Shown here one piece after another: positions 1 to 64,000 of a stretch of 64,000 nt of DNA; position 1 is the stretch's first letter, and each line of letters starts with the position of its first letter. This DNA is from Anaerolineaceae bacterium (GTDB taxonomy: Bacteria > Chloroflexota > Anaerolineae > Anaerolineales > Anaerolineaceae). The DNA is taken from NCBI GenBank assembly GCA_016927865.1, contig JAFGLU010000017.1, forward strand, positions 1 through 64,000, read 5' to 3'. Below the pieces are notes generated by a model. It ran no database searches, was not told the DNA's origin, and was given only the letters and a program-made list of their open reading frames with translations. Position numbers and translations under genes: made by a program.

Positions 1-119
1 GGATGTCTTGCAGATGGCTGTATCGGGATCCCCTTTTGTTCCTCCTTTTCTTCAGGCTCGGCTGGATTCACCAGCCTGAGCAGTTACCATTTTTCTTATA
101 CAAGCCATAAAAATTCCCC

Positions 120-147
120 TTGACATCGAAAGAATCCAGGCTATACT
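120..147 (+). promoter_or_regulatory. sigma70-type promoter (TTGACA-N16-TATACT) for cysK-cysE
   Basis: TTGACA at 120-125 and TATACT at 142-147, 16-bp spacer, upstream of cysK with a ~235-nt leader. Confidence 0.6.
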
Positions 148-211
148 TGGGGAGTAAGTTGACCTAAGTGATAAACTTTGGAGAAATGATGAAATTCAAT
201 TGCATGTGTCT

Positions 212-365
212 GAGGCGGGGCCTGGTGTCCCTGCCTCGTTAACCCACCCAAGGCCAACCACGGCCGGCAGGACGAAGGCAGCGGTACACAGCCCCGCACA
301 TTCTACGAATGAAGCGTGAGGCGGTTATCCGCTGCTTTTGTTATCTCTGCCGGCCGTTTTTATTT
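212..365 (+). promoter_or_regulatory. structured 5' leader with terminator-like element upstream of cysK
   Basis: GAGGCGGGG(212-220)/CCCTGCCTC(229-237) stem; ACGGCCGGCAG(260-270)/CTGCCGGCCGT(347-357) outer stem followed by TTTTTATTT; nested GCAGCGG(278-284)/CCGCTGC(329-335). Confidence 0.5.
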
Positions 366-388
366 AACTTTTTCGAGGAGACTTTCTG

Positions 389-1321
389 ATGCGTATCGCA
401 AACAATGTAACCGAATTGATTGGCAACACCCCTCTGGTGCGCCTGAATCGCCTGACCGAGGGCAGCGTTGCCACCGTGGCAGCCAAGCTCGAATTCTTCA
501 ACCCGGCCCACAGCGTGAAGGACCGCATCGGCGCGGCCATGGTGGATGCGGCTGAAAAAGCCGGACTGGTCACGTCTGACACCATCTTCCTAGAGCCCAC
601 CAGCGGCAACACGGGCATCGCGCTGGCCTTTGTGTGCGCGGCGCGCGGATACAAATGCACGCTGATCATGCCCGAAACCATGAGCAAAGAGCGGCGCATG
701 TTGCTGCGCGCCTACGGGGCCGAGCTGATCCTGACCCCCGGCAGCGAGGGCATGGGCGGCGCGATCCGCAAGGCCGAAGAGCTGGCTGCCGCCGACTCAC
801 GCTACCTGATCCCGCAGCAGTTCAAGAACCCGGCCAACCCCGAGATTCACCGCAAGACCACCGCCGAAGAAATCTGGCACGACACAGATGGCAAGGTAGA
901 CTTCGTCGTGTCGGGCATCGGCACCGGCGGCACCATCACCGGCATCGGTGAGGTGCTCAAGGCGCGCAAACCCGCAGTGCAGATGATCGCAGTCGAACCG
1001 GACGCCTCTCCGGTGCTCTCGGGCGGCACGAAAGGCCCCCACCCCATCCAGGGTATCGGCGCGGGCTTTGTCCCGGACGTGCTGAACACTAAGATTTACG
1101 ATGAAATTGTGCGGGTGAAGGCCGATGATGCCTTTGCCACTGCCCGGGCGATGGCTAAAGAGGAAGGTTTGCTGGTAGGTATCTCCTCAGGGGCTGCCAC
1201 CTGGGCCGCGCTGCAAGTTGCCAAACGGCCCGAAAACGCCGGCAAGCTCATCGTGGTGATTATCCCTTCCTTTGGCGAGCGCTATCTGAGTACACCGTTG
1301 TTCGCCGACCTGGCAGATTAG
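389..1321 (+). CDS. cysK: cysteine synthase A (O-acetylserine sulfhydrylase)
   Basis: N-terminal [20 protein letters not shown] lysine motif [29 protein letters not shown]; followed by cysE. Confidence 0.95.
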
Positions 1322-1349
1322 GGGAATTGGGAGAATTTGGGAGGGAACA

Positions 1350-2171
1350 ATGATTAAGTTTTTTGCTTTAGCCAAAGATGACATCCGCTCGGTGTTCGAA
1401 CGCGACCCGGCGGCGCGCAGTACGCTAGAAATTTTGATGTCCTACCCCGGCCTGCATGCCATTTGGGGCTACCGGGTGGCACACTGGCTGTGGAATCACA
1501 AGGCCAAACTGCTGGGGCGCTGGCTTTCTCATTTCATGCGCTTCATGACCGGCATCGAGATCCACCCTGGCGCAAAAATTTCTAGGCGCTTCTTTATCGA
1601 TCACGGCATGGGCGTGGTGATTGGCGAGACAGCCGAAATTGGCGAAAACGTAACCCTGTATCACGGTGTGACGCTGGGCGGCACCGCCCTGGAGAAGGGC
1701 AAGCGCCACCCCACCCTGGAAGACAACGTGGTGGTGGGCGCGGGAGCCAAGATCCTGGGGGCCATCACCATCGGCGCGGGCAGCCGCATTGGCGCGAACG
1801 CCGTGGTGGTCAAGCCGGTTCCGCCGAACTCGGTGGTGGTGGGCGTGCCGGGACAGGTTGTGGTGCGCAGTAAGCCGCGTGCCGAGGGCGTGGACTTGAA
1901 TCACGGCGTGCTGCCCGATACGATCAACATCACCCTGGCGGCCCTGTTGGAGCGCACCCAGCAGTTGGAACAAAAGCTAGAGAGCCTGGACGAGCACCCC
2001 GTGCTGGTGGGCAGCAGCGACCGCCTGGAGCGGATCGAGTTTAATCTGAAGACGTTGTTGGTGAATCACACCAAAGACAACGGCAACAACGGTCACCACC
2101 ATCACGACGGTCATCCCGACCCGCAGCAGGTGAGCGAGGGGATGTGGAAGGGCGAAGATTTTATGATCTAA
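1350..2171 (+). CDS. cysE: serine O-acetyltransferase with His-rich C-terminal extension
   Basis: Left-handed beta-helix hexapeptide repeats, [38 protein letters not shown]; tail HHHHDGH. Confidence 0.93.
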
Positions 2172-2195
2172 GCCCCCACCCTTGGTGGAAAAGCA

Positions 2196-2245
2196 GCAAA
2201 AACAAAGAGAGGCAGCGCCTTCGCGCTGCCTCTCTTTGTTTTTGC
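2196..2245. terminator. bidirectional hairpin terminator between convergent cysE and lpdA
   Basis: Perfect 23-bp stem GCAAAAACAAAGAGAGGCAGCGC-cttc-GCGCTGCCTCTCTTTGTTTTTGC. Confidence 0.85.
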
Positions 2246-2252
2246 TTGTAAT

Positions 2253-3650
2253 TTACCCGTGAATGGGGTGGCCCAGGGCGGCTTCGGCCGCCTCCATGAT
2301 CACCTCGCTCAAGGTGGGGTGGGCATGGATGTTGCGGGCAATTTCGGCCACGGTCATCTCGCCGCGCTGTGCCAGGGTCAGCTCGGGCAGCAACTCGGTC
2401 ACCTCGGGGCCAATCATGTGCGCGCCCAGCAGCTCGCCGTATTTGGCGTCCACGACCAACTTGACAAACCCGGCGTAATCACCCAATCCCAGGGCCTTGC
2501 CGTTAGGCTGGAAGGCAAAACGTCCGGTCTTGACCTCGTGACCGGCTTCTTTGGCCTGCGCTTCGGTCAAACCAAAGGAGGCGACCTGCGGCTGGCAGTA
2601 GGTGGCACGGGGCACCATGCGGTAGTCGATGGTCACGGTTTCAACCCCGGCAATATTCTCGGCGGCGATGACGCCCATCGCCGAGGCCACATGCGCCAGG
2701 AGGAACTTGCCGGTCACATCGCCGATGGCCCAGATGCCGGGCACATTCGTCGCCATACGCTCATCCACCTCAACAAAGCCGCGCGGGCCAATGGTCACAC
2801 CCAATTCTTCAAGGCCCAGGCCCTTGCTGTTAGGTTTAAAGCCGATGGACATCAAAGCCTGATCCGCCTCCAGCACCTTTTCGCCATCCGGCCCCGAGAC
2901 CTTGACCGTCACGCCCGCTTCGGTTTTCTCCACCGAGAGCACCTTGTGACCGGCCAGCACCTGAATGCCACGCTTTTGGAAAGCCTTGCCCAGCTCCACG
3001 CTGACTTCCTCATCTTCCAGCGGGATGATGCGCGGGAGCATCTCGACGATGGTCACCTGCGTGCCGTAAGAGCTCCATACGGTGGCAAACTCCACGCCGA
3101 TGGCCCCACCGCCGATGATGACCACCGACTTGGGCAGGTGGTTCTGCAAAATGGCCTCCCAATAGGTGACCACCTTTTGCCCATCCACCTCCACGCCTGG
3201 GATGCTCGCGGCGGTCGCGCCAGTGGCAAGGATGATATTCTTCGCTTTAAGTTCGCTCACCTTGCCATCTTTGTCAGTCACCTGAACCGTGTCGCGCGCA
3301 GAGATGAAAGCGGTGCCCATGTGCACATCAACATTGTTCTTCTTCATCAGGAAACCCACGCCCTTGGTCAGGCGATCCGACACCTGACGGCTGCGCTTGA
3401 CAGCGGCGGAGTAGTCCAGTTTGAGGTTATCAAAGGAGAAACCAAAATCCTTACCGCGCTCGCGCAGCAGGTGGGCCACTTCGGCGTTTCTGAGCAAGGC
3501 TTTGGAAGGAATGCAGCCAACGTTCAGGCACACGCCCCCCAACCACTGCTTATCGACGATGGCGGCCTTGAGGCCTAATTGCGACGCGCGGATGGCGGAA
3601 ACATATCCGCCCGGCCCAGCTCCAATGACGACGACATCATAGCTGCTCAT
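2253..3650 (-). CDS. lpdA: dihydrolipoyl dehydrogenase
   Basis: GAGPGGYVSAIRASQLG, redox motif GGVCLNVGCIPSKALL, C-terminal HAHPTLSEVIMEAAEAALG. Confidence 0.95.
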   Translation of the reverse strand: MSSYDVVVIGAGPGGYVSAIRASQLGLKAAIVDKQWLGGVCLNVGCIPSKALLRNAEVAHLLRERGKDFGFSFDNLKLDYSAAVKRSRQVSDRLTKGVGFLMKKNNVDVHMGTAFISARDTVQVTDKDGKVSELKAKNIILATGATAASIPGVEVDGQKVVTYWEAILQNHLPKSVVIIGGGAIGVEFATVWSSYGTQVTIVEMLPRIIPLEDEEVSVELGKAFQKRGIQVLAGHKVLSVEKTEAGVTVKVSGPDGEKVLEADQALMSIGFKPNSKGLGLEELGVTIGPRGFVEVDERMATNVPGIWAIGDVTGKFLLAHVASAMGVIAAENIAGVETVTIDYRMVPRATYCQPQVASFGLTEAQAKEAGHEVKTGRFAFQPNGKALGLGDYAGFVKLVVDAKYGELLGAHMIGPEVTELLPELTLAQRGEMTVAEIARNIHAHPTLSEVIMEAAEAALGHPIHG

Positions 3651-3678
3651 CAAAAATCCTCCTGCTGTTGCTGTTATA

Positions 3679-3734
3679 AAACCCTAAGGGTCTTAAAGAC
3701 CCTTAGGGTTTAGAAGAGACCCTTAGGGTTTTTT
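3679..3734. repeat. three-arm hairpin element in divergent lpdA / membrane-protein intergenic region
   Basis: AAACCCTAAGGGTCTT(3679-3694) complementary to both AAGACCCTTAGGGTTT(3696-3711) and AGACCCTTAGGGTTTTTT(3718-3734). Confidence 0.75.
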
Positions 3735-3792
3735 GTTCATTATACCCACGTTTATCCGGTTTATCGTTAATTTTTTGTATAATATCTCTGCC

Positions 3793-5034
3793 ATGAACAC
3801 ACGTATCTCGCACTTCATCGCCCAGCGCCGCTCCCTGTTCATCGCCGCCGGGGTGTTCGCCGCTGTCTGGATGCTGCTCGCAGCCAACGCCATTCTGCTG
3901 GAGCGGTACGCCCCGCAGCCCAAAGCCTACTTCCCCGAGCTGGCCGAAGCCTTCCTGGAAGGGCGCATGTACCTGATCGACCCGCCCCGCACCCTGGATT
4001 TGACCTACTTCGAAGATCGCTGGTACGTGGCTTTCCCGCCGCTGGGGGCGCTGCTCATGCTGCCCGAGGTGGCCCTGGAAGGATTTGCCGGTGTTAATAC
4101 AGTGGCCTTCTCGATTCTCTACGCCGCTTTAAGCGCTGCGCTGGTCTTTTTGACCCTGGATGCGTTCTCAAAACAAGGCTGGACCCAGCTCAACACCCAC
4201 GGAAACCTGTGGATCACGGCATTTTTCACCTTCAGCACGGCCCTGTGGCAGCTCACTCTGGGCGGCAGCGTGACCTACATCAGCCAGGTGTTAACGACCG
4301 CCTTCCTGGCGGGGGCGGTTTTTGCGGCTGTTGCTAGCGGCTCGCCCTGGCTGGCCGGCAGCGGGCTGGCATTGGCCATGCTGGCCCGGCCCAACGTGTT
4401 CCTCATGTGGCCCTTCCTGCTGGCCATCTGGCTGCAGCGCGAGAAGGACCGCGGGCAGGCGCCGGACCTGCGCAAAATTGCCACCTGGACGGCTGCTTCC
4501 GCTGTTCCGGTAGCGCTCGCGGTGGCCGGGCTGCTGGCCTATAACGCGGCGCGCTTCCACAACCCTTTCGATTTCGGCTACCTGGAGATGAATGTGCTCA
4601 ACCTGGTGCGCGAGGAGTTGGCCCAATACGGCCAGTTCAACCTGGTGTTCATCCCGCGCAACCTGCATTCCATGCTGTTGGCCCTGCCGGTCTTCGATGA
4701 AACTTGCGGGCGCTGGGCTCCCGATCCGTGGGGGATGAGTTTGTTGCTAACCGGGCCTGCCCTGGTATACGCCTTCCGCGCCCGCGGCAAGCAGCCCTGG
4801 GTGCTGGGCGCGTGGGCCAGCCTGGTCGCAACCGTGCTATTGTTGCTCCTATACTACAACACCGGTTACAGCCAGTTTGGTTACCGCTTCAGCATGGATT
4901 TCATGCTTCCGCTGGTGTGCCTGATGGCATTGGGCAGCCGGAAACGCGTATCAGCCTTGATGATTGGACTAATCGTATTCGGCATTGCGGTAAACCTGAT
5001 TGGAATGCTGTGGTACTACGGCAGATGGTGTTAA
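3793..5034 (+). CDS. polytopic membrane protein (glycosyltransferase-like, ~11 TM)
   Basis: Long hydrophobic segments; TATAAT at 3778-3783 lies 9 nt before ATG 3793, so the longer ORF start at 3733 is unlikely. Confidence 0.75.
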   Translation: MNTRISHFIAQRRSLFIAAGVFAAVWMLLAANAILLERYAPQPKAYFPELAEAFLEGRMYLIDPPRTLDLTYFEDRWYVAFPPLGALLMLPEVALEGFAGVNTVAFSILYAALSAALVFLTLDAFSKQGWTQLNTHGNLWITAFFTFSTALWQLTLGGSVTYISQVLTTAFLAGAVFAAVASGSPWLAGSGLALAMLARPNVFLMWPFLLAIWLQREKDRGQAPDLRKIATWTAASAVPVALAVAGLLAYNAARFHNPFDFGYLEMNVLNLVREELAQYGQFNLVFIPRNLHSMLLALPVFDETCGRWAPDPWGMSLLLTGPALVYAFRARGKQPWVLGAWASLVATVLLLLLYYNTGYSQFGYRFSMDFMLPLVCLMALGSRKRVSALMIGLIVFGIAVNLIGMLWYYGRWC

Positions 5035-5060
5035 ACCACAAGAAAGCGAAGAACTCTCCT

Positions 5061-5170
5061 CTGGAGTTTAGTCCTTTCATGATTTAGGTCATCTTGTCTT
5101 CACCTCTCCCCCTGGGAGAGGTCGCGCCGGGCTTTGACGGCGCGGGTGAGGGAAAAAAGCTAAACTCCAG
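5061..5170. repeat. intergenic imperfect inverted repeat element
   Basis: CTGGAGTTTAG(5061-5071)/CTAAACTCCAG(5160-5170) enclosing ACCTCTCCCCCTGGGAGAGGT and CGCGCCG..CGGCGCG hairpins. Confidence 0.6.
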
Positions 5171-5178
5171 GGAAGTTT

Positions 5179-5985
5179 TTATTCATTTATTGCGCTAAGG
5201 CTCTCGCGCACGGCGTTGCAGCGCCCGCAATCTTCGCGGTCGCACAGCAGCGCGCCGGGCTGCTCCCGCAACAGGCTCACCAGGGTGACCATCATTGGTT
5301 CGAGGGGAATGAAGCGAAGAACGGTCTGGCCAATCTGAGCACGGGTAGTGATATCTTCTAGGTACGGTCCCGCCTGCAAAAAGCCGTCGGAGCAGCCGGG
5401 GAAACCGGGGCATTCACGCACGCCGCGCGGGGTGAGCGCCCAGCGCACAAATTGCTTGCGGCCTGCCAGCGCTTCGGCGTAATGGATGCTGGTGTTCACA
5501 GTGTGATCCACGCCAATCAGCAGCACTCCGCCGCCCAGACGCACCAACTCGCCGATCGGCGCCAAAGGCTCGTTGACCGTCTGTGAGTCGACAGCCGAAT
5601 CCACGCCGACCCCTGCAAAGGACAGCAACGGGTGCAGCGAGCGCAGCGACTCGGGATGATGGCGAATGGCCTCAGGCAGCGCGCCCATGGTGACATCGGC
5701 GGGCATTTCGGGTGTAAAGAACTCGGCCAGGCGGTTGGCGTCTCCTCCGGTGCCGTAGGTAATGGCATTGGCCTGCGGCCCATCCTCAGGAATTAACATG
5801 GGTTTGTAGGTGAACGTGGGCGCCATGACCCCGCCCGAGACAGACAGCAAGGCCCCCAACAAGGCCTCGGCTCCGCCGCGGATCTCATCGCCAAACGAGG
5901 ACATGGCCGCGTGGACGATTAACCGGCGGTTGGGGGTGACCCCGGCCAACCGAAAACCCTGCACCAACTCGCGATACGAGATCAT
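5179..5985 (-). CDS. AAC(3)-family N-acetyltransferase
   Basis: LIVHAAMSSFGDEIRGGAEALLGALL, VMAPTFTY, GGVLLIGVDHTVNTSIHYAE. Confidence 0.82.
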   Translation of the reverse strand: MISYRELVQGFRLAGVTPNRRLIVHAAMSSFGDEIRGGAEALLGALLSVSGGVMAPTFTYKPMLIPEDGPQANAITYGTGGDANRLAEFFTPEMPADVTMGALPEAIRHHPESLRSLHPLLSFAGVGVDSAVDSQTVNEPLAPIGELVRLGGGVLLIGVDHTVNTSIHYAEALAGRKQFVRWALTPRGVRECPGFPGCSDGFLQAGPYLEDITTRAQIGQTVLRFIPLEPMMVTLVSLLREQPGALLCDREDCGRCNAVRESLSAINE

Positions 5986-6674
5986 CCTTCCCTCCTGCGC
6001 TGCGTAACCGTCCAGAGCGAGCCCACCGGTTCCGGCACGGCAGGATCAAAGAGCGGCAAAACGCTTTCAATCAAGCCAGCCGGGTCGGGCTGTTCGCCCA
6101 GGTAAAAGCCATATGTACGGATATTATACGCCCAAAGATCCTGAGCCGTGCTGCGCGTGAAGGCCGCCAGCCCGGCTTGCGCCGCCTGAAAAGCAAAGCG
6201 GTGCGCATCGGGTGGGTCGGCGGGACCGGTGGAAACAAGGTTGATGAACAAGCCGGGACGATTTTCGGCGCGCATCCAGGCTCCGGTTGTTTGCATCAGC
6301 AAGAAAGGCGCGCTTAGGTTGGCTTCCAACGTTCGCTGCCAGTCCCATTCATCCAGGCGCAGCAGCGGAGTAACCGGCTCGGCGCGCGGGCACAGCACCA
6401 GCGCGTCCAGCCCTTCCCAGGCGTCCAGCACTTCCTCAAAAAGCGCTCGCGCCGCCAGACCCTTGACCGGGTCGGCCACATGGCAGGCTGCCTGCCCGCC
6501 CGCGACTCGCACCGCGGCGGCGGTTTCTTCCAGGTTATAGGGGGTCAGATCGCTGAGCGACAGGCGCGCGCCGCGTTGGGCCAGCGCCACAGCCAGGCTG
6601 CGCACGGGCTCCCGCCCGGCCCCGGTAAGCAGAACGATTTTGCCCGACAGATCAATGAGCGAGGAGAGGCTCAT
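5982..6674 (-). CDS. SDR family oxidoreductase
   Basis: DLSGKIVLLTGAGREPVRSLAVALAQRGARLSLSDL; 4-nt overlap with downstream AAC(3) gene. Confidence 0.75.
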   Translation of the reverse strand: MSLSSLIDLSGKIVLLTGAGREPVRSLAVALAQRGARLSLSDLTPYNLEETAAAVRVAGGQAACHVADPVKGLAARALFEEVLDAWEGLDALVLCPRAEPVTPLLRLDEWDWQRTLEANLSAPFLLMQTTGAWMRAENRPGLFINLVSTGPADPPDAHRFAFQAAQAGLAAFTRSTAQDLWAYNIRTYGFYLGEQPDPAGLIESVLPLFDPAVPEPVGSLWTVTQRRREG

Positions 6675-7440
6675 AGCGAATCTCCTCTGGGGCGCAAAGG
6701 CCAAAGCCGTCTTTGTTGCTGCGCGCATCCAGCGCCAGACCCAGGTAAGGGGACGGGTCCAGGGTGTTTTCGATCTTACGCTCGTCTAAGAAGTTTCCCT
6801 GACCATCATCCAGCACAATCGAAAAATGCAGGTGCACACCGGTGGGTGTGCCCAGAGAACCCGAGAAGTTGCCCTGGAAGCCCAGCAGCGTCCCGGCAGG
6901 CACAAATACCTCGCTGCTGCCGGGCGGGAAAGCCGGGTCAATCAGCGGCTCGCCCATCGGGTCAGCCATGTGGGTGTAATACAACCAGATGGTGCGCCCC
7001 GGCTGGAGCGGGTCATCGGGGACGCGCAGGATGAGGGTGGATTTCCAATCTTCCAGACGGGTCAGGTAGCTGTCCGCGGCTGCATAGACAGGGGTCAGGC
7101 CCGGATCGGTTCCGGCAAAAATATCCAACCCGGAATGACGGTGAAACGGACGGAACGAATCGCCCCACAGGTAACCGATGTAGCCACGGGTGGGCATCAT
7201 GAAGGGCGCATCGCCGCAGCGCTGCCCGGCCTCCACCACCCAATCCTGGTGCTCTTCGGGATGGTTCAAATAGGCAATCAGGCGCTGATCGCGCAAGGTG
7301 CTCCCAAAGGTAGAGCGGCGGATGAACCACACCGCCCCGGCAGCCACGAGGGCCATGAGTACCAGCCCGCCCACGAGCACAAAGAACACCTGCCGCCGGG
7401 TCAGCGACACTTTCAGGTTGGCGAAATGGAAGTCGATCAT
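6652..7440 (-). CDS. M23-type peptidase, membrane anchored
   Basis: N-terminal TM; HRHSGLDIFAGTDPG and GVHLHFSIV motifs. Confidence 0.8.
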   Translation of the reverse strand: MIDFHFANLKVSLTRRQVFFVLVGGLVLMALVAAGAVWFIRRSTFGSTLRDQRLIAYLNHPEEHQDWVVEAGQRCGDAPFMMPTRGYIGYLWGDSFRPFHRHSGLDIFAGTDPGLTPVYAAADSYLTRLEDWKSTLILRVPDDPLQPGRTIWLYYTHMADPMGEPLIDPAFPPGSSEVFVPAGTLLGFQGNFSGSLGTPTGVHLHFSIVLDDGQGNFLDERKIENTLDPSPYLGLALDARSNKDGFGLCAPEEIRYEPLLAH

Positions 7441-7476
7441 CCCTGAAACTCCTGTGAAGCGGAGGTCAAAGCGGGC

Positions 7477-8787
7477 CTAGAGTTTGCCAATCATCGACCA
7501 GGGGCCGGTCCAGGTGATCTCGACGGGCAGCAACTGCCCGCGCAAATCATCCTGGCTCTCCACAAAAACCAGCTTGTTGGTGGGGGTGCGGCCCTTCCAG
7601 CGGTTCTTGACCTTTTCCTCGAACAGCACCGGGGTGCGCTGGCCCAGGTAGCGAGCGTTGATCTCGCCAATCACCTGTTCTTGCAGTTCCTCCAGCAAGC
7701 GGAAGCGGCGCATCTTCTCGGCTTCGGGCACATCATCACCCAACCGGCGGGCCGCAACGGTGCCGGGGCGGGTGGAGTAGCGCGCCAGGTGAGCCACGTC
7801 CAGGCGCAGCTCGTCCAGCAGGCGGTAGGTGTCCATGAACTGCTCGTCGGTTTCACCGGGGAAGCCCACGATGATATCGGTAGCGATGGATACGCCGGGG
7901 ATGCGCTCGCGCAGGCGCGCGACCAGCTTGCGATAATCCTCGGCGGTATAGCCGCGTTTCATGTTCGCCAGCACCTCGTCGTTCCCCGCCTGAATGGGCA
8001 CCTCGATGTGCGGCATGACCTTGGGCAGGTTGGCCACCGCATCGAACAGATCATCGGTCATGTAGTTGGGATGCGAGGTAAGGAAACGAATACGCTGCAA
8101 CCCGTCGATCTCGTTCAAGCGAATGAGCAGCCCGGACAGGTTGGGGTAGGCATCATTATCCTTGCCATAACGGTCAACGATCTGCCCCAACAGGGTGATC
8201 TCTTTGACGCCCTGGCGCACCAGCGAGCGCGCTTCCGCCAGGATATCTTCCGGCGGGCGGCTGCGCTCGATGCCACGGCGGTAGGGGATGATGCAGTAGG
8301 TGCAGGCGTGCGAGCAACCGTAGACAATCGGGATGAAGCCCGAGACCAACGAACCGCGGTCCACTTCCGGCAGAGCCAAATCGCCGTCCATGTAGGCATA
8401 GCGGGTGGCGGTCTCGTCGACCTCCATCTCGCGCACCTCGGATTGGGTCAGGAATGCCATTAGGGGGGCCGGGTCGGAAGGCGGCGAGAAGACATCCACA
8501 AAGGGGAAGCGCTTCTTGAGCACGTCGTGGCTGCGCACACCCACCAGACAGCCCATCAGGTTGATCACCAGATTTGGGTTGCGTTCCTTGAGCGGCTTGA
8601 TCGAGTTCAAGCGCCCATAGGCCTTGTTCTCGGCGGATTGGCGCACCACGCAAGTGTTCAAGACGATGACATCGGCCTCTTCGGCCTGTGAAGTTTGGGT
8701 ATAGCCGAGGTGCTCGAGCGCAGAGGACACGCGCTGCGAATCCGCAACGTTCATCTGGCAGCCCTCGGTCCAAACATGGTATTTCAT
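7477..8787 (-). CDS. miaB: tRNA-2-methylthio-N6-dimethylallyladenosine synthase
   Basis: TEGCQMNVADS, radical SAM motif CSHACTYCIIPYRRG, TRAM-like C-terminus. Confidence 0.92.
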   Translation of the reverse strand: MKYHVWTEGCQMNVADSQRVSSALEHLGYTQTSQAEEADVIVLNTCVVRQSAENKAYGRLNSIKPLKERNPNLVINLMGCLVGVRSHDVLKKRFPFVDVFSPPSDPAPLMAFLTQSEVREMEVDETATRYAYMDGDLALPEVDRGSLVSGFIPIVYGCSHACTYCIIPYRRGIERSRPPEDILAEARSLVRQGVKEITLLGQIVDRYGKDNDAYPNLSGLLIRLNEIDGLQRIRFLTSHPNYMTDDLFDAVANLPKVMPHIEVPIQAGNDEVLANMKRGYTAEDYRKLVARLRERIPGVSIATDIIVGFPGETDEQFMDTYRLLDELRLDVAHLARYSTRPGTVAARRLGDDVPEAEKMRRFRLLEELQEQVIGEINARYLGQRTPVLFEEKVKNRWKGRTPTNKLVFVESQDDLRGQLLPVEITWTGPWSMIGKL

Positions 8788-8909
8788 AGGAGGAGATTAT
8801 ATCAGAAAAAATATGACCCATTTTGGGTGGATTGATCCTCGGATAGCACTGCACCAAACCGTGGTCGGTTATGAATGGCGGGCTTTGCCCGCCTTAAAAA
8901 AAGAAATCG

Positions 8910-8944
8910 GGAGTTTTTGTCGCACGAAGTGCGACAAAAACTCC
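8910..8944. repeat. long hairpin in divergent intergenic region
   Basis: Perfect 16-bp stem GGAGTTTTTGTCGCAC-gaa-GTGCGACAAAAACTCC. Confidence 0.8.
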
Positions 8945-9124
8945 TTAACACCTTTTTCTTAGGCGCCCGAAGAGCGCGGTACCCTCTCCACGGTTAGCTG
9001 CCGTTCTACCGGTCCTCGCCCAGTCCGAATGTAGGGGGTAGTTCATGAACTGCCACTACTACCCTGCCACACAATTGCTCCTACATTCGCCGACCACTCC
9101 CCGGGCGCGGTATAATACTGCCCT

Positions 9125-9787
9125 ATGGAAAACCGCTATTCTGCTTTTATCTTCGACATGGACGGCACATTGGTGGATAATATGTCATTCCACTCTGATG
9201 CCTGGATCGAATACCTGACCGAGTTGGGCACAAACCCCGACCCGCGCACCTTCATGGAACTGACGGCAGGCAAAATCAACACGGAGATCTTCCGCTTGTT
9301 CCTGGGCGCGGATTTGACCGACGAACAAATCGCCTTTCACTCGGCAGAGAAAGAGGATCGCTACCGCCGCCTGTACCTGCCGCACATGCGCCCCATGCCC
9401 GGCCTGGTAGAGTTCTTACAACAGGCCCGCGCAACCGGAATGCGCCTGGGCGTGGCTACCGCCGCCAATTGGGAAAACGTGGAGTTTGTCCTGCGGGGCA
9501 TCGGGCTGCGTTTTGACTTCGATACCATTGTGACTGCCGATGATATTACCCGCGGAAAACCCGACCCCGAGATATTCCTTATCGCCGCGCAGCGCCTGGG
9601 CGTGCCTCCGGCGCGCTGCCTGGTGTTTGAAGACTCGCTCATGGGCATCGAAGCCGCCCGCCGGGCAGGGATGGATTCGGTGGCGCTGACCACCAGCATC
9701 ACGGCGCAAAAAGTCGCCGGCCTGACCGGAGTCAAACTCTCCGCCGGCGATTTCTCCGCGCTGAGCCCTGCTGCGCTGGCCGTTTGA
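9125..9787 (+). CDS. HAD-superfamily hydrolase (beta-phosphoglucomutase-like)
   Basis: FIFDMDGTLVDNMSFH, CLVFEDSLMGIEAARRAGM. Confidence 0.9.
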   Translation: MENRYSAFIFDMDGTLVDNMSFHSDAWIEYLTELGTNPDPRTFMELTAGKINTEIFRLFLGADLTDEQIAFHSAEKEDRYRRLYLPHMRPMPGLVEFLQQARATGMRLGVATAANWENVEFVLRGIGLRFDFDTIVTADDITRGKPDPEIFLIAAQRLGVPPARCLVFEDSLMGIEAARRAGMDSVALTTSITAQKVAGLTGVKLSAGDFSALSPAALAV

Positions 9788-9789
9788 GG

Positions 9790-9819
9790 TTGACAAAGCC
9801 GGAGCACTCCGATTACAAT
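9790..9819 (+). promoter_or_regulatory. sigma70-type promoter for znuA-like gene
   Basis: TTGACA(9790-9795)-N18-TACAAT(9814-9819). Confidence 0.7.
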
Positions 9820-9838
9820 ATTGAAAATAATTTTCAAT
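9820..9838. promoter_or_regulatory. Fur/Zur-family type operator
   Basis: ATTGAAAATAATTTTCAAT, perfect 7-1-7 inverted repeat TGAAAAT-A-ATTTTCA between the -10 box and the SD of a zinc-binding lipoprotein gene. Confidence 0.7.
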
Positions 9839-9859
9839 AACTATCAGGAGTGCCCTTCT

Positions 9860-10801
9860 GTGAACACGCGTCATTTCCTCACCTTGATTCTCTTCGCCGG
9901 CTTGCTGTTGAGCGGCTGTGCGCCCGTCGCGCCGGACACGGACGGATTGCAAGTGGTTGCCGTAGAGAGCTTTTTAGCCGACATCACTCAGCAAGTCGCA
10001 GGTGATCGCCTGACGGTCCAAACGCTCATTCCTGCCGGATTGGACCCGCACTCCTTTGAAGCCACTCCCAAAGACGTGGCCTTGATTGCCGACAGCCAGG
10101 TGCTCATCCTCAATGGCGGCGGGTTGGAGGAATGGCTGGACGAAATCTTACAAAACGCAGGCGGCAAACAACTGGTCATCGAGGCTGCGGCGGGCCTAGA
10201 ATCGCGCGAACCCTCGGCCAGCGAGGCGGAGCACGACGAACACGAGGAAGATACAGAGCATCCCGACCATGAAAACGATCCGCACTTCTGGCTGGACCCC
10301 CTCCTGGTCATTCACTACGTCGAAAACATTCGCGACGGGCTAATCGAAGTCGACCCCGACGGTAAAGATGCCTACACCCAAAACGCCGCTGCCTACATCC
10401 AGCGCCTGACCGATCTGGACGCCTGGATTGTTGGGCAGGTGCAGCAAATTCCTGCCGAGCGGCGTCTGCTGGTCACCAACCACGAATCCTTCGGCTACTT
10501 CGCCGACCGTTATGGCTTCCGCATCATCGGCGCGATCATCCCCAGTGTGAGCAGCGGCGCAGCGCCCTCGGCCCAACAGATGGCTGAATTGGTGGACCAC
10601 ATCCGCGCCGAAGGGGCCCCGGCCATCTTCCTGGAGACGGGCGCCAGCCCGCAGCTTGCCGAGCAGCTTGCCGCCGAAACAGGTGTCAAGGTGGTCACGG
10701 GGCTGTCCACACACTCCGTCCAGCCCGTGGATGGCAAAACGGTCGGCTACATCGAGATGATGAAGGACAACACCGAAAAGATTGTCCTGGCGTTGAAATA
10801 A
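9860..10801 (+). CDS. znuA: metal (zinc/manganese) ABC transporter substrate-binding lipoprotein
   Basis: Lipobox LLLSGCAP, His/acidic loop EHDEHEEDTEHPDHENDPHFWLDP, GLDPHSFEATP; GTG start preceded by CAGGAG. Confidence 0.88.
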   Translation: MNTRHFLTLILFAGLLLSGCAPVAPDTDGLQVVAVESFLADITQQVAGDRLTVQTLIPAGLDPHSFEATPKDVALIADSQVLILNGGGLEEWLDEILQNAGGKQLVIEAAAGLESREPSASEAEHDEHEEDTEHPDHENDPHFWLDPLLVIHYVENIRDGLIEVDPDGKDAYTQNAAAYIQRLTDLDAWIVGQVQQIPAERRLLVTNHESFGYFADRYGFRIIGAIIPSVSSGAAPSAQQMAELVDHIRAEGAPAIFLETGASPQLAEQLAAETGVKVVTGLSTHSVQPVDGKTVGYIEMMKDNTEKIVLALK

Positions 10802-10816
10802 ACGTAGATAGAATCT

Positions 10817-10875
10817 CCGAATTCTAGGTGTGTGCGGGTGCGAAGCACCCGCACACACCTAGAATTCGGTTTTTT
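10817..10875. terminator. 25-bp perfect hairpin plus T-tract
   Basis: CCGAATTCTAGGTGTGTGCGGGTGC-gaa-GCACCCGCACACACCTAGAATTCGG-TTTTTT. Confidence 0.88.
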
Positions 10876-10897
10876 CGCATATTACCCAATTGGCGCA

Positions 10898-10927
10898 TTG
10901 ACTCACAGGCTCATAGTGGGGGATAAT
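10898..10927 (+). promoter_or_regulatory. sigma70-type promoter, leaderless configuration
   Basis: TTGACT(10898-10903)-N18-GATAAT(10922-10927), ATG at 10934. Confidence 0.7.
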
Positions 10928-10933
10928 ACGCCA

Positions 10934-13159
10934 ATGCAAAGCAATCTCGAAGCCATTCTGGCCGGGCTGCACGAAAACGCCCGGCTGATTGAAACGCTGG
11001 AGGCAGGCGACACCGGCGGGCTGAACGCCGCCTTACGCCGCGTAGTGGATTCTGCCGTGGCTTGCCTGCCGGGCTCGGCGGCAGCGGTGTTTGCCTGCGG
11101 ACCAGACGGAACACTGGAACTGGCTTCACGCATTACTGCGGGAACATGGGCGGCGGCCTTCCAAACCACCGCACCGCGCGCCAACGGCCTGGGGCAAATC
11201 GCCCTGTGCGAGCGCCGTCCTGTGATTGCTTTTGAGAACCCCGAGTGCATCCTGCACCCCGCCTGGCAAGAAGCCGGCGCCAAAGCGGGCATCTGCCTGC
11301 CCCTGCTGGTGGGTGGTGAAGGCATGGGGGCGCTGTACGTTTACCTGCACGAAACGGTCACTTTCCAGCCTGCCGAGCTGGCCATCTTGGGAATCCTGGC
11401 CCAGCAGGCCGCTTCGGCGTTGTTCCAATCGCGCCAGATGTACGCGGCCTACCGCGGCCTGGCCCGCAAAGAGGACGAACTCAACCGCATGCGCCACGCC
11501 GGGCTGCTCATCTCGTCCCGCATCAGCCTGGAAGAGACCCTCCAGGTGATCCTGCAGATGGCCCTGGAGGTCACCGGCGCGCATTACGGCATTTTGCGCT
11601 TGATCGACCCCAGCGGCGAGATTCTGCATACCCGCGCCCTGGCCGGCGACCTGGTCTCTCAACCGCTGGTCGAAGCTCTGCCCATCTCGGGCAACAGCGT
11701 CACCAGTTGGGTGGCGCGCAGCCGCCAGCCGGTGTGCATTCCCGACCTGCGCCTTGAGCCGTGGAACCAGGTCTACTACCCCCTGGACGCCAATCTGGAG
11801 ATGCGCTCCGAGCTGGCCGTGCCGCTCATAGGCGCCAGCGGCCGCCTGGAAGGGGTCATCAATCTGGAGTCGCCACAGGTCAACGCCTTCAACGAAGACG
11901 ATCGCCTGCTGCTGCAATCCCTGGCCACCCAGGCTCTGGTTGCCATCCAGGAAGTGCGCCTGCTGGATGCGTTGCAGGAAGCCGCCCAACTGCTTCTGGA
12001 CCGGCCCCTACCCGAGGCGCTGAATCGCCTGGTGGAGCTGGCCTGTGAGCTGCTCAACGCCACAGCGGGCATGGCCTGGCTGCGCGAAGGCGACCACCTC
12101 AACCTGGAGGCCGCCAAAGGACCAGATCGCGGGCGGGCCATCCTGCCGCTGTACGCCAGCCTGACGGGGCAGGCCGTGCGCACCGGGAAGCCGGTGACCA
12201 GCGACGATCTGCGCGCTGATCCGCGTTTCCATTACAGCGAACTGGCCGTTGAACAGGCCTGGACCCGCGCCCTGATCGTGCCCATGATCGCCGGTGAAGG
12301 CGCCGAAGCCGTGGGCGCGCTGGGCTTGTATAGCGACGAGCGGCAGGCCGCGCCGCTGGGACAGGCCGAATGGGAGCAGAAGGTGCTCACCTGCCTGGCC
12401 CAATACGGCGCATTGGCGGTGCAAAACGCCACTCGTCAGGAGGCATTGAAGGCCAGCCGCGAACAACGCAGTGCCGCCGAGACCTTTGCCGCCATGGGCG
12501 ATATCGCCGCCAATCTGCTGCACCACCTGAACAACAAGGTTGGCGCCATCCCGGTGCGCATCCAGGGCATTCAGGACAAGTGCCGCCCCGCCCTCGAGGC
12601 CGATCCTTACCTGGCCAACAACCTGGCAGAGATCGAGCGCTCGGCCGCCGAAGCCATGGAAACCGTGCGCCTCAACCTCTCCCACCTGCAGCCCATTCAC
12701 CCCGCCCCGGTGGCCATTGCCACCTGCGTGGGCGAGGCGCTACAAAACGCCAACCTGCCTGCCAGGGTTCACATTGAGACCAGCGGCCTGGATGACCTGC
12801 CCCCCGTGATCGCCGGGCAGCGCACCCTGACCCTGGTGTTCGTCAACCTGCTCATCAATGCCGCCGAAGCCATGCCCGAGGGTGGCTTGATCCGCATCGA
12901 AGGGCGCCTGTCGGGGCAGTGGGTGGAAACGCGTGTCATCGACGACGGTCCCGGCATTCCTCCCGAACTGCACGAGCGCATCTTTGACTTCAATTTTTCG
13001 GCCCGGCCCGGAAAACCCCGCGGCAAGCTCGGTTTTGGCCTGTGGTGGGTAAAAACCCTCACCACCCGTTTAGGCGGGTCGGTGGAGGTGGAAAGCAGGC
13101 GAGCGCGCGGCGCGGCTTTCCGGCTGCGCTTTCCCCGCGCCGAAGGAGACCTTTCATGA
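10934..13159 (+). CDS. multi-GAF sensor histidine kinase
   Basis: Several GAF segments, AAETFAAMGDIAANLLHHLNNKVG, HATPase motifs NLLINAAEAMPEGG and DDGPGIPPELHERIF; promoter position excludes the longer ORF start. Confidence 0.88.
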   Translation: MQSNLEAILAGLHENARLIETLEAGDTGGLNAALRRVVDSAVACLPGSAAAVFACGPDGTLELASRITAGTWAAAFQTTAPRANGLGQIALCERRPVIAFENPECILHPAWQEAGAKAGICLPLLVGGEGMGALYVYLHETVTFQPAELAILGILAQQAASALFQSRQMYAAYRGLARKEDELNRMRHAGLLISSRISLEETLQVILQMALEVTGAHYGILRLIDPSGEILHTRALAGDLVSQPLVEALPISGNSVTSWVARSRQPVCIPDLRLEPWNQVYYPLDANLEMRSELAVPLIGASGRLEGVINLESPQVNAFNEDDRLLLQSLATQALVAIQEVRLLDALQEAAQLLLDRPLPEALNRLVELACELLNATAGMAWLREGDHLNLEAAKGPDRGRAILPLYASLTGQAVRTGKPVTSDDLRADPRFHYSELAVEQAWTRALIVPMIAGEGAEAVGALGLYSDERQAAPLGQAEWEQKVLTCLAQYGALAVQNATRQEALKASREQRSAAETFAAMGDIAANLLHHLNNKVGAIPVRIQGIQDKCRPALEADPYLANNLAEIERSAAEAMETVRLNLSHLQPIHPAPVAIATCVGEALQNANLPARVHIETSGLDDLPPVIAGQRTLTLVFVNLLINAAEAMPEGGLIRIEGRLSGQWVETRVIDDGPGIPPELHERIFDFNFSARPGKPRGKLGFGLWWVKTLTTRLGGSVEVESRRARGAAFRLRFPRAEGDLS

Positions 13160-14226
13160 GTAACACACCGCTGATGGCATTGGTTGTGGAAGACGACCGC
13201 TCCTGGCAAGGCATCCTCACCGAACTACTCAGCGACGCCGGGCTGCAGGTGGAAACCGCCTCCACCCTCGAGCAAGCTCTGCCCCTCATCCGCGCCCGCG
13301 CTCACCGCATCGCCGTGCTGGATCTATCCCTGGAAGGCAGCGACCCCCACAACCGCGAAGGCTTGCAAGTGCTGGAAGCCGTGCGCCGCTCTGATCCAGG
13401 CTGCGCCGCCATCCTACTTACGGGCTTTGCTACCGTGGAGTTGGCAGTCAATGTACTCACCGAGGCGGGAGCCTTCTCATGCCTGCGCAAAGAGGCCTTC
13501 TCGCGGGCGCAGTTCCGCGAGCTGGTGCAAAAAGCGCTGCGCCTGCCCCCGCCGCTCAGCCCAACCCCCAATGAACCCAGCGCCCCGACTGCCCCCGCTC
13601 CGGTAGCTCCTGCCACCGCCGGGGCACCCAGCGGCGGCACAGCCTTGATTGCCGAAGACGACGCCGGCTGGCGCTCAATCCTCACAGAACTACTCGGCGG
13701 CGCGGGATATCGCGTGCATGCCGCGGCTGGGTTTGGCGAAGCGCTGGGGCTGCTGCGCCGCGAGAAGTTCAACCTGGCCATCGTTGACCTCACCCTCACC
13801 CCCGGGCTGCCCGGCTCGCCGGAAGAATCCCAGGACGGGCGGCGGCTGCTATCCATCTCACGCACAGCGCGCATCCCCACCATCGTTCTCAGCGGCACAG
13901 CCGACCCCGACGGGGTGCAGCAAACCTTCACCGAATACGAAGTGTTCGCTTACCTGGCTAAGCAGAACTTTGACCGGCGCGCCTTTATGGAGACGGTGCA
14001 AGCGGCGCGCAGCAGCGGCCCGGCTCAGGCCGGTGAACTCAACCGCTTGACCGACCGCGAATGGGAGGTGCTGGAGCTGCTGGCACAGGGCATGACCAAC
14101 AAAGAGATTGCCTCACGGCTGGTCATCACCACCAACACGGTCAAACGCCACCTCAAGTCCATTTTCGAGAAATTGGACATCCACACCCGCGCCGCGGCAG
14201 CCGCCAAGGCCGCCCGTTTGGGCTAG
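13156..14226 (+). CDS. response regulator with two REC domains and LuxR-type HTH
   Basis: ALVVEDDRSW...AVLDLSLEG and ALIAEDDAGW...AIVDLTLTP; LTDREWEVLELLAQGMTNKEIASRLVITTNTVKRHLKSIFEKL; ATGA overlap with kinase. Confidence 0.88.
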   Translation: MSNTPLMALVVEDDRSWQGILTELLSDAGLQVETASTLEQALPLIRARAHRIAVLDLSLEGSDPHNREGLQVLEAVRRSDPGCAAILLTGFATVELAVNVLTEAGAFSCLRKEAFSRAQFRELVQKALRLPPPLSPTPNEPSAPTAPAPVAPATAGAPSGGTALIAEDDAGWRSILTELLGGAGYRVHAAAGFGEALGLLRREKFNLAIVDLTLTPGLPGSPEESQDGRRLLSISRTARIPTIVLSGTADPDGVQQTFTEYEVFAYLAKQNFDRRAFMETVQAARSSGPAQAGELNRLTDREWEVLELLAQGMTNKEIASRLVITTNTVKRHLKSIFEKLDIHTRAAAAAKAARLG

Positions 14227-14227
14227 A

Positions 14228-15718
14228 TCACGGGTCGCCCCACTGGATGGATAACGTCGGGCGAGCGTCCGCGCCGCAGCCCGTATCGCTGGAATAAAAA
14301 TACTTCCCGGTGTGTTGGGGCGCCTCGGAGCTATACAGCGCCAGGTTCGCCGGTTTGCCCTGCTCATAAGCCAGGGCAACCGCGCGGCTGACATCCCAGG
14401 TTCGTTCAATTCCCGGGCACAAATCGGTCTCAGCCACCTGCACCCAGGCGCGGCTGATATTTTCCACCGCCAACGGGGCAGTATTCCACGAGATGGTCCC
14501 CTCATTCCACGCCTCGCCCACGGTTAGCACCTGGATGAGCGAGTCATAGACCGGGTCGTTGGTCTGGTCCAACCCGGCTCCGCCAAACTGGTAGAGATTC
14601 AAGGTGGCCGAAAGGATCGCTTTGCCAGGGGGAATGGAGCCCAACGGGAAAGAAACGTAATACTTTGAATAACAAGGCCAGTGTTCCATCTGCGCTTCGT
14701 TGGAAACGTTTAAATCGCCCTCAAAACCCTGGTTGTAATTGCCCCACAGCGCCCAATCGGTGCGCCAATCAACCATATCGCCGCACAAGCCGCTGCCGCC
14801 CACGTCCGCGTCCGGCACCTCCACCCCGTTGACCCCTTCACGGATAGTCGTGGTGCGCACATTGGTCATGATGGGCGGAATGTACCCCGGCACGCCAAAG
14901 TGCAAATTGCCCCAGGTAGCCGGGATGTCGCGCTCAGCCGCCTCGGTCCACAACTTTACCGGCAGGGGCGAAGCGGAAAGGGAATCGCGGTCGTGCAAGA
15001 TCATCGCCAGCTTCCACACGGCGCCGTCGGCGGGTCTGCCGCTCAGACCCAGGCTGGAGAAGGGGATATCATACTGCGTGCTCCAACCGCGAATATTGAT
15101 ATTCTTGACCAGATCATCCCCGCGGTAAGAGGTTTTCACATCCACCTCCTGGCGCAAGCCGGAGTTGCTCACCCAGCCACTGCCGTTCCCGGTATACGCC
15201 TGAGACATTGGATCGGATGTATTTCCCGAGAACTCCACCTCCAGGCGGTAGGACTGCGCCGTAGGCGCCGATGCCCCCGCGCCGTCGCGAGACAGCAGCA
15301 GGGTGAAGGCGTCGTACTGCTCCATGTTTTGCCCGGTTTCAGCCGAGTCGTATTGCAAGTAGCGGTCAATTACCCCCACGCGCACGTACAGGTGAGTGTT
15401 GTTATAGCCCACGCGCACGTCGGCGTAGTTTTCGTTATTGGTCACCTGGCCAAACCAGACGATGGACATCTCGTGCATCTTCTCGGCGGGCACATCGGCC
15501 ACATCGGCATAGTATACATTGACGGTGCGCGAGGCAGCCAGGGGATTATAGCGGTTGGTGAGCAAGGGCAGGTACACCACCGGTTCGAGCGTGCCGTCGG
15601 CGGTCACCGGGATCAGTTCCTGGGCAGTGGCAGTTTGTGCCGGCGTCCCCTCACAAGCCATCAGCAACAGAGCAGGAATCAGTAAAGGTAACGCTAAAGT
15701 AAGCCATGTTCTTTTCAT
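14228..15718 (-). CDS. secreted lipoprotein with CBM9/DOMON-like region and C-terminal DNRLRE-like domain
   Basis: Lipobox LLLMACEG; C-terminal SFPLGSIPPGKAILSATLNLYQFGG...ISWNTAP pattern. Confidence 0.6.
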   Translation of the reverse strand: MKRTWLTLALPLLIPALLLMACEGTPAQTATAQELIPVTADGTLEPVVYLPLLTNRYNPLAASRTVNVYYADVADVPAEKMHEMSIVWFGQVTNNENYADVRVGYNNTHLYVRVGVIDRYLQYDSAETGQNMEQYDAFTLLLSRDGAGASAPTAQSYRLEVEFSGNTSDPMSQAYTGNGSGWVSNSGLRQEVDVKTSYRGDDLVKNINIRGWSTQYDIPFSSLGLSGRPADGAVWKLAMILHDRDSLSASPLPVKLWTEAAERDIPATWGNLHFGVPGYIPPIMTNVRTTTIREGVNGVEVPDADVGGSGLCGDMVDWRTDWALWGNYNQGFEGDLNVSNEAQMEHWPCYSKYYVSFPLGSIPPGKAILSATLNLYQFGGAGLDQTNDPVYDSLIQVLTVGEAWNEGTISWNTAPLAVENISRAWVQVAETDLCPGIERTWDVSRAVALAYEQGKPANLALYSSEAPQHTGKYFYSSDTGCGADARPTLSIQWGDP

Positions 15719-15810
15719 GAGTTTGTTCAACCTCGTTCCCTTCATTATGCCACAACTAAATCAATTTTGATCTTAAAAATCTATCTTTCGGCCTGCGGTA
15801 TAATATCTGT

Positions 15811-16662
15811 GTGCGCACCATGACTCCCCTTCAACGCATCCTGCTTGTCGCCCTTGGTATTTTGGCGCTGGCAGCTTTAGGCCTGGCCGGGTGGCTGGTG
15901 TGGTCAAACATCCGATCCACCCCACTCGCCCTCCCAACCCAACCCGCGCCCGCCGAGCCATTGCCCGCAGTGCCTTCTCCGCAGCCCACTGCCACCACTC
16001 TGCCCACCCCGGTAGAGCGCACAGCCGAGCCGCCCACCCCCACGACGCCGCTCCTGGCGCCAACCACCGATTCCTCTCCCACGGCTTGTCTGCCCACCTT
16101 TGGCATGCGCACGCAAGCCCAGGTGGTGGAAGTGCTGGCAGCCAACCGCATTCGCGTAGATTTGGATGGACAGAAACAGGAAGTACTCTATTTGGGCGTT
16201 GAACTGGCCGGCGTGCCAGAACCGGCGCTGGCCGCCAACCAGATTCTGGTCGAAGGCCAGACCGTCACCCTGGTAGCAGACTCGTACGACAACGACCCAC
16301 AAGGCACCCTGCTGCGCTATGTTCTGGTCGGCGAAACGCTGGTCAACTACACACTCATCCGCGACGGCATGGCCATCACTGCCCTCACCCCGCCCGGCAT
16401 TGCCTGCGACGCGACCTTTTTGGCCGCCGAGCGCGCCGCGCAGGCTGACAAGGTTGGTTTCTGGGCCCTGCCAGTGCCCAATTACGACCCTGCCACCAGG
16501 GTGACCGCAGCTGCGCCGCCCTGCCCCTGTGACACCAGTTTTACCTGCGCCGATTTCACCCGCCAGGAGGCCGCTCAGGCCTGTTACAACGCCTGCGGAG
16601 ACTATCGCAACGCCGCCCTGGACACCAACCACGATGGCATTGCCTGCGAGCAATTACCCTAA
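15811..16662 (+). CDS. thermonuclease-family (SNase-like) protein with C-terminal excalibur-like domain
   Basis: N-terminal TM, Pro/Thr-rich linker, RIRVDLDGQKQEVLYLGVE, C-terminal NAALDTNHDGIACEQLP. Confidence 0.75.
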   Translation: MRTMTPLQRILLVALGILALAALGLAGWLVWSNIRSTPLALPTQPAPAEPLPAVPSPQPTATTLPTPVERTAEPPTPTTPLLAPTTDSSPTACLPTFGMRTQAQVVEVLAANRIRVDLDGQKQEVLYLGVELAGVPEPALAANQILVEGQTVTLVADSYDNDPQGTLLRYVLVGETLVNYTLIRDGMAITALTPPGIACDATFLAAERAAQADKVGFWALPVPNYDPATRVTAAAPPCPCDTSFTCADFTRQEAAQACYNACGDYRNAALDTNHDGIACEQLP

Positions 16663-16664
16663 CC

Positions 16665-17471
16665 ATGACCCAACCCCCATTGATTTTGTTGACCAACGAC
16701 GACGGCGTGCATTCGCCAGGCCTGCGGGCCGTGGCAGAAGCCGCCGCCAGCCTGGGTGAAATTGTCATCGCCGCCCCGCGCGAACAAGCCACCGGCGCCG
16801 GGCGCAGCGTGCCCAATACCTCCGACGGACGCATCGATCTCATCCAACTGCCGGTCAACGGCAGCCAACATCCCGCCTACGCGGTGGGAGGCACCCCAGC
16901 CCAAGCGGTTCTGCACGCCATCCTCGAGCTTCTCCCCCGCCGCCCCGATTTGGTCATCTCGGGCATCAACTACGGGGAAAACGTGGGCAGCGGGGTAACC
17001 CTCTCGGGCACGGTGGGAGCCGCCATCGAAGCCGCGGCGTTCGGCATTCCAGCCCTGGCCGTCTCACTGCAATTGTTTATTGAGGAATATTACACCTATC
17101 ATGACCTGGACTTTTCGACCGCGGCTCAATGCGCGGTTAAAATGGCCGAGCAGGTGCTGCGCAGCCCGCTTCCGCCAGATGTCGATTTCCTAAAAATCGA
17201 AGTTCCGGCCCACGCCACCTCCGAAACGCCCTGGCAGATCACGCGCCAGTCACGCGCGCGGTACTACATGCCCTACCCGGTACGCCAGGGCAGTCTCAGC
17301 GAGCCGGGCACCATCGCCGCCACGGTGCGGATTAAGCCGGAAGAAGCTTTGCCCGGCACTGATGTTCATGCGCTGCACTTCGAACACTATGTCGCCATCA
17401 CCCCCATGAGTATCGATCTAACTTCGCGGGTCGATTTGGAGTCTCTGTCCAGGCAATTGCGATTAAAATAA
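16665..17471 (+). CDS. surE: 5'/3'-nucleotidase SurE
   Basis: ILLTNDDGVHSPGLRAVAEA, GRSVPNT, VISGINYGENVGSGVTLSGTVGAA. Confidence 0.95.
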   Translation: MTQPPLILLTNDDGVHSPGLRAVAEAAASLGEIVIAAPREQATGAGRSVPNTSDGRIDLIQLPVNGSQHPAYAVGGTPAQAVLHAILELLPRRPDLVISGINYGENVGSGVTLSGTVGAAIEAAAFGIPALAVSLQLFIEEYYTYHDLDFSTAAQCAVKMAEQVLRSPLPPDVDFLKIEVPAHATSETPWQITRQSRARYYMPYPVRQGSLSEPGTIAATVRIKPEEALPGTDVHALHFEHYVAITPMSIDLTSRVDLESLSRQLRLK

Positions 17472-17477
17472 AATTAC

Positions 17478-19196
17478 ATGGACCTGAAGCGCGTCAGTGC
17501 ATGGCTGTTTCCGCCCCCCACCGGAGATGAAGACCTTCTCCGGCTGACGAGACTGTTACTTTGGGTCCAGGCAGCCCTCTTCGCAACGCTCATCCTTGGA
17601 GCAGGCTTATCCATCCTTAATCACGAACCCGACAGCTACCCCATCTTACTGGTAGCGGCAGGGGCAGTGGCTTTGACTATGATCCTCTCCCGCTCGGGGC
17701 ACCCCCGGCAGGCCAGTTTCATCTTTCTTCTGACCATGCTCGTGGTGCAAACCAACCTTCTCCTAAAAGGGCAAGGTATTCACGACATCACCATGATGGC
17801 TTATGCCGTGGTGCTTATGGTCGCCAGCCTGATCTTGGGGAATAAAGCCTTCGCGACAATCGTTGCCGCCAGCATGTTGTCGTTGGGGTTTGTGATCCAC
17901 GGCGAGGTAAGCGGACTGTGGACATCACCTCTCAGCATATACACCGACTGGACGGATTTTGCTTACCTGAGCCTGATCATTCTCCTGGCTGCATTCATCG
18001 CCCGGCTTTTGTCCAGCAATCTTTTCACCAGTTTGCAACGAGCCCGCGATAACGAGCAGAAATTAGCTAATTTGAACCGCCAGTTAGAAGAACAGGCTGC
18101 CCAAATCCGCCTGGCCGAAAAACGCTGGTATTCACTACTCGTTCAGGTCCCCGGTTGGATCCTGGAACTGGATTTAGACGGCAATATCTTGTTTGCCAAC
18201 ACAATCGACGAGGCTCAACGAAAACGGGTTTTTGGCTCTCCACTATCCGCCTTCATGCCAGATATGCACCAGGAAGACCTCAGTGCAGCCATCGCTCAGT
18301 CACTCGCCACCGGTGAAACCATCAACTTCGAAGCTCCAGCCAGGACAGCCGATGGGACTGTGCGGTGGTTCGCTTCGCGTCTGGCAGTAATTCGGGACGA
18401 GAGCAACCCTCGTGTTGTCCTGGTCGTCACCGACATCGATGAGCGCAAAAAAGCTGAAGAGGAAATTTCCCGGCTGAACACCGAGTTGGAGCAGCGCGTA
18501 CGAACACGCACAGCCGAGTATGAGGCCGCCAACCGCGAGCTAGAATCTTTTGCCTACTCTGTATCGCACGACTTGCGCGCCCCACTGCGGGCCATCAACG
18601 GCTTCAGCCAGATACTCACAGATGAATACGGCGGAGCGCTGGACGAAACAGGCCGGGACCACCTGGCACGCATCCGTGCCGCCACCCTGCGCATGGGCGG
18701 ATTGATCGACGACTTACTAAACCTCTCGCGGGTGACGCGCAGCGAATTAAATCGGGCGCGCGTGAACTTGAGCGAAGTGGCCCTGGAGGTTGCCGATAAC
18801 CTGCATCGCACCTATCCTGAGCGAGCCGTTGAAGTGCACATTCACCCCGACATGTCCGCCGATGTCGACGCAAGCCTGGTGCGCATCATCCTGGAAAACC
18901 TGCTGAATAACGCCTGGAAGTTCACCGCTCACAACGCACAAACCCGGATCGAATTTGGGCGCATGGTGGAAGAAAGCGAGTTTGTCTATTTTATTTCTGA
19001 CAACGGCGCGGGGTTCAACATGGCCTACGCCGACAAGTTGTTTGGACCCTTCCAGCGGCTGCATGCCCCCGGAGAGTTTGAAGGCACGGGCATTGGGTTG
19101 GCCACCGTGCAGCGCATCGTTCAGCGCCATGGAGGCCGAATTTGGGCGCGCGGACAAGAAGGCGCCGGCGCAACATTTTTCTTCACCCTGGAGTAA
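17478..19196 (+). CDS. membrane PAS-domain sensor histidine kinase
   Basis: TM segments, PAS, FAYSVSHDLRAPLRAINGFSQILTDEY, HATPase motifs. Confidence 0.9.
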   Translation: MDLKRVSAWLFPPPTGDEDLLRLTRLLLWVQAALFATLILGAGLSILNHEPDSYPILLVAAGAVALTMILSRSGHPRQASFIFLLTMLVVQTNLLLKGQGIHDITMMAYAVVLMVASLILGNKAFATIVAASMLSLGFVIHGEVSGLWTSPLSIYTDWTDFAYLSLIILLAAFIARLLSSNLFTSLQRARDNEQKLANLNRQLEEQAAQIRLAEKRWYSLLVQVPGWILELDLDGNILFANTIDEAQRKRVFGSPLSAFMPDMHQEDLSAAIAQSLATGETINFEAPARTADGTVRWFASRLAVIRDESNPRVVLVVTDIDERKKAEEEISRLNTELEQRVRTRTAEYEAANRELESFAYSVSHDLRAPLRAINGFSQILTDEYGGALDETGRDHLARIRAATLRMGGLIDDLLNLSRVTRSELNRARVNLSEVALEVADNLHRTYPERAVEVHIHPDMSADVDASLVRIILENLLNNAWKFTAHNAQTRIEFGRMVEESEFVYFISDNGAGFNMAYADKLFGPFQRLHAPGEFEGTGIGLATVQRIVQRHGGRIWARGQEGAGATFFFTLE

Positions 19197-19260
19197 AGAC
19201 CGAAATTTAAGATATATGTGGGTGCTTTCGCACCCACATATATCTTAAATTTCGGTCTTT
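19195..19260. terminator. 31-bp perfect hairpin between convergent genes
   Basis: AAAGACCGAAATTTAAGATATATGTGGGTGC-tttc-GCACCCACATATATCTTAAATTTCGGTCTTT. Confidence 0.88.
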
Positions 19261-19302
19261 CTTGCATCAGCAGGAGCAGCTACAACTCAGTGTGGCGGAA
19301 AA

Positions 19303-20460
<1,158 letters not shown>

Positions 20461-20500
20461 GACGGCTTCTCCTTCATCCGGCGGCTGTGAACGAGCCGCG

Positions 20501-20716
20501 TTATAGCGTTTCGATATCCCACCGATCTTCTTCTAAATCATACTCCAATTTGAAACGGGTGCCACCAGCACAACGCACCCAAAACACCTTCCCCTGCGGG
20601 GTGCGGGCCTGGCGCTCAACTTCCTCAACTTCCAGACGCTGCCCGCTCCAGTGCAAAGCTGTCGGGCGCTCGGCGTACTCACTCCCCGAATAGCACTCGA
20701 CTAACGCACCGCCCAC
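20501..20716 (-). CDS. small conserved protein (DUF6504-like)
   Basis: 71-aa ORF, GTG start overlapping the 3' end of the upstream gene; GKVFWVRCAGGTRFKLEYDLEEDRW. Confidence 0.55.
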   Translation of the reverse strand: MGGALVECYSGSEYAERPTALHWSGQRLEVEEVERQARTPQGKVFWVRCAGGTRFKLEYDLEEDRWDIETL

Positions 20717-21714
20717 GATTGATCTCCGAGGTTCAGGCGCAGTGCCTGTCCCGAGAGGCTCACGTTGCGACCTAACAACGAATCTTCCAGGGCGATGTCT
20801 TGAATGTGGGTGCCCTCGCCGACAATGGAGTTGGAGACGATGGCGCGCGTCAACTCGCAGTCAGCATCGATGGAAACATAAGGCCCAACCACCGAGGACT
20901 CGATATGAGCCGACTCATGGATGAACACCGGCGGAACAATGGTAACGCCTGGTCGGGACACCTGCGCGGTGTTATCGTGGCCGTTCTCCAGCAGGTAGCG
21001 ATTGGTATCCAGGATCGATTCCACCGTTCCGGCATCCAGCCACACCTCAACCATTTCGGTGCGCATTTTGGCGCCCTGTTCGAGCATGATATTGACCGCA
21101 TCAGCCAGGAAAAACTCGTCCTTGAGGGTCACGTTTCGGTTCATCTGCCCTTCGATGGCTTCCAGCAGCGTTTCGGCGCTGCGGAAATAGTAGAAACCCA
21201 CCACCACCAGGTTGTTACGGGCGTCCTCGGGCTTTTCGATCAGGCGTTTCACCAGGCCTTCGCCATTCAGCTCTGCTACGCCAAAGCGGCGCGGATCGGG
21301 TACCGCTTTCACCCAGGCCACTGCGTCAGCAGATTCATCCTCCAGGAAGGAGAAATCCGTCTCGACCAGGGTATCTGAAAAAGCCATCAGCATCGGCCCT
21401 GTCAAGTGCTCTCGGGCCAAATAGAGGGCATCCGACTGCCCGCGCATCTCATGCTGGAGCACGAAATGCACTTTTTTGTCGGGATGGTATTCCTCCATGA
21501 ACTCGCGCGTCTGCTGCTCACCGTTTGGGCCTACAATGAAGACGTATTCCACGTCAAAATCAGCCGGAATCGTGTTGAATTGATCCAAAACATAATCCAA
21601 AACTGTCCGCCCGGCCAGCGAGATGAGCGGCTTGGGCTTGCTCCAGGTGTGCGGGCGCATGCGGGTGCCCAATCCGGCCATCGGGACAGCAATTTTGAGT
21701 GTTTTACGAGACAT
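20701..21714 (-). CDS. sugar nucleotidyltransferase (glucose-1-phosphate thymidylyltransferase-like)
   Basis: KIAVPMAGLGTRMRPHTWSKPKPLISLAGRTVLDYVLDQ; C-terminal left-handed beta-helix repeats. Confidence 0.88.
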   Translation of the reverse strand: MSRKTLKIAVPMAGLGTRMRPHTWSKPKPLISLAGRTVLDYVLDQFNTIPADFDVEYVFIVGPNGEQQTREFMEEYHPDKKVHFVLQHEMRGQSDALYLAREHLTGPMLMAFSDTLVETDFSFLEDESADAVAWVKAVPDPRRFGVAELNGEGLVKRLIEKPEDARNNLVVVGFYYFRSAETLLEAIEGQMNRNVTLKDEFFLADAVNIMLEQGAKMRTEMVEVWLDAGTVESILDTNRYLLENGHDNTAQVSRPGVTIVPPVFIHESAHIESSVVGPYVSIDADCELTRAIVSNSIVGEGTHIQDIALEDSLLGRNVSLSGQALRLNLGDQSWAVR

Positions 21715-21735
21715 TCTGTTCCTCACCCCTCGAAC

Positions 21736-23226
21736 TTAGAATAATTCCGGGGCACGCTTGTGCCAGCCGGTGGTTAACTGATAGGCATGGGCTGTTTTTA
21801 ACAGCGCCTCTTCCTTAAAGTGCGGCCCCATCAACTGCATTCCGATCGGCAGGCCGCGCCCATCGAAGCCAACCGGGAAGGACAATCCAGGCACACCGGC
21901 CAGGTTGGCCGGAAGCGTGAACACATCCTCCAGGTACATCGCCAGCGGGTCGTCGGTATGTTCGCCCAGGCGGAAGGCCGTGCTGGGAGCCACCGGGCAG
22001 GCGATCACATCCACATCCTGGAAAGCCTTGAGAAAATCCTGGCGGATGAGCGTGCGCACCTTTTGGGCCTGGCCGTAATAGGCATCATAGTAGCCCGCAG
22101 AAAGGGCGTAAGTGCCCAGCATGATGCGCCGCTTGACCTCTGCGCCCAGCCCGGCCCCGCGCGACTTATTGAACACATCCCACAAGGATTGGGAGGGCTC
22201 GCGCAGGCCAAAACGAACCCCGTCATAGCGGGCCAGGTTGGCCGAAGCCTCAGCCGGGGCAATCAGGTAATATACCGGCAGGGCGTATTCGGTGTGCGGT
22301 AAGCTCACCGGCTGCGCCACTGCCCCCAGCGCTTCCAACTGCGCAATGGCAGCCCGCACGGCAGTCTCTACCTCGGGCTGCATCCCAGCGATGAAATATT
22401 CATCGGGCACGCCCACCCGCAGGCCCTTCAAATCTGTGGAGCGGCTTAACTGAATGTTGGGCGCGCGCAGGTTGCAACTGGTCGAATCGCGCGGATCGTA
22501 GCCTGCCATCTGGTTGAACAGCAGGGTCACCTCGGCGGCACTGGCGGCAAAGGCGCCTACCGAATCCAGCGAGGAACCGTAAGCCACTAGGCCGTAGCGC
22601 GAAACCCGCCCGTAGGTGGGCTTGAGGCCGGTGATGCCGCAGTAGGCGGCGGGCTGGCGGATGCTACCGCCCGTATCCGATCCGGTGGCAGCCGGAACCA
22701 GGCGAGCCGCCACGGCCGCGGCGCTGCCGCCGCTGGAGCCACCCGGCACCCGCTCCAGGTCCCAGGGGTTGTGCGTGGGGCCGTAGGCCGAATTCTCGGT
22801 GGATGAACCCATCGCGTACTCGTCGGTGTTGCTCTTGCCCACCACCACCACGCCTGCATCCAGCAGCCGCTGAACCGCTGTGGCCGTGTAGGGGGGCACA
22901 AAATTCTCGAGAATTTTCGATCCGCAGGTGCAACGCACATCGGCCAGGCAGAGCACGTCTTTGATCATCACCGGCAGGCCCAACAGCGGCGGGAGCGCCA
23001 GCGCTGCGGAAGGATCGCCTTGCCGCGATTCGCGGTAACGCCGGTCGGCTTCATCGGCCTGGCGCAAGGCCAGCTCGGGGGTGTAGGTGATGAGGGTATG
23101 TAAGCGGGGCTCAAAGCGCTCGATGCGCGCCAGACAAGCTTGGGTCAGTTCACGACTGGTGAAGTCTGCGCGGCGCAGCCCGGCCAGCATCTCCGCGATG
23201 GTCATGGTTTCCGGTGTCAGGTTCAT
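21736..23226 (-). CDS. gatA: aspartyl/glutamyl-tRNA(Asn/Gln) amidotransferase subunit A
   Basis: GKSNTDEYAMGSSTENSAYGPTHNPWDLERVPGGSSGGSAAAVAA; GSDTGGSIRQPAAYCG; adjacent gatC. Confidence 0.95.
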   Translation of the reverse strand: MNLTPETMTIAEMLAGLRRADFTSRELTQACLARIERFEPRLHTLITYTPELALRQADEADRRYRESRQGDPSAALALPPLLGLPVMIKDVLCLADVRCTCGSKILENFVPPYTATAVQRLLDAGVVVVGKSNTDEYAMGSSTENSAYGPTHNPWDLERVPGGSSGGSAAAVAARLVPAATGSDTGGSIRQPAAYCGITGLKPTYGRVSRYGLVAYGSSLDSVGAFAASAAEVTLLFNQMAGYDPRDSTSCNLRAPNIQLSRSTDLKGLRVGVPDEYFIAGMQPEVETAVRAAIAQLEALGAVAQPVSLPHTEYALPVYYLIAPAEASANLARYDGVRFGLREPSQSLWDVFNKSRGAGLGAEVKRRIMLGTYALSAGYYDAYYGQAQKVRTLIRQDFLKAFQDVDVIACPVAPSTAFRLGEHTDDPLAMYLEDVFTLPANLAGVPGLSFPVGFDGRGLPIGMQLMGPHFKEEALLKTAHAYQLTTGWHKRAPELF

Positions 23227-23229
23227 AGC

Positions 23230-23517
23230 TTACTCCAGCACCGGGGGCACGCGAAATTGGTTATCTTCCCTTTGCGGGGCGTTACGCAGCACAATGTCCA
23301 CATCCAGCCCTTCCACGGGCTCATCGGCGCGCAGGGGCGCGGCGTCGAGGGTTGCGCCGGCGGTGGGTGCAATGCGGCTGGTGTCTACGGATTGCAGCCG
23401 TGCTGCGTAATCCAAAATGGCAGAAAGCTGCTGGCGGTAGCGGGTCAGTTCTTCAGCGCTTAGCTCCAGGCGGGCCAGGTGAGCAATGTGTTCAACTTCA
23501 GCTTGAGTGAGGCTCAT
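23230..23517 (-). CDS. gatC: Asp-tRNA(Asn)/Glu-tRNA(Gln) amidotransferase subunit C
   Basis: VEHIAHLARLELSAEE, C-terminal LRADEP...; adjacent to gatA. Confidence 0.92.
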   Translation of the reverse strand: MSLTQAEVEHIAHLARLELSAEELTRYRQQLSAILDYAARLQSVDTSRIAPTAGATLDAAPLRADEPVEGLDVDIVLRNAPQREDNQFRVPPVLE

Positions 23518-23568
23518 GGGATCGATTATAAATGAATACCAGTGGATCGGGGATAATTAAAATATTTA

Positions 23569-23614
23569 TTTTTGAGGTGTATTGGCGGCTTCACCGCCCA
23601 ATACACCTCAAAAA
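23569..23614. repeat. long intergenic hairpin
   Basis: TTTTTGAGGTGTATTGGCGG-cttca-CCGCCCAATACACCTCAAAAA (one bulged C). Confidence 0.8.
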
Positions 23615-23638
23615 ATACTTGCCGCGAACTCGCTTCAA

Positions 23639-24556
23639 TTAACGTCCGTCAAAGAATTCGGCGTACCAGCGGATGTAGCCCTGCATGTGCGCGGCCCAGT
23701 AATCATTATCGTGGAGACCCTGGAACAGGTACCAATCGTGAGCAACTCCAGCCTGGTCGAGGGCTGCTTCAAACTCAACGGCGCTGAATAGATACCGGTC
23801 ATGCTCTCCAGCGTCCAGATAGAAACGCGGCACGGAACCCTCGGGGATGGTAGCCAGGGTGGACGGAAGGCGAAAAGCCTCGCCATAGAACGCCGCCAGG
23901 CTGTGCGCCCCCGCCGCCCCGAATATGTCAGCGTTCCGCAGAGCCAGGTGCACGGCCCACCCCGCCCCACGTGAAATTCCACCAATGGCTCGGCAGCTTG
24001 CTTCGGTGCAGGTCGGGTAGGAAGCGTCAACCCAGGGAATCAGCGACTCGATCAAGGCTTTTCCATAGGGGCTGGTGTTGGCATTTATTAAATCTTGCTC
24101 TTCTTCCGGCATCATGATCAAAAAAGGGCTCACCTGTCCCGAAATGATGAGGTCATCGGCGGATTCATCTGCGCCCAGTTCATCCCAATGCAGGTTGGTA
24201 TAGCTCTGCCCGTGCAGCAAGTACAGGACCGGGTAGCGCGTATTGCCGCTGGAGTCAAAACAGGGCGGGGTATATACACGCACGCGCAGCGGAAACCTCA
24301 ACAAAGGCGCATCAACCATATCATCTATGATGCTTCCGTGCATTTCGGCACAAGGCGTGGGCGAAGGAGTGACGGGCACGGGTGTGACGGTGGGCGGAAG
24401 CGGGGTTGCCGAAGGCAGGCTGGTTGGGGTGAGGGTGGCAGTCACCAGAACCGCCGGAGAGGCAATGGCAGCGGGCTGCGCAACCGGAGTGGGCGCAGCG
24501 CAAGCTGCCAACGCAAGCAGCAGCATGAATAGAATCCCTGTCAGTGTCCGGCGCAT
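23639..24556 (-). CDS. secreted esterase (esterase D / Fes-like alpha/beta hydrolase), lipoprotein
   Basis: Lipobox-like LALAACAAP, YPVLYLLHGQSY, IGGISRGAGWAVHLALRN; ATG 24556 is 7 nt after TATAAT. Confidence 0.82.
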   Translation of the reverse strand: MRRTLTGILFMLLLALAACAAPTPVAQPAAIASPAVLVTATLTPTSLPSATPLPPTVTPVPVTPSPTPCAEMHGSIIDDMVDAPLLRFPLRVRVYTPPCFDSSGNTRYPVLYLLHGQSYTNLHWDELGADESADDLIISGQVSPFLIMMPEEEQDLINANTSPYGKALIESLIPWVDASYPTCTEASCRAIGGISRGAGWAVHLALRNADIFGAAGAHSLAAFYGEAFRLPSTLATIPEGSVPRFYLDAGEHDRYLFSAVEFEAALDQAGVAHDWYLFQGLHDNDYWAAHMQGYIRWYAEFFDGR

Positions 24557-24616
24557 GCACCCGATTATACCGCTTTCCTCCTTGACGGTTCTCAACCCCT
24601 CAGATATACTCTACCT

Positions 24617-24660
24617 GTAACCACTCAGCCAGGGGTAGTTTTTGCTCTCTGAGTAGTTAT
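24617..24660. mobile_element. short MITE-like TIR element (family GTAACTACTCAGG)
   Basis: GTAACCACTCAG(24617-24628)/CTGAGTAGTTAT(24649-24660), flanked by CTCTACCT / CTCTAATT. Confidence 0.5.
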
Positions 24661-24671
24661 CTCTAATTCGC

Positions 24672-24744
24672 CGGGGTGTAGCGCAGTTGGCAGCGCACTG
24701 CGTTTGGGACGCAGGGGTCGGCGGTTCAAGTCCGCCCACCCCGA
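24672..24744 (+). tRNA. tRNA-Pro (anticodon TGG)
   Basis: Acceptor CGGGGTG/CACCCCG, anticodon stem CTGCG-TTTGGGA-CGCAG, T arm GGCGG-TTCAAGT-CCGCC; no encoded CCA. Confidence 0.93.
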
Positions 24745-24758
24745 CTATTTTACGAAAT

Positions 24759-25076
24759 ATGGGAAGCCAAGCCATGACGCCCAAAAAGATCGATGCAGTT
24801 GTCGAAGCAGTCCGGTACGATGCGTCCGGACAAATCGAGTTTGTGCGTGTGTACAAGCGCATCGTATCCACTTTTGCCGACCACAGCCTGTTGACGCGCG
24901 CCGAGCTGGTGGATCAACTCAAAAAAGGCGTGCGCTTTGTGGCTGGATCGCGCCAGGAACTGATGGGCGCCACGTTTGACACGGGGCCTGAACTGCGTCT
25001 GGTGGCAAACTCTGCTGTGCAAACCACCGAAGCCGCCGGTGAAGGAGATAATCTCAAAGGCGTGCCGCGCATCTAG
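24759..25076 (+). CDS. hypothetical protein
   Basis: Coding-like ORF after the tRNA; start at 24759 or 24774 because the longer ORF runs into the tRNA. Confidence 0.6.
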   Translation: MGSQAMTPKKIDAVVEAVRYDASGQIEFVRVYKRIVSTFADHSLLTRAELVDQLKKGVRFVAGSRQELMGATFDTGPELRLVANSAVQTTEAAGEGDNLKGVPRI

Positions 25077-25093
25077 CCCAGGATCTTGAGTCT

Positions 25094-25837
25094 GTGTCCA
25101 ATATCTACTATTCCATCATCTTGCCCGCTCACAACGAAGAAAAACGCCTCCCGGCTGCTTTAGATAAGCTGGGGGCTTTTTTGCGCCAGCAACCCTACAC
25201 AGCCGAGGTGGTGGTGGTGGAAAACGGTAGCAGCGACCGCACCCTGGAGGTGGCCCAAGCGTTCCAGGAGCAGTTGCCCCAACTGCGTGTCATTCACGAG
25301 ACAGGCCGCGGAAAAGGGCTGGCGGTGCGGCGCGGCATGTTGGAAGCAAAGGGCGAATACCGCATCTTCTGCGATGTGGATTTTTCCATGCCGGTCGAGG
25401 AGATCAATCGCTTCATTCCGCCTGCCTTGAGCAAGGTGGACGTTGCCATCGCCTCGCGCGAGGCTCCCGGCGCCGTGCGCTACAACGAACCGGAATTGCG
25501 CCATTTTATTGGGCGCGGATTCAACACCCTGGTGCGCTGGATTGCCCTGCCCGGGCTTCAGGATACTCAGTGCGGCTTCAAGTGCTTCAGCGCCGAGGTG
25601 GCTGAAAAAGTTTTCCCCCTGCAAACGATCGACGGCTGGACATTCGACGTGGAAGTGCTGTTTGCCGCCCGGCGAATGGGCTACAAAATCGTCGAAGTTG
25701 CGGTCCCGTGGTATTACAACGCCGACAGCAAGGTGCGCGTCCTCAAGGACTCGTACCATATGTTTGCCGACCTGATTAACATCCGGCTCAATGCCCGGCG
25801 GGGGATGTATGACACCGCGCCCGCGCAACCCCGCTGA
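25094..25837 (+). CDS. family 2 glycosyltransferase (dolichyl-phosphate glucosyltransferase-like)
   Basis: SIILPAHNEEKRLPAAL, VVENGSSDRTLEVA, DVDFSMPVEEI, QDTQCGFKCFS. Confidence 0.9.
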   Translation: MSNIYYSIILPAHNEEKRLPAALDKLGAFLRQQPYTAEVVVVENGSSDRTLEVAQAFQEQLPQLRVIHETGRGKGLAVRRGMLEAKGEYRIFCDVDFSMPVEEINRFIPPALSKVDVAIASREAPGAVRYNEPELRHFIGRGFNTLVRWIALPGLQDTQCGFKCFSAEVAEKVFPLQTIDGWTFDVEVLFAARRMGYKIVEVAVPWYYNADSKVRVLKDSYHMFADLINIRLNARRGMYDTAPAQPR

Positions 25838-26486
25838 GATTCCGCATTTCCCGACTCTAGCCTGCGAACTCGAACTGTGGGGGCGTGGATACACGCGCCT
25901 GGCTGGGCTGGACGAGGCCGGGCGAGGGGCCTGGGCCGGGCCTGTGGCAGCCGGGGCGGTCATCTTGCCGCCCGATCCAGCGGTGCTGGGTCAACTCGCG
26001 GGTGTACGCGACTCAAAACAAATGACCGCGCGCGCGCGAACGGAATGGGCCATCCTCATCCGGGAGAACGTTGTGGCCTGGGGCGTGGGTATGGCCGATT
26101 CCGAAGAGATCGACGCCATCGGCATTCTGCCCGCCACGCGGCTGGCGATGCGCCGGGCCCTGGAAAAGCTCTCGCCTGCCCCCCAGCATCTACTCATCGA
26201 CGCGCTGCGCCTGCCGGGGATTGCCCTGCCGCAAACCGCCATCATCCACGGCGATGCCTGCGCCTTGAGCATCGCCGCCGCGTCGGTGCTGGCCAAAACC
26301 GCCCGCGACGCCCTGATGGAAGGCATGGACGCTGTTTTTCCCGAATACGGCTTTGCCCGCCACAAAGGCTACGGCACCCGCATCCACCAGGAAGCCCTGG
26401 CCGAATTAGGTCCCTGCCAACACCACAGGCGGAGCTTTGCGCCGGTGAGGGCACGCCTGTCGCAAGACGAGGAAAGCGCCGTATGA
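25809..26486 (+). CDS. rnhB: ribonuclease HII
   Basis: LAGLDEAGRGAWAGPVAAGAVIL, DSKQMTARARTEW, SIAAASVLAKTARDALME. Confidence 0.93.
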   Translation: MTPRPRNPAEIPHFPTLACELELWGRGYTRLAGLDEAGRGAWAGPVAAGAVILPPDPAVLGQLAGVRDSKQMTARARTEWAILIRENVVAWGVGMADSEEIDAIGILPATRLAMRRALEKLSPAPQHLLIDALRLPGIALPQTAIIHGDACALSIAAASVLAKTARDALMEGMDAVFPEYGFARHKGYGTRIHQEALAELGPCQHHRRSFAPVRARLSQDEESAV

Positions 26487-26522
26487 TTGCTTGCCCGCTG
26501 TATGCGGGTAAAAAGCGCAGCG

Positions 26523-28031
26523 CTACTGTCCGGTGAAATACTTCTTGCGGATGGTAGTCAGGTCGGCGCTGGTGTGTTCGGATAACAGGGCAAAAAAACC
26601 TGCGGAAGTGGCAATTTTCTCGCGATTCTGGGCGGAATAATCGGCCAGGAAGGCAAAGAAGGCCTCATCTCCGATTAACCCGCGCAGCTCGTGCAGGAAA
26701 ACCGCCCCATTCAAATAAACCGCATCGCGGTAGGCGCGGTAAGCATAAACTTCGTGGCGCGGGTTGTAGATCGTATCGTTCACCGGCCCGCGCGGCTCGT
26801 AGTAATTCACCCGATAAGCCCACCACCAGGGCAATCCCTCGGGGTGCAACGCTTCGTAGTAAATATACTCCGAGTAGGTACATAAGGCTTCGTCCAGCCA
26901 GGGCTCCAGGGCCTGGTCGTTGCCCACCATATCAAACCACCATTGGTGAGCTGTCTCGTGAGCCGCCAAAGAAATCATGAAATCCGCCTGGGTGCCGTTG
27001 GACAGGTTATAAAAGCCATTGCTGAGAAAAAACAAGCCGCTGAATTCCATGCCGTCCATGAAATCGGCTTCCACCACCGCCAACCCAGGGTGAGGGTAAG
27101 GCCCGAACAACCTGGAATACAATTCCAGTGACTCGGCGGTGGTTTGCAAAACGCGCTCCCCCGCCAAAGCATGCAGCGGGAAGGTGTAAGTTGTCACGGT
27201 TGTGCTGCCCACCTGTTTGGATTGCACTACATAGTCAGGGCTGATGGAAAGCACGAATGTCCGCGCAGCCCGCAACTCATACTGGTACCAACCGTTCAGT
27301 TCCTGGCCCGGCACAGAAGCCGCCACCACCAACCCCGCCCGGGCATTGAGCAGTTGAAACTGGACCGTAAAATCGGCGGTTTCATACACTTGATGCTCAC
27401 CATAAGGCGCGGGCTGATGATACAACCAGCCCGAACCGTCAATGTAAGGCGGCACATACGCATACCAGTCCACCAGGTTAATTTGGCGATCTGACCAACC
27501 GAAGACCATTGGGCGCTGGTAAGTGCTTTCGACGCGAGTCGGCAAATACAACCCAAAACTCACCTCGAGGGTGATGGATTGCCCCGGCTGGAGCGGCTCG
27601 GCCAACTCCAGGCGGATCAAACCGGCATCCGTCGTCACATTCTTCAGCGCGGGCCCCGCTGAAGAAGAAACCCCGCCCAACTGAAAATTACCCGGGTACA
27701 TGACTGGCCCGGCGACTAGCGGAATTTCGCCGAGCGGGTCTCTGCCGCGATTGAAATACACAATTTGCTCAACAGCCGAGACCGAGCGGGCAGTATCATC
27801 CAGGGAGGCTGTGATGTTATACAAAGGGGCGGGCAAGTCGGGGAGAGTTGGTGTGGGCGTGAAAACCGGCTCGGGCGGGCCTGGCTCGGGGGTTTGGGTC
27901 GGCGTGGTCTGCGCGGCTGCCGTCGGCGAAGGCTGGGGAGAAGGAGAGGCTTCAGGTAGACGGGTTGGCAGCGCAGAACAGGCGCTCAGCAAGGTCAGAA
28001 CAAGGAATAACAACAGGGTTCGTGCGTACAC
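26523..28031 (-). CDS. M1-family aminopeptidase-like lipoprotein
   Basis: Lipobox LTLLSACSA, zinc motif HETAHQWW, downstream E in LDEALCTYSEY; GTG 28031 proposed as start. Confidence 0.85.
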   Translation of the reverse strand: MYARTLLLFLVLTLLSACSALPTRLPEASPSPQPSPTAAAQTTPTQTPEPGPPEPVFTPTPTLPDLPAPLYNITASLDDTARSVSAVEQIVYFNRGRDPLGEIPLVAGPVMYPGNFQLGGVSSSAGPALKNVTTDAGLIRLELAEPLQPGQSITLEVSFGLYLPTRVESTYQRPMVFGWSDRQINLVDWYAYVPPYIDGSGWLYHQPAPYGEHQVYETADFTVQFQLLNARAGLVVAASVPGQELNGWYQYELRAARTFVLSISPDYVVQSKQVGSTTVTTYTFPLHALAGERVLQTTAESLELYSRLFGPYPHPGLAVVEADFMDGMEFSGLFFLSNGFYNLSNGTQADFMISLAAHETAHQWWFDMVGNDQALEPWLDEALCTYSEYIYYEALHPEGLPWWWAYRVNYYEPRGPVNDTIYNPRHEVYAYRAYRDAVYLNGAVFLHELRGLIGDEAFFAFLADYSAQNREKIATSAGFFALLSEHTSADLTTIRKKYFTGQ

Positions 28032-28090
28032 AAATCCCATTATACACGCTGCCTGAGGCGTTCCGCCAACGGGCGGCGGTCTCCGCGGTT

Positions 28091-29257
28091 CTAGCTTTCC
28101 AGGGACCCCAAAGCCAGGTTCAGGCGCTTGCCGAGTGGCACCAGCGTATTACGCACGGCCTGGTCTGCGGGCAAACCACTGGCATGGATTTCCCGCTGCA
28201 AGCGGGTCAACTCCTGGCTGAGACGGTCTTCGACCAACCCAATCATCGGCACGCACGGGTAGGTGCGCCCTGCCAGAGCCGCCCTGATCTGATCTCCGCG
28301 AATGGGATGCTGAAGTTGCTCCGGATCGGTCAAGACGCTCATTCGCGATGGAAGGAATCCGTGGGCGAACGCCACGCGCATTTGCGTCTCGGGGCGACAC
28401 AGAAAACGCACCAATTCCATTGCAGGCCCCACCTGGCGAGTGTGTTTGAATACAACCAGGTTGGTGCCGCCCAGGTAAGCCCCGCCGGGGGGCACCACGC
28501 AAGCCAGGCGCGGGTCGGCGTCCACACCCATCCACCCGCCGTTGATGGTGACAGGATTGAGCCGGGCATGGAAGTTGTCTTGCTGCTCGCTGCTCATCAC
28601 GCCAGGCGGCATGCGCAATATCATTTCCATATAAGCTCGCACGCCAGCCAGCGCATCGGGGTAATGGAAGGTGACTTCTTTACCGTCCGAAGAGAACAGG
28701 TCGCCGCCGTTTTCCCAGATCCAACTTGAAATGGTATGCAACACCATGTAATTTTCAAAGGGTGGGGCAAAAGGAACCTCGAAGCCGTGCTGCTTGAGGA
28801 TCGTAAAAGATTCGTCAAACTGGCGGCAGGTCTTGAAAGCGGACGCGCCATCCAAACCGGCCGATTCCAGCAGATCGCGCCAGTAAAACAAAACGCGCGT
28901 GTCGACCAGCCACGGAATGGCCCAGATTTGATTCTCGCCGGGGCGCATGCCCGAACGGAGGCTGGCCGCAAGAAACGATTCTGCTCCGCCGAGCTCGGCT
29001 ACTTCTAAGTTGGTGAAAGGTCGCAACGCGTTCATGCCAATCAAGTCACTGGTTTGCGGCACAGCCACCAGGAACACATCGGCGCCGCGACCGTGAACCG
29101 CCGTATCCACCATAACGGTTCGCTGCTCCAACCAGTCGATGAGGCGCACGTTGACTTTGATGCGGGAAATGGATTCGAACTCATCCAACAAGCGGCGCAT
29201 CAGATCCGGGGCGCCGGTACTGATGGGAACCATGACAAAATTCACTTCAGCCGCCAT
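28091..29257 (-). CDS. extracellular solute-binding-protein family homolog lacking a signal peptide
   Basis: SBP family 1-like architecture; starts MAAEVNFVMVPISTG with in-frame TAA 9 nt upstream of ATG. Confidence 0.78.
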   Translation of the reverse strand: MAAEVNFVMVPISTGAPDLMRRLLDEFESISRIKVNVRLIDWLEQRTVMVDTAVHGRGADVFLVAVPQTSDLIGMNALRPFTNLEVAELGGAESFLAASLRSGMRPGENQIWAIPWLVDTRVLFYWRDLLESAGLDGASAFKTCRQFDESFTILKQHGFEVPFAPPFENYMVLHTISSWIWENGGDLFSSDGKEVTFHYPDALAGVRAYMEMILRMPPGVMSSEQQDNFHARLNPVTINGGWMGVDADPRLACVVPPGGAYLGGTNLVVFKHTRQVGPAMELVRFLCRPETQMRVAFAHGFLPSRMSVLTDPEQLQHPIRGDQIRAALAGRTYPCVPMIGLVEDRLSQELTRLQREIHASGLPADQAVRNTLVPLGKRLNLALGSLES

Positions 29258-29336
29258 AAATATTCCTTAGATCATTTGCTACTTTGAATAAGCGGAGATG
29301 ACCGCAATGGCGCGCTGGAGCGAGACCAGCCCGCGT

Positions 29337-30512
29337 TTAGACGGGGGTCTTGCCCGAACCTAAAGCCAAGTTCAAACGCCTGCCCAACGGCTCAATGATC
29401 GAGCGCACCACTTCGGCTGTGTCCTGGTCTGGCCGGTTAGGCAGTTCGCGCTGAACCCGAGCCAGTTCCTGGCTAAATCGGTCTTCCACCAGGCCAATCA
29501 TGGGAACGCAGGGGTAGATGCGCCCGGTTTCAGAGGCTCGGATGCGCGGACCGGTGATTGGATTTGCCAACAATTCCGGGTCGGTCAACAAACTCATCCG
29601 CGAGGGCAAATAACCGTTCGGGAAGCTCAATTTGAGCTGCACATCAGGGCGGGAAAGCCACTTGACCAGTTCAAAAGCGGCGCTTGTGTTTTGAGTGTGC
29701 TTCCAGATGACCAGGTTTGTGCCACCCAGGTACGAACCGCCAGGCACACCCGCGCAACCCGCCACTAAATCTTGCACACCATTGAAAAACCAACCGCCTG
29801 AGATGGTGAAAGCCACCTTCTTTTCATAGAATAAATTGGCCCCAACTGGCCCATAGGCTTGCTGAGGAAGCGGGCGGATCATTTCAAAATATTCAGTAAT
29901 GGCGTTCAACGCCTCGGATTTGTGGAAAGTAACTTCCGATCCATCTGGCTTAATCACATCACCGCCGGTCTCCCAAATATAACTGGAGATAGCATGCAGA
30001 ATTTGATAAGCCTCCGTCGGCACAGCAAAGGGCATGTCCAGGCCTGTCTCCATTAATCTTCGAGCAGTTTCGCTCACATGCTTGCGAGTGCTAAAAGCCG
30101 TGCTCTCATCAATCCCAGCCGCTTGCAGCATTTCGGGCCAGTAGAAGATATAGCGGCAGTCAATCATCCACGGGATGGCCCATGCGCGTTGGGTTTCACT
30201 ATCAATCACAGAGTTCCACGCACTGGGAATGAACGAAGCCGCCCCGCCCAACTCAATAATTTCGATTTGAGAATAGGGCCGCAGCGCATTCATCCCAATC
30301 ATGTCGCTGGTGGAGGGGACAGTGACCGCGGACACATCTGCACCGCGGCTATGTACCGCAATATCCACCAGGCGGGTGCGGTAGCTAACCCAATCAATCA
30401 TCACCAGGTTGACTTTGATGCGTTTTTCAGCCTCGAATTGGTCGAGGATAGGGCGCATCGCCTCTTCCGGGGCGACCGGCATAATCGATAAGGTAATCTC
30501 TCTGTTTGCCAT
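29337..30512 (-). CDS. extracellular solute-binding-protein family homolog lacking a signal peptide (paralog)
   Basis: Aligns over its length to 28091-29257 (GADV..VTVPSTSDMIGMNALRP, YPCVPMIGLVEDR); starts MANREITLSIMPV. Confidence 0.78.
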   Translation of the reverse strand: MANREITLSIMPVAPEEAMRPILDQFEAEKRIKVNLVMIDWVSYRTRLVDIAVHSRGADVSAVTVPSTSDMIGMNALRPYSQIEIIELGGAASFIPSAWNSVIDSETQRAWAIPWMIDCRYIFYWPEMLQAAGIDESTAFSTRKHVSETARRLMETGLDMPFAVPTEAYQILHAISSYIWETGGDVIKPDGSEVTFHKSEALNAITEYFEMIRPLPQQAYGPVGANLFYEKKVAFTISGGWFFNGVQDLVAGCAGVPGGSYLGGTNLVIWKHTQNTSAAFELVKWLSRPDVQLKLSFPNGYLPSRMSLLTDPELLANPITGPRIRASETGRIYPCVPMIGLVEDRFSQELARVQRELPNRPDQDTAEVVRSIIEPLGRRLNLALGSGKTPV

Positions 30513-30656
30513 ACTCTTATTATACTGAATATTTGTTGAATCAAGCGGCCAGTCAAGGTAAATTCTTTGCTGTTTTGTAAGTTTTGCGTTATTTACAAGG
30601 GGATTTTGATTGATTCATCATTTTTTTGTAACAACCAACCCAGAAGTCGACGAGAC

Positions 30657-30707
30657 TCGGATTCAAGGTAATTCCGGGGGGCTTCCCCCTCACTATAATC
30701 CGAATTC
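30657..30707. repeat. imperfect intergenic hairpin, possible decayed repeat
   Basis: CGGATTCAAGG...CCGGGGGgcttCCCCCTC...AATCCGAATTC. Confidence 0.4.
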
Positions 30708-30782
30708 AAAACTTCACCCTCTGTGCTGTCACATTTGTTCCACTTTGACCGTATCCTTCTGGGCTAGAATGCGTCATAATAA

Positions 30783-31340
30783 GTGCAAATGACTTCACCG
30801 GAGCAGATCTCGCTGGATCGGGCTAAACGTTTCGATCTAGATGCCCTGGCTGCTATCTACGATCGCTACAGCCCGGGCATTTATCGTTACGCCTTGCGCC
30901 TGACTGGCGATCCCTCTCACGCTGAAGAGTGTACAGCAGAAACGTTCAGCCGCTTTCTGGCGGCTCTGAAGAACGGGGGCGGTCCGGCGGATCATCTGCA
31001 AGCGTATTTGTTTCGGATCGCGCACAATTGGATTACGGACTTTTATCGGCGCAACCCTGTGCAGGAAGAGTTAAACGAAAGCCTTGCCGCCAACCTGCCC
31101 AGCACAGCCGAAGCTGCTGAAGAAAAAATTGTACGCGCCGAAGTGCGGCAGGCGTTGCGATGCCTGACGCCAGACCAGCAGCAAGTAGTGGTACTGAAAT
31201 TTTTAGAAGGATGGGATAACGAGGAAATTGCTCAAGCGCTGCAAAAGCAAGTCAATGCCGTAAAGGCTTTGCAGCACCGGGCCGTTGAAGCGCTCCAGCG
31301 CATCCTGTTACCCGAGGAGGAAAAAAATGACAACCAATGA
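30783..31340 (+). CDS. RNA polymerase sigma-70 factor, ECF subfamily
   Basis: YRYALRLTGDPSHAEECTAETFSRFLAAL, AHNWITDFYRRNP, LTPDQQQVVVLKFLEGWDNEEIAQALQKQVNAVKALQHRAVEAL. Confidence 0.92.
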   Translation: MQMTSPEQISLDRAKRFDLDALAAIYDRYSPGIYRYALRLTGDPSHAEECTAETFSRFLAALKNGGGPADHLQAYLFRIAHNWITDFYRRNPVQEELNESLAANLPSTAEAAEEKIVRAEVRQALRCLTPDQQQVVVLKFLEGWDNEEIAQALQKQVNAVKALQHRAVEALQRILLPEEEKNDNQ

Positions 31341-32370
31341 AATCGACCCCCGCCTGGAAAAACGGCTGAAGGCCTTGAGCCAGGCCGAGGAACGCAATCC
31401 TCGAGCTGCAGCCATTGGGCGGGCGCGCTTCATGGAGCAATCTGCGCGAGCCAAAGGCCAAATCCGCGTAGCGACGGGCGTATCTCAACCGACCCAAGCG
31501 CGTCATATAGGATGGAACATTCTTACATTTGGAAAGGGAAAGCTAAACATGTCAATTCTAACAACTATTCTCGTGATTGTTACCCTCCTCTTAGGAGGAA
31601 CCGGAGTGACGGTGGCAGCGGCCCAAGAGAGCGGCCCTGACGACGCCCTGTATTCGATCAAGCTGGCCGGGGAAGATGTGCGCTATGCGCTGGCGACCCA
31701 GGACCAAACCCGTTTGAATCTGGCATTAAAATTTGCCGATGAGCGCGCCGAAGAAATTGCCGAGGCCGTCAAAGCGGGCGAAGCAGCCCCGGGACCGGTG
31801 ATCACTCGCTGGCAGCAGCACCTGCAAACTGCCCTCAAGCTGGCAGCCAGCATGGATGAAGAGAAACAACCCCAGGCCCTGCTACAAATTCAGTCGCAAA
31901 TCCGCAGCCAGACTCAAATGATGACCCAGACGTCTCACGGCGAAGACATGGAACCGGCCATGCAAATGATCCAAACTATGCTACAACACCAGGCCGGGCT
32001 GACTGAGGACGGATTGACCGACCCCGCAGCCTTCCAGCAGCAAATGCGGGCTGGACAGCAGAGCGAGGAAACCCCCGTTGAAGGCGAAACACCTGCCGAG
32101 GAATTGACCGGCACACCCAACGCCGGGTACGGTCCTGGTGAGGGCGGGTGCAGCCCGAACGGCAGCGAGAATGGTGGAAATGACCAGTGCCTCGAAGGCA
32201 CGCCGACACCGGGTAGCGGCTATGGTCCTGGCCCAGGCGAGCCGGATCTGACCAAGACCCCCAAGGCTCAGCCAGGGCAGGGCGGCAATGATGACGGCAG
32301 CGGCAGCACCAACGGTGTTGACAGCGGTAACGGAAACAACGGCAACAACGGCGGGGGCGGCGGAAACTAA
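31327..32370 (+). CDS. DUF5667-like membrane protein with Gly/Asn/Ser-rich C-terminus, probable partner of ECF sigma
   Basis: One TM; SGPDDALYSIKLAGEDVRYALATQDQTRLNLALKFADERAEEI; overlaps sigma gene by 14 bp. Confidence 0.7.
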   Translation: MTTNEIDPRLEKRLKALSQAEERNPRAAAIGRARFMEQSARAKGQIRVATGVSQPTQARHIGWNILTFGKGKLNMSILTTILVIVTLLLGGTGVTVAAAQESGPDDALYSIKLAGEDVRYALATQDQTRLNLALKFADERAEEIAEAVKAGEAAPGPVITRWQQHLQTALKLAASMDEEKQPQALLQIQSQIRSQTQMMTQTSHGEDMEPAMQMIQTMLQHQAGLTEDGLTDPAAFQQQMRAGQQSEETPVEGETPAEELTGTPNAGYGPGEGGCSPNGSENGGNDQCLEGTPTPGSGYGPGPGEPDLTKTPKAQPGQGGNDDGSGSTNGVDSGNGNNGNNGGGGGN

Positions 32371-32415
32371 CCAAGTTAGGCAACCATCCAGAGGGTTGTA
32401 TCTAAAAAAATAACA

Positions 32416-32451
32416 CAAAACAGAGCTGGCGCATGCGCCAGCTCTGTTTTG
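32416..32451. terminator. perfect 36-bp palindrome between convergent genes
   Basis: CAAAACAGAGCTGGCGCATGCGCCAGCTCTGTTTTG. Confidence 0.85.
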
Positions 32452-32490
32452 ATTGAATTTCGCTTTTCCGCTGAAGTCGTTACCCCAATT

Positions 32491-33867
32491 CTAGCGCTTC
32501 TTGCGTGTTTTGCGAGCAGGCCGGTATTCGGAGCCGATGCGGATTCCAAAACGGGTCAGAACCACCCGGTGCAAGAGTAAGATCAGGAGAGCCGCCGCGA
32601 ACGCCGCGCCAAAGATGATTAACGAGCTACTCAATTGGCTCATCAAGGAAGGGTTGACCAACATCACCACAGCCAGGGTTAACATCAGCGTACCGCCGAT
32701 CAGCTTGAGGATGCGGCCTTGCTTCTCCTCCAGCCTGCTCGCGCGCAAGGTGATCACTGCGGTGCCAAAGATAGCCAACTCATCGAGCTGGTAGACCAGC
32801 ATATAGACCAGCAGCAGCAAAACAAAGGTGGTTGTGCTCACCTGCTGCGCGCTGACCAGGTTGCTCCACAGCACCGGGAAACCCGCCGTGCAGGAGAATT
32901 CGACCAGCGAAACCCCCGCGGCCAGCACAACTGTAGCACCCATCATGCCCCAAAACGATTGGCTTGCGTCCATAATCTTGCGCATGCGCTGGAAGATGCC
33001 CGGTTTCTTGTCGTCGGCGATCGTAAAAGAAAGACCTTCTTTGTACCAAAAGTAGTCTTTAATATTGATCATTCCGAAGAAGAACGACACCAGCGCCACC
33101 ACAGCTTGAATCCAGCCGACGAAACTCATGATGGAAAGCACGGTGAACAGCCCCGCGATGAACAATGCATAGATAAAGGCAGTGACCGTGAGGAACACCA
33201 GCCCGATCAGCAGCACCTTTTTCCGCGAACCGGTATGCAAAGTCAAAGCCAGAAGCATGGACAACACCCACACCGAGCAAGGATTGAATCCATCCACAAA
33301 GGAGATGAGCAGCGTGCTGACCAGCAACGACTGTCCTTGAAGGTCTACATTGCCAAAGATCGGCAACGTGACCATATCAGAGGATTGTAACTGCTCGACG
33401 GGTGGTTCCACAGGCGTGGGCTGGACTTCAATGCCTGGGATGATCCCCGCCCCAGCGTCCCCGCACCCATCCGCGCGGCAAGCTTTGACCGCCGCTTCAA
33501 TTTCCTCGCCGATGGTCTCGCTGTACCCTACCCAATGCTGGTTACCGAGAATAAAGGTCGGAACGTATTGGGCGTCAAAACCATAAGCATCTGCCATGGC
33601 AAACAAGAGGTCGCGGTTTTCCTCACTGTTCCACACCTCGTAATCACGAACCTCAACTTCGGGGTAGCGATCGGCTAGTTCGGCCAAAAAAGGCTTTGCC
33701 GCGCCACAGTGCGGGCAACCGTCGCCCCAAAAGAAGTAAATCACAACCGGGTTGGCAGCCATCACAGGGCGGGGCTGGCTAACCAACAACCAGGCCGCGC
33801 CAATCAGCAAAGCTGTCACCAACCCCAGACCAATCTGCATGGCCCAGGTTCGCTTTTTTAATTCCAT
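32491..33867 (-). CDS. thioredoxin/glutaredoxin-like domain fused to DsbD/CcdA-like transmembrane domain
   Basis: FFWGDGCPHCGAAKPFL, then multi-TM region with DGFNPCSVWVLS and FSCTAGFPVLW cysteines. Confidence 0.78.
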   Translation of the reverse strand: MELKKRTWAMQIGLGLVTALLIGAAWLLVSQPRPVMAANPVVIYFFWGDGCPHCGAAKPFLAELADRYPEVEVRDYEVWNSEENRDLLFAMADAYGFDAQYVPTFILGNQHWVGYSETIGEEIEAAVKACRADGCGDAGAGIIPGIEVQPTPVEPPVEQLQSSDMVTLPIFGNVDLQGQSLLVSTLLISFVDGFNPCSVWVLSMLLALTLHTGSRKKVLLIGLVFLTVTAFIYALFIAGLFTVLSIMSFVGWIQAVVALVSFFFGMINIKDYFWYKEGLSFTIADDKKPGIFQRMRKIMDASQSFWGMMGATVVLAAGVSLVEFSCTAGFPVLWSNLVSAQQVSTTTFVLLLLVYMLVYQLDELAIFGTAVITLRASRLEEKQGRILKLIGGTLMLTLAVVMLVNPSLMSQLSSSLIIFGAAFAAALLILLLHRVVLTRFGIRIGSEYRPARKTRKKR

Positions 33868-33936
33868 ATACAGATAACCTCAAAGAGCAGGAAGTTAGAT
33901 TGCGTGCAATTACTCGGAGGTAGAAGAAATTTTCCA

Positions 33937-33981
33937 AATTTGAGGTGCGCGCGTGCTAAGTACCCGCATACACCTCAAATT
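33937..33981. repeat. intergenic hairpin, imperfect stem
   Basis: AATTTGAGGTG(33937-33947)/CACCTCAAATT(33971-33981). Confidence 0.65.
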
Positions 33982-34152
33982 CGAGCCTATTCAACCCTCT
34001 GGCTTGAGCATTCACAATTACGTTTAGCCAAGCGCCTCTAATCATACTATGAAAATATTAGTTTAAAATTAATGTCCTCTCAAACTCGGTGATAAGTGAC
34101 AATTTGCGGGCAACTTGTCACTCAACGCCAAACAATATGCCATCACAGCCGT

Positions 34153-36630
34153 TTACATCTTCCAGGCATGGGCGAAATCGATGGCGGCCCGGATGTTTTC
34201 CCAAGGGATTGTGGATGGCAAAGTACAATCGGCTCCCAAAATAAACCGTTCGGGGGCAATGCGCAGCAGCCCTTCCACCGCAGCCCGCACCACCGACTTG
34301 TTGCCATTCACGATCAGCCCCTGGCGTTCCATGCCGCCCATATAGGGGCGACCAAACAGTTCGGCAACCTTGCGCGGGGTGAGTTGTTTTTCGCCCAAAC
34401 TCAGGCTGCAATTCACCACCTGGCCGGGATAATCCACAAAGGGTGTCAAATCGGTGTAACTGCTGTGATAGTCGCACACATGCAGAATATTGAACGGGCA
34501 GGCGCGATTGATCTCCTCCATGACCGCCAAATCATAGGGCTTGATATATTGAGCGAAAATTGGAGAGCCTTCAAAGCGGTCTGTCTCGCCACCCTGGGTA
34601 GAAGCATAGAATCCATCCGCCCCCACGCGGATACACTCGCGGGCAAAGGTGAGAACGCTTTCAGTCACTGCTTCCATACCCTTCTTGACAGCCTCAGCAT
34701 TCTCCTTTAAGTGCTCCACCAGCAAATCGCTCCCGCCAATATGCCCGGCGCACATGAACGGTGAATACAGCGTAACAATCACCGGAGCCTCGCCTTTAGC
34801 AGCACGCACCAATCCTTCCACAACACGCACCGGTTCCTCGAAGAACTCTTTAGAAAAGGTGTTGACCTTGGCCCAATCCGCCGGCTGGCGGATATCTTCA
34901 CGGTAGGGATACTTGTGCTCGTATTGGATTTTGACAAAATCCATACCGGTGAAGCGGAAGTATTCCATGTGCTTATCAATAGCAGCCTGCCCCCGGTGAA
35001 ACTCGGGAGGAAAGTGCAGAAAAAAAGCGGCGGGAATGCCCGCAGGAGCAGTATCCTTCTCTAGGAAATTAAAAATCAAATCTCGTTTATTCACCAGGCT
35101 CTCCTTTTTCACGCCGACCAACAGCGGAGCCGTGCCCGTTGGCGCCAGGCTAACCCTGTTGCGACCGGCAGCTTTGGCAGCATATAAGGCGTCATCGGCC
35201 CGTTTGATCAGCGCATCCAGGTCGGCGTCAATCTGCGCATCAAAGGTAGCCACCCCCATGCTGATGGTCACCTTCACCGATTCTGAGCCAACGTTGACCT
35301 CCGTCTGTTGGATAGCGCGGTGCAGGCGTTCGGCTGCCTCTTTGGCCCAAAAATAGCCCGTCTGGGGCATAATGATGAGAAATTCTTCGCCGCCATAGCG
35401 CCCCAAAACATCAACTTTGCGAATGGCGGCTTCGCAAGCGCGCACCACCTGACAAAGCACCTTGTCACCGACCGGGTGGCCGTGGCGGTCATTGACCTGC
35501 TTGAAGTGATCAAGATCAAACATGAGCAGCGAGAAGGGTTCCTGGTAGCGGACGGAGCGCTGGAACTGACGCTCGGCCAGGTTGAGTAAATGCCGGCGGT
35601 TATAGACATTGGTCAAACCGTCGGTGATGGCCAGACGCTGTGTTTCTTCGAACAGGCGCGCTTTTTCAATGGCAACCGCGGCCTGGTCGGCAAAAGTTTG
35701 CAGCCGCCCGGCCTGGTCGGGGTGAAAGAATCCCGGCGTGGAGCTTTCCAGGTTCAGTAAGCCAATCACCTTGTCCTGGTTGACGATTGGGGCGCAGGCA
35801 TACGAACGCTCCCAGAACATTTCCGAAGACGGCACCCAATTTTCGTTATTTTCGATGTCTGGCACAATCAGCGGCTGACGGGATTCCACCACTTGCCGCC
35901 AAAAACCAAAAACTTCATAATGCTGTCGGAAAGATAGAATATAGTCCTGCTGACCACGACTTTGATAACCTCGCGCGCGTTTGATCTGCACAAAACCATC
36001 TTCATCCAACAGGGCAATATTGGCAGTATCATGCGGCATGACCCGAGAGAGATTTTCCAGGATTAAATCCAGCACCTCATCGTAATCCAACGTGCTGTTG
36101 ATGGCGGCAATGGTATCACGGAAGGTCTCTGCCAACATGCGCTGTCCACGCTCAGCAGCTTGCAAACGGGTCAACTCTTCCAGGCGCTCAGAAAGCTCCT
36201 GGTTGGTCTGTTCCAGTTGCAGTTGCAGCCGGTGAATGGCCAGGTGGGTTTCCACGCGCGCCACCACCTCTTCGGCGTGGAAGGGCTTGGTCATATAGTC
36301 CACCCCGCCTACCGAAAAAGCCCGTACCTTGTCTTCCACCTCTCCCAAAGCGCTCAAGAAAATAACCGGGATTGCGCGCGTTTGCTCATCAGCCTTCAAA
36401 CGGCGGCAGGTTTCATACCCGTCCATGCCCGGCATATTGATATCCATCAAGATCAAATCAGGTGGGGTTTTGCGCGCCGTCTCAATGGCCAGCTCGCCAT
36501 CCGTCACGGCCCGCGCTCTATACCCGGCCTGAGAAAGCATCTGAGACAATACATGCAGGTTGGCAGGAACATCATCGACAATGAGGATGTTTGCGCGAAC
36601 AGGCGTATTGATGTTGGAAGAAGGATTCAT
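34153..36630 (-). CDS. response regulator REC-GAF-GGDEF (diguanylate cyclase) fused to UroD/MtaA-type methyltransferase domain
   Basis: REC: ILIVDDVPANLHVLSQML...LILMDINMPGMDG; GAF; GGDEF: GRYGGEEF with RKVD I-site; UroD-like region with NILHVCDYHSS...GADCTLPSTIP. Confidence 0.88.
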   Translation of the reverse strand: MNPSSNINTPVRANILIVDDVPANLHVLSQMLSQAGYRARAVTDGELAIETARKTPPDLILMDINMPGMDGYETCRRLKADEQTRAIPVIFLSALGEVEDKVRAFSVGGVDYMTKPFHAEEVVARVETHLAIHRLQLQLEQTNQELSERLEELTRLQAAERGQRMLAETFRDTIAAINSTLDYDEVLDLILENLSRVMPHDTANIALLDEDGFVQIKRARGYQSRGQQDYILSFRQHYEVFGFWRQVVESRQPLIVPDIENNENWVPSSEMFWERSYACAPIVNQDKVIGLLNLESSTPGFFHPDQAGRLQTFADQAAVAIEKARLFEETQRLAITDGLTNVYNRRHLLNLAERQFQRSVRYQEPFSLLMFDLDHFKQVNDRHGHPVGDKVLCQVVRACEAAIRKVDVLGRYGGEEFLIIMPQTGYFWAKEAAERLHRAIQQTEVNVGSESVKVTISMGVATFDAQIDADLDALIKRADDALYAAKAAGRNRVSLAPTGTAPLLVGVKKESLVNKRDLIFNFLEKDTAPAGIPAAFFLHFPPEFHRGQAAIDKHMEYFRFTGMDFVKIQYEHKYPYREDIRQPADWAKVNTFSKEFFEEPVRVVEGLVRAAKGEAPVIVTLYSPFMCAGHIGGSDLLVEHLKENAEAVKKGMEAVTESVLTFARECIRVGADGFYASTQGGETDRFEGSPIFAQYIKPYDLAVMEEINRACPFNILHVCDYHSSYTDLTPFVDYPGQVVNCSLSLGEKQLTPRKVAELFGRPYMGGMERQGLIVNGNKSVVRAAVEGLLRIAPERFILGADCTLPSTIPWENIRAAIDFAHAWKM
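35094..35106 (-). promoter_or_regulatory. internal ribosome binding site and GTG start for UroD-like domain
   Basis: Minus strand AAGGAG(35106-35101)-AGCCTG-GTG(35094) in frame; would give a 313-aa standalone UroD-like protein. Confidence 0.5.
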
Positions 36631-39488
36631 TAATCTTCCTCTTCAGATGCCAGAGCGGGCGGGGGGAGCATGGAGAGCAGCCCGCGCACATCAAAGTTAT
36701 TAATCAACATATCCAGTATATCGGCCAGGGCAGCATGTTGCGGTCGTATATCGTTGACCAGCGCCTGTGCCCGCGAAAAATCAGCCTCTCCAACCGCCAC
36801 CCGCATGTCGTTCAACCATGCTTCCGGCAGGCTCTTCCATACCGCAGCAAGGTCGTCCTCTGAAAGCTGTAACGGCAGATTCTCGTGAACTTCACCGGTT
36901 TCTACAAAAACTACGCCCAGATGACGCTCGAGGCGTTCAATCAAATCCTGGCTGCCCACCGGCTTGAGCAGAAAATCGTCACAACCCTCTGCCAATATCT
37001 GGCTACGTTCATCTTCAAAGGCACTGGCGGTTAAAGCAATTATAATCGTGCGCCAGCCTTCCGGTGTAGATTTAATCTGCCGGGTGGCTTCGTGTCCATC
37101 CGTGCCGGGCATGCGCATGTCCATCCAAATCAAATGTGGATGCCAGGTCTCCCAAATTTGCACAGCTTCCTGGCCATCGGAAGCTTCGCGCACCTGGAAT
37201 CCGAGGCGCTCCAGTACCCCCGAAATCCACTGGCGCCCTTCAGGCTGGTCGTCTACTACCAGCAGACGGTATGTGGGCTGCCCATCCGCCAGGCGGGCAA
37301 TGCGGTATTGCCGGCGGCGCATGGGCGTCTCGGAAGACTGGATGATGTAGACAGGAATGGTGAAAGAGAACTTGCTGCCTTCACCCAGTTTGCTCTCAAC
37401 ATCCAGCGCACCGCCCAACATATTGACAAGCTGGCTGCTGATGGCCAACCCCAGGCCGGTGCCTTGCTGCAACTTGCGCCCGCTGGAGGCCTGGGTGAAC
37501 GGCTCGAAAATTCCCTTGATCTCTTCTGGAGATATGCCCGTGCCAGTATCTTCCACCAAAAAATGCAGCAAAGCGGGCGAACCTGGCGCCGCTTCAGAAA
37601 CGCGGACCGCCACCTGACCGGATGTAGTAAATTTGAGCGCGTTGCTGAGCAGGTTTAATAGTACCTGGCGCAGCTTGGATTCGTCGGTGCGCAGCAGCGT
37701 TGGCACCTTTTCGTCGCACTCAAAAACCAGGTCCACATCTTTCTCTGCGGCCCGCAAGCGGAACATTTCCTGGAGATTACCCATCATGGCGCGCAGCGAG
37801 AAGACTTGCTCGTTCATCATCATGCGACCGGCTTCAATCTTGGAGAGGTCCAGCACATTATTGATGAGCGAGAGCAGCATATCGCCGCTGCGGTGGATGA
37901 CGTTGATGTTTGCCCGCTGAGATGAGCTGAGGTTCTCGTCGCGCTGTAGCAGCTCAGTGAAGCCCAGGATCGCATTCAGCGGCGTGCGGATTTCGTGGCT
38001 CATGTTCGCCAGGAAGATCGACTTGGCGTTGTTGGCAGATTCGGCAGCCAGCTTCTCGCGCTGCAAGTCTTGATACAAGCGAGCATTGGTGATTGCATTG
38101 GCTAACTGCGCAGACATCGTCTGCAAAACGGCCACATCCTGTTCCTGAAAGGCGTTCAACCGCTCCGATTGGACGGTGAGGGAGCCAATCACTTCACCGC
38201 GACTGATGAGCGGCAAAGACGCCTCTGAACGTGTTTCGGGCAGCACTGGGTTGGCATAATGTAACGGATCTTCCTGCACGTTGGAGACAATCTTCGGCTT
38301 ACGATTCTTAATTACCCAACCCGTCAACGAAGTTTCATCTATGGGCAGCTTGTGCTGGCGAAACATCATTTGTTTGCCAGCCTCCCCGGTACCTGATCTC
38401 AAGCAAGCATACCGTCCAGCCTCATCCAACAAAAAAAGCCCTACATAATACATTTCGAAGCGCTCGCGAATCAAGTTGACGCTGTGTTGAAGCAGCACAG
38501 TCTGATCCAATGTACCGCTGGCAAAACTAGAAACCTCGGCCGCAGTTTGCGCCTGAAGGGCCATGCGCTCCAGATCTCGGGCCCTGTTCTGCGCAATTGC
38601 CGACAGTTTTGCCGCCTGCTGCGCGCGCGTTTCCGCCTCGCGGGTGCGCTTTTGCACTTGCTCTTCCAGGGTGCGGGCATGCGTTTCCAGCTTGGCTCGC
38701 GAGTCGCGCACTTCGGCAGCCATGCTGTTGAGCGCCCGGGCCAAATCACCCATCTCATCTTTGGAGCGAATGTTCACGGGCGCGTCAAAGTGCCCCGCCT
38801 GAATTTCTTCAACCCCTTTGCGCAGCAAGTTCAGCGGCCTAACGATGTTGGTGAGCACCTCACGTGCCAGGAAAAACGCAACCACCAGAACGGCAAAACC
38901 AATGGCCCAAAGCAAGTAGGTCGTTGAGCGCACCGCCTGGCGCGTTTCCGCGCGAATGCGATCGGCTCGTTCGGCTTCTGTGCGCTCAAATTTTTCTAAC
39001 GCTCGAATCAAGGGGTCCTGGTAATTTTGCACCAAGATGGTCAGTTGGTATTGAGTTTGCGCGCCCGCCCCCCCCTCGGTATCGTAGGATTGAATTACCC
39101 GGTTGGCTTGTGAACTGAATGCAAAGAGGTACTGCCGGATTTCGCTGACCTGCATACTGTGATCCACATCGCCCAGTGCCGTCGACTCGATCGCCTCCAA
39201 GACAAGACCATCCAGCAGCTCGCGCTGAATGGCAATCCGTTGGCGCAAGTCGGGCTCTTGGGTTGGGTCCGCAATATAGCGACGCACCAGATCGGTGAGA
39301 GCCAGGCTCTCTGAACGGATGCGGGCGCTGTGCGCAGCCAGATCGGCTTGCATTTGCACTTCCATCAACACATTTTCGGTATACTGTACGGCGAGCACAG
39401 CACCCCCTGCAATCGCGACAGCAAGCAACGCAAGACCGGCAAAGGTCCAAATCAAGCGGCGAGCAATGGGGCCTTGTAATTGATACAT
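36630..39488 (-). CDS. membrane hybrid sensor histidine kinase (TM-sensor-TM-HAMP-GAF-HisKA-HATPase-REC)
   Basis: FLANMSHEIRTPLNAILGFTELL, DTGTGISPEEIKGIFEPF, GTGLGLAISSQLVNMLGG, RLLVVDDQPEGRQ...MDMRMPGTDG; TAATG overlap with downstream gene. Confidence 0.93.
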   Translation of the reverse strand: MYQLQGPIARRLIWTFAGLALLAVAIAGGAVLAVQYTENVLMEVQMQADLAAHSARIRSESLALTDLVRRYIADPTQEPDLRQRIAIQRELLDGLVLEAIESTALGDVDHSMQVSEIRQYLFAFSSQANRVIQSYDTEGGAGAQTQYQLTILVQNYQDPLIRALEKFERTEAERADRIRAETRQAVRSTTYLLWAIGFAVLVVAFFLAREVLTNIVRPLNLLRKGVEEIQAGHFDAPVNIRSKDEMGDLARALNSMAAEVRDSRAKLETHARTLEEQVQKRTREAETRAQQAAKLSAIAQNRARDLERMALQAQTAAEVSSFASGTLDQTVLLQHSVNLIRERFEMYYVGLFLLDEAGRYACLRSGTGEAGKQMMFRQHKLPIDETSLTGWVIKNRKPKIVSNVQEDPLHYANPVLPETRSEASLPLISRGEVIGSLTVQSERLNAFQEQDVAVLQTMSAQLANAITNARLYQDLQREKLAAESANNAKSIFLANMSHEIRTPLNAILGFTELLQRDENLSSSQRANINVIHRSGDMLLSLINNVLDLSKIEAGRMMMNEQVFSLRAMMGNLQEMFRLRAAEKDVDLVFECDEKVPTLLRTDESKLRQVLLNLLSNALKFTTSGQVAVRVSEAAPGSPALLHFLVEDTGTGISPEEIKGIFEPFTQASSGRKLQQGTGLGLAISSQLVNMLGGALDVESKLGEGSKFSFTIPVYIIQSSETPMRRRQYRIARLADGQPTYRLLVVDDQPEGRQWISGVLERLGFQVREASDGQEAVQIWETWHPHLIWMDMRMPGTDGHEATRQIKSTPEGWRTIIIALTASAFEDERSQILAEGCDDFLLKPVGSQDLIERLERHLGVVFVETGEVHENLPLQLSEDDLAAVWKSLPEAWLNDMRVAVGEADFSRAQALVNDIRPQHAALADILDMLINNFDVRGLLSMLPPPALASEEED

Positions 39489-39504
39489 GCCTGGTTCTTA
39501 CAGA

Positions 39505-40791
39505 TCAGGGAAACTGTGCATCCAGTTCCGCCTGGTAGGTCGCTGAAATACCATTCAATGCCTCTTGGGCAGTTTGTTTGCCTAGCAATACATCTTGCAT
39601 GGCCGTTTCCCAGGCAACGCGTAAATCTGCCGAGGTAGCCACCGGTGCTTCGTAGACACCAAAGCTGACCAGGCGGGCAATCACCTCACGGTTTGGGGTT
39701 GTGGCGTAAGCAGTATTACTGCGGCGCAACCCTGGAGCCTGCTGGTAACCAGGCACATCCACCGCCACCTGGCTGCCAGTGATGTAGCGAGCAAACTCAT
39801 GGGAGGCTGCCAAAACCGCCGGGTCGTCCACCTGAACAACGCCGTACATACCAAAAGCGCCGGTGGTAACCACCTGGCCCAGGCTGCCCATTGGCGGGGG
39901 CAAGACGGCCAGTGGCAGGTTGGATTTCTCTAGCTCAGAGACAATACTGGGGGTCACCATCATCATCGCCAGATGACCTTCTTTGAACTGCGCCAATACA
40001 GCAGGCTGGTCGGACAGGCCAAAATCCGGCGGGGTGACGCGGTGTACCAAAGACAGGTCGGCCAGTTTTTGCAGCGCCGCAACCCCATCCGGCTCGTTTT
40101 GCACAAAGCGCCTGCCATCTGGGCTGAGCACCCGGCCCCCTTCCATATAAAGGAGCGGTAAGTAAGCCACGTTGCCGGTTGCAGCCGGGACCGAAAAACC
40201 ATACAGAGCCGTGCCATCCGCACGCGTGAAGGTTAGGTTCTGGCAGGCAGCCACAAACTCGTCCCAAGTCCAGGGGTTCTCCAAGCTGGGCATTTCCACG
40301 CCGCGCTCGGCAAACAGGTCTGGATTGGCAACCACCGAAACAGCCGTCACCCAAACAGGCCAGGCGTATACCTTGCCGTCCGCTCGGGCGGCGTCGAAAC
40401 CGCTGTCGTAAAAATCCTGCCTGTCTTCTTCGGTCAGGAAGGTATCTACTGCAGACAGGATCCCTGCACGCGAAAGACGCAGAAGATCGTTGCTGCCCAC
40501 ACTGAACACATTGATTCCGGCACGCTCCGCCAGGGCTTGCTCTAGCAAGGCAGTGCCTTCAGGCGTCCAATCCACACCCACCACTTTGACCTTGATATGA
40601 GGGTTGGCTGCTTGAAAGGCCTGCACGGCCTGAGCAATGGTGGTGGACGTAATATCTTCGCCACCTTCCATATAGCCCCGCTTATAAAAGGTAATCTCAA
40701 CCGGGCTCTGAGAGTTGCGCGCCCCGCAAGCACTTAACAGTTGAACGATCAATACGAACAGTATCAGGATGCTGCTACGGCGATAAAACAT
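39505..40791 (-). CDS. extracellular solute-binding lipoprotein (family 1, sugar type)
   Basis: Lipobox VQLLSACGAR; AFQAANPHIKVKVVGVDW, ENPWTWDEFVAACQ; 16 nt upstream of kinase gene. Confidence 0.88.
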   Translation of the reverse strand: MFYRRSSILILFVLIVQLLSACGARNSQSPVEITFYKRGYMEGGEDITSTTIAQAVQAFQAANPHIKVKVVGVDWTPEGTALLEQALAERAGINVFSVGSNDLLRLSRAGILSAVDTFLTEEDRQDFYDSGFDAARADGKVYAWPVWVTAVSVVANPDLFAERGVEMPSLENPWTWDEFVAACQNLTFTRADGTALYGFSVPAATGNVAYLPLLYMEGGRVLSPDGRRFVQNEPDGVAALQKLADLSLVHRVTPPDFGLSDQPAVLAQFKEGHLAMMMVTPSIVSELEKSNLPLAVLPPPMGSLGQVVTTGAFGMYGVVQVDDPAVLAASHEFARYITGSQVAVDVPGYQQAPGLRRSNTAYATTPNREVIARLVSFGVYEAPVATSADLRVAWETAMQDVLLGKQTAQEALNGISATYQAELDAQFP

Positions 40792-41105
40792 ACGAACTCA
40801 TCCTCCTGGCCGCCTTACCCCAATCAATTGTAGTTTTGCTTTATTGGATCAGGCAAATACTTGCGTTGTCCGACCTGAAGGCCGGGCAAACACCTGCCAT
40901 TAAACTATATTGTATTTTAACAAAATTTACCAACAAATGATATCTGGGTCTCATGGGAAGTTGTCGAGGTAGGAAAATTTTCCGCCCCCATTCCAAAAAC
41001 ACCTAATTCCTTCACGGCGCACAGACTCACCTGTTAATAGAGTCGGTCATTTACTTCAAAAAGGGTCTCAACAGCGCTCACAACCGGTAAATTGGTAGAA
41101 GTTTT

Positions 41106-41216
41106 GTAACTACTCAGGCCCTGGTAGAAAAGCCCCGAATTTGTGGTGTTTGGCAGTGCTTCGCCCCGCCAAACACCACAAATTCGGTCTCTTTCCCCAA
41201 AGGGCTGAGCAGTAAC
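41106..41216. mobile_element. MITE-like element with TIRs and perfect 8-bp TSD
   Basis: GTAACTACTCAGGCCCT(41106) / AGGGCTGAGCAGTAAC(41201-41216); flanked by GAAGTTTT at 41098-41105 and 41217-41224; internal 20-bp hairpin 41135-41187. Confidence 0.65.
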
Positions 41217-41224
41217 GAAGTTTT

Positions 41225-42112
41225 TCAGGCAGCCGCTGCAACAGACGCTTTACGGTATTGCACAAAACTTTCCACGGAGTAAAGAATTAGGGCCAGCCAA
41301 ATAATGCTAAAGCCAATCATACGGTCCTGGGTGAAGGGCTCATGATAGAGTAACACCCCGATCAAGAACTGCAGGGTTGGCGCAACATATTGAAGCAGCC
41401 CAAGGGTTGTGAGCGGAATGCGGCGCGCGCCGGAGGCAAACAGCAACAGGGGGATGGTGGTGATGACGCCGGTCAGCGCCAGCAGCAGGCTGGTGCTCCA
41501 GGCTACATGCCCAAAGGCGCCGCTGCCCTGCATTTCAGCAAAGATCAAATATCCGAGCGCAGGCACGAAGAGGATGGCGGTTTCCAGGGTAAGACCTTGC
41601 AACGAGCCCAGCGGAGCAACCTTTTTGAGCAGCCCGTAAAAGCCAAAGCTGAAGGCCAATCCGAGCGCGATCCAGGGCAGGCGGCCGTAGGTCACCGTCA
41701 GATATAATACGCCAGCGGCAGCCAACGCAACCGGAATCCATTGGGCAGGGCGCAGTTTTTCTCGCAAGAACAGCGTACCCAACAGCACGTTGACCAGCGG
41801 GTTAATAAAATATCCCAGGCTGGCTTCGACCACAAAACCGGCATTGACTCCCCAAACATACAGAAGCCAATTCACACCCAGCAATACCGCCGCGGCGCCG
41901 TAGATGGCCAGCGTGCGCCAGTTGGACGCATTTTTGATGAGGGCGCGCCAATCACGCCGCAGGAGCATGACCAGGGCCATCAAAAGGAACGACCAACTCA
42001 CCCGGTGAAGGGTGATCTGAAAAGCGGGCACTTCTTGAATGGCCTTGAAATAAATGGGGAAGAAGCCCCACAAAATATATGCCGTCGCGCCGTACAGTAC
42101 ACCTTTATTCAT
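41225..42112 (-). CDS. rarD: EamA/RarD family transporter
   Basis: KGVLYGATAYILWGFFPIYFKA, LHRVSWSFLLM, NWLLYVWGVN, PLTTLGLLQYVAPTLQFLIGVLLYHEPF. Confidence 0.88.
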   Translation of the reverse strand: MNKGVLYGATAYILWGFFPIYFKAIQEVPAFQITLHRVSWSFLLMALVMLLRRDWRALIKNASNWRTLAIYGAAAVLLGVNWLLYVWGVNAGFVVEASLGYFINPLVNVLLGTLFLREKLRPAQWIPVALAAAGVLYLTVTYGRLPWIALGLAFSFGFYGLLKKVAPLGSLQGLTLETAILFVPALGYLIFAEMQGSGAFGHVAWSTSLLLALTGVITTIPLLLFASGARRIPLTTLGLLQYVAPTLQFLIGVLLYHEPFTQDRMIGFSIIWLALILYSVESFVQYRKASVAAAA

Positions 42113-42205
42113 AATTCGATCCGTTTATTTATTGGCAAGAGATGCTGCGAAGGGAAAATTCGCGATAAACGGTAATCATACCACCAGAATTGTTTTCGTA
42201 AGATA

Positions 42206-42577
42206 TTAAACGCGGGAAAAGAAATCAACGATATTTCCATCGGGGTCGCGGAACCAGAACGCGCGAGCGCCCCAGGAATGCGTTTGAGGCGGCTTGACCA
42301 TCTCGATGCCCATCTCGGACAGCCTTTGATACTCAGCGTCCACGCCTTGCACCTCAAAAGCGATCGTGATGTTCCCGCTTCCGACGCCGCGCATCGAGCC
42401 GGGGGCCATTTGTTCCATCCCGGCCCGAGAGAAAATGGCCAGGCTCAGCCCGCCCACATGGAATTCGGCATGAACATCATCACCCTCCGCTTCACAGCCA
42501 AAAATCGGCGCATAAAACCGCACCAGGGCGGCAACATCTTCCGTCACCAGACAAATGCCAGAAAATTTCATATTCAA
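42206..42577 (-). CDS. VOC family (glyoxalase/bleomycin-resistance-like) protein
   Basis: VTEDVAALVRFYAPIFG, WGARAFWFRDPDGNIVDFF. Confidence 0.85.
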   Translation of the reverse strand: MNMKFSGICLVTEDVAALVRFYAPIFGCEAEGDDVHAEFHVGGLSLAIFSRAGMEQMAPGSMRGVGSGNITIAFEVQGVDAEYQRLSEMGIEMVKPPQTHSWGARAFWFRDPDGNIVDFFSRV

Positions 42578-42886
42578 TCTCCCAATATCAGATGATGGCC
42601 TATCGATTATGATCGCTGATTATACCTCTACCATCCCAGGCAAGTCTTACGCGAATGCTCAGTCGCCTTGCCCGCCGACAGATCGTTGAACCCGATGGAG
42701 CAGCCCGCATTAAAGACCTGCCTCTACCATAGGTGCGTGGCATAGGCCACAAGCCGAAAGGTGAGATGCCTGGATAGATCATCCGTTTGCCCATCCCCAG
42801 CCCGTCTCTGCGCACCTCGAAGCGCTGCTGGTGATAGAATTAGAAACCGGCAACTTCGTACAACCATCAATCAAGGAGAATGTCAC

Positions 42887-44101
42887 ATGCAAACCACCCA
42901 ACCCGAACAGAGCGGTTTTTCAGCGGCCCGTTTGCAGCGCTTGAATGCGTTGTTTCAAGGCTACGTCGACCGAGGCGAACTGGCAGGAATCAGCGCGACC
43001 GTTGCCCGGGCCGGGAAAACCGTCTATGCAGACACCTTCGGCCACAAGGACCGCGAGGCCCAAAAACCACTCCAATTTGACACCATCTTCATGATCGCCT
43101 CGATGACCAAAGCCATCTCCAGCGTGGCGGCGATGATGCTCTATGAAGAGGGACATTTCAGCCTCAACACCCCATTGCACAAATTCATCCCCGCCTACCG
43201 CGACACCAAAGTGTGGGCCGGCAAGACTGAAACCGGATACCTGACCACGGACCTGGACACCGAAATCACCATGCGCCACCTGTTCACCCACACATCAGGC
43301 CTGTGTTATGGGTTCAACCCAAACGACCCCATCGACCAGCTCTATCGAGAAAACGGCAAAAAAGCGGAGAAAGAAGGGGTTGTGCTCACCAACGCAGTGT
43401 TGGCAAATTTCCTGGCCAGCATGCCGCTGGCCTTCCAACCAGGCACGCGCTGGCGCTACGGCTACAATATCGAGGTCATCGGGCGGGTCATCGAAATCAT
43501 TTCAGGGCAAACACTGGCCGACTTCCTCCAGCAGCGCATTTTTGACCCGCTGGGCATGACGGATACCGGCTTCTTTGTTCCCGCCCAAAAACGGGACCGG
43601 CTGGCCGTGGTGTATGGCCACCCCGAAGACTCGCCCACCCTGCTGCGCCTGGATCAGACCACCCCACCCGCCGAACTACCCCCCATGCACAGTGGAGGCG
43701 GCGGGTTGAGCTCTACCTTGCCGGATTACGCCCGCTTCTTGCAGATGCTGGTGAACGGCGGCGAGTTGGACGGCGCGCGCCTGCTCAGCCCGCGCACAGT
43801 GGCCATGTACAGCAATAACTATGCCCCAGAACAAGCCTTGCCCTACGGATTTGCCGAAAAAGACCTGTACCACGCCGGATACGGCTTCAGTCTGGGCACG
43901 CGCGTGCTACTGGACCCCTCCAAGACCGGCATGTACGGCTCAGTGGGCGAGTTTGGCTGGGACGGGGCCTTTAGTACCTACTTCTGGGTGGACCCCAAAG
44001 AAGCGTTGTATGGCCTGATGATGCTCCAGCACTATCCGAATGCCTACTATCCCATTGCCCCGCAGTTCAAAGCGCTGACTTATCAGGCGATGGTGGAATA
44101 A
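42887..44101 (+). CDS. beta-lactamase-related serine hydrolase
   Basis: MIASMTKAISSVAAMMLYEEG (SxxK), RYGYNIEVIGRVIEIISGQ (YxN), HSGGGGLSSTLPDYARF. Confidence 0.9.
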   Translation: MQTTQPEQSGFSAARLQRLNALFQGYVDRGELAGISATVARAGKTVYADTFGHKDREAQKPLQFDTIFMIASMTKAISSVAAMMLYEEGHFSLNTPLHKFIPAYRDTKVWAGKTETGYLTTDLDTEITMRHLFTHTSGLCYGFNPNDPIDQLYRENGKKAEKEGVVLTNAVLANFLASMPLAFQPGTRWRYGYNIEVIGRVIEIISGQTLADFLQQRIFDPLGMTDTGFFVPAQKRDRLAVVYGHPEDSPTLLRLDQTTPPAELPPMHSGGGGLSSTLPDYARFLQMLVNGGELDGARLLSPRTVAMYSNNYAPEQALPYGFAEKDLYHAGYGFSLGTRVLLDPSKTGMYGSVGEFGWDGAFSTYFWVDPKEALYGLMMLQHYPNAYYPIAPQFKALTYQAMVE

Positions 44102-44103
44102 AG

Positions 44104-44156
44104 ATCACTGCTCAGGGGGGGGAAGACCCCTCTTCCACCTCTACCTGAGTAGCTAC
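44104..44156. mobile_element. short MITE-like TIR element (family GTAACTACTCAGG)
   Basis: ATCACTGCTCAGG / CCTGAGTAGCTAC, flanked by GAATAAAG(44096-44103) and AAATAAAG(44157-44164). Confidence 0.5.
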
Positions 44157-44172
44157 AAATAAAGGAGTTATT

Positions 44173-44874
44173 ATGACCCCGCGACTCAATTCCACAACCA
44201 TCACCGCCCAACAATTGGCCAAAGTCATCGACCATTCTCTGCTTAAACCGGAACTAACCGAAGCCGAGGTGGTGGCCGGGTGCGAGCTGGCCCGCCGTTA
44301 CCAGGTGGCTTCGGTGTGCGTAAAACCCAGCTTTGTAGCCCTGGCCAATCAACTCCTGGCAGGCTCCGGGGTGCTGGTCGGAACGGTAATTGGCTTTCCA
44401 AACGGGGGCAGCACCACCGCCGCCAAGGTGTTTGAGGCCGAAGACGCCATGAACAACGGGGCCGTGGAGCTGGACATGGTGCTCAACATCGGCATGCTGC
44501 GCTCCGACAAGGACGACTACGTCCGTGCCGACGTGAAAGCCGTATGCGATGCCGCCCATGCCCGCGGAGCAAAGGTCAAGGTCATCCTGGAAAACGCCTA
44601 CCTGACCGACGAGCAAAAGGTGACCGCCTGCAAGCTGTGTGAGGAGGCCGGCGCCGATTGGGTGAAAACCTCCACGGGTTTTGCGCCCAGCGGGGCCACG
44701 CTGGAGGATCTGCGCCTGATGCGCGCCACGGTCAGCGGGAAGGTGCAGGTGAAGGCGGCCGGGGGCGTGCGCACGCTGGATGCCCTCCTGGCGGTCATCG
44801 ACGCGGGCTGTACCCGTTCGGGGGCCACCACCACCGCGGCCATGCTGGACGAATTCGCCCAACGACAAAAGTAA
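44173..44874 (+). CDS. deoC: deoxyribose-phosphate aldolase
   Basis: IDHSLLKPELTEAEV, VGTVIGFPNGGSTTAAKVFEAE, DWVKTSTGFAPSGATLEDLRLM, VKAAGGVRT. Confidence 0.95.
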   Translation: MTPRLNSTTITAQQLAKVIDHSLLKPELTEAEVVAGCELARRYQVASVCVKPSFVALANQLLAGSGVLVGTVIGFPNGGSTTAAKVFEAEDAMNNGAVELDMVLNIGMLRSDKDDYVRADVKAVCDAAHARGAKVKVILENAYLTDEQKVTACKLCEEAGADWVKTSTGFAPSGATLEDLRLMRATVSGKVQVKAAGGVRTLDALLAVIDAGCTRSGATTTAAMLDEFAQRQK

Positions 44875-44882
44875 GCCCGTCC

Positions 44883-45620
44883 TCAGCGCAGATACCGCCC
44901 TCCGTTCACATCCAGTGTGGCGCCGGTCATGAATCCCGCCACGGGGCTGGCTGCAAACACGATGCAGCGCGCAATCTCTTCCGGCTCGGCAAAGCGCTGG
45001 ACGAGTAGATTTTTACGCGGGTAATCGGGCGAGACGGTGGCCTCGCCCATCGGGGTGCGGGTGACGCCGGGCGCCACGCAGTTGACGCGCACCCGCGGCG
45101 CCAGTGCGCGGGCCAGGCTCTTAGTCAGGTTCACCAGTCCGGCCTTGGCCGCGGCATAGTGCATGTGGTTGGCGTTGCCCGTCTGGGCGGCCACGCTGGC
45201 CACCATGATGATGGCGGCGCCATCTTTCAGGCGCGGCGCCAGGGCCTGGGCTACAAAAAACGGTCCCGAAAGGTTCACGTCCAGCACCTGACGCCATTCC
45301 TGCGCCGAAATAGCTTCGAACGGCGTGACCACATTTCTCCCGGCGCACAACACCACCACATCCAGTTGGTCAAAAGGCGAGGGCAGTGCCGCCACCGCCT
45401 GAGTCACACTGTCTGGGTCCGACACGTCCATTGGACACAGGCAGGTCTGTCGCCCTAGTGCGCGCACGCTTTCCGCCACCGCCTGAGCGCCATCCTGGTC
45501 GCGGTGGTAGGAGACCGCCACGTGCGCGCCCTCTTCGGCAAAGACTCGCGCCGCGGCTGCGCCGATGCCGCTGGACGCGCCGGTGATAAAAACAGTCTTT
45601 TCCTGAAGATCAAGGTTCAT
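44883..45620 (-). CDS. SDR family oxidoreductase (FabG-like)
   Basis: EKTVFITGASSGIGAAAARVFAEEGAHVAV, MHYAAAKAGLVNLTKSLA, GATLDVNGGRYLR. Confidence 0.92.
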   Translation of the reverse strand: MNLDLQEKTVFITGASSGIGAAAARVFAEEGAHVAVSYHRDQDGAQAVAESVRALGRQTCLCPMDVSDPDSVTQAVAALPSPFDQLDVVVLCAGRNVVTPFEAISAQEWRQVLDVNLSGPFFVAQALAPRLKDGAAIIMVASVAAQTGNANHMHYAAAKAGLVNLTKSLARALAPRVRVNCVAPGVTRTPMGEATVSPDYPRKNLLVQRFAEPEEIARCIVFAASPVAGFMTGATLDVNGGRYLR

Positions 45621-45629
45621 ACGCTGACC

Positions 45630-46928
45630 TCACACCCGCTCGGGCGGCTCTTCCGGCGAAATTCCATCGGCCCGGTTGACAAGCGCGCCCACCGGCGCCG
45701 GGACGGGGCCTTGCAGCAGCGGATCATGGGTAGATTGCATCCATGCCTCCAGCCGCGCGCGCAGATCCGCTGCAACCGCCTGGTACTGCGGCTGGTCGAT
45801 CAGGTTGCAGGACTCGTTGGGATCAAAGAGCAGGTCGTACAACTGCTGGGGCTGCGGGGCGCGTTCGGCCCAACCGCCGCGCAGCAGCACCTCCTTGCTG
45901 GGGCTGTCATCCACGTTCGGCAGCACCGGCGAGGAGCGCTCTTCAAAGCGGCGAATATACTTATACCGTTGGGTGCGCACCGCGCGCTGCGGCTCGTAAG
46001 CCGCGTGATAAGTCACTTCGGCGTAGATTTCGGAGCGCACCGCTTCCACCTCGCCGCGCAAAACGGGCAAGAAAGACACTCCTTGCAACCAGGCAGGCTT
46101 TTCTGCCCCGGCCACCTCGCATAGCGTGGGAAACAAATCCACCTGGGAGATGAGCGCATCCACCACCCGCCCGCCGCCAAAAATGCTCGGCCCGCGCAGG
46201 ATGAACGAGACGCCGATGCCGTGATCAGTCAGCGTGCACTTCATGCCAGGGAAGGCAATGCCGTGGTCGGTGGTCGAAACCACCAGGGTGTTTTCGGCCA
46301 ACCCGGCCCGCTCCAGCGCATCCAGCACCGCCCCCACGCCCTCATCCAACTGCCGCACGCTGGCTTTGAAGCAGGCCATGTCGTAGCGCGTTTCGGGCGT
46401 GTCGGGCAGCGGCGCCGGTGGGCGGATGAAGTTGGCGTCCAGGGCCGAGTCGGGCGGAGGATAGACGCGGTGCGTTTCGTTGAAGCCCACATCCAGAAAG
46501 AAAGGCTGTTGCGGGGCCGAAGCCAGGAATTCTACGGCCCGCGGAACCACGTCCCAGACATGTCCCGAGGGGCATTCTACCACCCGCTGGTAACCGATCT
46601 GATGAGGGTCGCGGGCAACATGCTGCTCGCCAATTAAGGCAGAAGTGTATCCGGCGTTATGCAGCGCGTGAACAATATGCTGGGAGCGATCGTACAGATC
46701 GAAGCCGCGATGAGCCAGCCCCAACATGCCGCTGGAGTGGGCGCACTGTCCGGTGAGCAAGGCGGCTCGGCTGGGCGAGCAGGTGGGCGCGGCGCAAAAC
46801 GCCTGCCTGAAAAGCACACCGCTTTCAGCCAGGCGCCGCAGGTTGGGCGTCGGAATATTGTGGCCGTACGGCTCAATATAACGCCCCGTATCATGGGAGT
46901 GCAAGTAAAGAATGTTCAAACGGCTCAC
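45630..46928 (-). CDS. sulfatase family protein
   Basis: NILYLHSHDTGR, AAPTCSPSRAALLTGQ (CxPSR), VVSTTDHGIAFPGMK. Confidence 0.92.
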   Translation of the reverse strand: MSRLNILYLHSHDTGRYIEPYGHNIPTPNLRRLAESGVLFRQAFCAAPTCSPSRAALLTGQCAHSSGMLGLAHRGFDLYDRSQHIVHALHNAGYTSALIGEQHVARDPHQIGYQRVVECPSGHVWDVVPRAVEFLASAPQQPFFLDVGFNETHRVYPPPDSALDANFIRPPAPLPDTPETRYDMACFKASVRQLDEGVGAVLDALERAGLAENTLVVSTTDHGIAFPGMKCTLTDHGIGVSFILRGPSIFGGGRVVDALISQVDLFPTLCEVAGAEKPAWLQGVSFLPVLRGEVEAVRSEIYAEVTYHAAYEPQRAVRTQRYKYIRRFEERSSPVLPNVDDSPSKEVLLRGGWAERAPQPQQLYDLLFDPNESCNLIDQPQYQAVAADLRARLEAWMQSTHDPLLQGPVPAPVGALVNRADGISPEEPPERV

Positions 46929-47464
46929 AGGTACTTTTCCGCCATGAGCAAAGCCGCCAACGACTTGCCGTCCTGGATTTCACCGCTGCGGGCCATTTCC
47001 AGAGCACGCTTCACCGGGATGCGCTCGGTTTGCAAGAATTCGTCATCGTCCATCGGCAGGGGGTCGGGAGTCAGGCCGGTCGCCAAATATACGGTCATTT
47101 TCTCGCTGGAATACCCTGGCACCATGTAAAAAGTGCCTAGCAGAATCATCTGCCCGGCAGCCTGACCGGTCTCCTCGCGCACCTCGCGCGCCGCGCCTTC
47201 CAGCGGGTCCTCGTCTTCGTGCAGCACGCCCGCCGGCAGCTCGAGCAGATCGACTTTGGCCGCCACGCGATACTGGCGCACAAAATGGATCATGCCCTCG
47301 GCATCCACCGGCACCACCGTGACCGCGCCAAGGTGCTCCACCACGTCATAGGTTTGGGTGCGCCCGTCCGGCAGGCGGTATTCATGCACGGCTACATCAA
47401 AAATACGGCCAGAGTAGATCAATTTTCGGCTCAACAGGGAATAGTTCATCAGGTTCATCCTCAT
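46925..47464 (-). CDS. NUDIX hydrolase (ADP-ribose pyrophosphatase-like)
   Basis: Nudix box GVLHEDEDPLEGAAREVREETGQAAG; 4-nt overlap with sulfatase. Confidence 0.92.
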   Translation of the reverse strand: MRMNLMNYSLLSRKLIYSGRIFDVAVHEYRLPDGRTQTYDVVEHLGAVTVVPVDAEGMIHFVRQYRVAAKVDLLELPAGVLHEDEDPLEGAAREVREETGQAAGQMILLGTFYMVPGYSSEKMTVYLATGLTPDPLPMDDDEFLQTERIPVKRALEMARSGEIQDGKSLAALLMAEKYL

Positions 47465-47490
47465 AAGGAAGACAAGCAGAAAGGTTAAAC

Positions 47491-47535
47491 AACGCTACCG
47501 GCAGATATGGTCAGCACCCATCTGCCGGTAGCGTT
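47491..47535. terminator. hairpin downstream of LysM lipoprotein gene
   Basis: AACGCTACCGGCAGAT(47491-47506)/ATCTGCCGGTAGCGTT(47520-47535); lies between the two minus-strand genes. Confidence 0.6.
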
Positions 47536-47574
47536 CATAAACACATTTCAGAGAAAGAAGACTCGCTTAGCGGT

Positions 47575-48240
47575 CTAGGGGATGGTCAACTTCATCCCGG
47601 CTTTGACATCGCCCGGGCCGCCCAGGCCGTTGGCTGCCAGGATGGCTTCGGGAGAAACGTCGCCGAAGTAGCAAGCAATGGTGTAGACCGTGTCACCCGA
47701 AGCAACGGTATAGCTGCTGCCCTCATGCAAGGCGCGGCTGCCGTGGGCCGAGTTCCAATTGCCGCCGGTGGGCATCTTGAGCACGGTGCCCACCGCGGGG
47801 CGGGATTCCATGTTCATGCCGTTCAGGCTGAACAGGTCGCTCAGGTTCACATCATAGCGGCGCGCAATACAGATCGGCCATTCGCCCTTCTGCAAGGTGT
47901 AAGTGCTGGGGCGTTCCAGGGTCGGGATGGGCCGAGCGGCCTGCGCCTGCTGGACCTGCTGCTGCTCGGCTTGCACAGCCGAGGTGGCCGTGGGTTCAAC
48001 GCCGCCTCCCGCCTGGTCGCCGCCGCCGCCAGGGCCTTCCGGCGTGGCAGTGGCAACATTCGCGCTCTTGGCCTGTTCCGTCTGCGCGGCATACGTCGAG
48101 GCGGGAACGCTGGTCATGAAATCCAGCTCGCTGGGGGTTGCCGTGGCTTCCGGCTTCTTGGAAGCAGCCAGATTACACCCCGACAACGTGATCAACAAAG
48201 CAATCGCAATCAAAGCTACCAGTTTCGATGTCTTGTTCAT
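47575..48240 (-). CDS. LysM-domain lipoprotein
   Basis: Lipobox ITLSGCNLA; STYTLQKGEWPICIARRYDVNLSDLFSLNGM and SSYTVASGDTVYTIACYFGDVSPEAILAANGL. Confidence 0.85.
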   Translation of the reverse strand: MNKTSKLVALIAIALLITLSGCNLAASKKPEATATPSELDFMTSVPASTYAAQTEQAKSANVATATPEGPGGGGDQAGGGVEPTATSAVQAEQQQVQQAQAARPIPTLERPSTYTLQKGEWPICIARRYDVNLSDLFSLNGMNMESRPAVGTVLKMPTGGNWNSAHGSRALHEGSSYTVASGDTVYTIACYFGDVSPEAILAANGLGGPGDVKAGMKLTIP

Positions 48241-48594
48241 TTAACGATTCTCCTTCCTTTGTACATATTCGGGGTGTTCATCCCCCCACAAACAATTACT
48301 TCTGTTATGGATAGCAAATAATTAAAATACCGTTTTGATAGTAGCATAACCGTTCCAAAGCGTCAAGCGAGACACCCGGTAAATTTTTGACGCCCGGCTT
48401 CTATAAATCGGTTATCAATGAATGTTGCAAGAATCAAGCCAGAAAGATACCCTCTCAGAGGGGGAATGTGCATTTCGTCATACACCCCTGATGACGTTCT
48501 CCCTAACCTGTCTGACAAATTAACGGTAAGATTACTGTGGAGACGGACCACAGGACAATCTGGATAGCTTATTGCTGTCTCCTCCTTTGGCGAA

Positions 48595-48633
48595 GGCCTC
48601 CGTTGAGATAACTCACCGCTCTCAACGGAGGCC
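48595..48633. repeat. 14-bp-stem hairpin in long intergenic region
   Basis: GGCCTCCGTTGAGA-taactcaccgc-TCTCAACGGAGGCC. Confidence 0.65.
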
Positions 48634-48787
48634 AGCCATTTAAACGGGTCATGGGGAATCGGCAAAGAACCATTTAATCTGGTCACCCCATCCATCTTGG
48701 AATAAAATAGTACATGAACGTGTAGGTTGACGCATTCCAACCTACAAGCAATTGGCACTCACATGCTACCTCTCAAAGGAGCGAGAT

Positions 48788-49378
48788 ATGGATCCCCGCT
48801 GGCACGAGATTTTGCAGAAGATTGAACAGGGCTTACTCAGCCCCGAAGAAGGCGCTCGCCTGATGGCAGCACCGGTGGTTGAAGAGCCCCAGACGCACGA
48901 AGAAGTGCTGCCCGCTGAAGACCCCCTCGCTGAGCCTGAGCCTGACCCCCGTCTGGATTACTGGAAACGCTGGTGGATGGTACCGCTGTGGGTGGGTTTG
49001 TCGATCTTCGTGCTGGCAACCTGGCTGATGGCCTGGGCGCACCTGAACGAGCGCGGGTTCTGGTTTGTTTGTTCGTTCTTCCCGCTGGTGGGCGGCCTCT
49101 TCGTCGTGTTGCTGGGCTGGTGGAGTCAAAACGCCCGTTGGGTGCATGTGCGCGTGCGCGAAAAGCACGGCAAAAACATCGCCATTAGTATCCCTATTCC
49201 CATCGGCCTGGGCAAATGGTTCTTCCGTGTGTTCGGCAAGACCATTCCCGGCCTGCGCGATCAAGAGAAAGTACTCGATTCGATGCCCGAGATGCTGGAC
49301 GCCTTAAGCAAAAATAAAGAGCCACTCAGCGTTGAAGTCAACGATGGAGACGCCGAGGTGCAGGTCTACATTATCTAG
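48788..49378 (+). CDS. membrane protein with N-terminal SHOCT-like short helical region
   Basis: MDPRWHEILQKIEQGLLSPEEGARLMAA; two TM helices. Confidence 0.7.
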   Translation: MDPRWHEILQKIEQGLLSPEEGARLMAAPVVEEPQTHEEVLPAEDPLAEPEPDPRLDYWKRWWMVPLWVGLSIFVLATWLMAWAHLNERGFWFVCSFFPLVGGLFVVLLGWWSQNARWVHVRVREKHGKNIAISIPIPIGLGKWFFRVFGKTIPGLRDQEKVLDSMPEMLDALSKNKEPLSVEVNDGDAEVQVYII

Positions 49379-49426
49379 GTGTCTATTCACCGAGGATGGG
49401 GAACCTTTGCATAAGTAGTTACTAAT

Positions 49427-50635
49427 TTAGTGGTTTTCAGGGAAGCGATATGTAATCGCCAGGCCGCCCTCGGCGGTTTCACGGTACAGGTGCGGCAGAT
49501 CGCGCCCGGTCTGCTTCATCACCTTGACCACCTCGTCAAACGAAATGCGATGACTGCCGTCGGAATAGCTGGCAAAGGTGGCGCAGTCCAGGGCGCGCAT
49601 GGCGGCAAAGGCATTGCGCTCGATGCACGGAATTTGCACCAACCCGTTGACCGGGTCACAGGTCAGCCCCAGGTGATGTTCCAGCCCCATCTCGGCAGCA
49701 TACTCGATCTGGCGAATGGAGCCCCCCATGAGTTGGGTGGCGGCCGCCGCGGCCATGGCGCAGGCCGTGCCAATTTCGCCCTGGCAGCCCACTTCGGCCC
49801 CAGAGATGGAAGCATTGGTTTTAATCAAGTTACCCACCAGGCCGGCCGTAGCCAGAGCGCGCAGAAGATGAGTCCGGCTGGTATCCACAGTATCGTGAAT
49901 GTGGCGCAAGATGGACGGCAACACGCCACTGGAGCCGCAGGTGGGGGCGGTAACGATCAAACCGCCGGTGGCGTTTTCTTCCGCCACCGCCAGCGCATAA
50001 GCGGGTAAGTAACCCTCGCGCGTCGGGTGCCCACCGCCGAGCTTGATCTTGCGGTAAAAGGTCCAGGCCCGGCGTGCCAATCCCAGCCCGCCCGGTAGAA
50101 CGCCCTCATCGTGCAGACCGCGCGTCACCGATTCTTGCATCACGCGGTGAACCTCGGTCAGGTAGCTCCAAATTTCGGGGCCTTCGCAGTCTTCCACAAA
50201 CTCCCAAAAGGTCTTGCCGGTGCGCGTGCAGTGCTTGAGGATGTCCTGCATGGTCGTCAGCGGGTAAACGGAGACAGATCTCTCCTCCTCGCCTTCTGAA
50301 AGCAGCGCGCCACCGCCGATAGAATACACGCGCCAATCGCCCAATGAGTTTCCGGCTTCGTCCAGGGCGGCAAAATCCATGCCGTTGGGATGGTGGGGAA
50401 GAACTACATCGGCCTGCCAGACCAGCTCCACGGGGCGGGGAGACAGTGCATCCAAAATGGCTGCGTCGGTAAGGTGCCCGCGCCCGGTGGCAGCCAGGCT
50501 GCCGTAAAGCGTGACGCGGAAACTTACGGCGTTGGGGAAGCGCTCGCCAAATTGCTCGGCAGCGCGGCCCGGAGCCATGGTGTGGCTGCTAGAGGGGCCG
50601 TGACCGATTCGATATAAGAAGCGAAGGGATTCCAT
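49427..50635 (-). CDS. sdaA: L-serine ammonia-lyase
   Basis: GHGPSSSHTMAPGRAAEQF, TAPTCGSSGVLPSIL, GAEVGCQGEIGTACAMAAAA, GLTCDPVNGLVQIPCIERNA. Confidence 0.94.
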   Translation of the reverse strand: MESLRFLYRIGHGPSSSHTMAPGRAAEQFGERFPNAVSFRVTLYGSLAATGRGHLTDAAILDALSPRPVELVWQADVVLPHHPNGMDFAALDEAGNSLGDWRVYSIGGGALLSEGEEERSVSVYPLTTMQDILKHCTRTGKTFWEFVEDCEGPEIWSYLTEVHRVMQESVTRGLHDEGVLPGGLGLARRAWTFYRKIKLGGGHPTREGYLPAYALAVAEENATGGLIVTAPTCGSSGVLPSILRHIHDTVDTSRTHLLRALATAGLVGNLIKTNASISGAEVGCQGEIGTACAMAAAAATQLMGGSIRQIEYAAEMGLEHHLGLTCDPVNGLVQIPCIERNAFAAMRALDCATFASYSDGSHRISFDEVVKVMKQTGRDLPHLYRETAEGGLAITYRFPENH

Positions 50636-50715
50636 AGGCCCATTATACCTGTTCGGCAATTGAAAGCCCCTGCATTGAGGTGTTCGCGAGGCTATAATAA
50701 CCCTACGGAGGACTC

Positions 50716-51468
50716 ATGCCATTCATCTCTCTCAACGGACACCCTCTTTTTTACCGCGAACAGGGCAGCGGGCCGCTGCTCATCATCCTGCCTGGCAACA
50801 CAGCTTCCTCGGCCTGCCACGAACAAGAGCTGGCCGAATTTGGCCGCAGATATCACGCCGTGGCTCTGGATTTGCTGGGTACGGGCCAGTCGCAGCGCCT
50901 GGAGACCTGGCCTGAGGATTGGTGGCAGCAAGCCGCGCAAGATGCCCTGGCGCTCATCCCGGCTCTGGGGCAGCAGCAAGCCATCCTGGTGGGCACCAGT
51001 GGCGGCGCGGTAGCCGCTTTGTGGGCTGCCATCCTGAACCCTGCCAGGGTAAAAACCGTCATCGCCGACAGCCTGACCAAAACCATGCGACCGGAAGATC
51101 TGCGAGCCGAAGTCCGTGCGCGCGAGCAGAAAACACCCGGCCAGGTAGCGTTTTGGAGCAAGGCCCACGGAGCCGAATGGGAACAAGTCGTGGCAGCCGA
51201 TAACCGCATCTTGCTGGCTTTTGCCGACCAGGGCGGGAACTGGTTCGAGGGGAGGTTAAAGGAAATCCGTTGCCCGGTGCTCTTCAGCGGCAGCCTGCAA
51301 GATGAGCTTCTCCCAGAAATCGGCGAGCAAATGCCCCGCATGGCCGCCCAGGTTGCCGAAAGCGAGGTCTTCCTGGTTAATGGCGGCGGACACCCACTCA
51401 TGTGGTCCCGCCCGGCGGCTTTTCACGCCATGGCTGCGGCATTTCTGGAACAAATTGAGCGAATGTAA
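50716..51468 (+). CDS. alpha/beta fold hydrolase
   Basis: LLIILPGNTASSACHEQEL, AILVGTSGGAVAALWAA, C-terminal GGGHPLMWSRP. Confidence 0.88.
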   Translation: MPFISLNGHPLFYREQGSGPLLIILPGNTASSACHEQELAEFGRRYHAVALDLLGTGQSQRLETWPEDWWQQAAQDALALIPALGQQQAILVGTSGGAVAALWAAILNPARVKTVIADSLTKTMRPEDLRAEVRAREQKTPGQVAFWSKAHGAEWEQVVAADNRILLAFADQGGNWFEGRLKEIRCPVLFSGSLQDELLPEIGEQMPRMAAQVAESEVFLVNGGGHPLMWSRPAAFHAMAAAFLEQIERM

Positions 51469-51538
51469 TGCACTTGTAATGGGTTTTTAGCGGCGGCGGG
51501 TTTCCAGTTGGAGATAAACCTCGTATAATTGGAGTATT

Positions 51539-52843
51539 ATGGTTAACGAACGACTCTTCTCCGCTGGGCTGCGCCTCATTACAAAAACCCAACTCAACCT
51601 CCAACCCGCAGCCCGCCCCACCCTTCCGGACCCGATTTCTGGCCGGAAATATATGCTTTACGCTCACGTCCCGTTCTGCGAGACGCTATGCCCATACTGC
51701 TCGTTCAATCGCTATACCTTTGACGAGACCAACGCTCGCTCATACTTCCAAAGCCTGCGCGAAGAAATGCGCATGGTCAAGCGCTTGGGCTACGATTTCG
51801 AGTCCATGTACGTGGGCGGGGGTACGCCCACTATTTTGCCCGACGAACTGGCCCAAACCATTGACCTTGCCCGTTCACTGTTTGGCATTCGCGAAGTATC
51901 CTGCGAAACCAATCCCAACCACCTGACCCCCGAGATGGTCGATATCCTGGGCACCCGCGTCCAGCGCATGTCGGTGGGCGTGCAGAGCTTTGACGACGAC
52001 CTGCTGCGCAAGGTGAACCGCTACGAGCGTTTTGGCTCGGGCGAGATGATTTTGGAGCGTCTGAAAGCAGTGAATGGGGGCTTCGCTTCGCTCAACGTGG
52101 ACATGATTTTTAACTTTCCAGGCCAAAGCGAAGCCGTTCTGCTCAACGATATCCGCATGGTGATCGATTCGGGAGCCAACCAAACCACATTCTACCCATT
52201 GATGACCTCGCCCTCAGTAGACCGAGCCCTCAAGCGCACCGTAGGCGAGGTAACCCACGATCACGAGGCCAGCGACTATGCCTTGATTGCCCGCGAGCTT
52301 TCCCGCCATTTCGAGCTTTCCACCGCCTGGACCTTCTCACGCATCGGCGGCGGGCTGATCGACGAGTACATCATTAAATATGATGACTACGTCGGCATCG
52401 GCTCTGGTTCCTTTAGCTACCTGAACGGCACCCTGCTGGTGAACACCTTTTCATTAAAGGATTACCGCCAGCGCATCGCCGCACACCTGGCTCCGCTCTC
52501 GGGAATGAGGCGTTTCAACCGCCATGTGACCATGTGGTACCACCTGATGATGGACCTGTTTGGACTGCGGCTAGAAAAGGCACGCTTCAAGGAGCGCTTC
52601 GGGGTGTCCATCGAGCTGGCCCTGCCCGCCGAACTAGCCTTCTTCCGCTTGAATGGTGCTTTTGACCAGGACGATGCCGAGGCCATTACCCTGACCCCCA
52701 CAGGACGCTACTTGCTGGTGGTGATGATGCGCGAGTTTTTCTCGGGCATCAATCGTGTCCGTGACCAGGCTCGCCAGTCTTCTGGAAATTTGTGCAGCCT
52801 GGATAACCAGAGCCTGTTTCCTTACCCGCGCGCCAGCGCATAA
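51539..52843 (+). CDS. radical SAM coproporphyrinogen III oxidase-family (HemW/HemN-like) protein
   Basis: YAHVPFCETLCPYCSFNRY, YVGGGTPTIL, VQRMSVGVQSFDDDLLRKVNR. Confidence 0.85.
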   Translation: MVNERLFSAGLRLITKTQLNLQPAARPTLPDPISGRKYMLYAHVPFCETLCPYCSFNRYTFDETNARSYFQSLREEMRMVKRLGYDFESMYVGGGTPTILPDELAQTIDLARSLFGIREVSCETNPNHLTPEMVDILGTRVQRMSVGVQSFDDDLLRKVNRYERFGSGEMILERLKAVNGGFASLNVDMIFNFPGQSEAVLLNDIRMVIDSGANQTTFYPLMTSPSVDRALKRTVGEVTHDHEASDYALIARELSRHFELSTAWTFSRIGGGLIDEYIIKYDDYVGIGSGSFSYLNGTLLVNTFSLKDYRQRIAAHLAPLSGMRRFNRHVTMWYHLMMDLFGLRLEKARFKERFGVSIELALPAELAFFRLNGAFDQDDAEAITLTPTGRYLLVVMMREFFSGINRVRDQARQSSGNLCSLDNQSLFPYPRASA

Positions 52844-52850
52844 AACGATC

Positions 52851-52895
52851 AAAACCGATCTGTTTGGTGCGCAAGTCCTTGACAGATCGGTTTTT
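52851..52895 (+). terminator. intrinsic terminator
   Basis: AAAACCGATCTGT(52851-52863)/ACAGATCGGTTTTT(52882-52895). Confidence 0.8.
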
Positions 52896-52951
52896 CGGAT
52901 ACCCCGCCGAAGTGCGCACAGCAGCGGTGGTTTAACCCGTTTTAACAAGGG

Positions 52952-52980
52952 TTGCCAATAAAGTGATTCACATATATAAT
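52952..52980 (+). promoter_or_regulatory. sigma70-type promoter for rpsA-like gene
   Basis: TTGCCA(52952-52957)-N17-TATAAT(52975-52980). Confidence 0.75.
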
Positions 52981-53017
52981 GTGGAGTAATCTTAACCACC
53001 GGAGAGAAGAAGCTGTT

Positions 53018-54244
53018 ATGGATCAGAACGATGCCCAACTCGAGCAGGGAATGACGGCCGAAAACCCTGAAAATAATGCCGACAACCACAACATGGCATC
53101 CTTGCTAGAGAAGGAAGGCCTGGGATTGGATTTCCCCCAACAGGGTGAAATTCGGACCGGCGTTGTAGCAAGCATCAGCCCAAACCAAATTTTGGTTAGC
53201 GTGGGCACCAAGTCCGAAGGCGTAATTAGCGGGCGCGAGCTCGAAGCGATTCCGCCAGAAGAATTGGCCGCGCTGGAAGTCAACCAGGAGATCCCGGTAT
53301 ACGTGATCAACCCGGAAGACTCAAACGGCAACCTGGTGCTCTCCTATACCCGCGCCCGTGAAGAAGTAAGCTGGCAGAAGATCGAAGAAATGCTGGCCTC
53401 CAAAGACTCTTGCCACAGCAAGATCGTTGGGTACAACAAGGGCGGGTTGATCGTGCCCGTCGAGGGTCTGCGCGGGTTTGTTCCCGCCTCACAAATTAGC
53501 CTTTCCCGCCGCGCGGGGATGAGCGGCGAGACCCCCGAACAGCGCTGGAGCAAGATGGTTGGCGAAGAAATCGACGTGTGTGTCATCGAAGTCGATCGCG
53601 AACGCCGCCGCTTAATCCTTTCTGAGCGCGCCGCCAGCACCGAAACCCGCGAAACCCTCAAGGAACGCGTGATCGAAGAACTGAAGGAAGGCGAAGTTCG
53701 CAACGGGCGCGTTACCAGCCTGGCAGAGTTCGGCGCTTTCGTCAACATCAACGGAGCCGACGGCCTGGTGCACCTGTCCGAGATCTCCTGGGACCGCATC
53801 AACCATCCCAGCGAAGTGCTCAAGGTTGGACAGGATGTCAAGGTCAAGGTTATCAGCATCGACCGCGACAAGAAACGCATCGGCTTGTCCCTTCGCCAAC
53901 TGCAGGACGATCCCTGGATGGACCGCACCACGCGCTTCCAGATCGGCATGCTGGTGGAAGCGACCATCACTCGCCTGACCAAATTCGGCGCGTTTGCCCG
54001 TCTCGAGAAAGACCTGGAAGGGTTGATCCACATCTCTGAGATCAGCGAAAAACGCATCGACCATCCCAAGGAAGTCCTCAAGGAAGGCGATACCGTCACC
54101 CTGCGCATCATCAAGATCGACCCGGCCAACCACCGTATTGGTCTCAGCCTGCGCCGCGTAGACTCTCAAGCCTACGCCGACCTGGACTGGCAATCGCTCG
54201 AGCAGGTCATGGACGATCTGACCGACGACGAGCCGGCCGCTTAG
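53018..54244 (+). CDS. rpsA: 30S ribosomal protein S1-like (four S1 domains)
   Basis: GEIRTGVVASISPNQILVSVGTKSEGVI; GEVRNGRVTSLAEFGAFVNINGADGLVHLSEISWDRINHPSEVLKVGQDVKVKV; last S1 repeat similar. Confidence 0.92.
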   Translation: MDQNDAQLEQGMTAENPENNADNHNMASLLEKEGLGLDFPQQGEIRTGVVASISPNQILVSVGTKSEGVISGRELEAIPPEELAALEVNQEIPVYVINPEDSNGNLVLSYTRAREEVSWQKIEEMLASKDSCHSKIVGYNKGGLIVPVEGLRGFVPASQISLSRRAGMSGETPEQRWSKMVGEEIDVCVIEVDRERRRLILSERAASTETRETLKERVIEELKEGEVRNGRVTSLAEFGAFVNINGADGLVHLSEISWDRINHPSEVLKVGQDVKVKVISIDRDKKRIGLSLRQLQDDPWMDRTTRFQIGMLVEATITRLTKFGAFARLEKDLEGLIHISEISEKRIDHPKEVLKEGDTVTLRIIKIDPANHRIGLSLRRVDSQAYADLDWQSLEQVMDDLTDDEPAA

Positions 54245-54260
54245 TCAACAAAGAAATAAA

Positions 54261-54285
54261 GAGCGCACCGGCTGGTGCGCTCTTT
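54261..54285 (+). terminator. intrinsic terminator after rpsA
   Basis: GAGCGCACC-ggct-GGTGCGCTC followed by TTTTC. Confidence 0.85.
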
Positions 54286-54311
54286 TCTTTTCTTAATCTC
54301 CCTTTTCCAAA

Positions 54312-55451
54312 ATGTCCCCTTACTGGATCATCGACGCACATCAGGATATGGCGTATAACGCGCTCAGCTTTGGGCGCGATTATCTCCTTTCGGCTGCCGA
54401 AACGCGCCGCCTGGAACATAACACCCCCGTCGTCGAGCGCAACGGCCACACCATGCTGGGTTGGCCTGAATTCCAGCGCGGGCAGGTGGCCCTCATCTGC
54501 GCCACCCTGTTCATCGCCCCGCAAGGCTCAGGCGGTGGCTCTTGGGAAACGCAGGTGTACCGTGATGCCCGCCAGGCCGAATCGCTCTGGCAGGGTCAGA
54601 TAGACTACTACCGCCGGCTGGCGGGCGATCATCCCGACCACTTCCGCCTGGTGACCAACCGTACAGAATTGGCCGATACACTGGCCCCCTGGATGGCTGA
54701 ACCCGCCGAGCTGCCCCCGCCCGCGACCGAAGAGCAGGAGCCCGCCCGGCGCGTAACGCACCCGGTGGGACTGGTGCTGATCATGGAAGGCGCGGGCGGT
54801 CTGAAGGAACCCAAACAGATCGAACGCTGGTGGGAAGCCGGCGTGCGCATCGTCGGGCCGGTGTGGTCTGGCAGCCGCTTCTGCGGCAGCAACATGGAGC
54901 CGAGCAGCTTCACCCGCGAAGGGCTGGAGTTGCTGGAAGTGATGGCGGGGCTGGGAATGACCCTGGACGTCTCGCACATGAGCGAGAAGGCCGTGCTGCA
55001 AGCCGTCGACGCCTATGAAGGCAACATCGTCGCTACACACGCCAATGCCCGTGCCCTGCTCAAACACCCCGAAGACGAGCGCCACCTCTCTGATCTGTGC
55101 ATTCGCCGCCTGGTGGAGCGGGAGGCCGTCATCGGCATTCTACCCTTTGGCAAGTTCCTTCGCCCAGGCTGGACCTCGCATGACGCAGCCGCCCTGACCA
55201 CCTTTGACCACATCGTGGCCCACATCGATCACATTTGCCAAATCGCCGGCGCTGCCCACCATGTGGGGCTGGGCAGCGATTTTGATGGGGGCTGGGGCTG
55301 GCCTCACGCCACCGTTGAACTCAACTCTATTGCCGATTTCCAAAAACTGGCTCCCCGGCTGGCCGCTTCGGGCTATAATGAAAGGGAGATTGGTTTGATC
55401 CTGGGTGAAAACTGGCGCGCCGCGCTCGAAAGGAGCCTCCCCCCGGCATGA
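54312..55451 (+). CDS. membrane dipeptidase (peptidase M19)
   Basis: IIDAHQDMAYNAL, LVLIMEGAGGL, LDVSHMSEKAVLQA, VGLGSDFDGGWGWP, ILGENWRAALE. Confidence 0.9.
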   Translation: MSPYWIIDAHQDMAYNALSFGRDYLLSAAETRRLEHNTPVVERNGHTMLGWPEFQRGQVALICATLFIAPQGSGGGSWETQVYRDARQAESLWQGQIDYYRRLAGDHPDHFRLVTNRTELADTLAPWMAEPAELPPPATEEQEPARRVTHPVGLVLIMEGAGGLKEPKQIERWWEAGVRIVGPVWSGSRFCGSNMEPSSFTREGLELLEVMAGLGMTLDVSHMSEKAVLQAVDAYEGNIVATHANARALLKHPEDERHLSDLCIRRLVEREAVIGILPFGKFLRPGWTSHDAAALTTFDHIVAHIDHICQIAGAAHHVGLGSDFDGGWGWPHATVELNSIADFQKLAPRLAASGYNEREIGLILGENWRAALERSLPPA

Positions 55452-55960
55452 CCGTAGCACCATCCGTACCATCCCCGCTTCCCAATATCGAAAGTAACAC
55501 CCGCCCGCGAAATGCATGGCGCAAACGCGCTCGCAGCGGAATGGTCATCACCCTGATCGGGTTGATTGTCTTTCTCATTGGCGCGCAGCCCAGCATGTTT
55601 GGTCTGGACCGCAGCCCGGTGATTGGCTTCGTGCAAATTGCGGTTTTCCTGGTCGGCCTGGCCATCATCTGCCTGGGTGGCTACACCAGCCTGAAGGCCC
55701 TATGGCAGGGCCACCCTACCAGCATCGCTGCTGACATCGGCCAGCGCCTGGTAGCCACCGGCTATGTGATTGCCGTGTTTGCCGGGATGGCGGATGTGTT
55801 TGGCATGGGCAGCCACCCGCTGAGCGGTGTGCCCTATTTTGGAGAATGGCAGGCCCGCGGCGTGCAAATTGGACAAGCCTTCATCGCCATTGGTTTCTTG
55901 CTTCTGCTCCCCTTCCAAAGCCCCTCATCCGGCACAACCGATCACGAACCCAAAAAATAA
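55448..55960 (+). CDS. hypothetical membrane protein
   Basis: About four hydrophobic helices; ATGA overlap with dipeptidase. Confidence 0.65.
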   Translation: MTVAPSVPSPLPNIESNTRPRNAWRKRARSGMVITLIGLIVFLIGAQPSMFGLDRSPVIGFVQIAVFLVGLAIICLGGYTSLKALWQGHPTSIAADIGQRLVATGYVIAVFAGMADVFGMGSHPLSGVPYFGEWQARGVQIGQAFIAIGFLLLLPFQSPSSGTTDHEPKK

Positions 55961-55975
55961 ACATCGGCTATATTC

Positions 55976-56028
55976 CCGAATTTAAGACATTTGCGGGTGC
56001 TTGGCACCCGCAAATGTCTTAAATTCGG
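55976..56028. terminator. 25-bp perfect hairpin between convergent genes
   Basis: CCGAATTTAAGACATTTGCGGGTGC-ttg-GCACCCGCAAATGTCTTAAATTCGG. Confidence 0.88.
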
Positions 56029-56040
56029 ACACTTTCTTAC

Positions 56041-57399
56041 CTATCCTGGCAGGCTTTGAATCAAGCCCATTGCCTGGAGCATTTCCTCGTTGTTGTCAAA
56101 CTTAAAAAAAACCTCGCCCTCAGCAACTGCGCGATCTTGTTCAACTTGCTCCAGGCGGGCCAGGTCGCCGCGGGTGACCAACGGCTTGCCCAGGCGGGCT
56201 AACCACTCCAGCGCGGCCTCCTCACAAAACTCACAGGGCGGCAGCGTTTCCAGATATTGCTGCATGGCACGGGCCGCGTTGATTCCATCACGGCGGGCCA
56301 CGCCCACCAGACCGCTAGAGGTTTTGCGCGCCCAACCCGCCACAAACACGTCCGGAACGATCTGCTTGCACTGCGGGTCGCATACTTCAAAGCTATTTCC
56401 GTCGATTGGGTAGCGGGGATGGTCGGTTTTGACAAACTCGGTGCCCTTCACCGGCAAGCCGAAGTCGCTATCCACCTGGTCGCCGATGGCAAAAATGACC
56501 GTATCTACCTCCACCTGGCGGTACGTGCCCAGACCCACAGCAGTGGTCTCATCCCCATTTTTAACCACCAGCATGGTGTCTTCCAACTCCAAAGCACACA
56601 CCCGTCCCTGCTCATCGCCCACCATGCGGGTGGGGGATGACAGAAACTCCAGCCTCAGCTTGCCTTGGGCGGTAACCGGAGCGGCTTTGACCAGCGCGGC
56701 GTTGACTTGTTCTTTCAACGCCGCCGGGTCTTGTCCCAAGGGGTGGATCAAAGGCGTAATGCGCTCTAGTTCTGGATGCAGGGCTGCAAGGTCCAGGAAA
56801 GAGGCGATGGTTTCCAATTCTTTGCGGTCAAACTTGACCTCGGCCGGGCCGCGGCGGCCCAGGGCCACCACCTCATCCACACCGCGCGCTTCCAGCAGCC
56901 AGCGGGAAATGTCCATCATCACGTTGCCCATGCCAATGACCGCGGCGCGGCGCCCGGTGATGAAAGAGTGTTTGCTGTAAGGCGGCAAACCGTTGTAATG
57001 GTAAACCACATCCTTGGCATGGTACACGCCTTCCAAATCTTCGCCGGGCAAACCCAGCCATTTGGTGCCCTGCGCCCCCACCGCTGCCAGGATGGCCTGA
57101 AAGCCCATCTCGCGCAGGTCGGCCAATGTCAGGTCGCCATGCTCGCCCACCAGGATATTTCCGATATAGCTGACCCCGGGCATATCCAGCACCTGGCGAA
57201 ACTGCGCGCGCAGGCCTTCTTTCATCTTGAGTTTGCTGGGATAGATCCCATACTCCGCCAACCCACCCGGTTTAATGTCGCGGTTGAATAAGAAAACCCG
57301 GTTGCCATGTTCAGCCAGCTCGCGCGCGGCAAATAACCCGGCAGGCCCAGCTCCAATGACGGCGATAAGGTGTAGATTGGATGGTTGATCGTGGCTCAT
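56041..57399 (-). CDS. FAD/NAD(P)-dependent oxidoreductase (ferredoxin-NADP reductase FprA-like)
   Basis: VIGAGPAGLFAARELAEHG, GAVGAQGTKWLGLPGEDLEGVYHAKDVVYHYN, AAVIGMGNVMMDISRWLL, FVAGWARKTSSGLVGVARRDG. Confidence 0.88.
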   Translation of the reverse strand: MSHDQPSNLHLIAVIGAGPAGLFAARELAEHGNRVFLFNRDIKPGGLAEYGIYPSKLKMKEGLRAQFRQVLDMPGVSYIGNILVGEHGDLTLADLREMGFQAILAAVGAQGTKWLGLPGEDLEGVYHAKDVVYHYNGLPPYSKHSFITGRRAAVIGMGNVMMDISRWLLEARGVDEVVALGRRGPAEVKFDRKELETIASFLDLAALHPELERITPLIHPLGQDPAALKEQVNAALVKAAPVTAQGKLRLEFLSSPTRMVGDEQGRVCALELEDTMLVVKNGDETTAVGLGTYRQVEVDTVIFAIGDQVDSDFGLPVKGTEFVKTDHPRYPIDGNSFEVCDPQCKQIVPDVFVAGWARKTSSGLVGVARRDGINAARAMQQYLETLPPCEFCEEAALEWLARLGKPLVTRGDLARLEQVEQDRAVAEGEVFFKFDNNEEMLQAMGLIQSLPG

Positions 57400-57467
57400 T
57401 CATTACTCCAGGACATTCACGAGTAAATCACTCATAATCGTATGATTATACTCTTTTTGGATATTTC

Positions 57468-57636
57468 GTAACTACTTTGACAATGTCACATTCCATTTTC
57501 GAGTTTGTGACCCCACCCCCGGCAAAACGCCTGAGTGATTGAGCATCTTGGCTGCCGGGGGAGGGTAGGGTGGGGTCAATTCCCAAGCTCGAAGGCTATG
57601 TTGATTTTAATGTGACATTATCAAACTACTCAAACG
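57468..57636. repeat. ~150-170-bp nested inverted repeat in divergent intergenic region
   Basis: ACTTTGACAATGTCACATT...TTCGAG..GTGACCCCACCCCCGGCA / TGCCGGGGG..GGTGGGGTC..CTCGAA...AATGTGACATTATCAAA. Confidence 0.75.
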
Positions 57637-57828
57637 TTGAGAAAAGTTGCAGCGGCAGACGCCAGGTAATGGCACGGACAAGGTGCTCTGCTTCGCAAAG
57701 TACCCTTTTTTGACAGTCTATGCTATATTCATGTAAGATAAGTGCTTTTCAGCCTCTGGAAAAAACCGTTAGATCGACTATTATACTCTAACCGATCGAA
57801 TCAACACGCGGAACGAAGGAAAGTTGCT

Positions 57829-58464
57829 ATGGAATCCGACCAACCTGTGCAAATGGAAGAGCCCGAAGCCCAACCCACCCCGCAGCGTCAATGGCGCTTC
57901 CCTAAGTTGAAGTTTGGGCCGCCTTTCTGGACGATTGCCAGCGTGATCTCCCTGGCAGTAAATCTCATCCTGCTGATCATCATCTTTGTGCTTGGCACCC
58001 AGCTTTTTACGCTCAAAAACCTCATCCAGGATCAGGTGCTGGGGGGGCTGTTTGATAACTTTGTTCTCATGGACCAGGCGCACATCAAAACCACCATCCC
58101 CGTCACCACCAACGTGCCCGCCAAGTTCGACTTAGTGCTCAACACCAACACGACAGTTATTCTCACCGAAGACACGCCGATCAATGACGCCAGGGTCAAC
58201 TTATACACCGGCGGGCTATCCATCACGAATGCCCCCGCCAACATCGTCCTCCCGGCGGGCACGCATCTCCCCATCGCCCTAAACTTAACCGTTCCCGTGG
58301 ACCAGATGATCCCGGTCAACCTGACTGTGGAAGTGGATATCCCGCTGAACGAGACCGAACTGCACGAGCCCTTCGTAGGACTGCAAGAAGTTGTGCGACC
58401 GTATTATAAGATGCTCAAAGACCTGCCTGGAAGCTGGTCAGAAATTTTCACACCCATGCCATAA
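57829..58464 (+). CDS. hypothetical membrane-anchored protein
   Basis: One TM (FWTIASVISLAVNLILLIIIFVLGTQL) and a repetitive beta-rich extracytoplasmic domain; SD AAGGAA before ATG 57829. Confidence 0.7.
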   Translation: MESDQPVQMEEPEAQPTPQRQWRFPKLKFGPPFWTIASVISLAVNLILLIIIFVLGTQLFTLKNLIQDQVLGGLFDNFVLMDQAHIKTTIPVTTNVPAKFDLVLNTNTTVILTEDTPINDARVNLYTGGLSITNAPANIVLPAGTHLPIALNLTVPVDQMIPVNLTVEVDIPLNETELHEPFVGLQEVVRPYYKMLKDLPGSWSEIFTPMP

Positions 58465-58478
58465 ACCCAACGAAAACC

Positions 58479-59771
58479 ATGAATTCAGCTACGCTGTACG
58501 CCCAACTGCCAAACGGCCTCACCGTCCACCTCAAAGAAATCCACACCGCGCCGCTGATCAGCCATTGGATCTGGTACCGGGTGGGCTCGCGCGACGAGCA
58601 GCCCGGCCTCACGGGCCTTTCCCACTGGGTGGAGCACATGCAATTCAAGGGCACGCCTTTGTTCCCGCCAACTGTGCTGGACAAGGCCATCTCGCGGGAA
58701 GGCGGCACCTGGAATGCTTTCACCTACCTGGATTGGACGGCATATTTTGAGACCCTCCCGGCTGACAAAATCGACCTGGCCCTGCGCCTGGAAGCCGACC
58801 GGATGGTGAACAGCGAATTCAAAAGCGAGGATGTTGAATCGGAGCGTACGGTGATCCTTTCGGAACGAGAAGGCAGCGAAAACGAGCCCCTCTTTCGCCT
58901 GGGCGAGGCCGTGCAAACCGCCGCCTTCAAGGTTCACCCTTACCGCCACGAAATTGTCGGCGAAAAACAGGACCTGCAAAGCATTCGGCGGGATGATCTG
59001 TATGGGCATTACCGCCGCTACTACGTTCCCAACAATGCCGTGGTTACCGCCGCAGGCGACTTTGACGCCCAGGAGATGCTGGCCCGCATCACTGAACTGT
59101 ATGGAAGCATCCCCGCCAACCCGCTGCCCGAGCAAAGCATCCCCGCCGAGCCGCCCGCGGCAGCAGAAACACGCCTGGAGGTGAGCGGCCCCGGCGAAAC
59201 AGCCTATATTCATATTGCCTGCAAGGCGCCCGCCGCCAGTGACCGCGATTTCTTCTCGTTCACCGTACTGGACAGCCTGCTGACCGGCCCGGCTGGCTTG
59301 AACATGTTTGGCGGGGGGGGCGTCTCCAACAAAACCAGCCGTCTGTACCGTGCCCTGGTGGAGCGCGAGCTGGCTGCCGGGCTGAGCGGCGGCTTGCAAG
59401 CCACGCTGGACCCTTTCCTGTATGATACAACCATCACCGTGCGCAACGGGCAATCCCCCGAGCAAATACTGTCCGTCTACCACGATGAATTGCACCGCCT
59501 GCAGGACAACCCCGCTCCGGCAGATGAAATCCAGCGCGCCATAAAGCAGGCCCGCGCGCTGTTCGCCTACGGCAGCGAAAACATTACCAACCAGGCCTTT
59601 TGGCTGGGTTACGCCGAGATGTTCGACCGCTATGCGTGGTTTACCGGCTACATAGATCATTTGGCATCCGTCACGCCACAGGATGTGCAGCGCGTGGCGC
59701 AAACCTACCTGGCAGACTCGCGGCTCGTCACAGGCGTTTACGTTCCCGACGGCAGCCCGGAGGTTGAATGA
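58479..59771 (+). CDS. M16 family metallopeptidase (catalytic-type)
   Basis: GLSHWVEHMQFKGTPLF (HxxEH), TYLDWTAYFETLPAD. Confidence 0.9.
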   Translation: MNSATLYAQLPNGLTVHLKEIHTAPLISHWIWYRVGSRDEQPGLTGLSHWVEHMQFKGTPLFPPTVLDKAISREGGTWNAFTYLDWTAYFETLPADKIDLALRLEADRMVNSEFKSEDVESERTVILSEREGSENEPLFRLGEAVQTAAFKVHPYRHEIVGEKQDLQSIRRDDLYGHYRRYYVPNNAVVTAAGDFDAQEMLARITELYGSIPANPLPEQSIPAEPPAAAETRLEVSGPGETAYIHIACKAPAASDRDFFSFTVLDSLLTGPAGLNMFGGGGVSNKTSRLYRALVERELAAGLSGGLQATLDPFLYDTTITVRNGQSPEQILSVYHDELHRLQDNPAPADEIQRAIKQARALFAYGSENITNQAFWLGYAEMFDRYAWFTGYIDHLASVTPQDVQRVAQTYLADSRLVTGVYVPDGSPEVE

Positions 59772-61054
59772 GCGCCCTACCCCTGGCCTCCTTACGTTCT
59801 CTGCCCGGCCCAGAAAACATTCAGCGGGTGGTGCTGGAAAACGGCATCACCCTGCTCACGCGCAGCAACTTTGAGAGCCCATCGGTCGTGCTTAGCGGCT
59901 ACCTGCCAGCCGGCAGCGTGTACGACCCGCTGGAAAAGCTGGGGCTGGCCCACTTCACGGCCCTGGCGCTAATGCGCGGCACGCAGCGCTACAACTTCCA
60001 GCAAATGTTTGACACCCTCGAATCTTCCGGGGCCAGCCTGGGCTTTGGGGCCAGCGTGCACAATACTAGTTTTGGTGCCCGAGCTCTGGCCGAAGACCTG
60101 CCCATGCTGACCGAACTGCTCAGCGAGGCGCTGCGCTGCCCGGTTTTCCCACCGGAACAGGTTGAACGCCTGCGCGGGCAAATTCTCACCGGGCTGGCCA
60201 TCCGCAATCAGGATACCATCGACCGCTGCGAAATGGCCTTTGAAGAAACCATCTTCCCCAACCATCCCTACGGCCTGCCCAGCGACGGGCACCCCGAAAC
60301 CATCCGCAACATCACCCGCGACGACCTGGCGGAATTTCACCAGCGCACCTTTGGCCCGCGAGGATGCACCATCGTGATTGTTGGAGCCGTAGAACCAGAC
60401 CAGGCTGTCGAGTGTGTGCGGCAAGCGCTGGGTGACTGGCGCAACCCGGCCCAACCGCCTGCCTCGCTTCTGCCGCCGGTGCAGCCATTGCCCGGCACCA
60501 TCCGGCGGGAGATTGCCCTGCCCGGCAAAGTGCAAACCGATCTAATTATGGGGTGCCTGGGGCCCAAGCGCAGCTCTCCAGACTATCTGGCGGCTTCGCT
60601 GGGTAACAACATTTTGGGTCAGTTTGGGCTGATGGGCCGCATTGGCGATGTGGTGCGCGAGCGTGAAGGGCTGGCGTACTATGCCAGCGCGGGACTGAAC
60701 GCCTGGATCGAAGCTGGCAGTTGGGATATCACCGCGGGGGTCAATCCCAACAACCTCCAGCGGACCATTGACCTGGTTCTTCAGGAGGTGCGCCGCTTCA
60801 TCACCGAGCCGGTCACCACCGAAGAACTGCGCGACAGTCAATCTAACTACATTGGTCGGCTGCCGCTCTCGCTGGAGTCGAATGCCGGTGTGGCCCATGC
60901 CTTGTTGAACCTGGAGCGCTTTCAACTGGGCCTGGAGTATTATCAGCGCTATCCGGAATTAGTGATGGCGGTGACGCCGGAGCAAATTTTGGAGACGGCC
61001 CGCCGCTACCTGACGCCCGATCAATTCGCGGTAATTAGCGCTGGGCCGGAGTGA
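59768..61054 (+). CDS. M16 family metallopeptidase paralog lacking HxxEH
   Basis: LGLAHFTALALMRGTQRYNF in place of HxxEH; overlaps upstream M16 gene by 4 nt. Confidence 0.88.
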   Translation: MSALPLASLRSLPGPENIQRVVLENGITLLTRSNFESPSVVLSGYLPAGSVYDPLEKLGLAHFTALALMRGTQRYNFQQMFDTLESSGASLGFGASVHNTSFGARALAEDLPMLTELLSEALRCPVFPPEQVERLRGQILTGLAIRNQDTIDRCEMAFEETIFPNHPYGLPSDGHPETIRNITRDDLAEFHQRTFGPRGCTIVIVGAVEPDQAVECVRQALGDWRNPAQPPASLLPPVQPLPGTIRREIALPGKVQTDLIMGCLGPKRSSPDYLAASLGNNILGQFGLMGRIGDVVREREGLAYYASAGLNAWIEAGSWDITAGVNPNNLQRTIDLVLQEVRRFITEPVTTEELRDSQSNYIGRLPLSLESNAGVAHALLNLERFQLGLEYYQRYPELVMAVTPEQILETARRYLTPDQFAVISAGPE

Positions 61055-61061
61055 GGGAAAG

Positions 61062-61442
61062 GTGATTTTACGCACGGGTGTCGATATCGTCGAAATTGAG
61101 CGCCTGGGACAGATCAACCCGGCCATCCGCGCGCGGTTCATCCAGCGAGTCTTCACCGAGGCCGAGCAGGCGCTAACCCGCGGCTCGTATGCCAGCCTTT
61201 CGGGGCGTTTTGCCGCCAAGGAGGCCGTCTCCAAAGCGCTGGGCACGGGCATTGGCGCAGTGAACTGGCGGGATATTGAAATTCTGCGCGGCCCAGCCGG
61301 AGATCCCCTGCTGCACCTGCACCGAAAAGCCCGCGAAGTGGCCGAGGGGCTGGGGCTGCAAACCTGGTCGGTCAGCATCAGCCACGGCAAAACCCACGCC
61401 GTAGCCCTGGCAGTCGCCATCGGCGAAGCAGCGGAAGCCTGA
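61062..61442 (+). CDS. acpS: holo-[acyl-carrier-protein] synthase
   Basis: RTGVDIVEIERLGQI, FTEAEQAL, LSGRFAAKEAVSKALGTGIG, SVSISHGKTHAVALAVA. Confidence 0.93.
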   Translation: MILRTGVDIVEIERLGQINPAIRARFIQRVFTEAEQALTRGSYASLSGRFAAKEAVSKALGTGIGAVNWRDIEILRGPAGDPLLHLHRKAREVAEGLGLQTWSVSISHGKTHAVALAVAIGEAAEA

Positions 61443-61443
61443 C

Positions 61444-62076
61444 ATGAAAATTCTGGCGATCAGCGATCAGGAAGTCCCAGCGCTATACAGCCCGCTGATC
61501 CTGGAGCGTTTTCGGGAGATTGACCTGGTGGTGAGTTGTGGCGATCTGTCCTATTCCTACCAGGATTACATCCACTCAATGCTAAACAGCCGGTTGTGCT
61601 ATGTACGTGGCAACCACAACTGTCGGGAAGAACAAAGCGAGACCACTTTGCTCAGCGGTCCAACCGGCGGGATTGATTTGCACCGGCAGGTGTATCGCGA
61701 ACCGGAAAGCGGCTTGCTGCTGGCGGGCGTACAAGGCAGCTTGCGTTATAACACAGGCCGCAACCAGTACACGCAAGCCGGCATGTGGTGGATAGTTTGG
61801 GGCCTGGTCCCGGCGCTGCTGGTGAACAAGCTGCGCTTTGGGCGGTTTTTGGATATTTTTGTCACACACGCGCCGCCCTGGAAAATTCACGATAAAGACG
61901 ACCTGCCCCACCGGGGCATTAAAGCCTTCCGTTGGTTAATCAAGGCCTTTCAACCGGCCTATCACCTGCACGGGCACATCCACGTGTACCGGCAGGATGA
62001 GGTGACCGAGACGCAGGTGGGAACGACCCGGGTGATCAACGCGTATGGGTTTCGGTTAATTAATTACCCGCGATAA
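61444..62076 (+). CDS. metallophosphoesterase
   Basis: MKILAISDQEVPALYS, DLVVSCGDLSYSY, VRGNHN, VTHAPP, HLHGHIHVY. Confidence 0.88.
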   Translation: MKILAISDQEVPALYSPLILERFREIDLVVSCGDLSYSYQDYIHSMLNSRLCYVRGNHNCREEQSETTLLSGPTGGIDLHRQVYREPESGLLLAGVQGSLRYNTGRNQYTQAGMWWIVWGLVPALLVNKLRFGRFLDIFVTHAPPWKIHDKDDLPHRGIKAFRWLIKAFQPAYHLHGHIHVYRQDEVTETQVGTTRVINAYGFRLINYPR

Positions 62077-62086
62077 CCCCCACCCA

Positions 62087-62135
62087 ACCCTCCCCCAAAT
62101 TCGCTGCCGAATTTGGGGGAGGGTCAGGGAGGGGG
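62087..62135. repeat. hairpin with adjoining G-rich tract between convergent genes
   Basis: ACCCTCCCCCAAATTCG-ctgc-CGAATTTGGGGGAGGGT then CAGGGAGGGGG. Confidence 0.75.
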
Positions 62136-64000
62136 TCACCACAAAATATAATCTCGCAACTCCGACGGGTCGATTTTCTTCGGCGCGCTTTGGTGGTAGG
62201 TAAAGAAACTATCCACCGTTAAGCCCCCACACCAGCGCAGCAGCACCAGCCGGTCGGCATCGCGGCTTTCAGCCAGGTAAATGCTGGCAAAGTGATGCTG
62301 TATCTCCCCAATGAAGTCCTGGGTATGCTGCGTGGCGCCCAACGCATCTGGCTCGGGGGCAAATAAAACAGCGTCCTGGGTGGGCGGCTCGGTCAGCAGC
62401 TTTGCCAGCAGCACGCTACGCTCAGACATTTTCGTCGCCAGACGTTCGCCGCGCGAATCATGATAACTGAGGAAACTCAAGATGCTGGTCTCGGGCTGCC
62501 CGCTCACCAGGGCCCGTTCAAACCAGCGCCTCAAAACGCCCCAAACCTGGTGAGCACTTTCCTCCGCCGGCGCGTTGAGATCGAGCAGGTCGATGGAACC
62601 GCCCTCCTCCTGACCCAAATTCATGGGGTACGAAAAGGGAACGTTGGCATTCTCCCAATCAATATTCTCTATCACATTGTTGAGGTGGTTTTGAATCGCG
62701 CTGAAAAAGCGTAAGTTGAAATCTTCAGAAACCGCTCTCATGCGACGATTTTCAAAACTCTGGTCAATAATCACCTGCTGGGTGCGCACACCGTTCTCAA
62801 AACGCAACTCACGCTCCACCAGCAAACCTTGATCGATCGCCGCGTTGAAGATACTTCCGCCGGCGAGCGCCGCCGCCTGGGCATAATAGTCATAAGTCTC
62901 TAGCAAGCGGGTACCCAGCGTTCGCATCACCTCCGCCGTCTTGCAAATTGAATGCACAATCGCTTCTCGCTCAATCAACTGGGCGCGGCTGCGCACAATC
63001 TTTTCCAGGCGCTGCTCGGCGGCTTCCACGCCCTGTGAGAACAGCTTGGACCAATTGGAATTCCGTTTCTCTTCCAACTCCCGCTGCGCATCCTCGTATT
63101 CCTTGCGCACAGGCTCGCACTCAGAATGCTCGCCCATCCCCTTCCAGATTTCTTCCACCTGCTCCAGGTCGTCCAGGTAATGGCATAGGGCGTTGTTGAG
63201 TTTACCCAGGTAGACCGATAAAGGCCCCAGACGGTCGTCGGCCTGCATCATGCGCTGCACGATGGCGTTGAACAAGACGCGCACATGCTCTTTGGGCAAG
63301 CCGGCCATGTCAAAGCCTTTATCTGCCTTCAAGCGGTCACCAGCCTCACGATGTACCCGCTCCCAATCGACGCGCTCGCGGCGCACCAGGCGGTTGAGAA
63401 ACTGCAGCCGCTCGGGGTGGTTGGCCCCTTGGGGCAGTTGCGACACTTGCAGCACCTCTTCCAACACGCCTGAAAGCGAAGCGGACGCCAGCCAGAAGTT
63501 CAAATTGCCGTAGGGATCATCCTCACGCAGCGGAGTTCGCTCGGCCAGTTTTTCCGGCCGGCCTGTCAATTCGTTCTTTTCGAGGGGGAACAAGGTTTCA
63601 ACCAGCGCGGCGATCATGCGCTGGGCGCTGCGCTCATTCAACAACTGCGTGGGATGGTAGTAGCTGAACACGCCAAAGGTGCTGAAGCACGCCCGCCCCT
63701 GCAAAGGGTGCGCCGCGCGGATTTCATCCAGTGACTGGCGCGCCTGCCCGTCCATCTGGCACAACAGGCCCTCAGCAGCCGCTGCCACCACGCCCGCCTC
63801 GGGCCCGGTGTTAAGTTGGAAGCCATCCAGCAGTTGCACGGTGTCAAAAGGCGGGGCGGTTACCTGCCCCGGAATGCCCGCAATGCCATCCGGCCCATAG
63901 AGAGAGTAGGGTGTTGACCAGTTGCGCCCGCACTGCAAAAATTCGACCTCTTTGAGAAGCGCAAAATTTTGCAGGTAGTGCTCTTTGGTAATCTGCTGCC
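62136..64000 (-). CDS. large protein, 5'-truncated at window edge; possibly C-terminal part of a tubulin-like (Tubulin_2-type) protein
   Basis: Frame stays open to the window end (reads QQITKEHYLQNFALLKEVEFLQCGRN...); segments such as PFDTVQLLDGFQLN; family assignment is weak. Confidence 0.5.
   Translation of the reverse strand, partial: QQITKEHYLQNFALLKEVEFLQCGRNWSTPYSLYGPDGIAGIPGQVTAPPFDTVQLLDGFQLNTGPEAGVVAAAAEGLLCQMDGQARQSLDEIRAAHPLQGRACFSTFGVFSYYHPTQLLNERSAQRMIAALVETLFPLEKNELTGRPEKLAERTPLREDDPYGNLNFWLASASLSGVLEEVLQVSQLPQGANHPERLQFLNRLVRRERVDWERVHREAGDRLKADKGFDMAGLPKEHVRVLFNAIVQRMMQADDRLGPLSVYLGKLNNALCHYLDDLEQVEEIWKGMGEHSECEPVRKEYEDAQRELEEKRNSNWSKLFSQGVEAAEQRLEKIVRSRAQLIEREAIVHSICKTAEVMRTLGTRLLETYDYYAQAAALAGGSIFNAAIDQGLLVERELRFENGVRTQQVIIDQSFENRRMRAVSEDFNLRFFSAIQNHLNNVIENIDWENANVPFSYPMNLGQEEGGSIDLLDLNAPAEESAHQVWGVLRRWFERALVSGQPETSILSFLSYHDSRGERLATKMSERSVLLAKLLTEPPTQDAVLFAPEPDALGATQHTQDFIGEIQHHFASIYLAESRDADRLVLLRWCGGLTVDSFFTYHQSAPKKIDPSELRDYILW

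Follow-up and report, generated by a model that had tools for sequence, protein, structure and literature searches.

Solute-binding proteins without signal peptides form a single clade in Anaerolineae and often adjoin glycosidase or phosphorylase genes

Introduction

Export and transport are the usual defining traits of solute-binding proteins (SBPs). Related folds also have intracellular uses: the menaquinone enzymes MqnA and MqnD are enzymes on an SBP scaffold, and LacI-type repressors are cytosolic sugar-binding Venus-flytrap proteins encoded near sugar operons. LacI-type repressors resemble the proteins described here in these respects, but they belong to another SBP class and have a fused helix-turn-helix (HTH) domain. 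In SgrR and DsvR, an HTH is joined to an SBP_bac_5 domain, so that a cytosolic transcription factor contains an SBP fold (PMC13060122). They represent a different SBP family with a fused DNA-binding domain, whereas the proteins described here have none.

The closest structural counterparts are the Thermus thermophilus beta-glycosides-binding protein (PDB 7c63–7c71) and Clostridium thermocellum CbpB (7x0i–7x0n), a cellodextrin-binding protein; both are SBPs of ABC sugar importers. The titles of the T. thermophilus entries name cellobiose, sophorose, gentiobiose and laminaritriose as ligands and W41A, W67A (7c6z/7c70) and E117A as mutants, suggesting that W41, W67 and E117 line the ligand site. 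An initial labeling of this homologue as an alpha-glycoside binder was wrong, since the PDB titles say beta-glycosides.

Here, we describe a clade of SBPs from the Chloroflexota class Anaerolineae that shares the fold of these two proteins (TM to the query 0.84–0.89) at 20–23% identity over the whole chain but, unlike them, has neither a signal peptide nor a dedicated permease. We found no description of cytosolic or signal-less SBPs of this type in the open-access literature searched, and the family is apparently undescribed so far.

Results and discussion

Two adjacent SBP genes lack signal peptides

The starting point was a gene pair in the window, that is, the whole 64-kb stretch of DNA that was analyzed:

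29337–30512, minus strand: P0002, signal-less solute-binding protein of 391 aa, upstream gene of the pair (ORF, Pfam SBP_bac_1/8, AF2, Foldseek)
28091–29257, minus strand: P0001, signal-less solute-binding protein of 388 aa, downstream gene of the pair (ORF, Pfam)
30519–30524, minus strand: TATAAT, ending 6 nt 5' of the P0002 ATG (read from the sequence; a promoter scan instead listed a site at 30556–30528)

P0002 (30512–29337) is transcribed first, and P0001 (29257–28091) lies 79 bp behind it on the same strand. The two proteins share 49% identity over 385 residues (E 1e-136), and both match Pfam SBP_bac_1 and SBP_bac_8 above the Pfam cut-offs (E 3e-16 to 1e-11). An earlier note on this DNA had described them as two full-length SBPs without signal peptides, and hydropathy, the upstream codons and the complete AF2 fold of P0002 all bear this out. 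An in-frame TAA lies 9 nt 5' of the P0001 ATG (four codons before the ATG codon), as that note had reported, as does the TATAAT before P0002, a possible but uncertain −10 box of a leaderless mRNA. The P0002 frame is open for 34 codons upstream, where ATG, GTG, TTG and any hydrophobic stretch are absent. The maximal 12-residue hydropathy within the first 45 aa was 1.56 for P0001 and 1.23 for P0002 versus 3.35 for P0003, a true lipoprotein encoded in the same window. Collectively, hydropathy, a lipobox pattern and upstream stops revealed no signal peptide, lipobox or hidden upstream start in either protein.

The AF2 model of P0002, built with 39 relatives in the alignment, had a mean pLDDT of 94.9 and a pTM of 0.92; a model built without an alignment was uninformative (pLDDT 34.6). 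Residues 4–10 form the first strand, and the fold is complete without any N-terminal extension, hence no N-terminal part is missing. From hydropathy, the lipobox pattern, upstream stops and the AF2 model, we infer that both proteins reside in the cytosol.

The absence of a signal peptide is shared by an entire clade

A first genome scan with the pair's own patterns returned zero relatives, and the sequences in alignment A1 were too diverse to yield a search pattern. The window genome (84.5% complete) contains nine matches to P0002, two of which belong to a single gene split at a contig end, leaving eight genes; thus, eight of its thirteen SBP_bac_1 genes are of the signal-less type and five are others. 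Of 396 genomes sampled from the class Anaerolineae, at least 25 encode signal-less SBPs (a count that leaves out matches proven to be lipoproteins and two unexamined ones), as do 29 of 399 from the order at E 1e-30. A scan of named genomes led to Anaerolineae, Anaerolineales and Thermoflexales metagenome-assembled genomes (MAGs), and MAGs make up most of the sampled genomes. In the phylum sample, matches outside the class were lipoprotein-like: the one whose start was inspected (G663) begins with a signal peptide, and the rest group with lipoproteins in the tree. Within our samples, the signal-less clade occurs in only one Chloroflexota class. In total, 84 unique genes were collected, 79 of them full length.

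In a tree of 68 rows, the 45 signal-less proteins, including P0001 and P0002, form one clade (support 100/99, recovered in 100% of 200 bootstrap trees), with the 23 rows of the lipoprotein group outside. The nearest group consists of Chloroflexota lipoprotein SBPs (L052–L066), which, unlike the clade, carry a lipoprotein signal and a linker; among Chloroflexota lipoprotein SBPs, L015 adjoins a permease gene as read from the sequence. No signal-less row has a lipobox within its first 45 residues. Their N-terminal hydropathy ranges from 0.1 to 1.56, versus 1.8 to 3.3 in all but one of 20 lipobox-bearing lipoproteins. An upstream in-frame stop lies less than 18 codons (within 17) from the start in 31 of 44 signal-less genes, and throughout the clade the protein begins at the fold's first strand. 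The cytosolic location proposed in the earlier note is thus supported, and strengthened by a whole clade that shares the absence of a signal. According to the tree, the signal peptide was lost once, at the origin of the clade, probably from a secreted SBP of the beta-glycoside-binding type. Cysteine content, tried as a marker of compartment, did not differ between signal-less proteins and their secreted relatives, and so lends no support to a reducing compartment.

Might these be ordinary importer SBPs with an unrecognized export route or a mis-called start? In fold and ligand site they match ABC importer SBPs. However, upstream stops and the lack of a hydrophobic N-terminus in 45 of 45 proteins, a fold complete from residue 4 and the single origin of the loss make this reading very improbable, as do the separate importer SBPs found in some clusters. 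The L083 and L099 clusters each encode two ABC permeases and a separate SBP besides the signal-less gene. The separate SBP of L099 starts with a lipoprotein-type sequence, as read by eye, and that of L083 extends past the end of the retrieved sequence, with its signal region out of view. Because the importer in L083 and L099 has its own SBP, the signal-less protein there is an additional component. More generally, importers near other members carry their own SBP in the loci checked, and gene linkage yielded no dedicated permease or ATPase partner for the signal-less SBPs, although an unlinked one may exist.

Tandem arrangement, by contrast with the absence of a signal, is not a general property. 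Conserved signal-less pairs, as the earlier note had envisaged, do recur, at L094 (G387), L141 and L184 (G1021), but the majority of members stand alone. The window, L094 and L184 pairs arose by separate duplications in the tree. No close orthologue of the window pair was found in the 399 genomes of the order, the next best match being 36% identical. The L141 contig (JAGXRB010000028.1) is filed under 'Bacteroidetes bacterium', and its SBPs are nested among Anaerolineales sequences; it is probably misbinned.

Signal-less SBP genes adjoin genes for sugar-processing enzymes

Among the 84 signal-less genes, 46 adjoin a glycosidase or phosphorylase gene that runs in the same direction no more than 250 bp away, and the spacing between SBP and enzyme genes is several times only 7–10 bp. 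The other 38 have no such neighbor, some of them lying at contig ends. Glycosidase/phosphorylase genes account for 52 of 108 direct neighbors, compared with 14 of the 183 genes that these loci contain at a distance of 4 kb or more (odds ratio 11, p 3e-15, a value that is only indicative because related loci are not fully independent). The comparison is conservative, since the control genes were drawn from the same loci. Neighbor genes came from a simple home-made caller, with some starts and small genes unsure, and were classed by phmmer to representatives; most classes were confirmed by Pfam, NCBIfam or PDB. Mutarotase, GlgC and kinases were excluded from the glycosidase count.

By Pfam, the direct neighbors include GH94, GH3, GH13, GH4, GH18, GH5, GH1, GH116, GH43 and GH26 enzymes as well as ROK, PfkB and BadF-type ATPase proteins. 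A large Pfam-less protein beside four members is a GH161 phosphorylase (sequence match to 9h8v/9qqk, E 5e-279), and one member adjoins a sucrose phosphorylase. Loci from a separate scan showed the same enzymes again, plus GH130, GH16 and GH20. Enzyme type tracks the SBP tree, with 15 label changes versus 37 in shuffles (0 of 200 shuffles), where labels derive from the neighbor count and near-copies contribute. The GH13 group includes a copy from the window genome itself (contig C9), 9 bp behind a GH13 gene. In family f12 of the order, GH94 is present in 15 of 15 genomes with the SBP versus 4 of 11 without (p 5e-4, uncorrected for genome size). The folds of the neighboring enzymes are unrelated, an argument against a single conserved contact between proteins. 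By itself, gene neighborhood indicates at most shared expression rather than a mechanism.

Other genes recur next to particular members. In one SBP sub-branch (L131, L132, L136 and L142), the SBP gene follows a TTE1925-type mutarotase gene; three of these four loci also have a GlgC gene after the SBP gene, an indication of glycogen metabolism. A small cupin-like protein (~146 aa, weak match to the WbuC cupin TIGR04366) recurs by or near signal-less SBPs at L141, L144, L092 and L106. On contig C16 of the window genome (L074:248–2591), a signal-less SBP gene is followed after 10 bp by a gene of the URO-D family and then by proA/proB-like genes; a related SBP in G002 also lies beside proA/proB-like genes.

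The ligand site is kept in most members and altered in the window pair

The best Foldseek match of the P0002 model was the T. thermophilus protein (7c6z, TM 0.89). The positions of Trp41, Trp67 and Glu/Asp117 of the T. thermophilus/CbpB type are kept in most clade members; the window pair, by contrast, lacks Trp67. Two codons of P0002 mark the differences:

30312–30314, minus strand: P0002 S67 codon, position of T. thermophilus Trp67; Trp in 75 of 79 members, Gln in P0001
29496–29498, minus strand: P0002 I339 codon, family-conserved Trp site (73 of 79 members); Ile in P0001 too

All three tryptophans (W41, W67 and the 339 site, P0002 numbering) are present in 64 of the 79 signal-less members, and the family looks able to bind beta-glucosides. 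Fewer than two of the three are kept in only four members, and the window pair makes up two of these four: both copies keep W41, have Ser (P0002) or Gln (P0001) at the W67 site and Ile at the 339 site. The earlier note had pointed to two motifs common to the pair. One, YPCVPMIGLVEDR, is exact, while the other needed correction to GADVxxVxVPxTSDxIGMNALRP; the two are exactly the segments altered at the ligand-site tryptophans relative to the rest of the clade. The ligand of the pair has probably changed, judging from the replacement of two of three tryptophans in both copies, the lack of a nearby glycosidase and the lack of a close orthologue.

The conserved residues also bear on whether these proteins could be new enzymes on an SBP scaffold, converting a sugar or sugar phosphate. 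An enzyme would be in keeping with genes that recur in catabolic operons, with a lost transport role and with the strong conservation of E343, R331 and R125. Nevertheless, these three residues are also found in the T. thermophilus transporter SBP, and 37 of the 42 conserved columns are common to secreted relatives. Only S61, G157, F186, W270 and L380 are clade-specific; they do not make up a catalytic set, and we regard catalysis as improbable.

A putative intracellular role in handling imported sugars

The clade members are probably soluble intracellular oligosaccharide receptors, expressed together with the phosphorylases or glycosidases that process an imported sugar. We envisage that a secreted SBP of the beta-glycoside-binding type lost its signal peptide once and came to work in the cytosol, where the Venus-flytrap protein would capture and then hold an imported di- or oligosaccharide. 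The held sugar would be released to the co-encoded enzyme, such that the SBP would serve as an intracellular carrier or buffer. We prefer this mechanism because the SBP genes are closely linked to those of the enzymes, seldom adjoin regulators and show no common partner gene, yet we put its chance at somewhat short of even.

The main rival, a serious though somewhat less likely one, is that the proteins are cytosolic sensors whose sugar-bound closed form touches a LacI, BTAD/AAA, ROK or unlinked partner and thereby switches catabolic operons, as a split version of the LacI or SgrR single chain. SgrR-type factors set a precedent for a cytosolic transcription factor that contains an SBP fold (PMC13060122), and in a sensor, too, ligand specificity would be expected to follow the enzyme of the operon. 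In L110 and L111, LacI-like genes occur a few genes upstream; L083 has a BTAD regulator as its neighbor (by Pfam), sequences similar to this regulator are present at L087 and L089, and L087 also adjoins a ROK protein. Most loci, however, have no regulator adjoining the SBP, and the only regulatory gene next to the window pair is a divergent one for an ECF-type sigma factor. Nor does any member have an HTH or other domain fusion: full-length ORFs of the clade encode the SBP only, and long open frames are plain upstream read-through. Of the roles suggested in the earlier note (sensor, chaperone or buffer), an intracellular one fits the tie of the clade to sugar catabolism, but the data here do not separate these roles from one another.

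The window pair is a tandem duplication within the clade that, after tryptophan replacement, probably binds a different ligand. The family function may not carry over to the pair, as it has no glycosidase neighbor and lacks two conserved tryptophans. More speculatively, and with considerable doubt, importer binding proteins might have been turned into ligand-gated intracellular accessories of glycoside phosphorylases and glycosidases, with a matched receptor in each operon and the window pair switched to a new ligand. That this clade lost export a single time and has since persisted, diversified and entered a range of sugar-catabolic operons suggests that the SBP fold has an intracellular job in sugar metabolism. 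Members adjoining GH94 and GH161 genes, with intact ligand sites, are ready test cases. The clade also gives reason for caution before such genes are labeled 'extracellular' or importer components.

Surroundings of the pair

Consistent with the earlier note, which saw no permease or ATPase nearby, a reading of the ORFs across the whole 64-kb window turned up neither an ABC permease nor an ABC ATPase. There is no glycosidase gene near the pair, and an RNA family scan of the window returned only one tRNA. A gene for an M1 peptidase-like lipoprotein (26523–28040, minus strand, like the pair) begins 50 bp after P0001 and could be co-transcribed with the pair. The ECF-type sigma factor gene lies upstream of the pair. 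Neither neighbor hints at the ligand of the pair.

The earlier note had also raised a possible link with the SBP/kinase genes that lie 4 kb from the pair (36.6–40.8 kb), in which case the pair would be part of an SBP lipoprotein/hybrid kinase/GGDEF system at 34.2–40.8 kb. The short distance (~4 kb) and the common strand speak for such a link. However, the divergent sigma factor gene and a thioredoxin/DsbD-like gene intervene, and P0003 (39505–40791) is a conventional lipoprotein SBP that is distant from the pair (E 0.016, tree branch 2.96) and falls outside the signal-less clade. Moreover, no other clade member was seen directly beside such a system. We therefore set the link aside as the least likely of the readings considered.

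Within this stretch, a single 825-aa ORF (34153–36630, minus strand) joins REC-GAF-GGDEF to a URO-D-like domain. Across 121 genomes of the order, the two halves were found apart, and none of these genomes showed them fused. A protein of G825 is 58% identical to residues 12–494, and the URO-D part has stand-alone counterparts in G002, G844, G779, G801 and G817 (50–57% identity). The ORF could be a real fusion or could reflect a recently lost stop.
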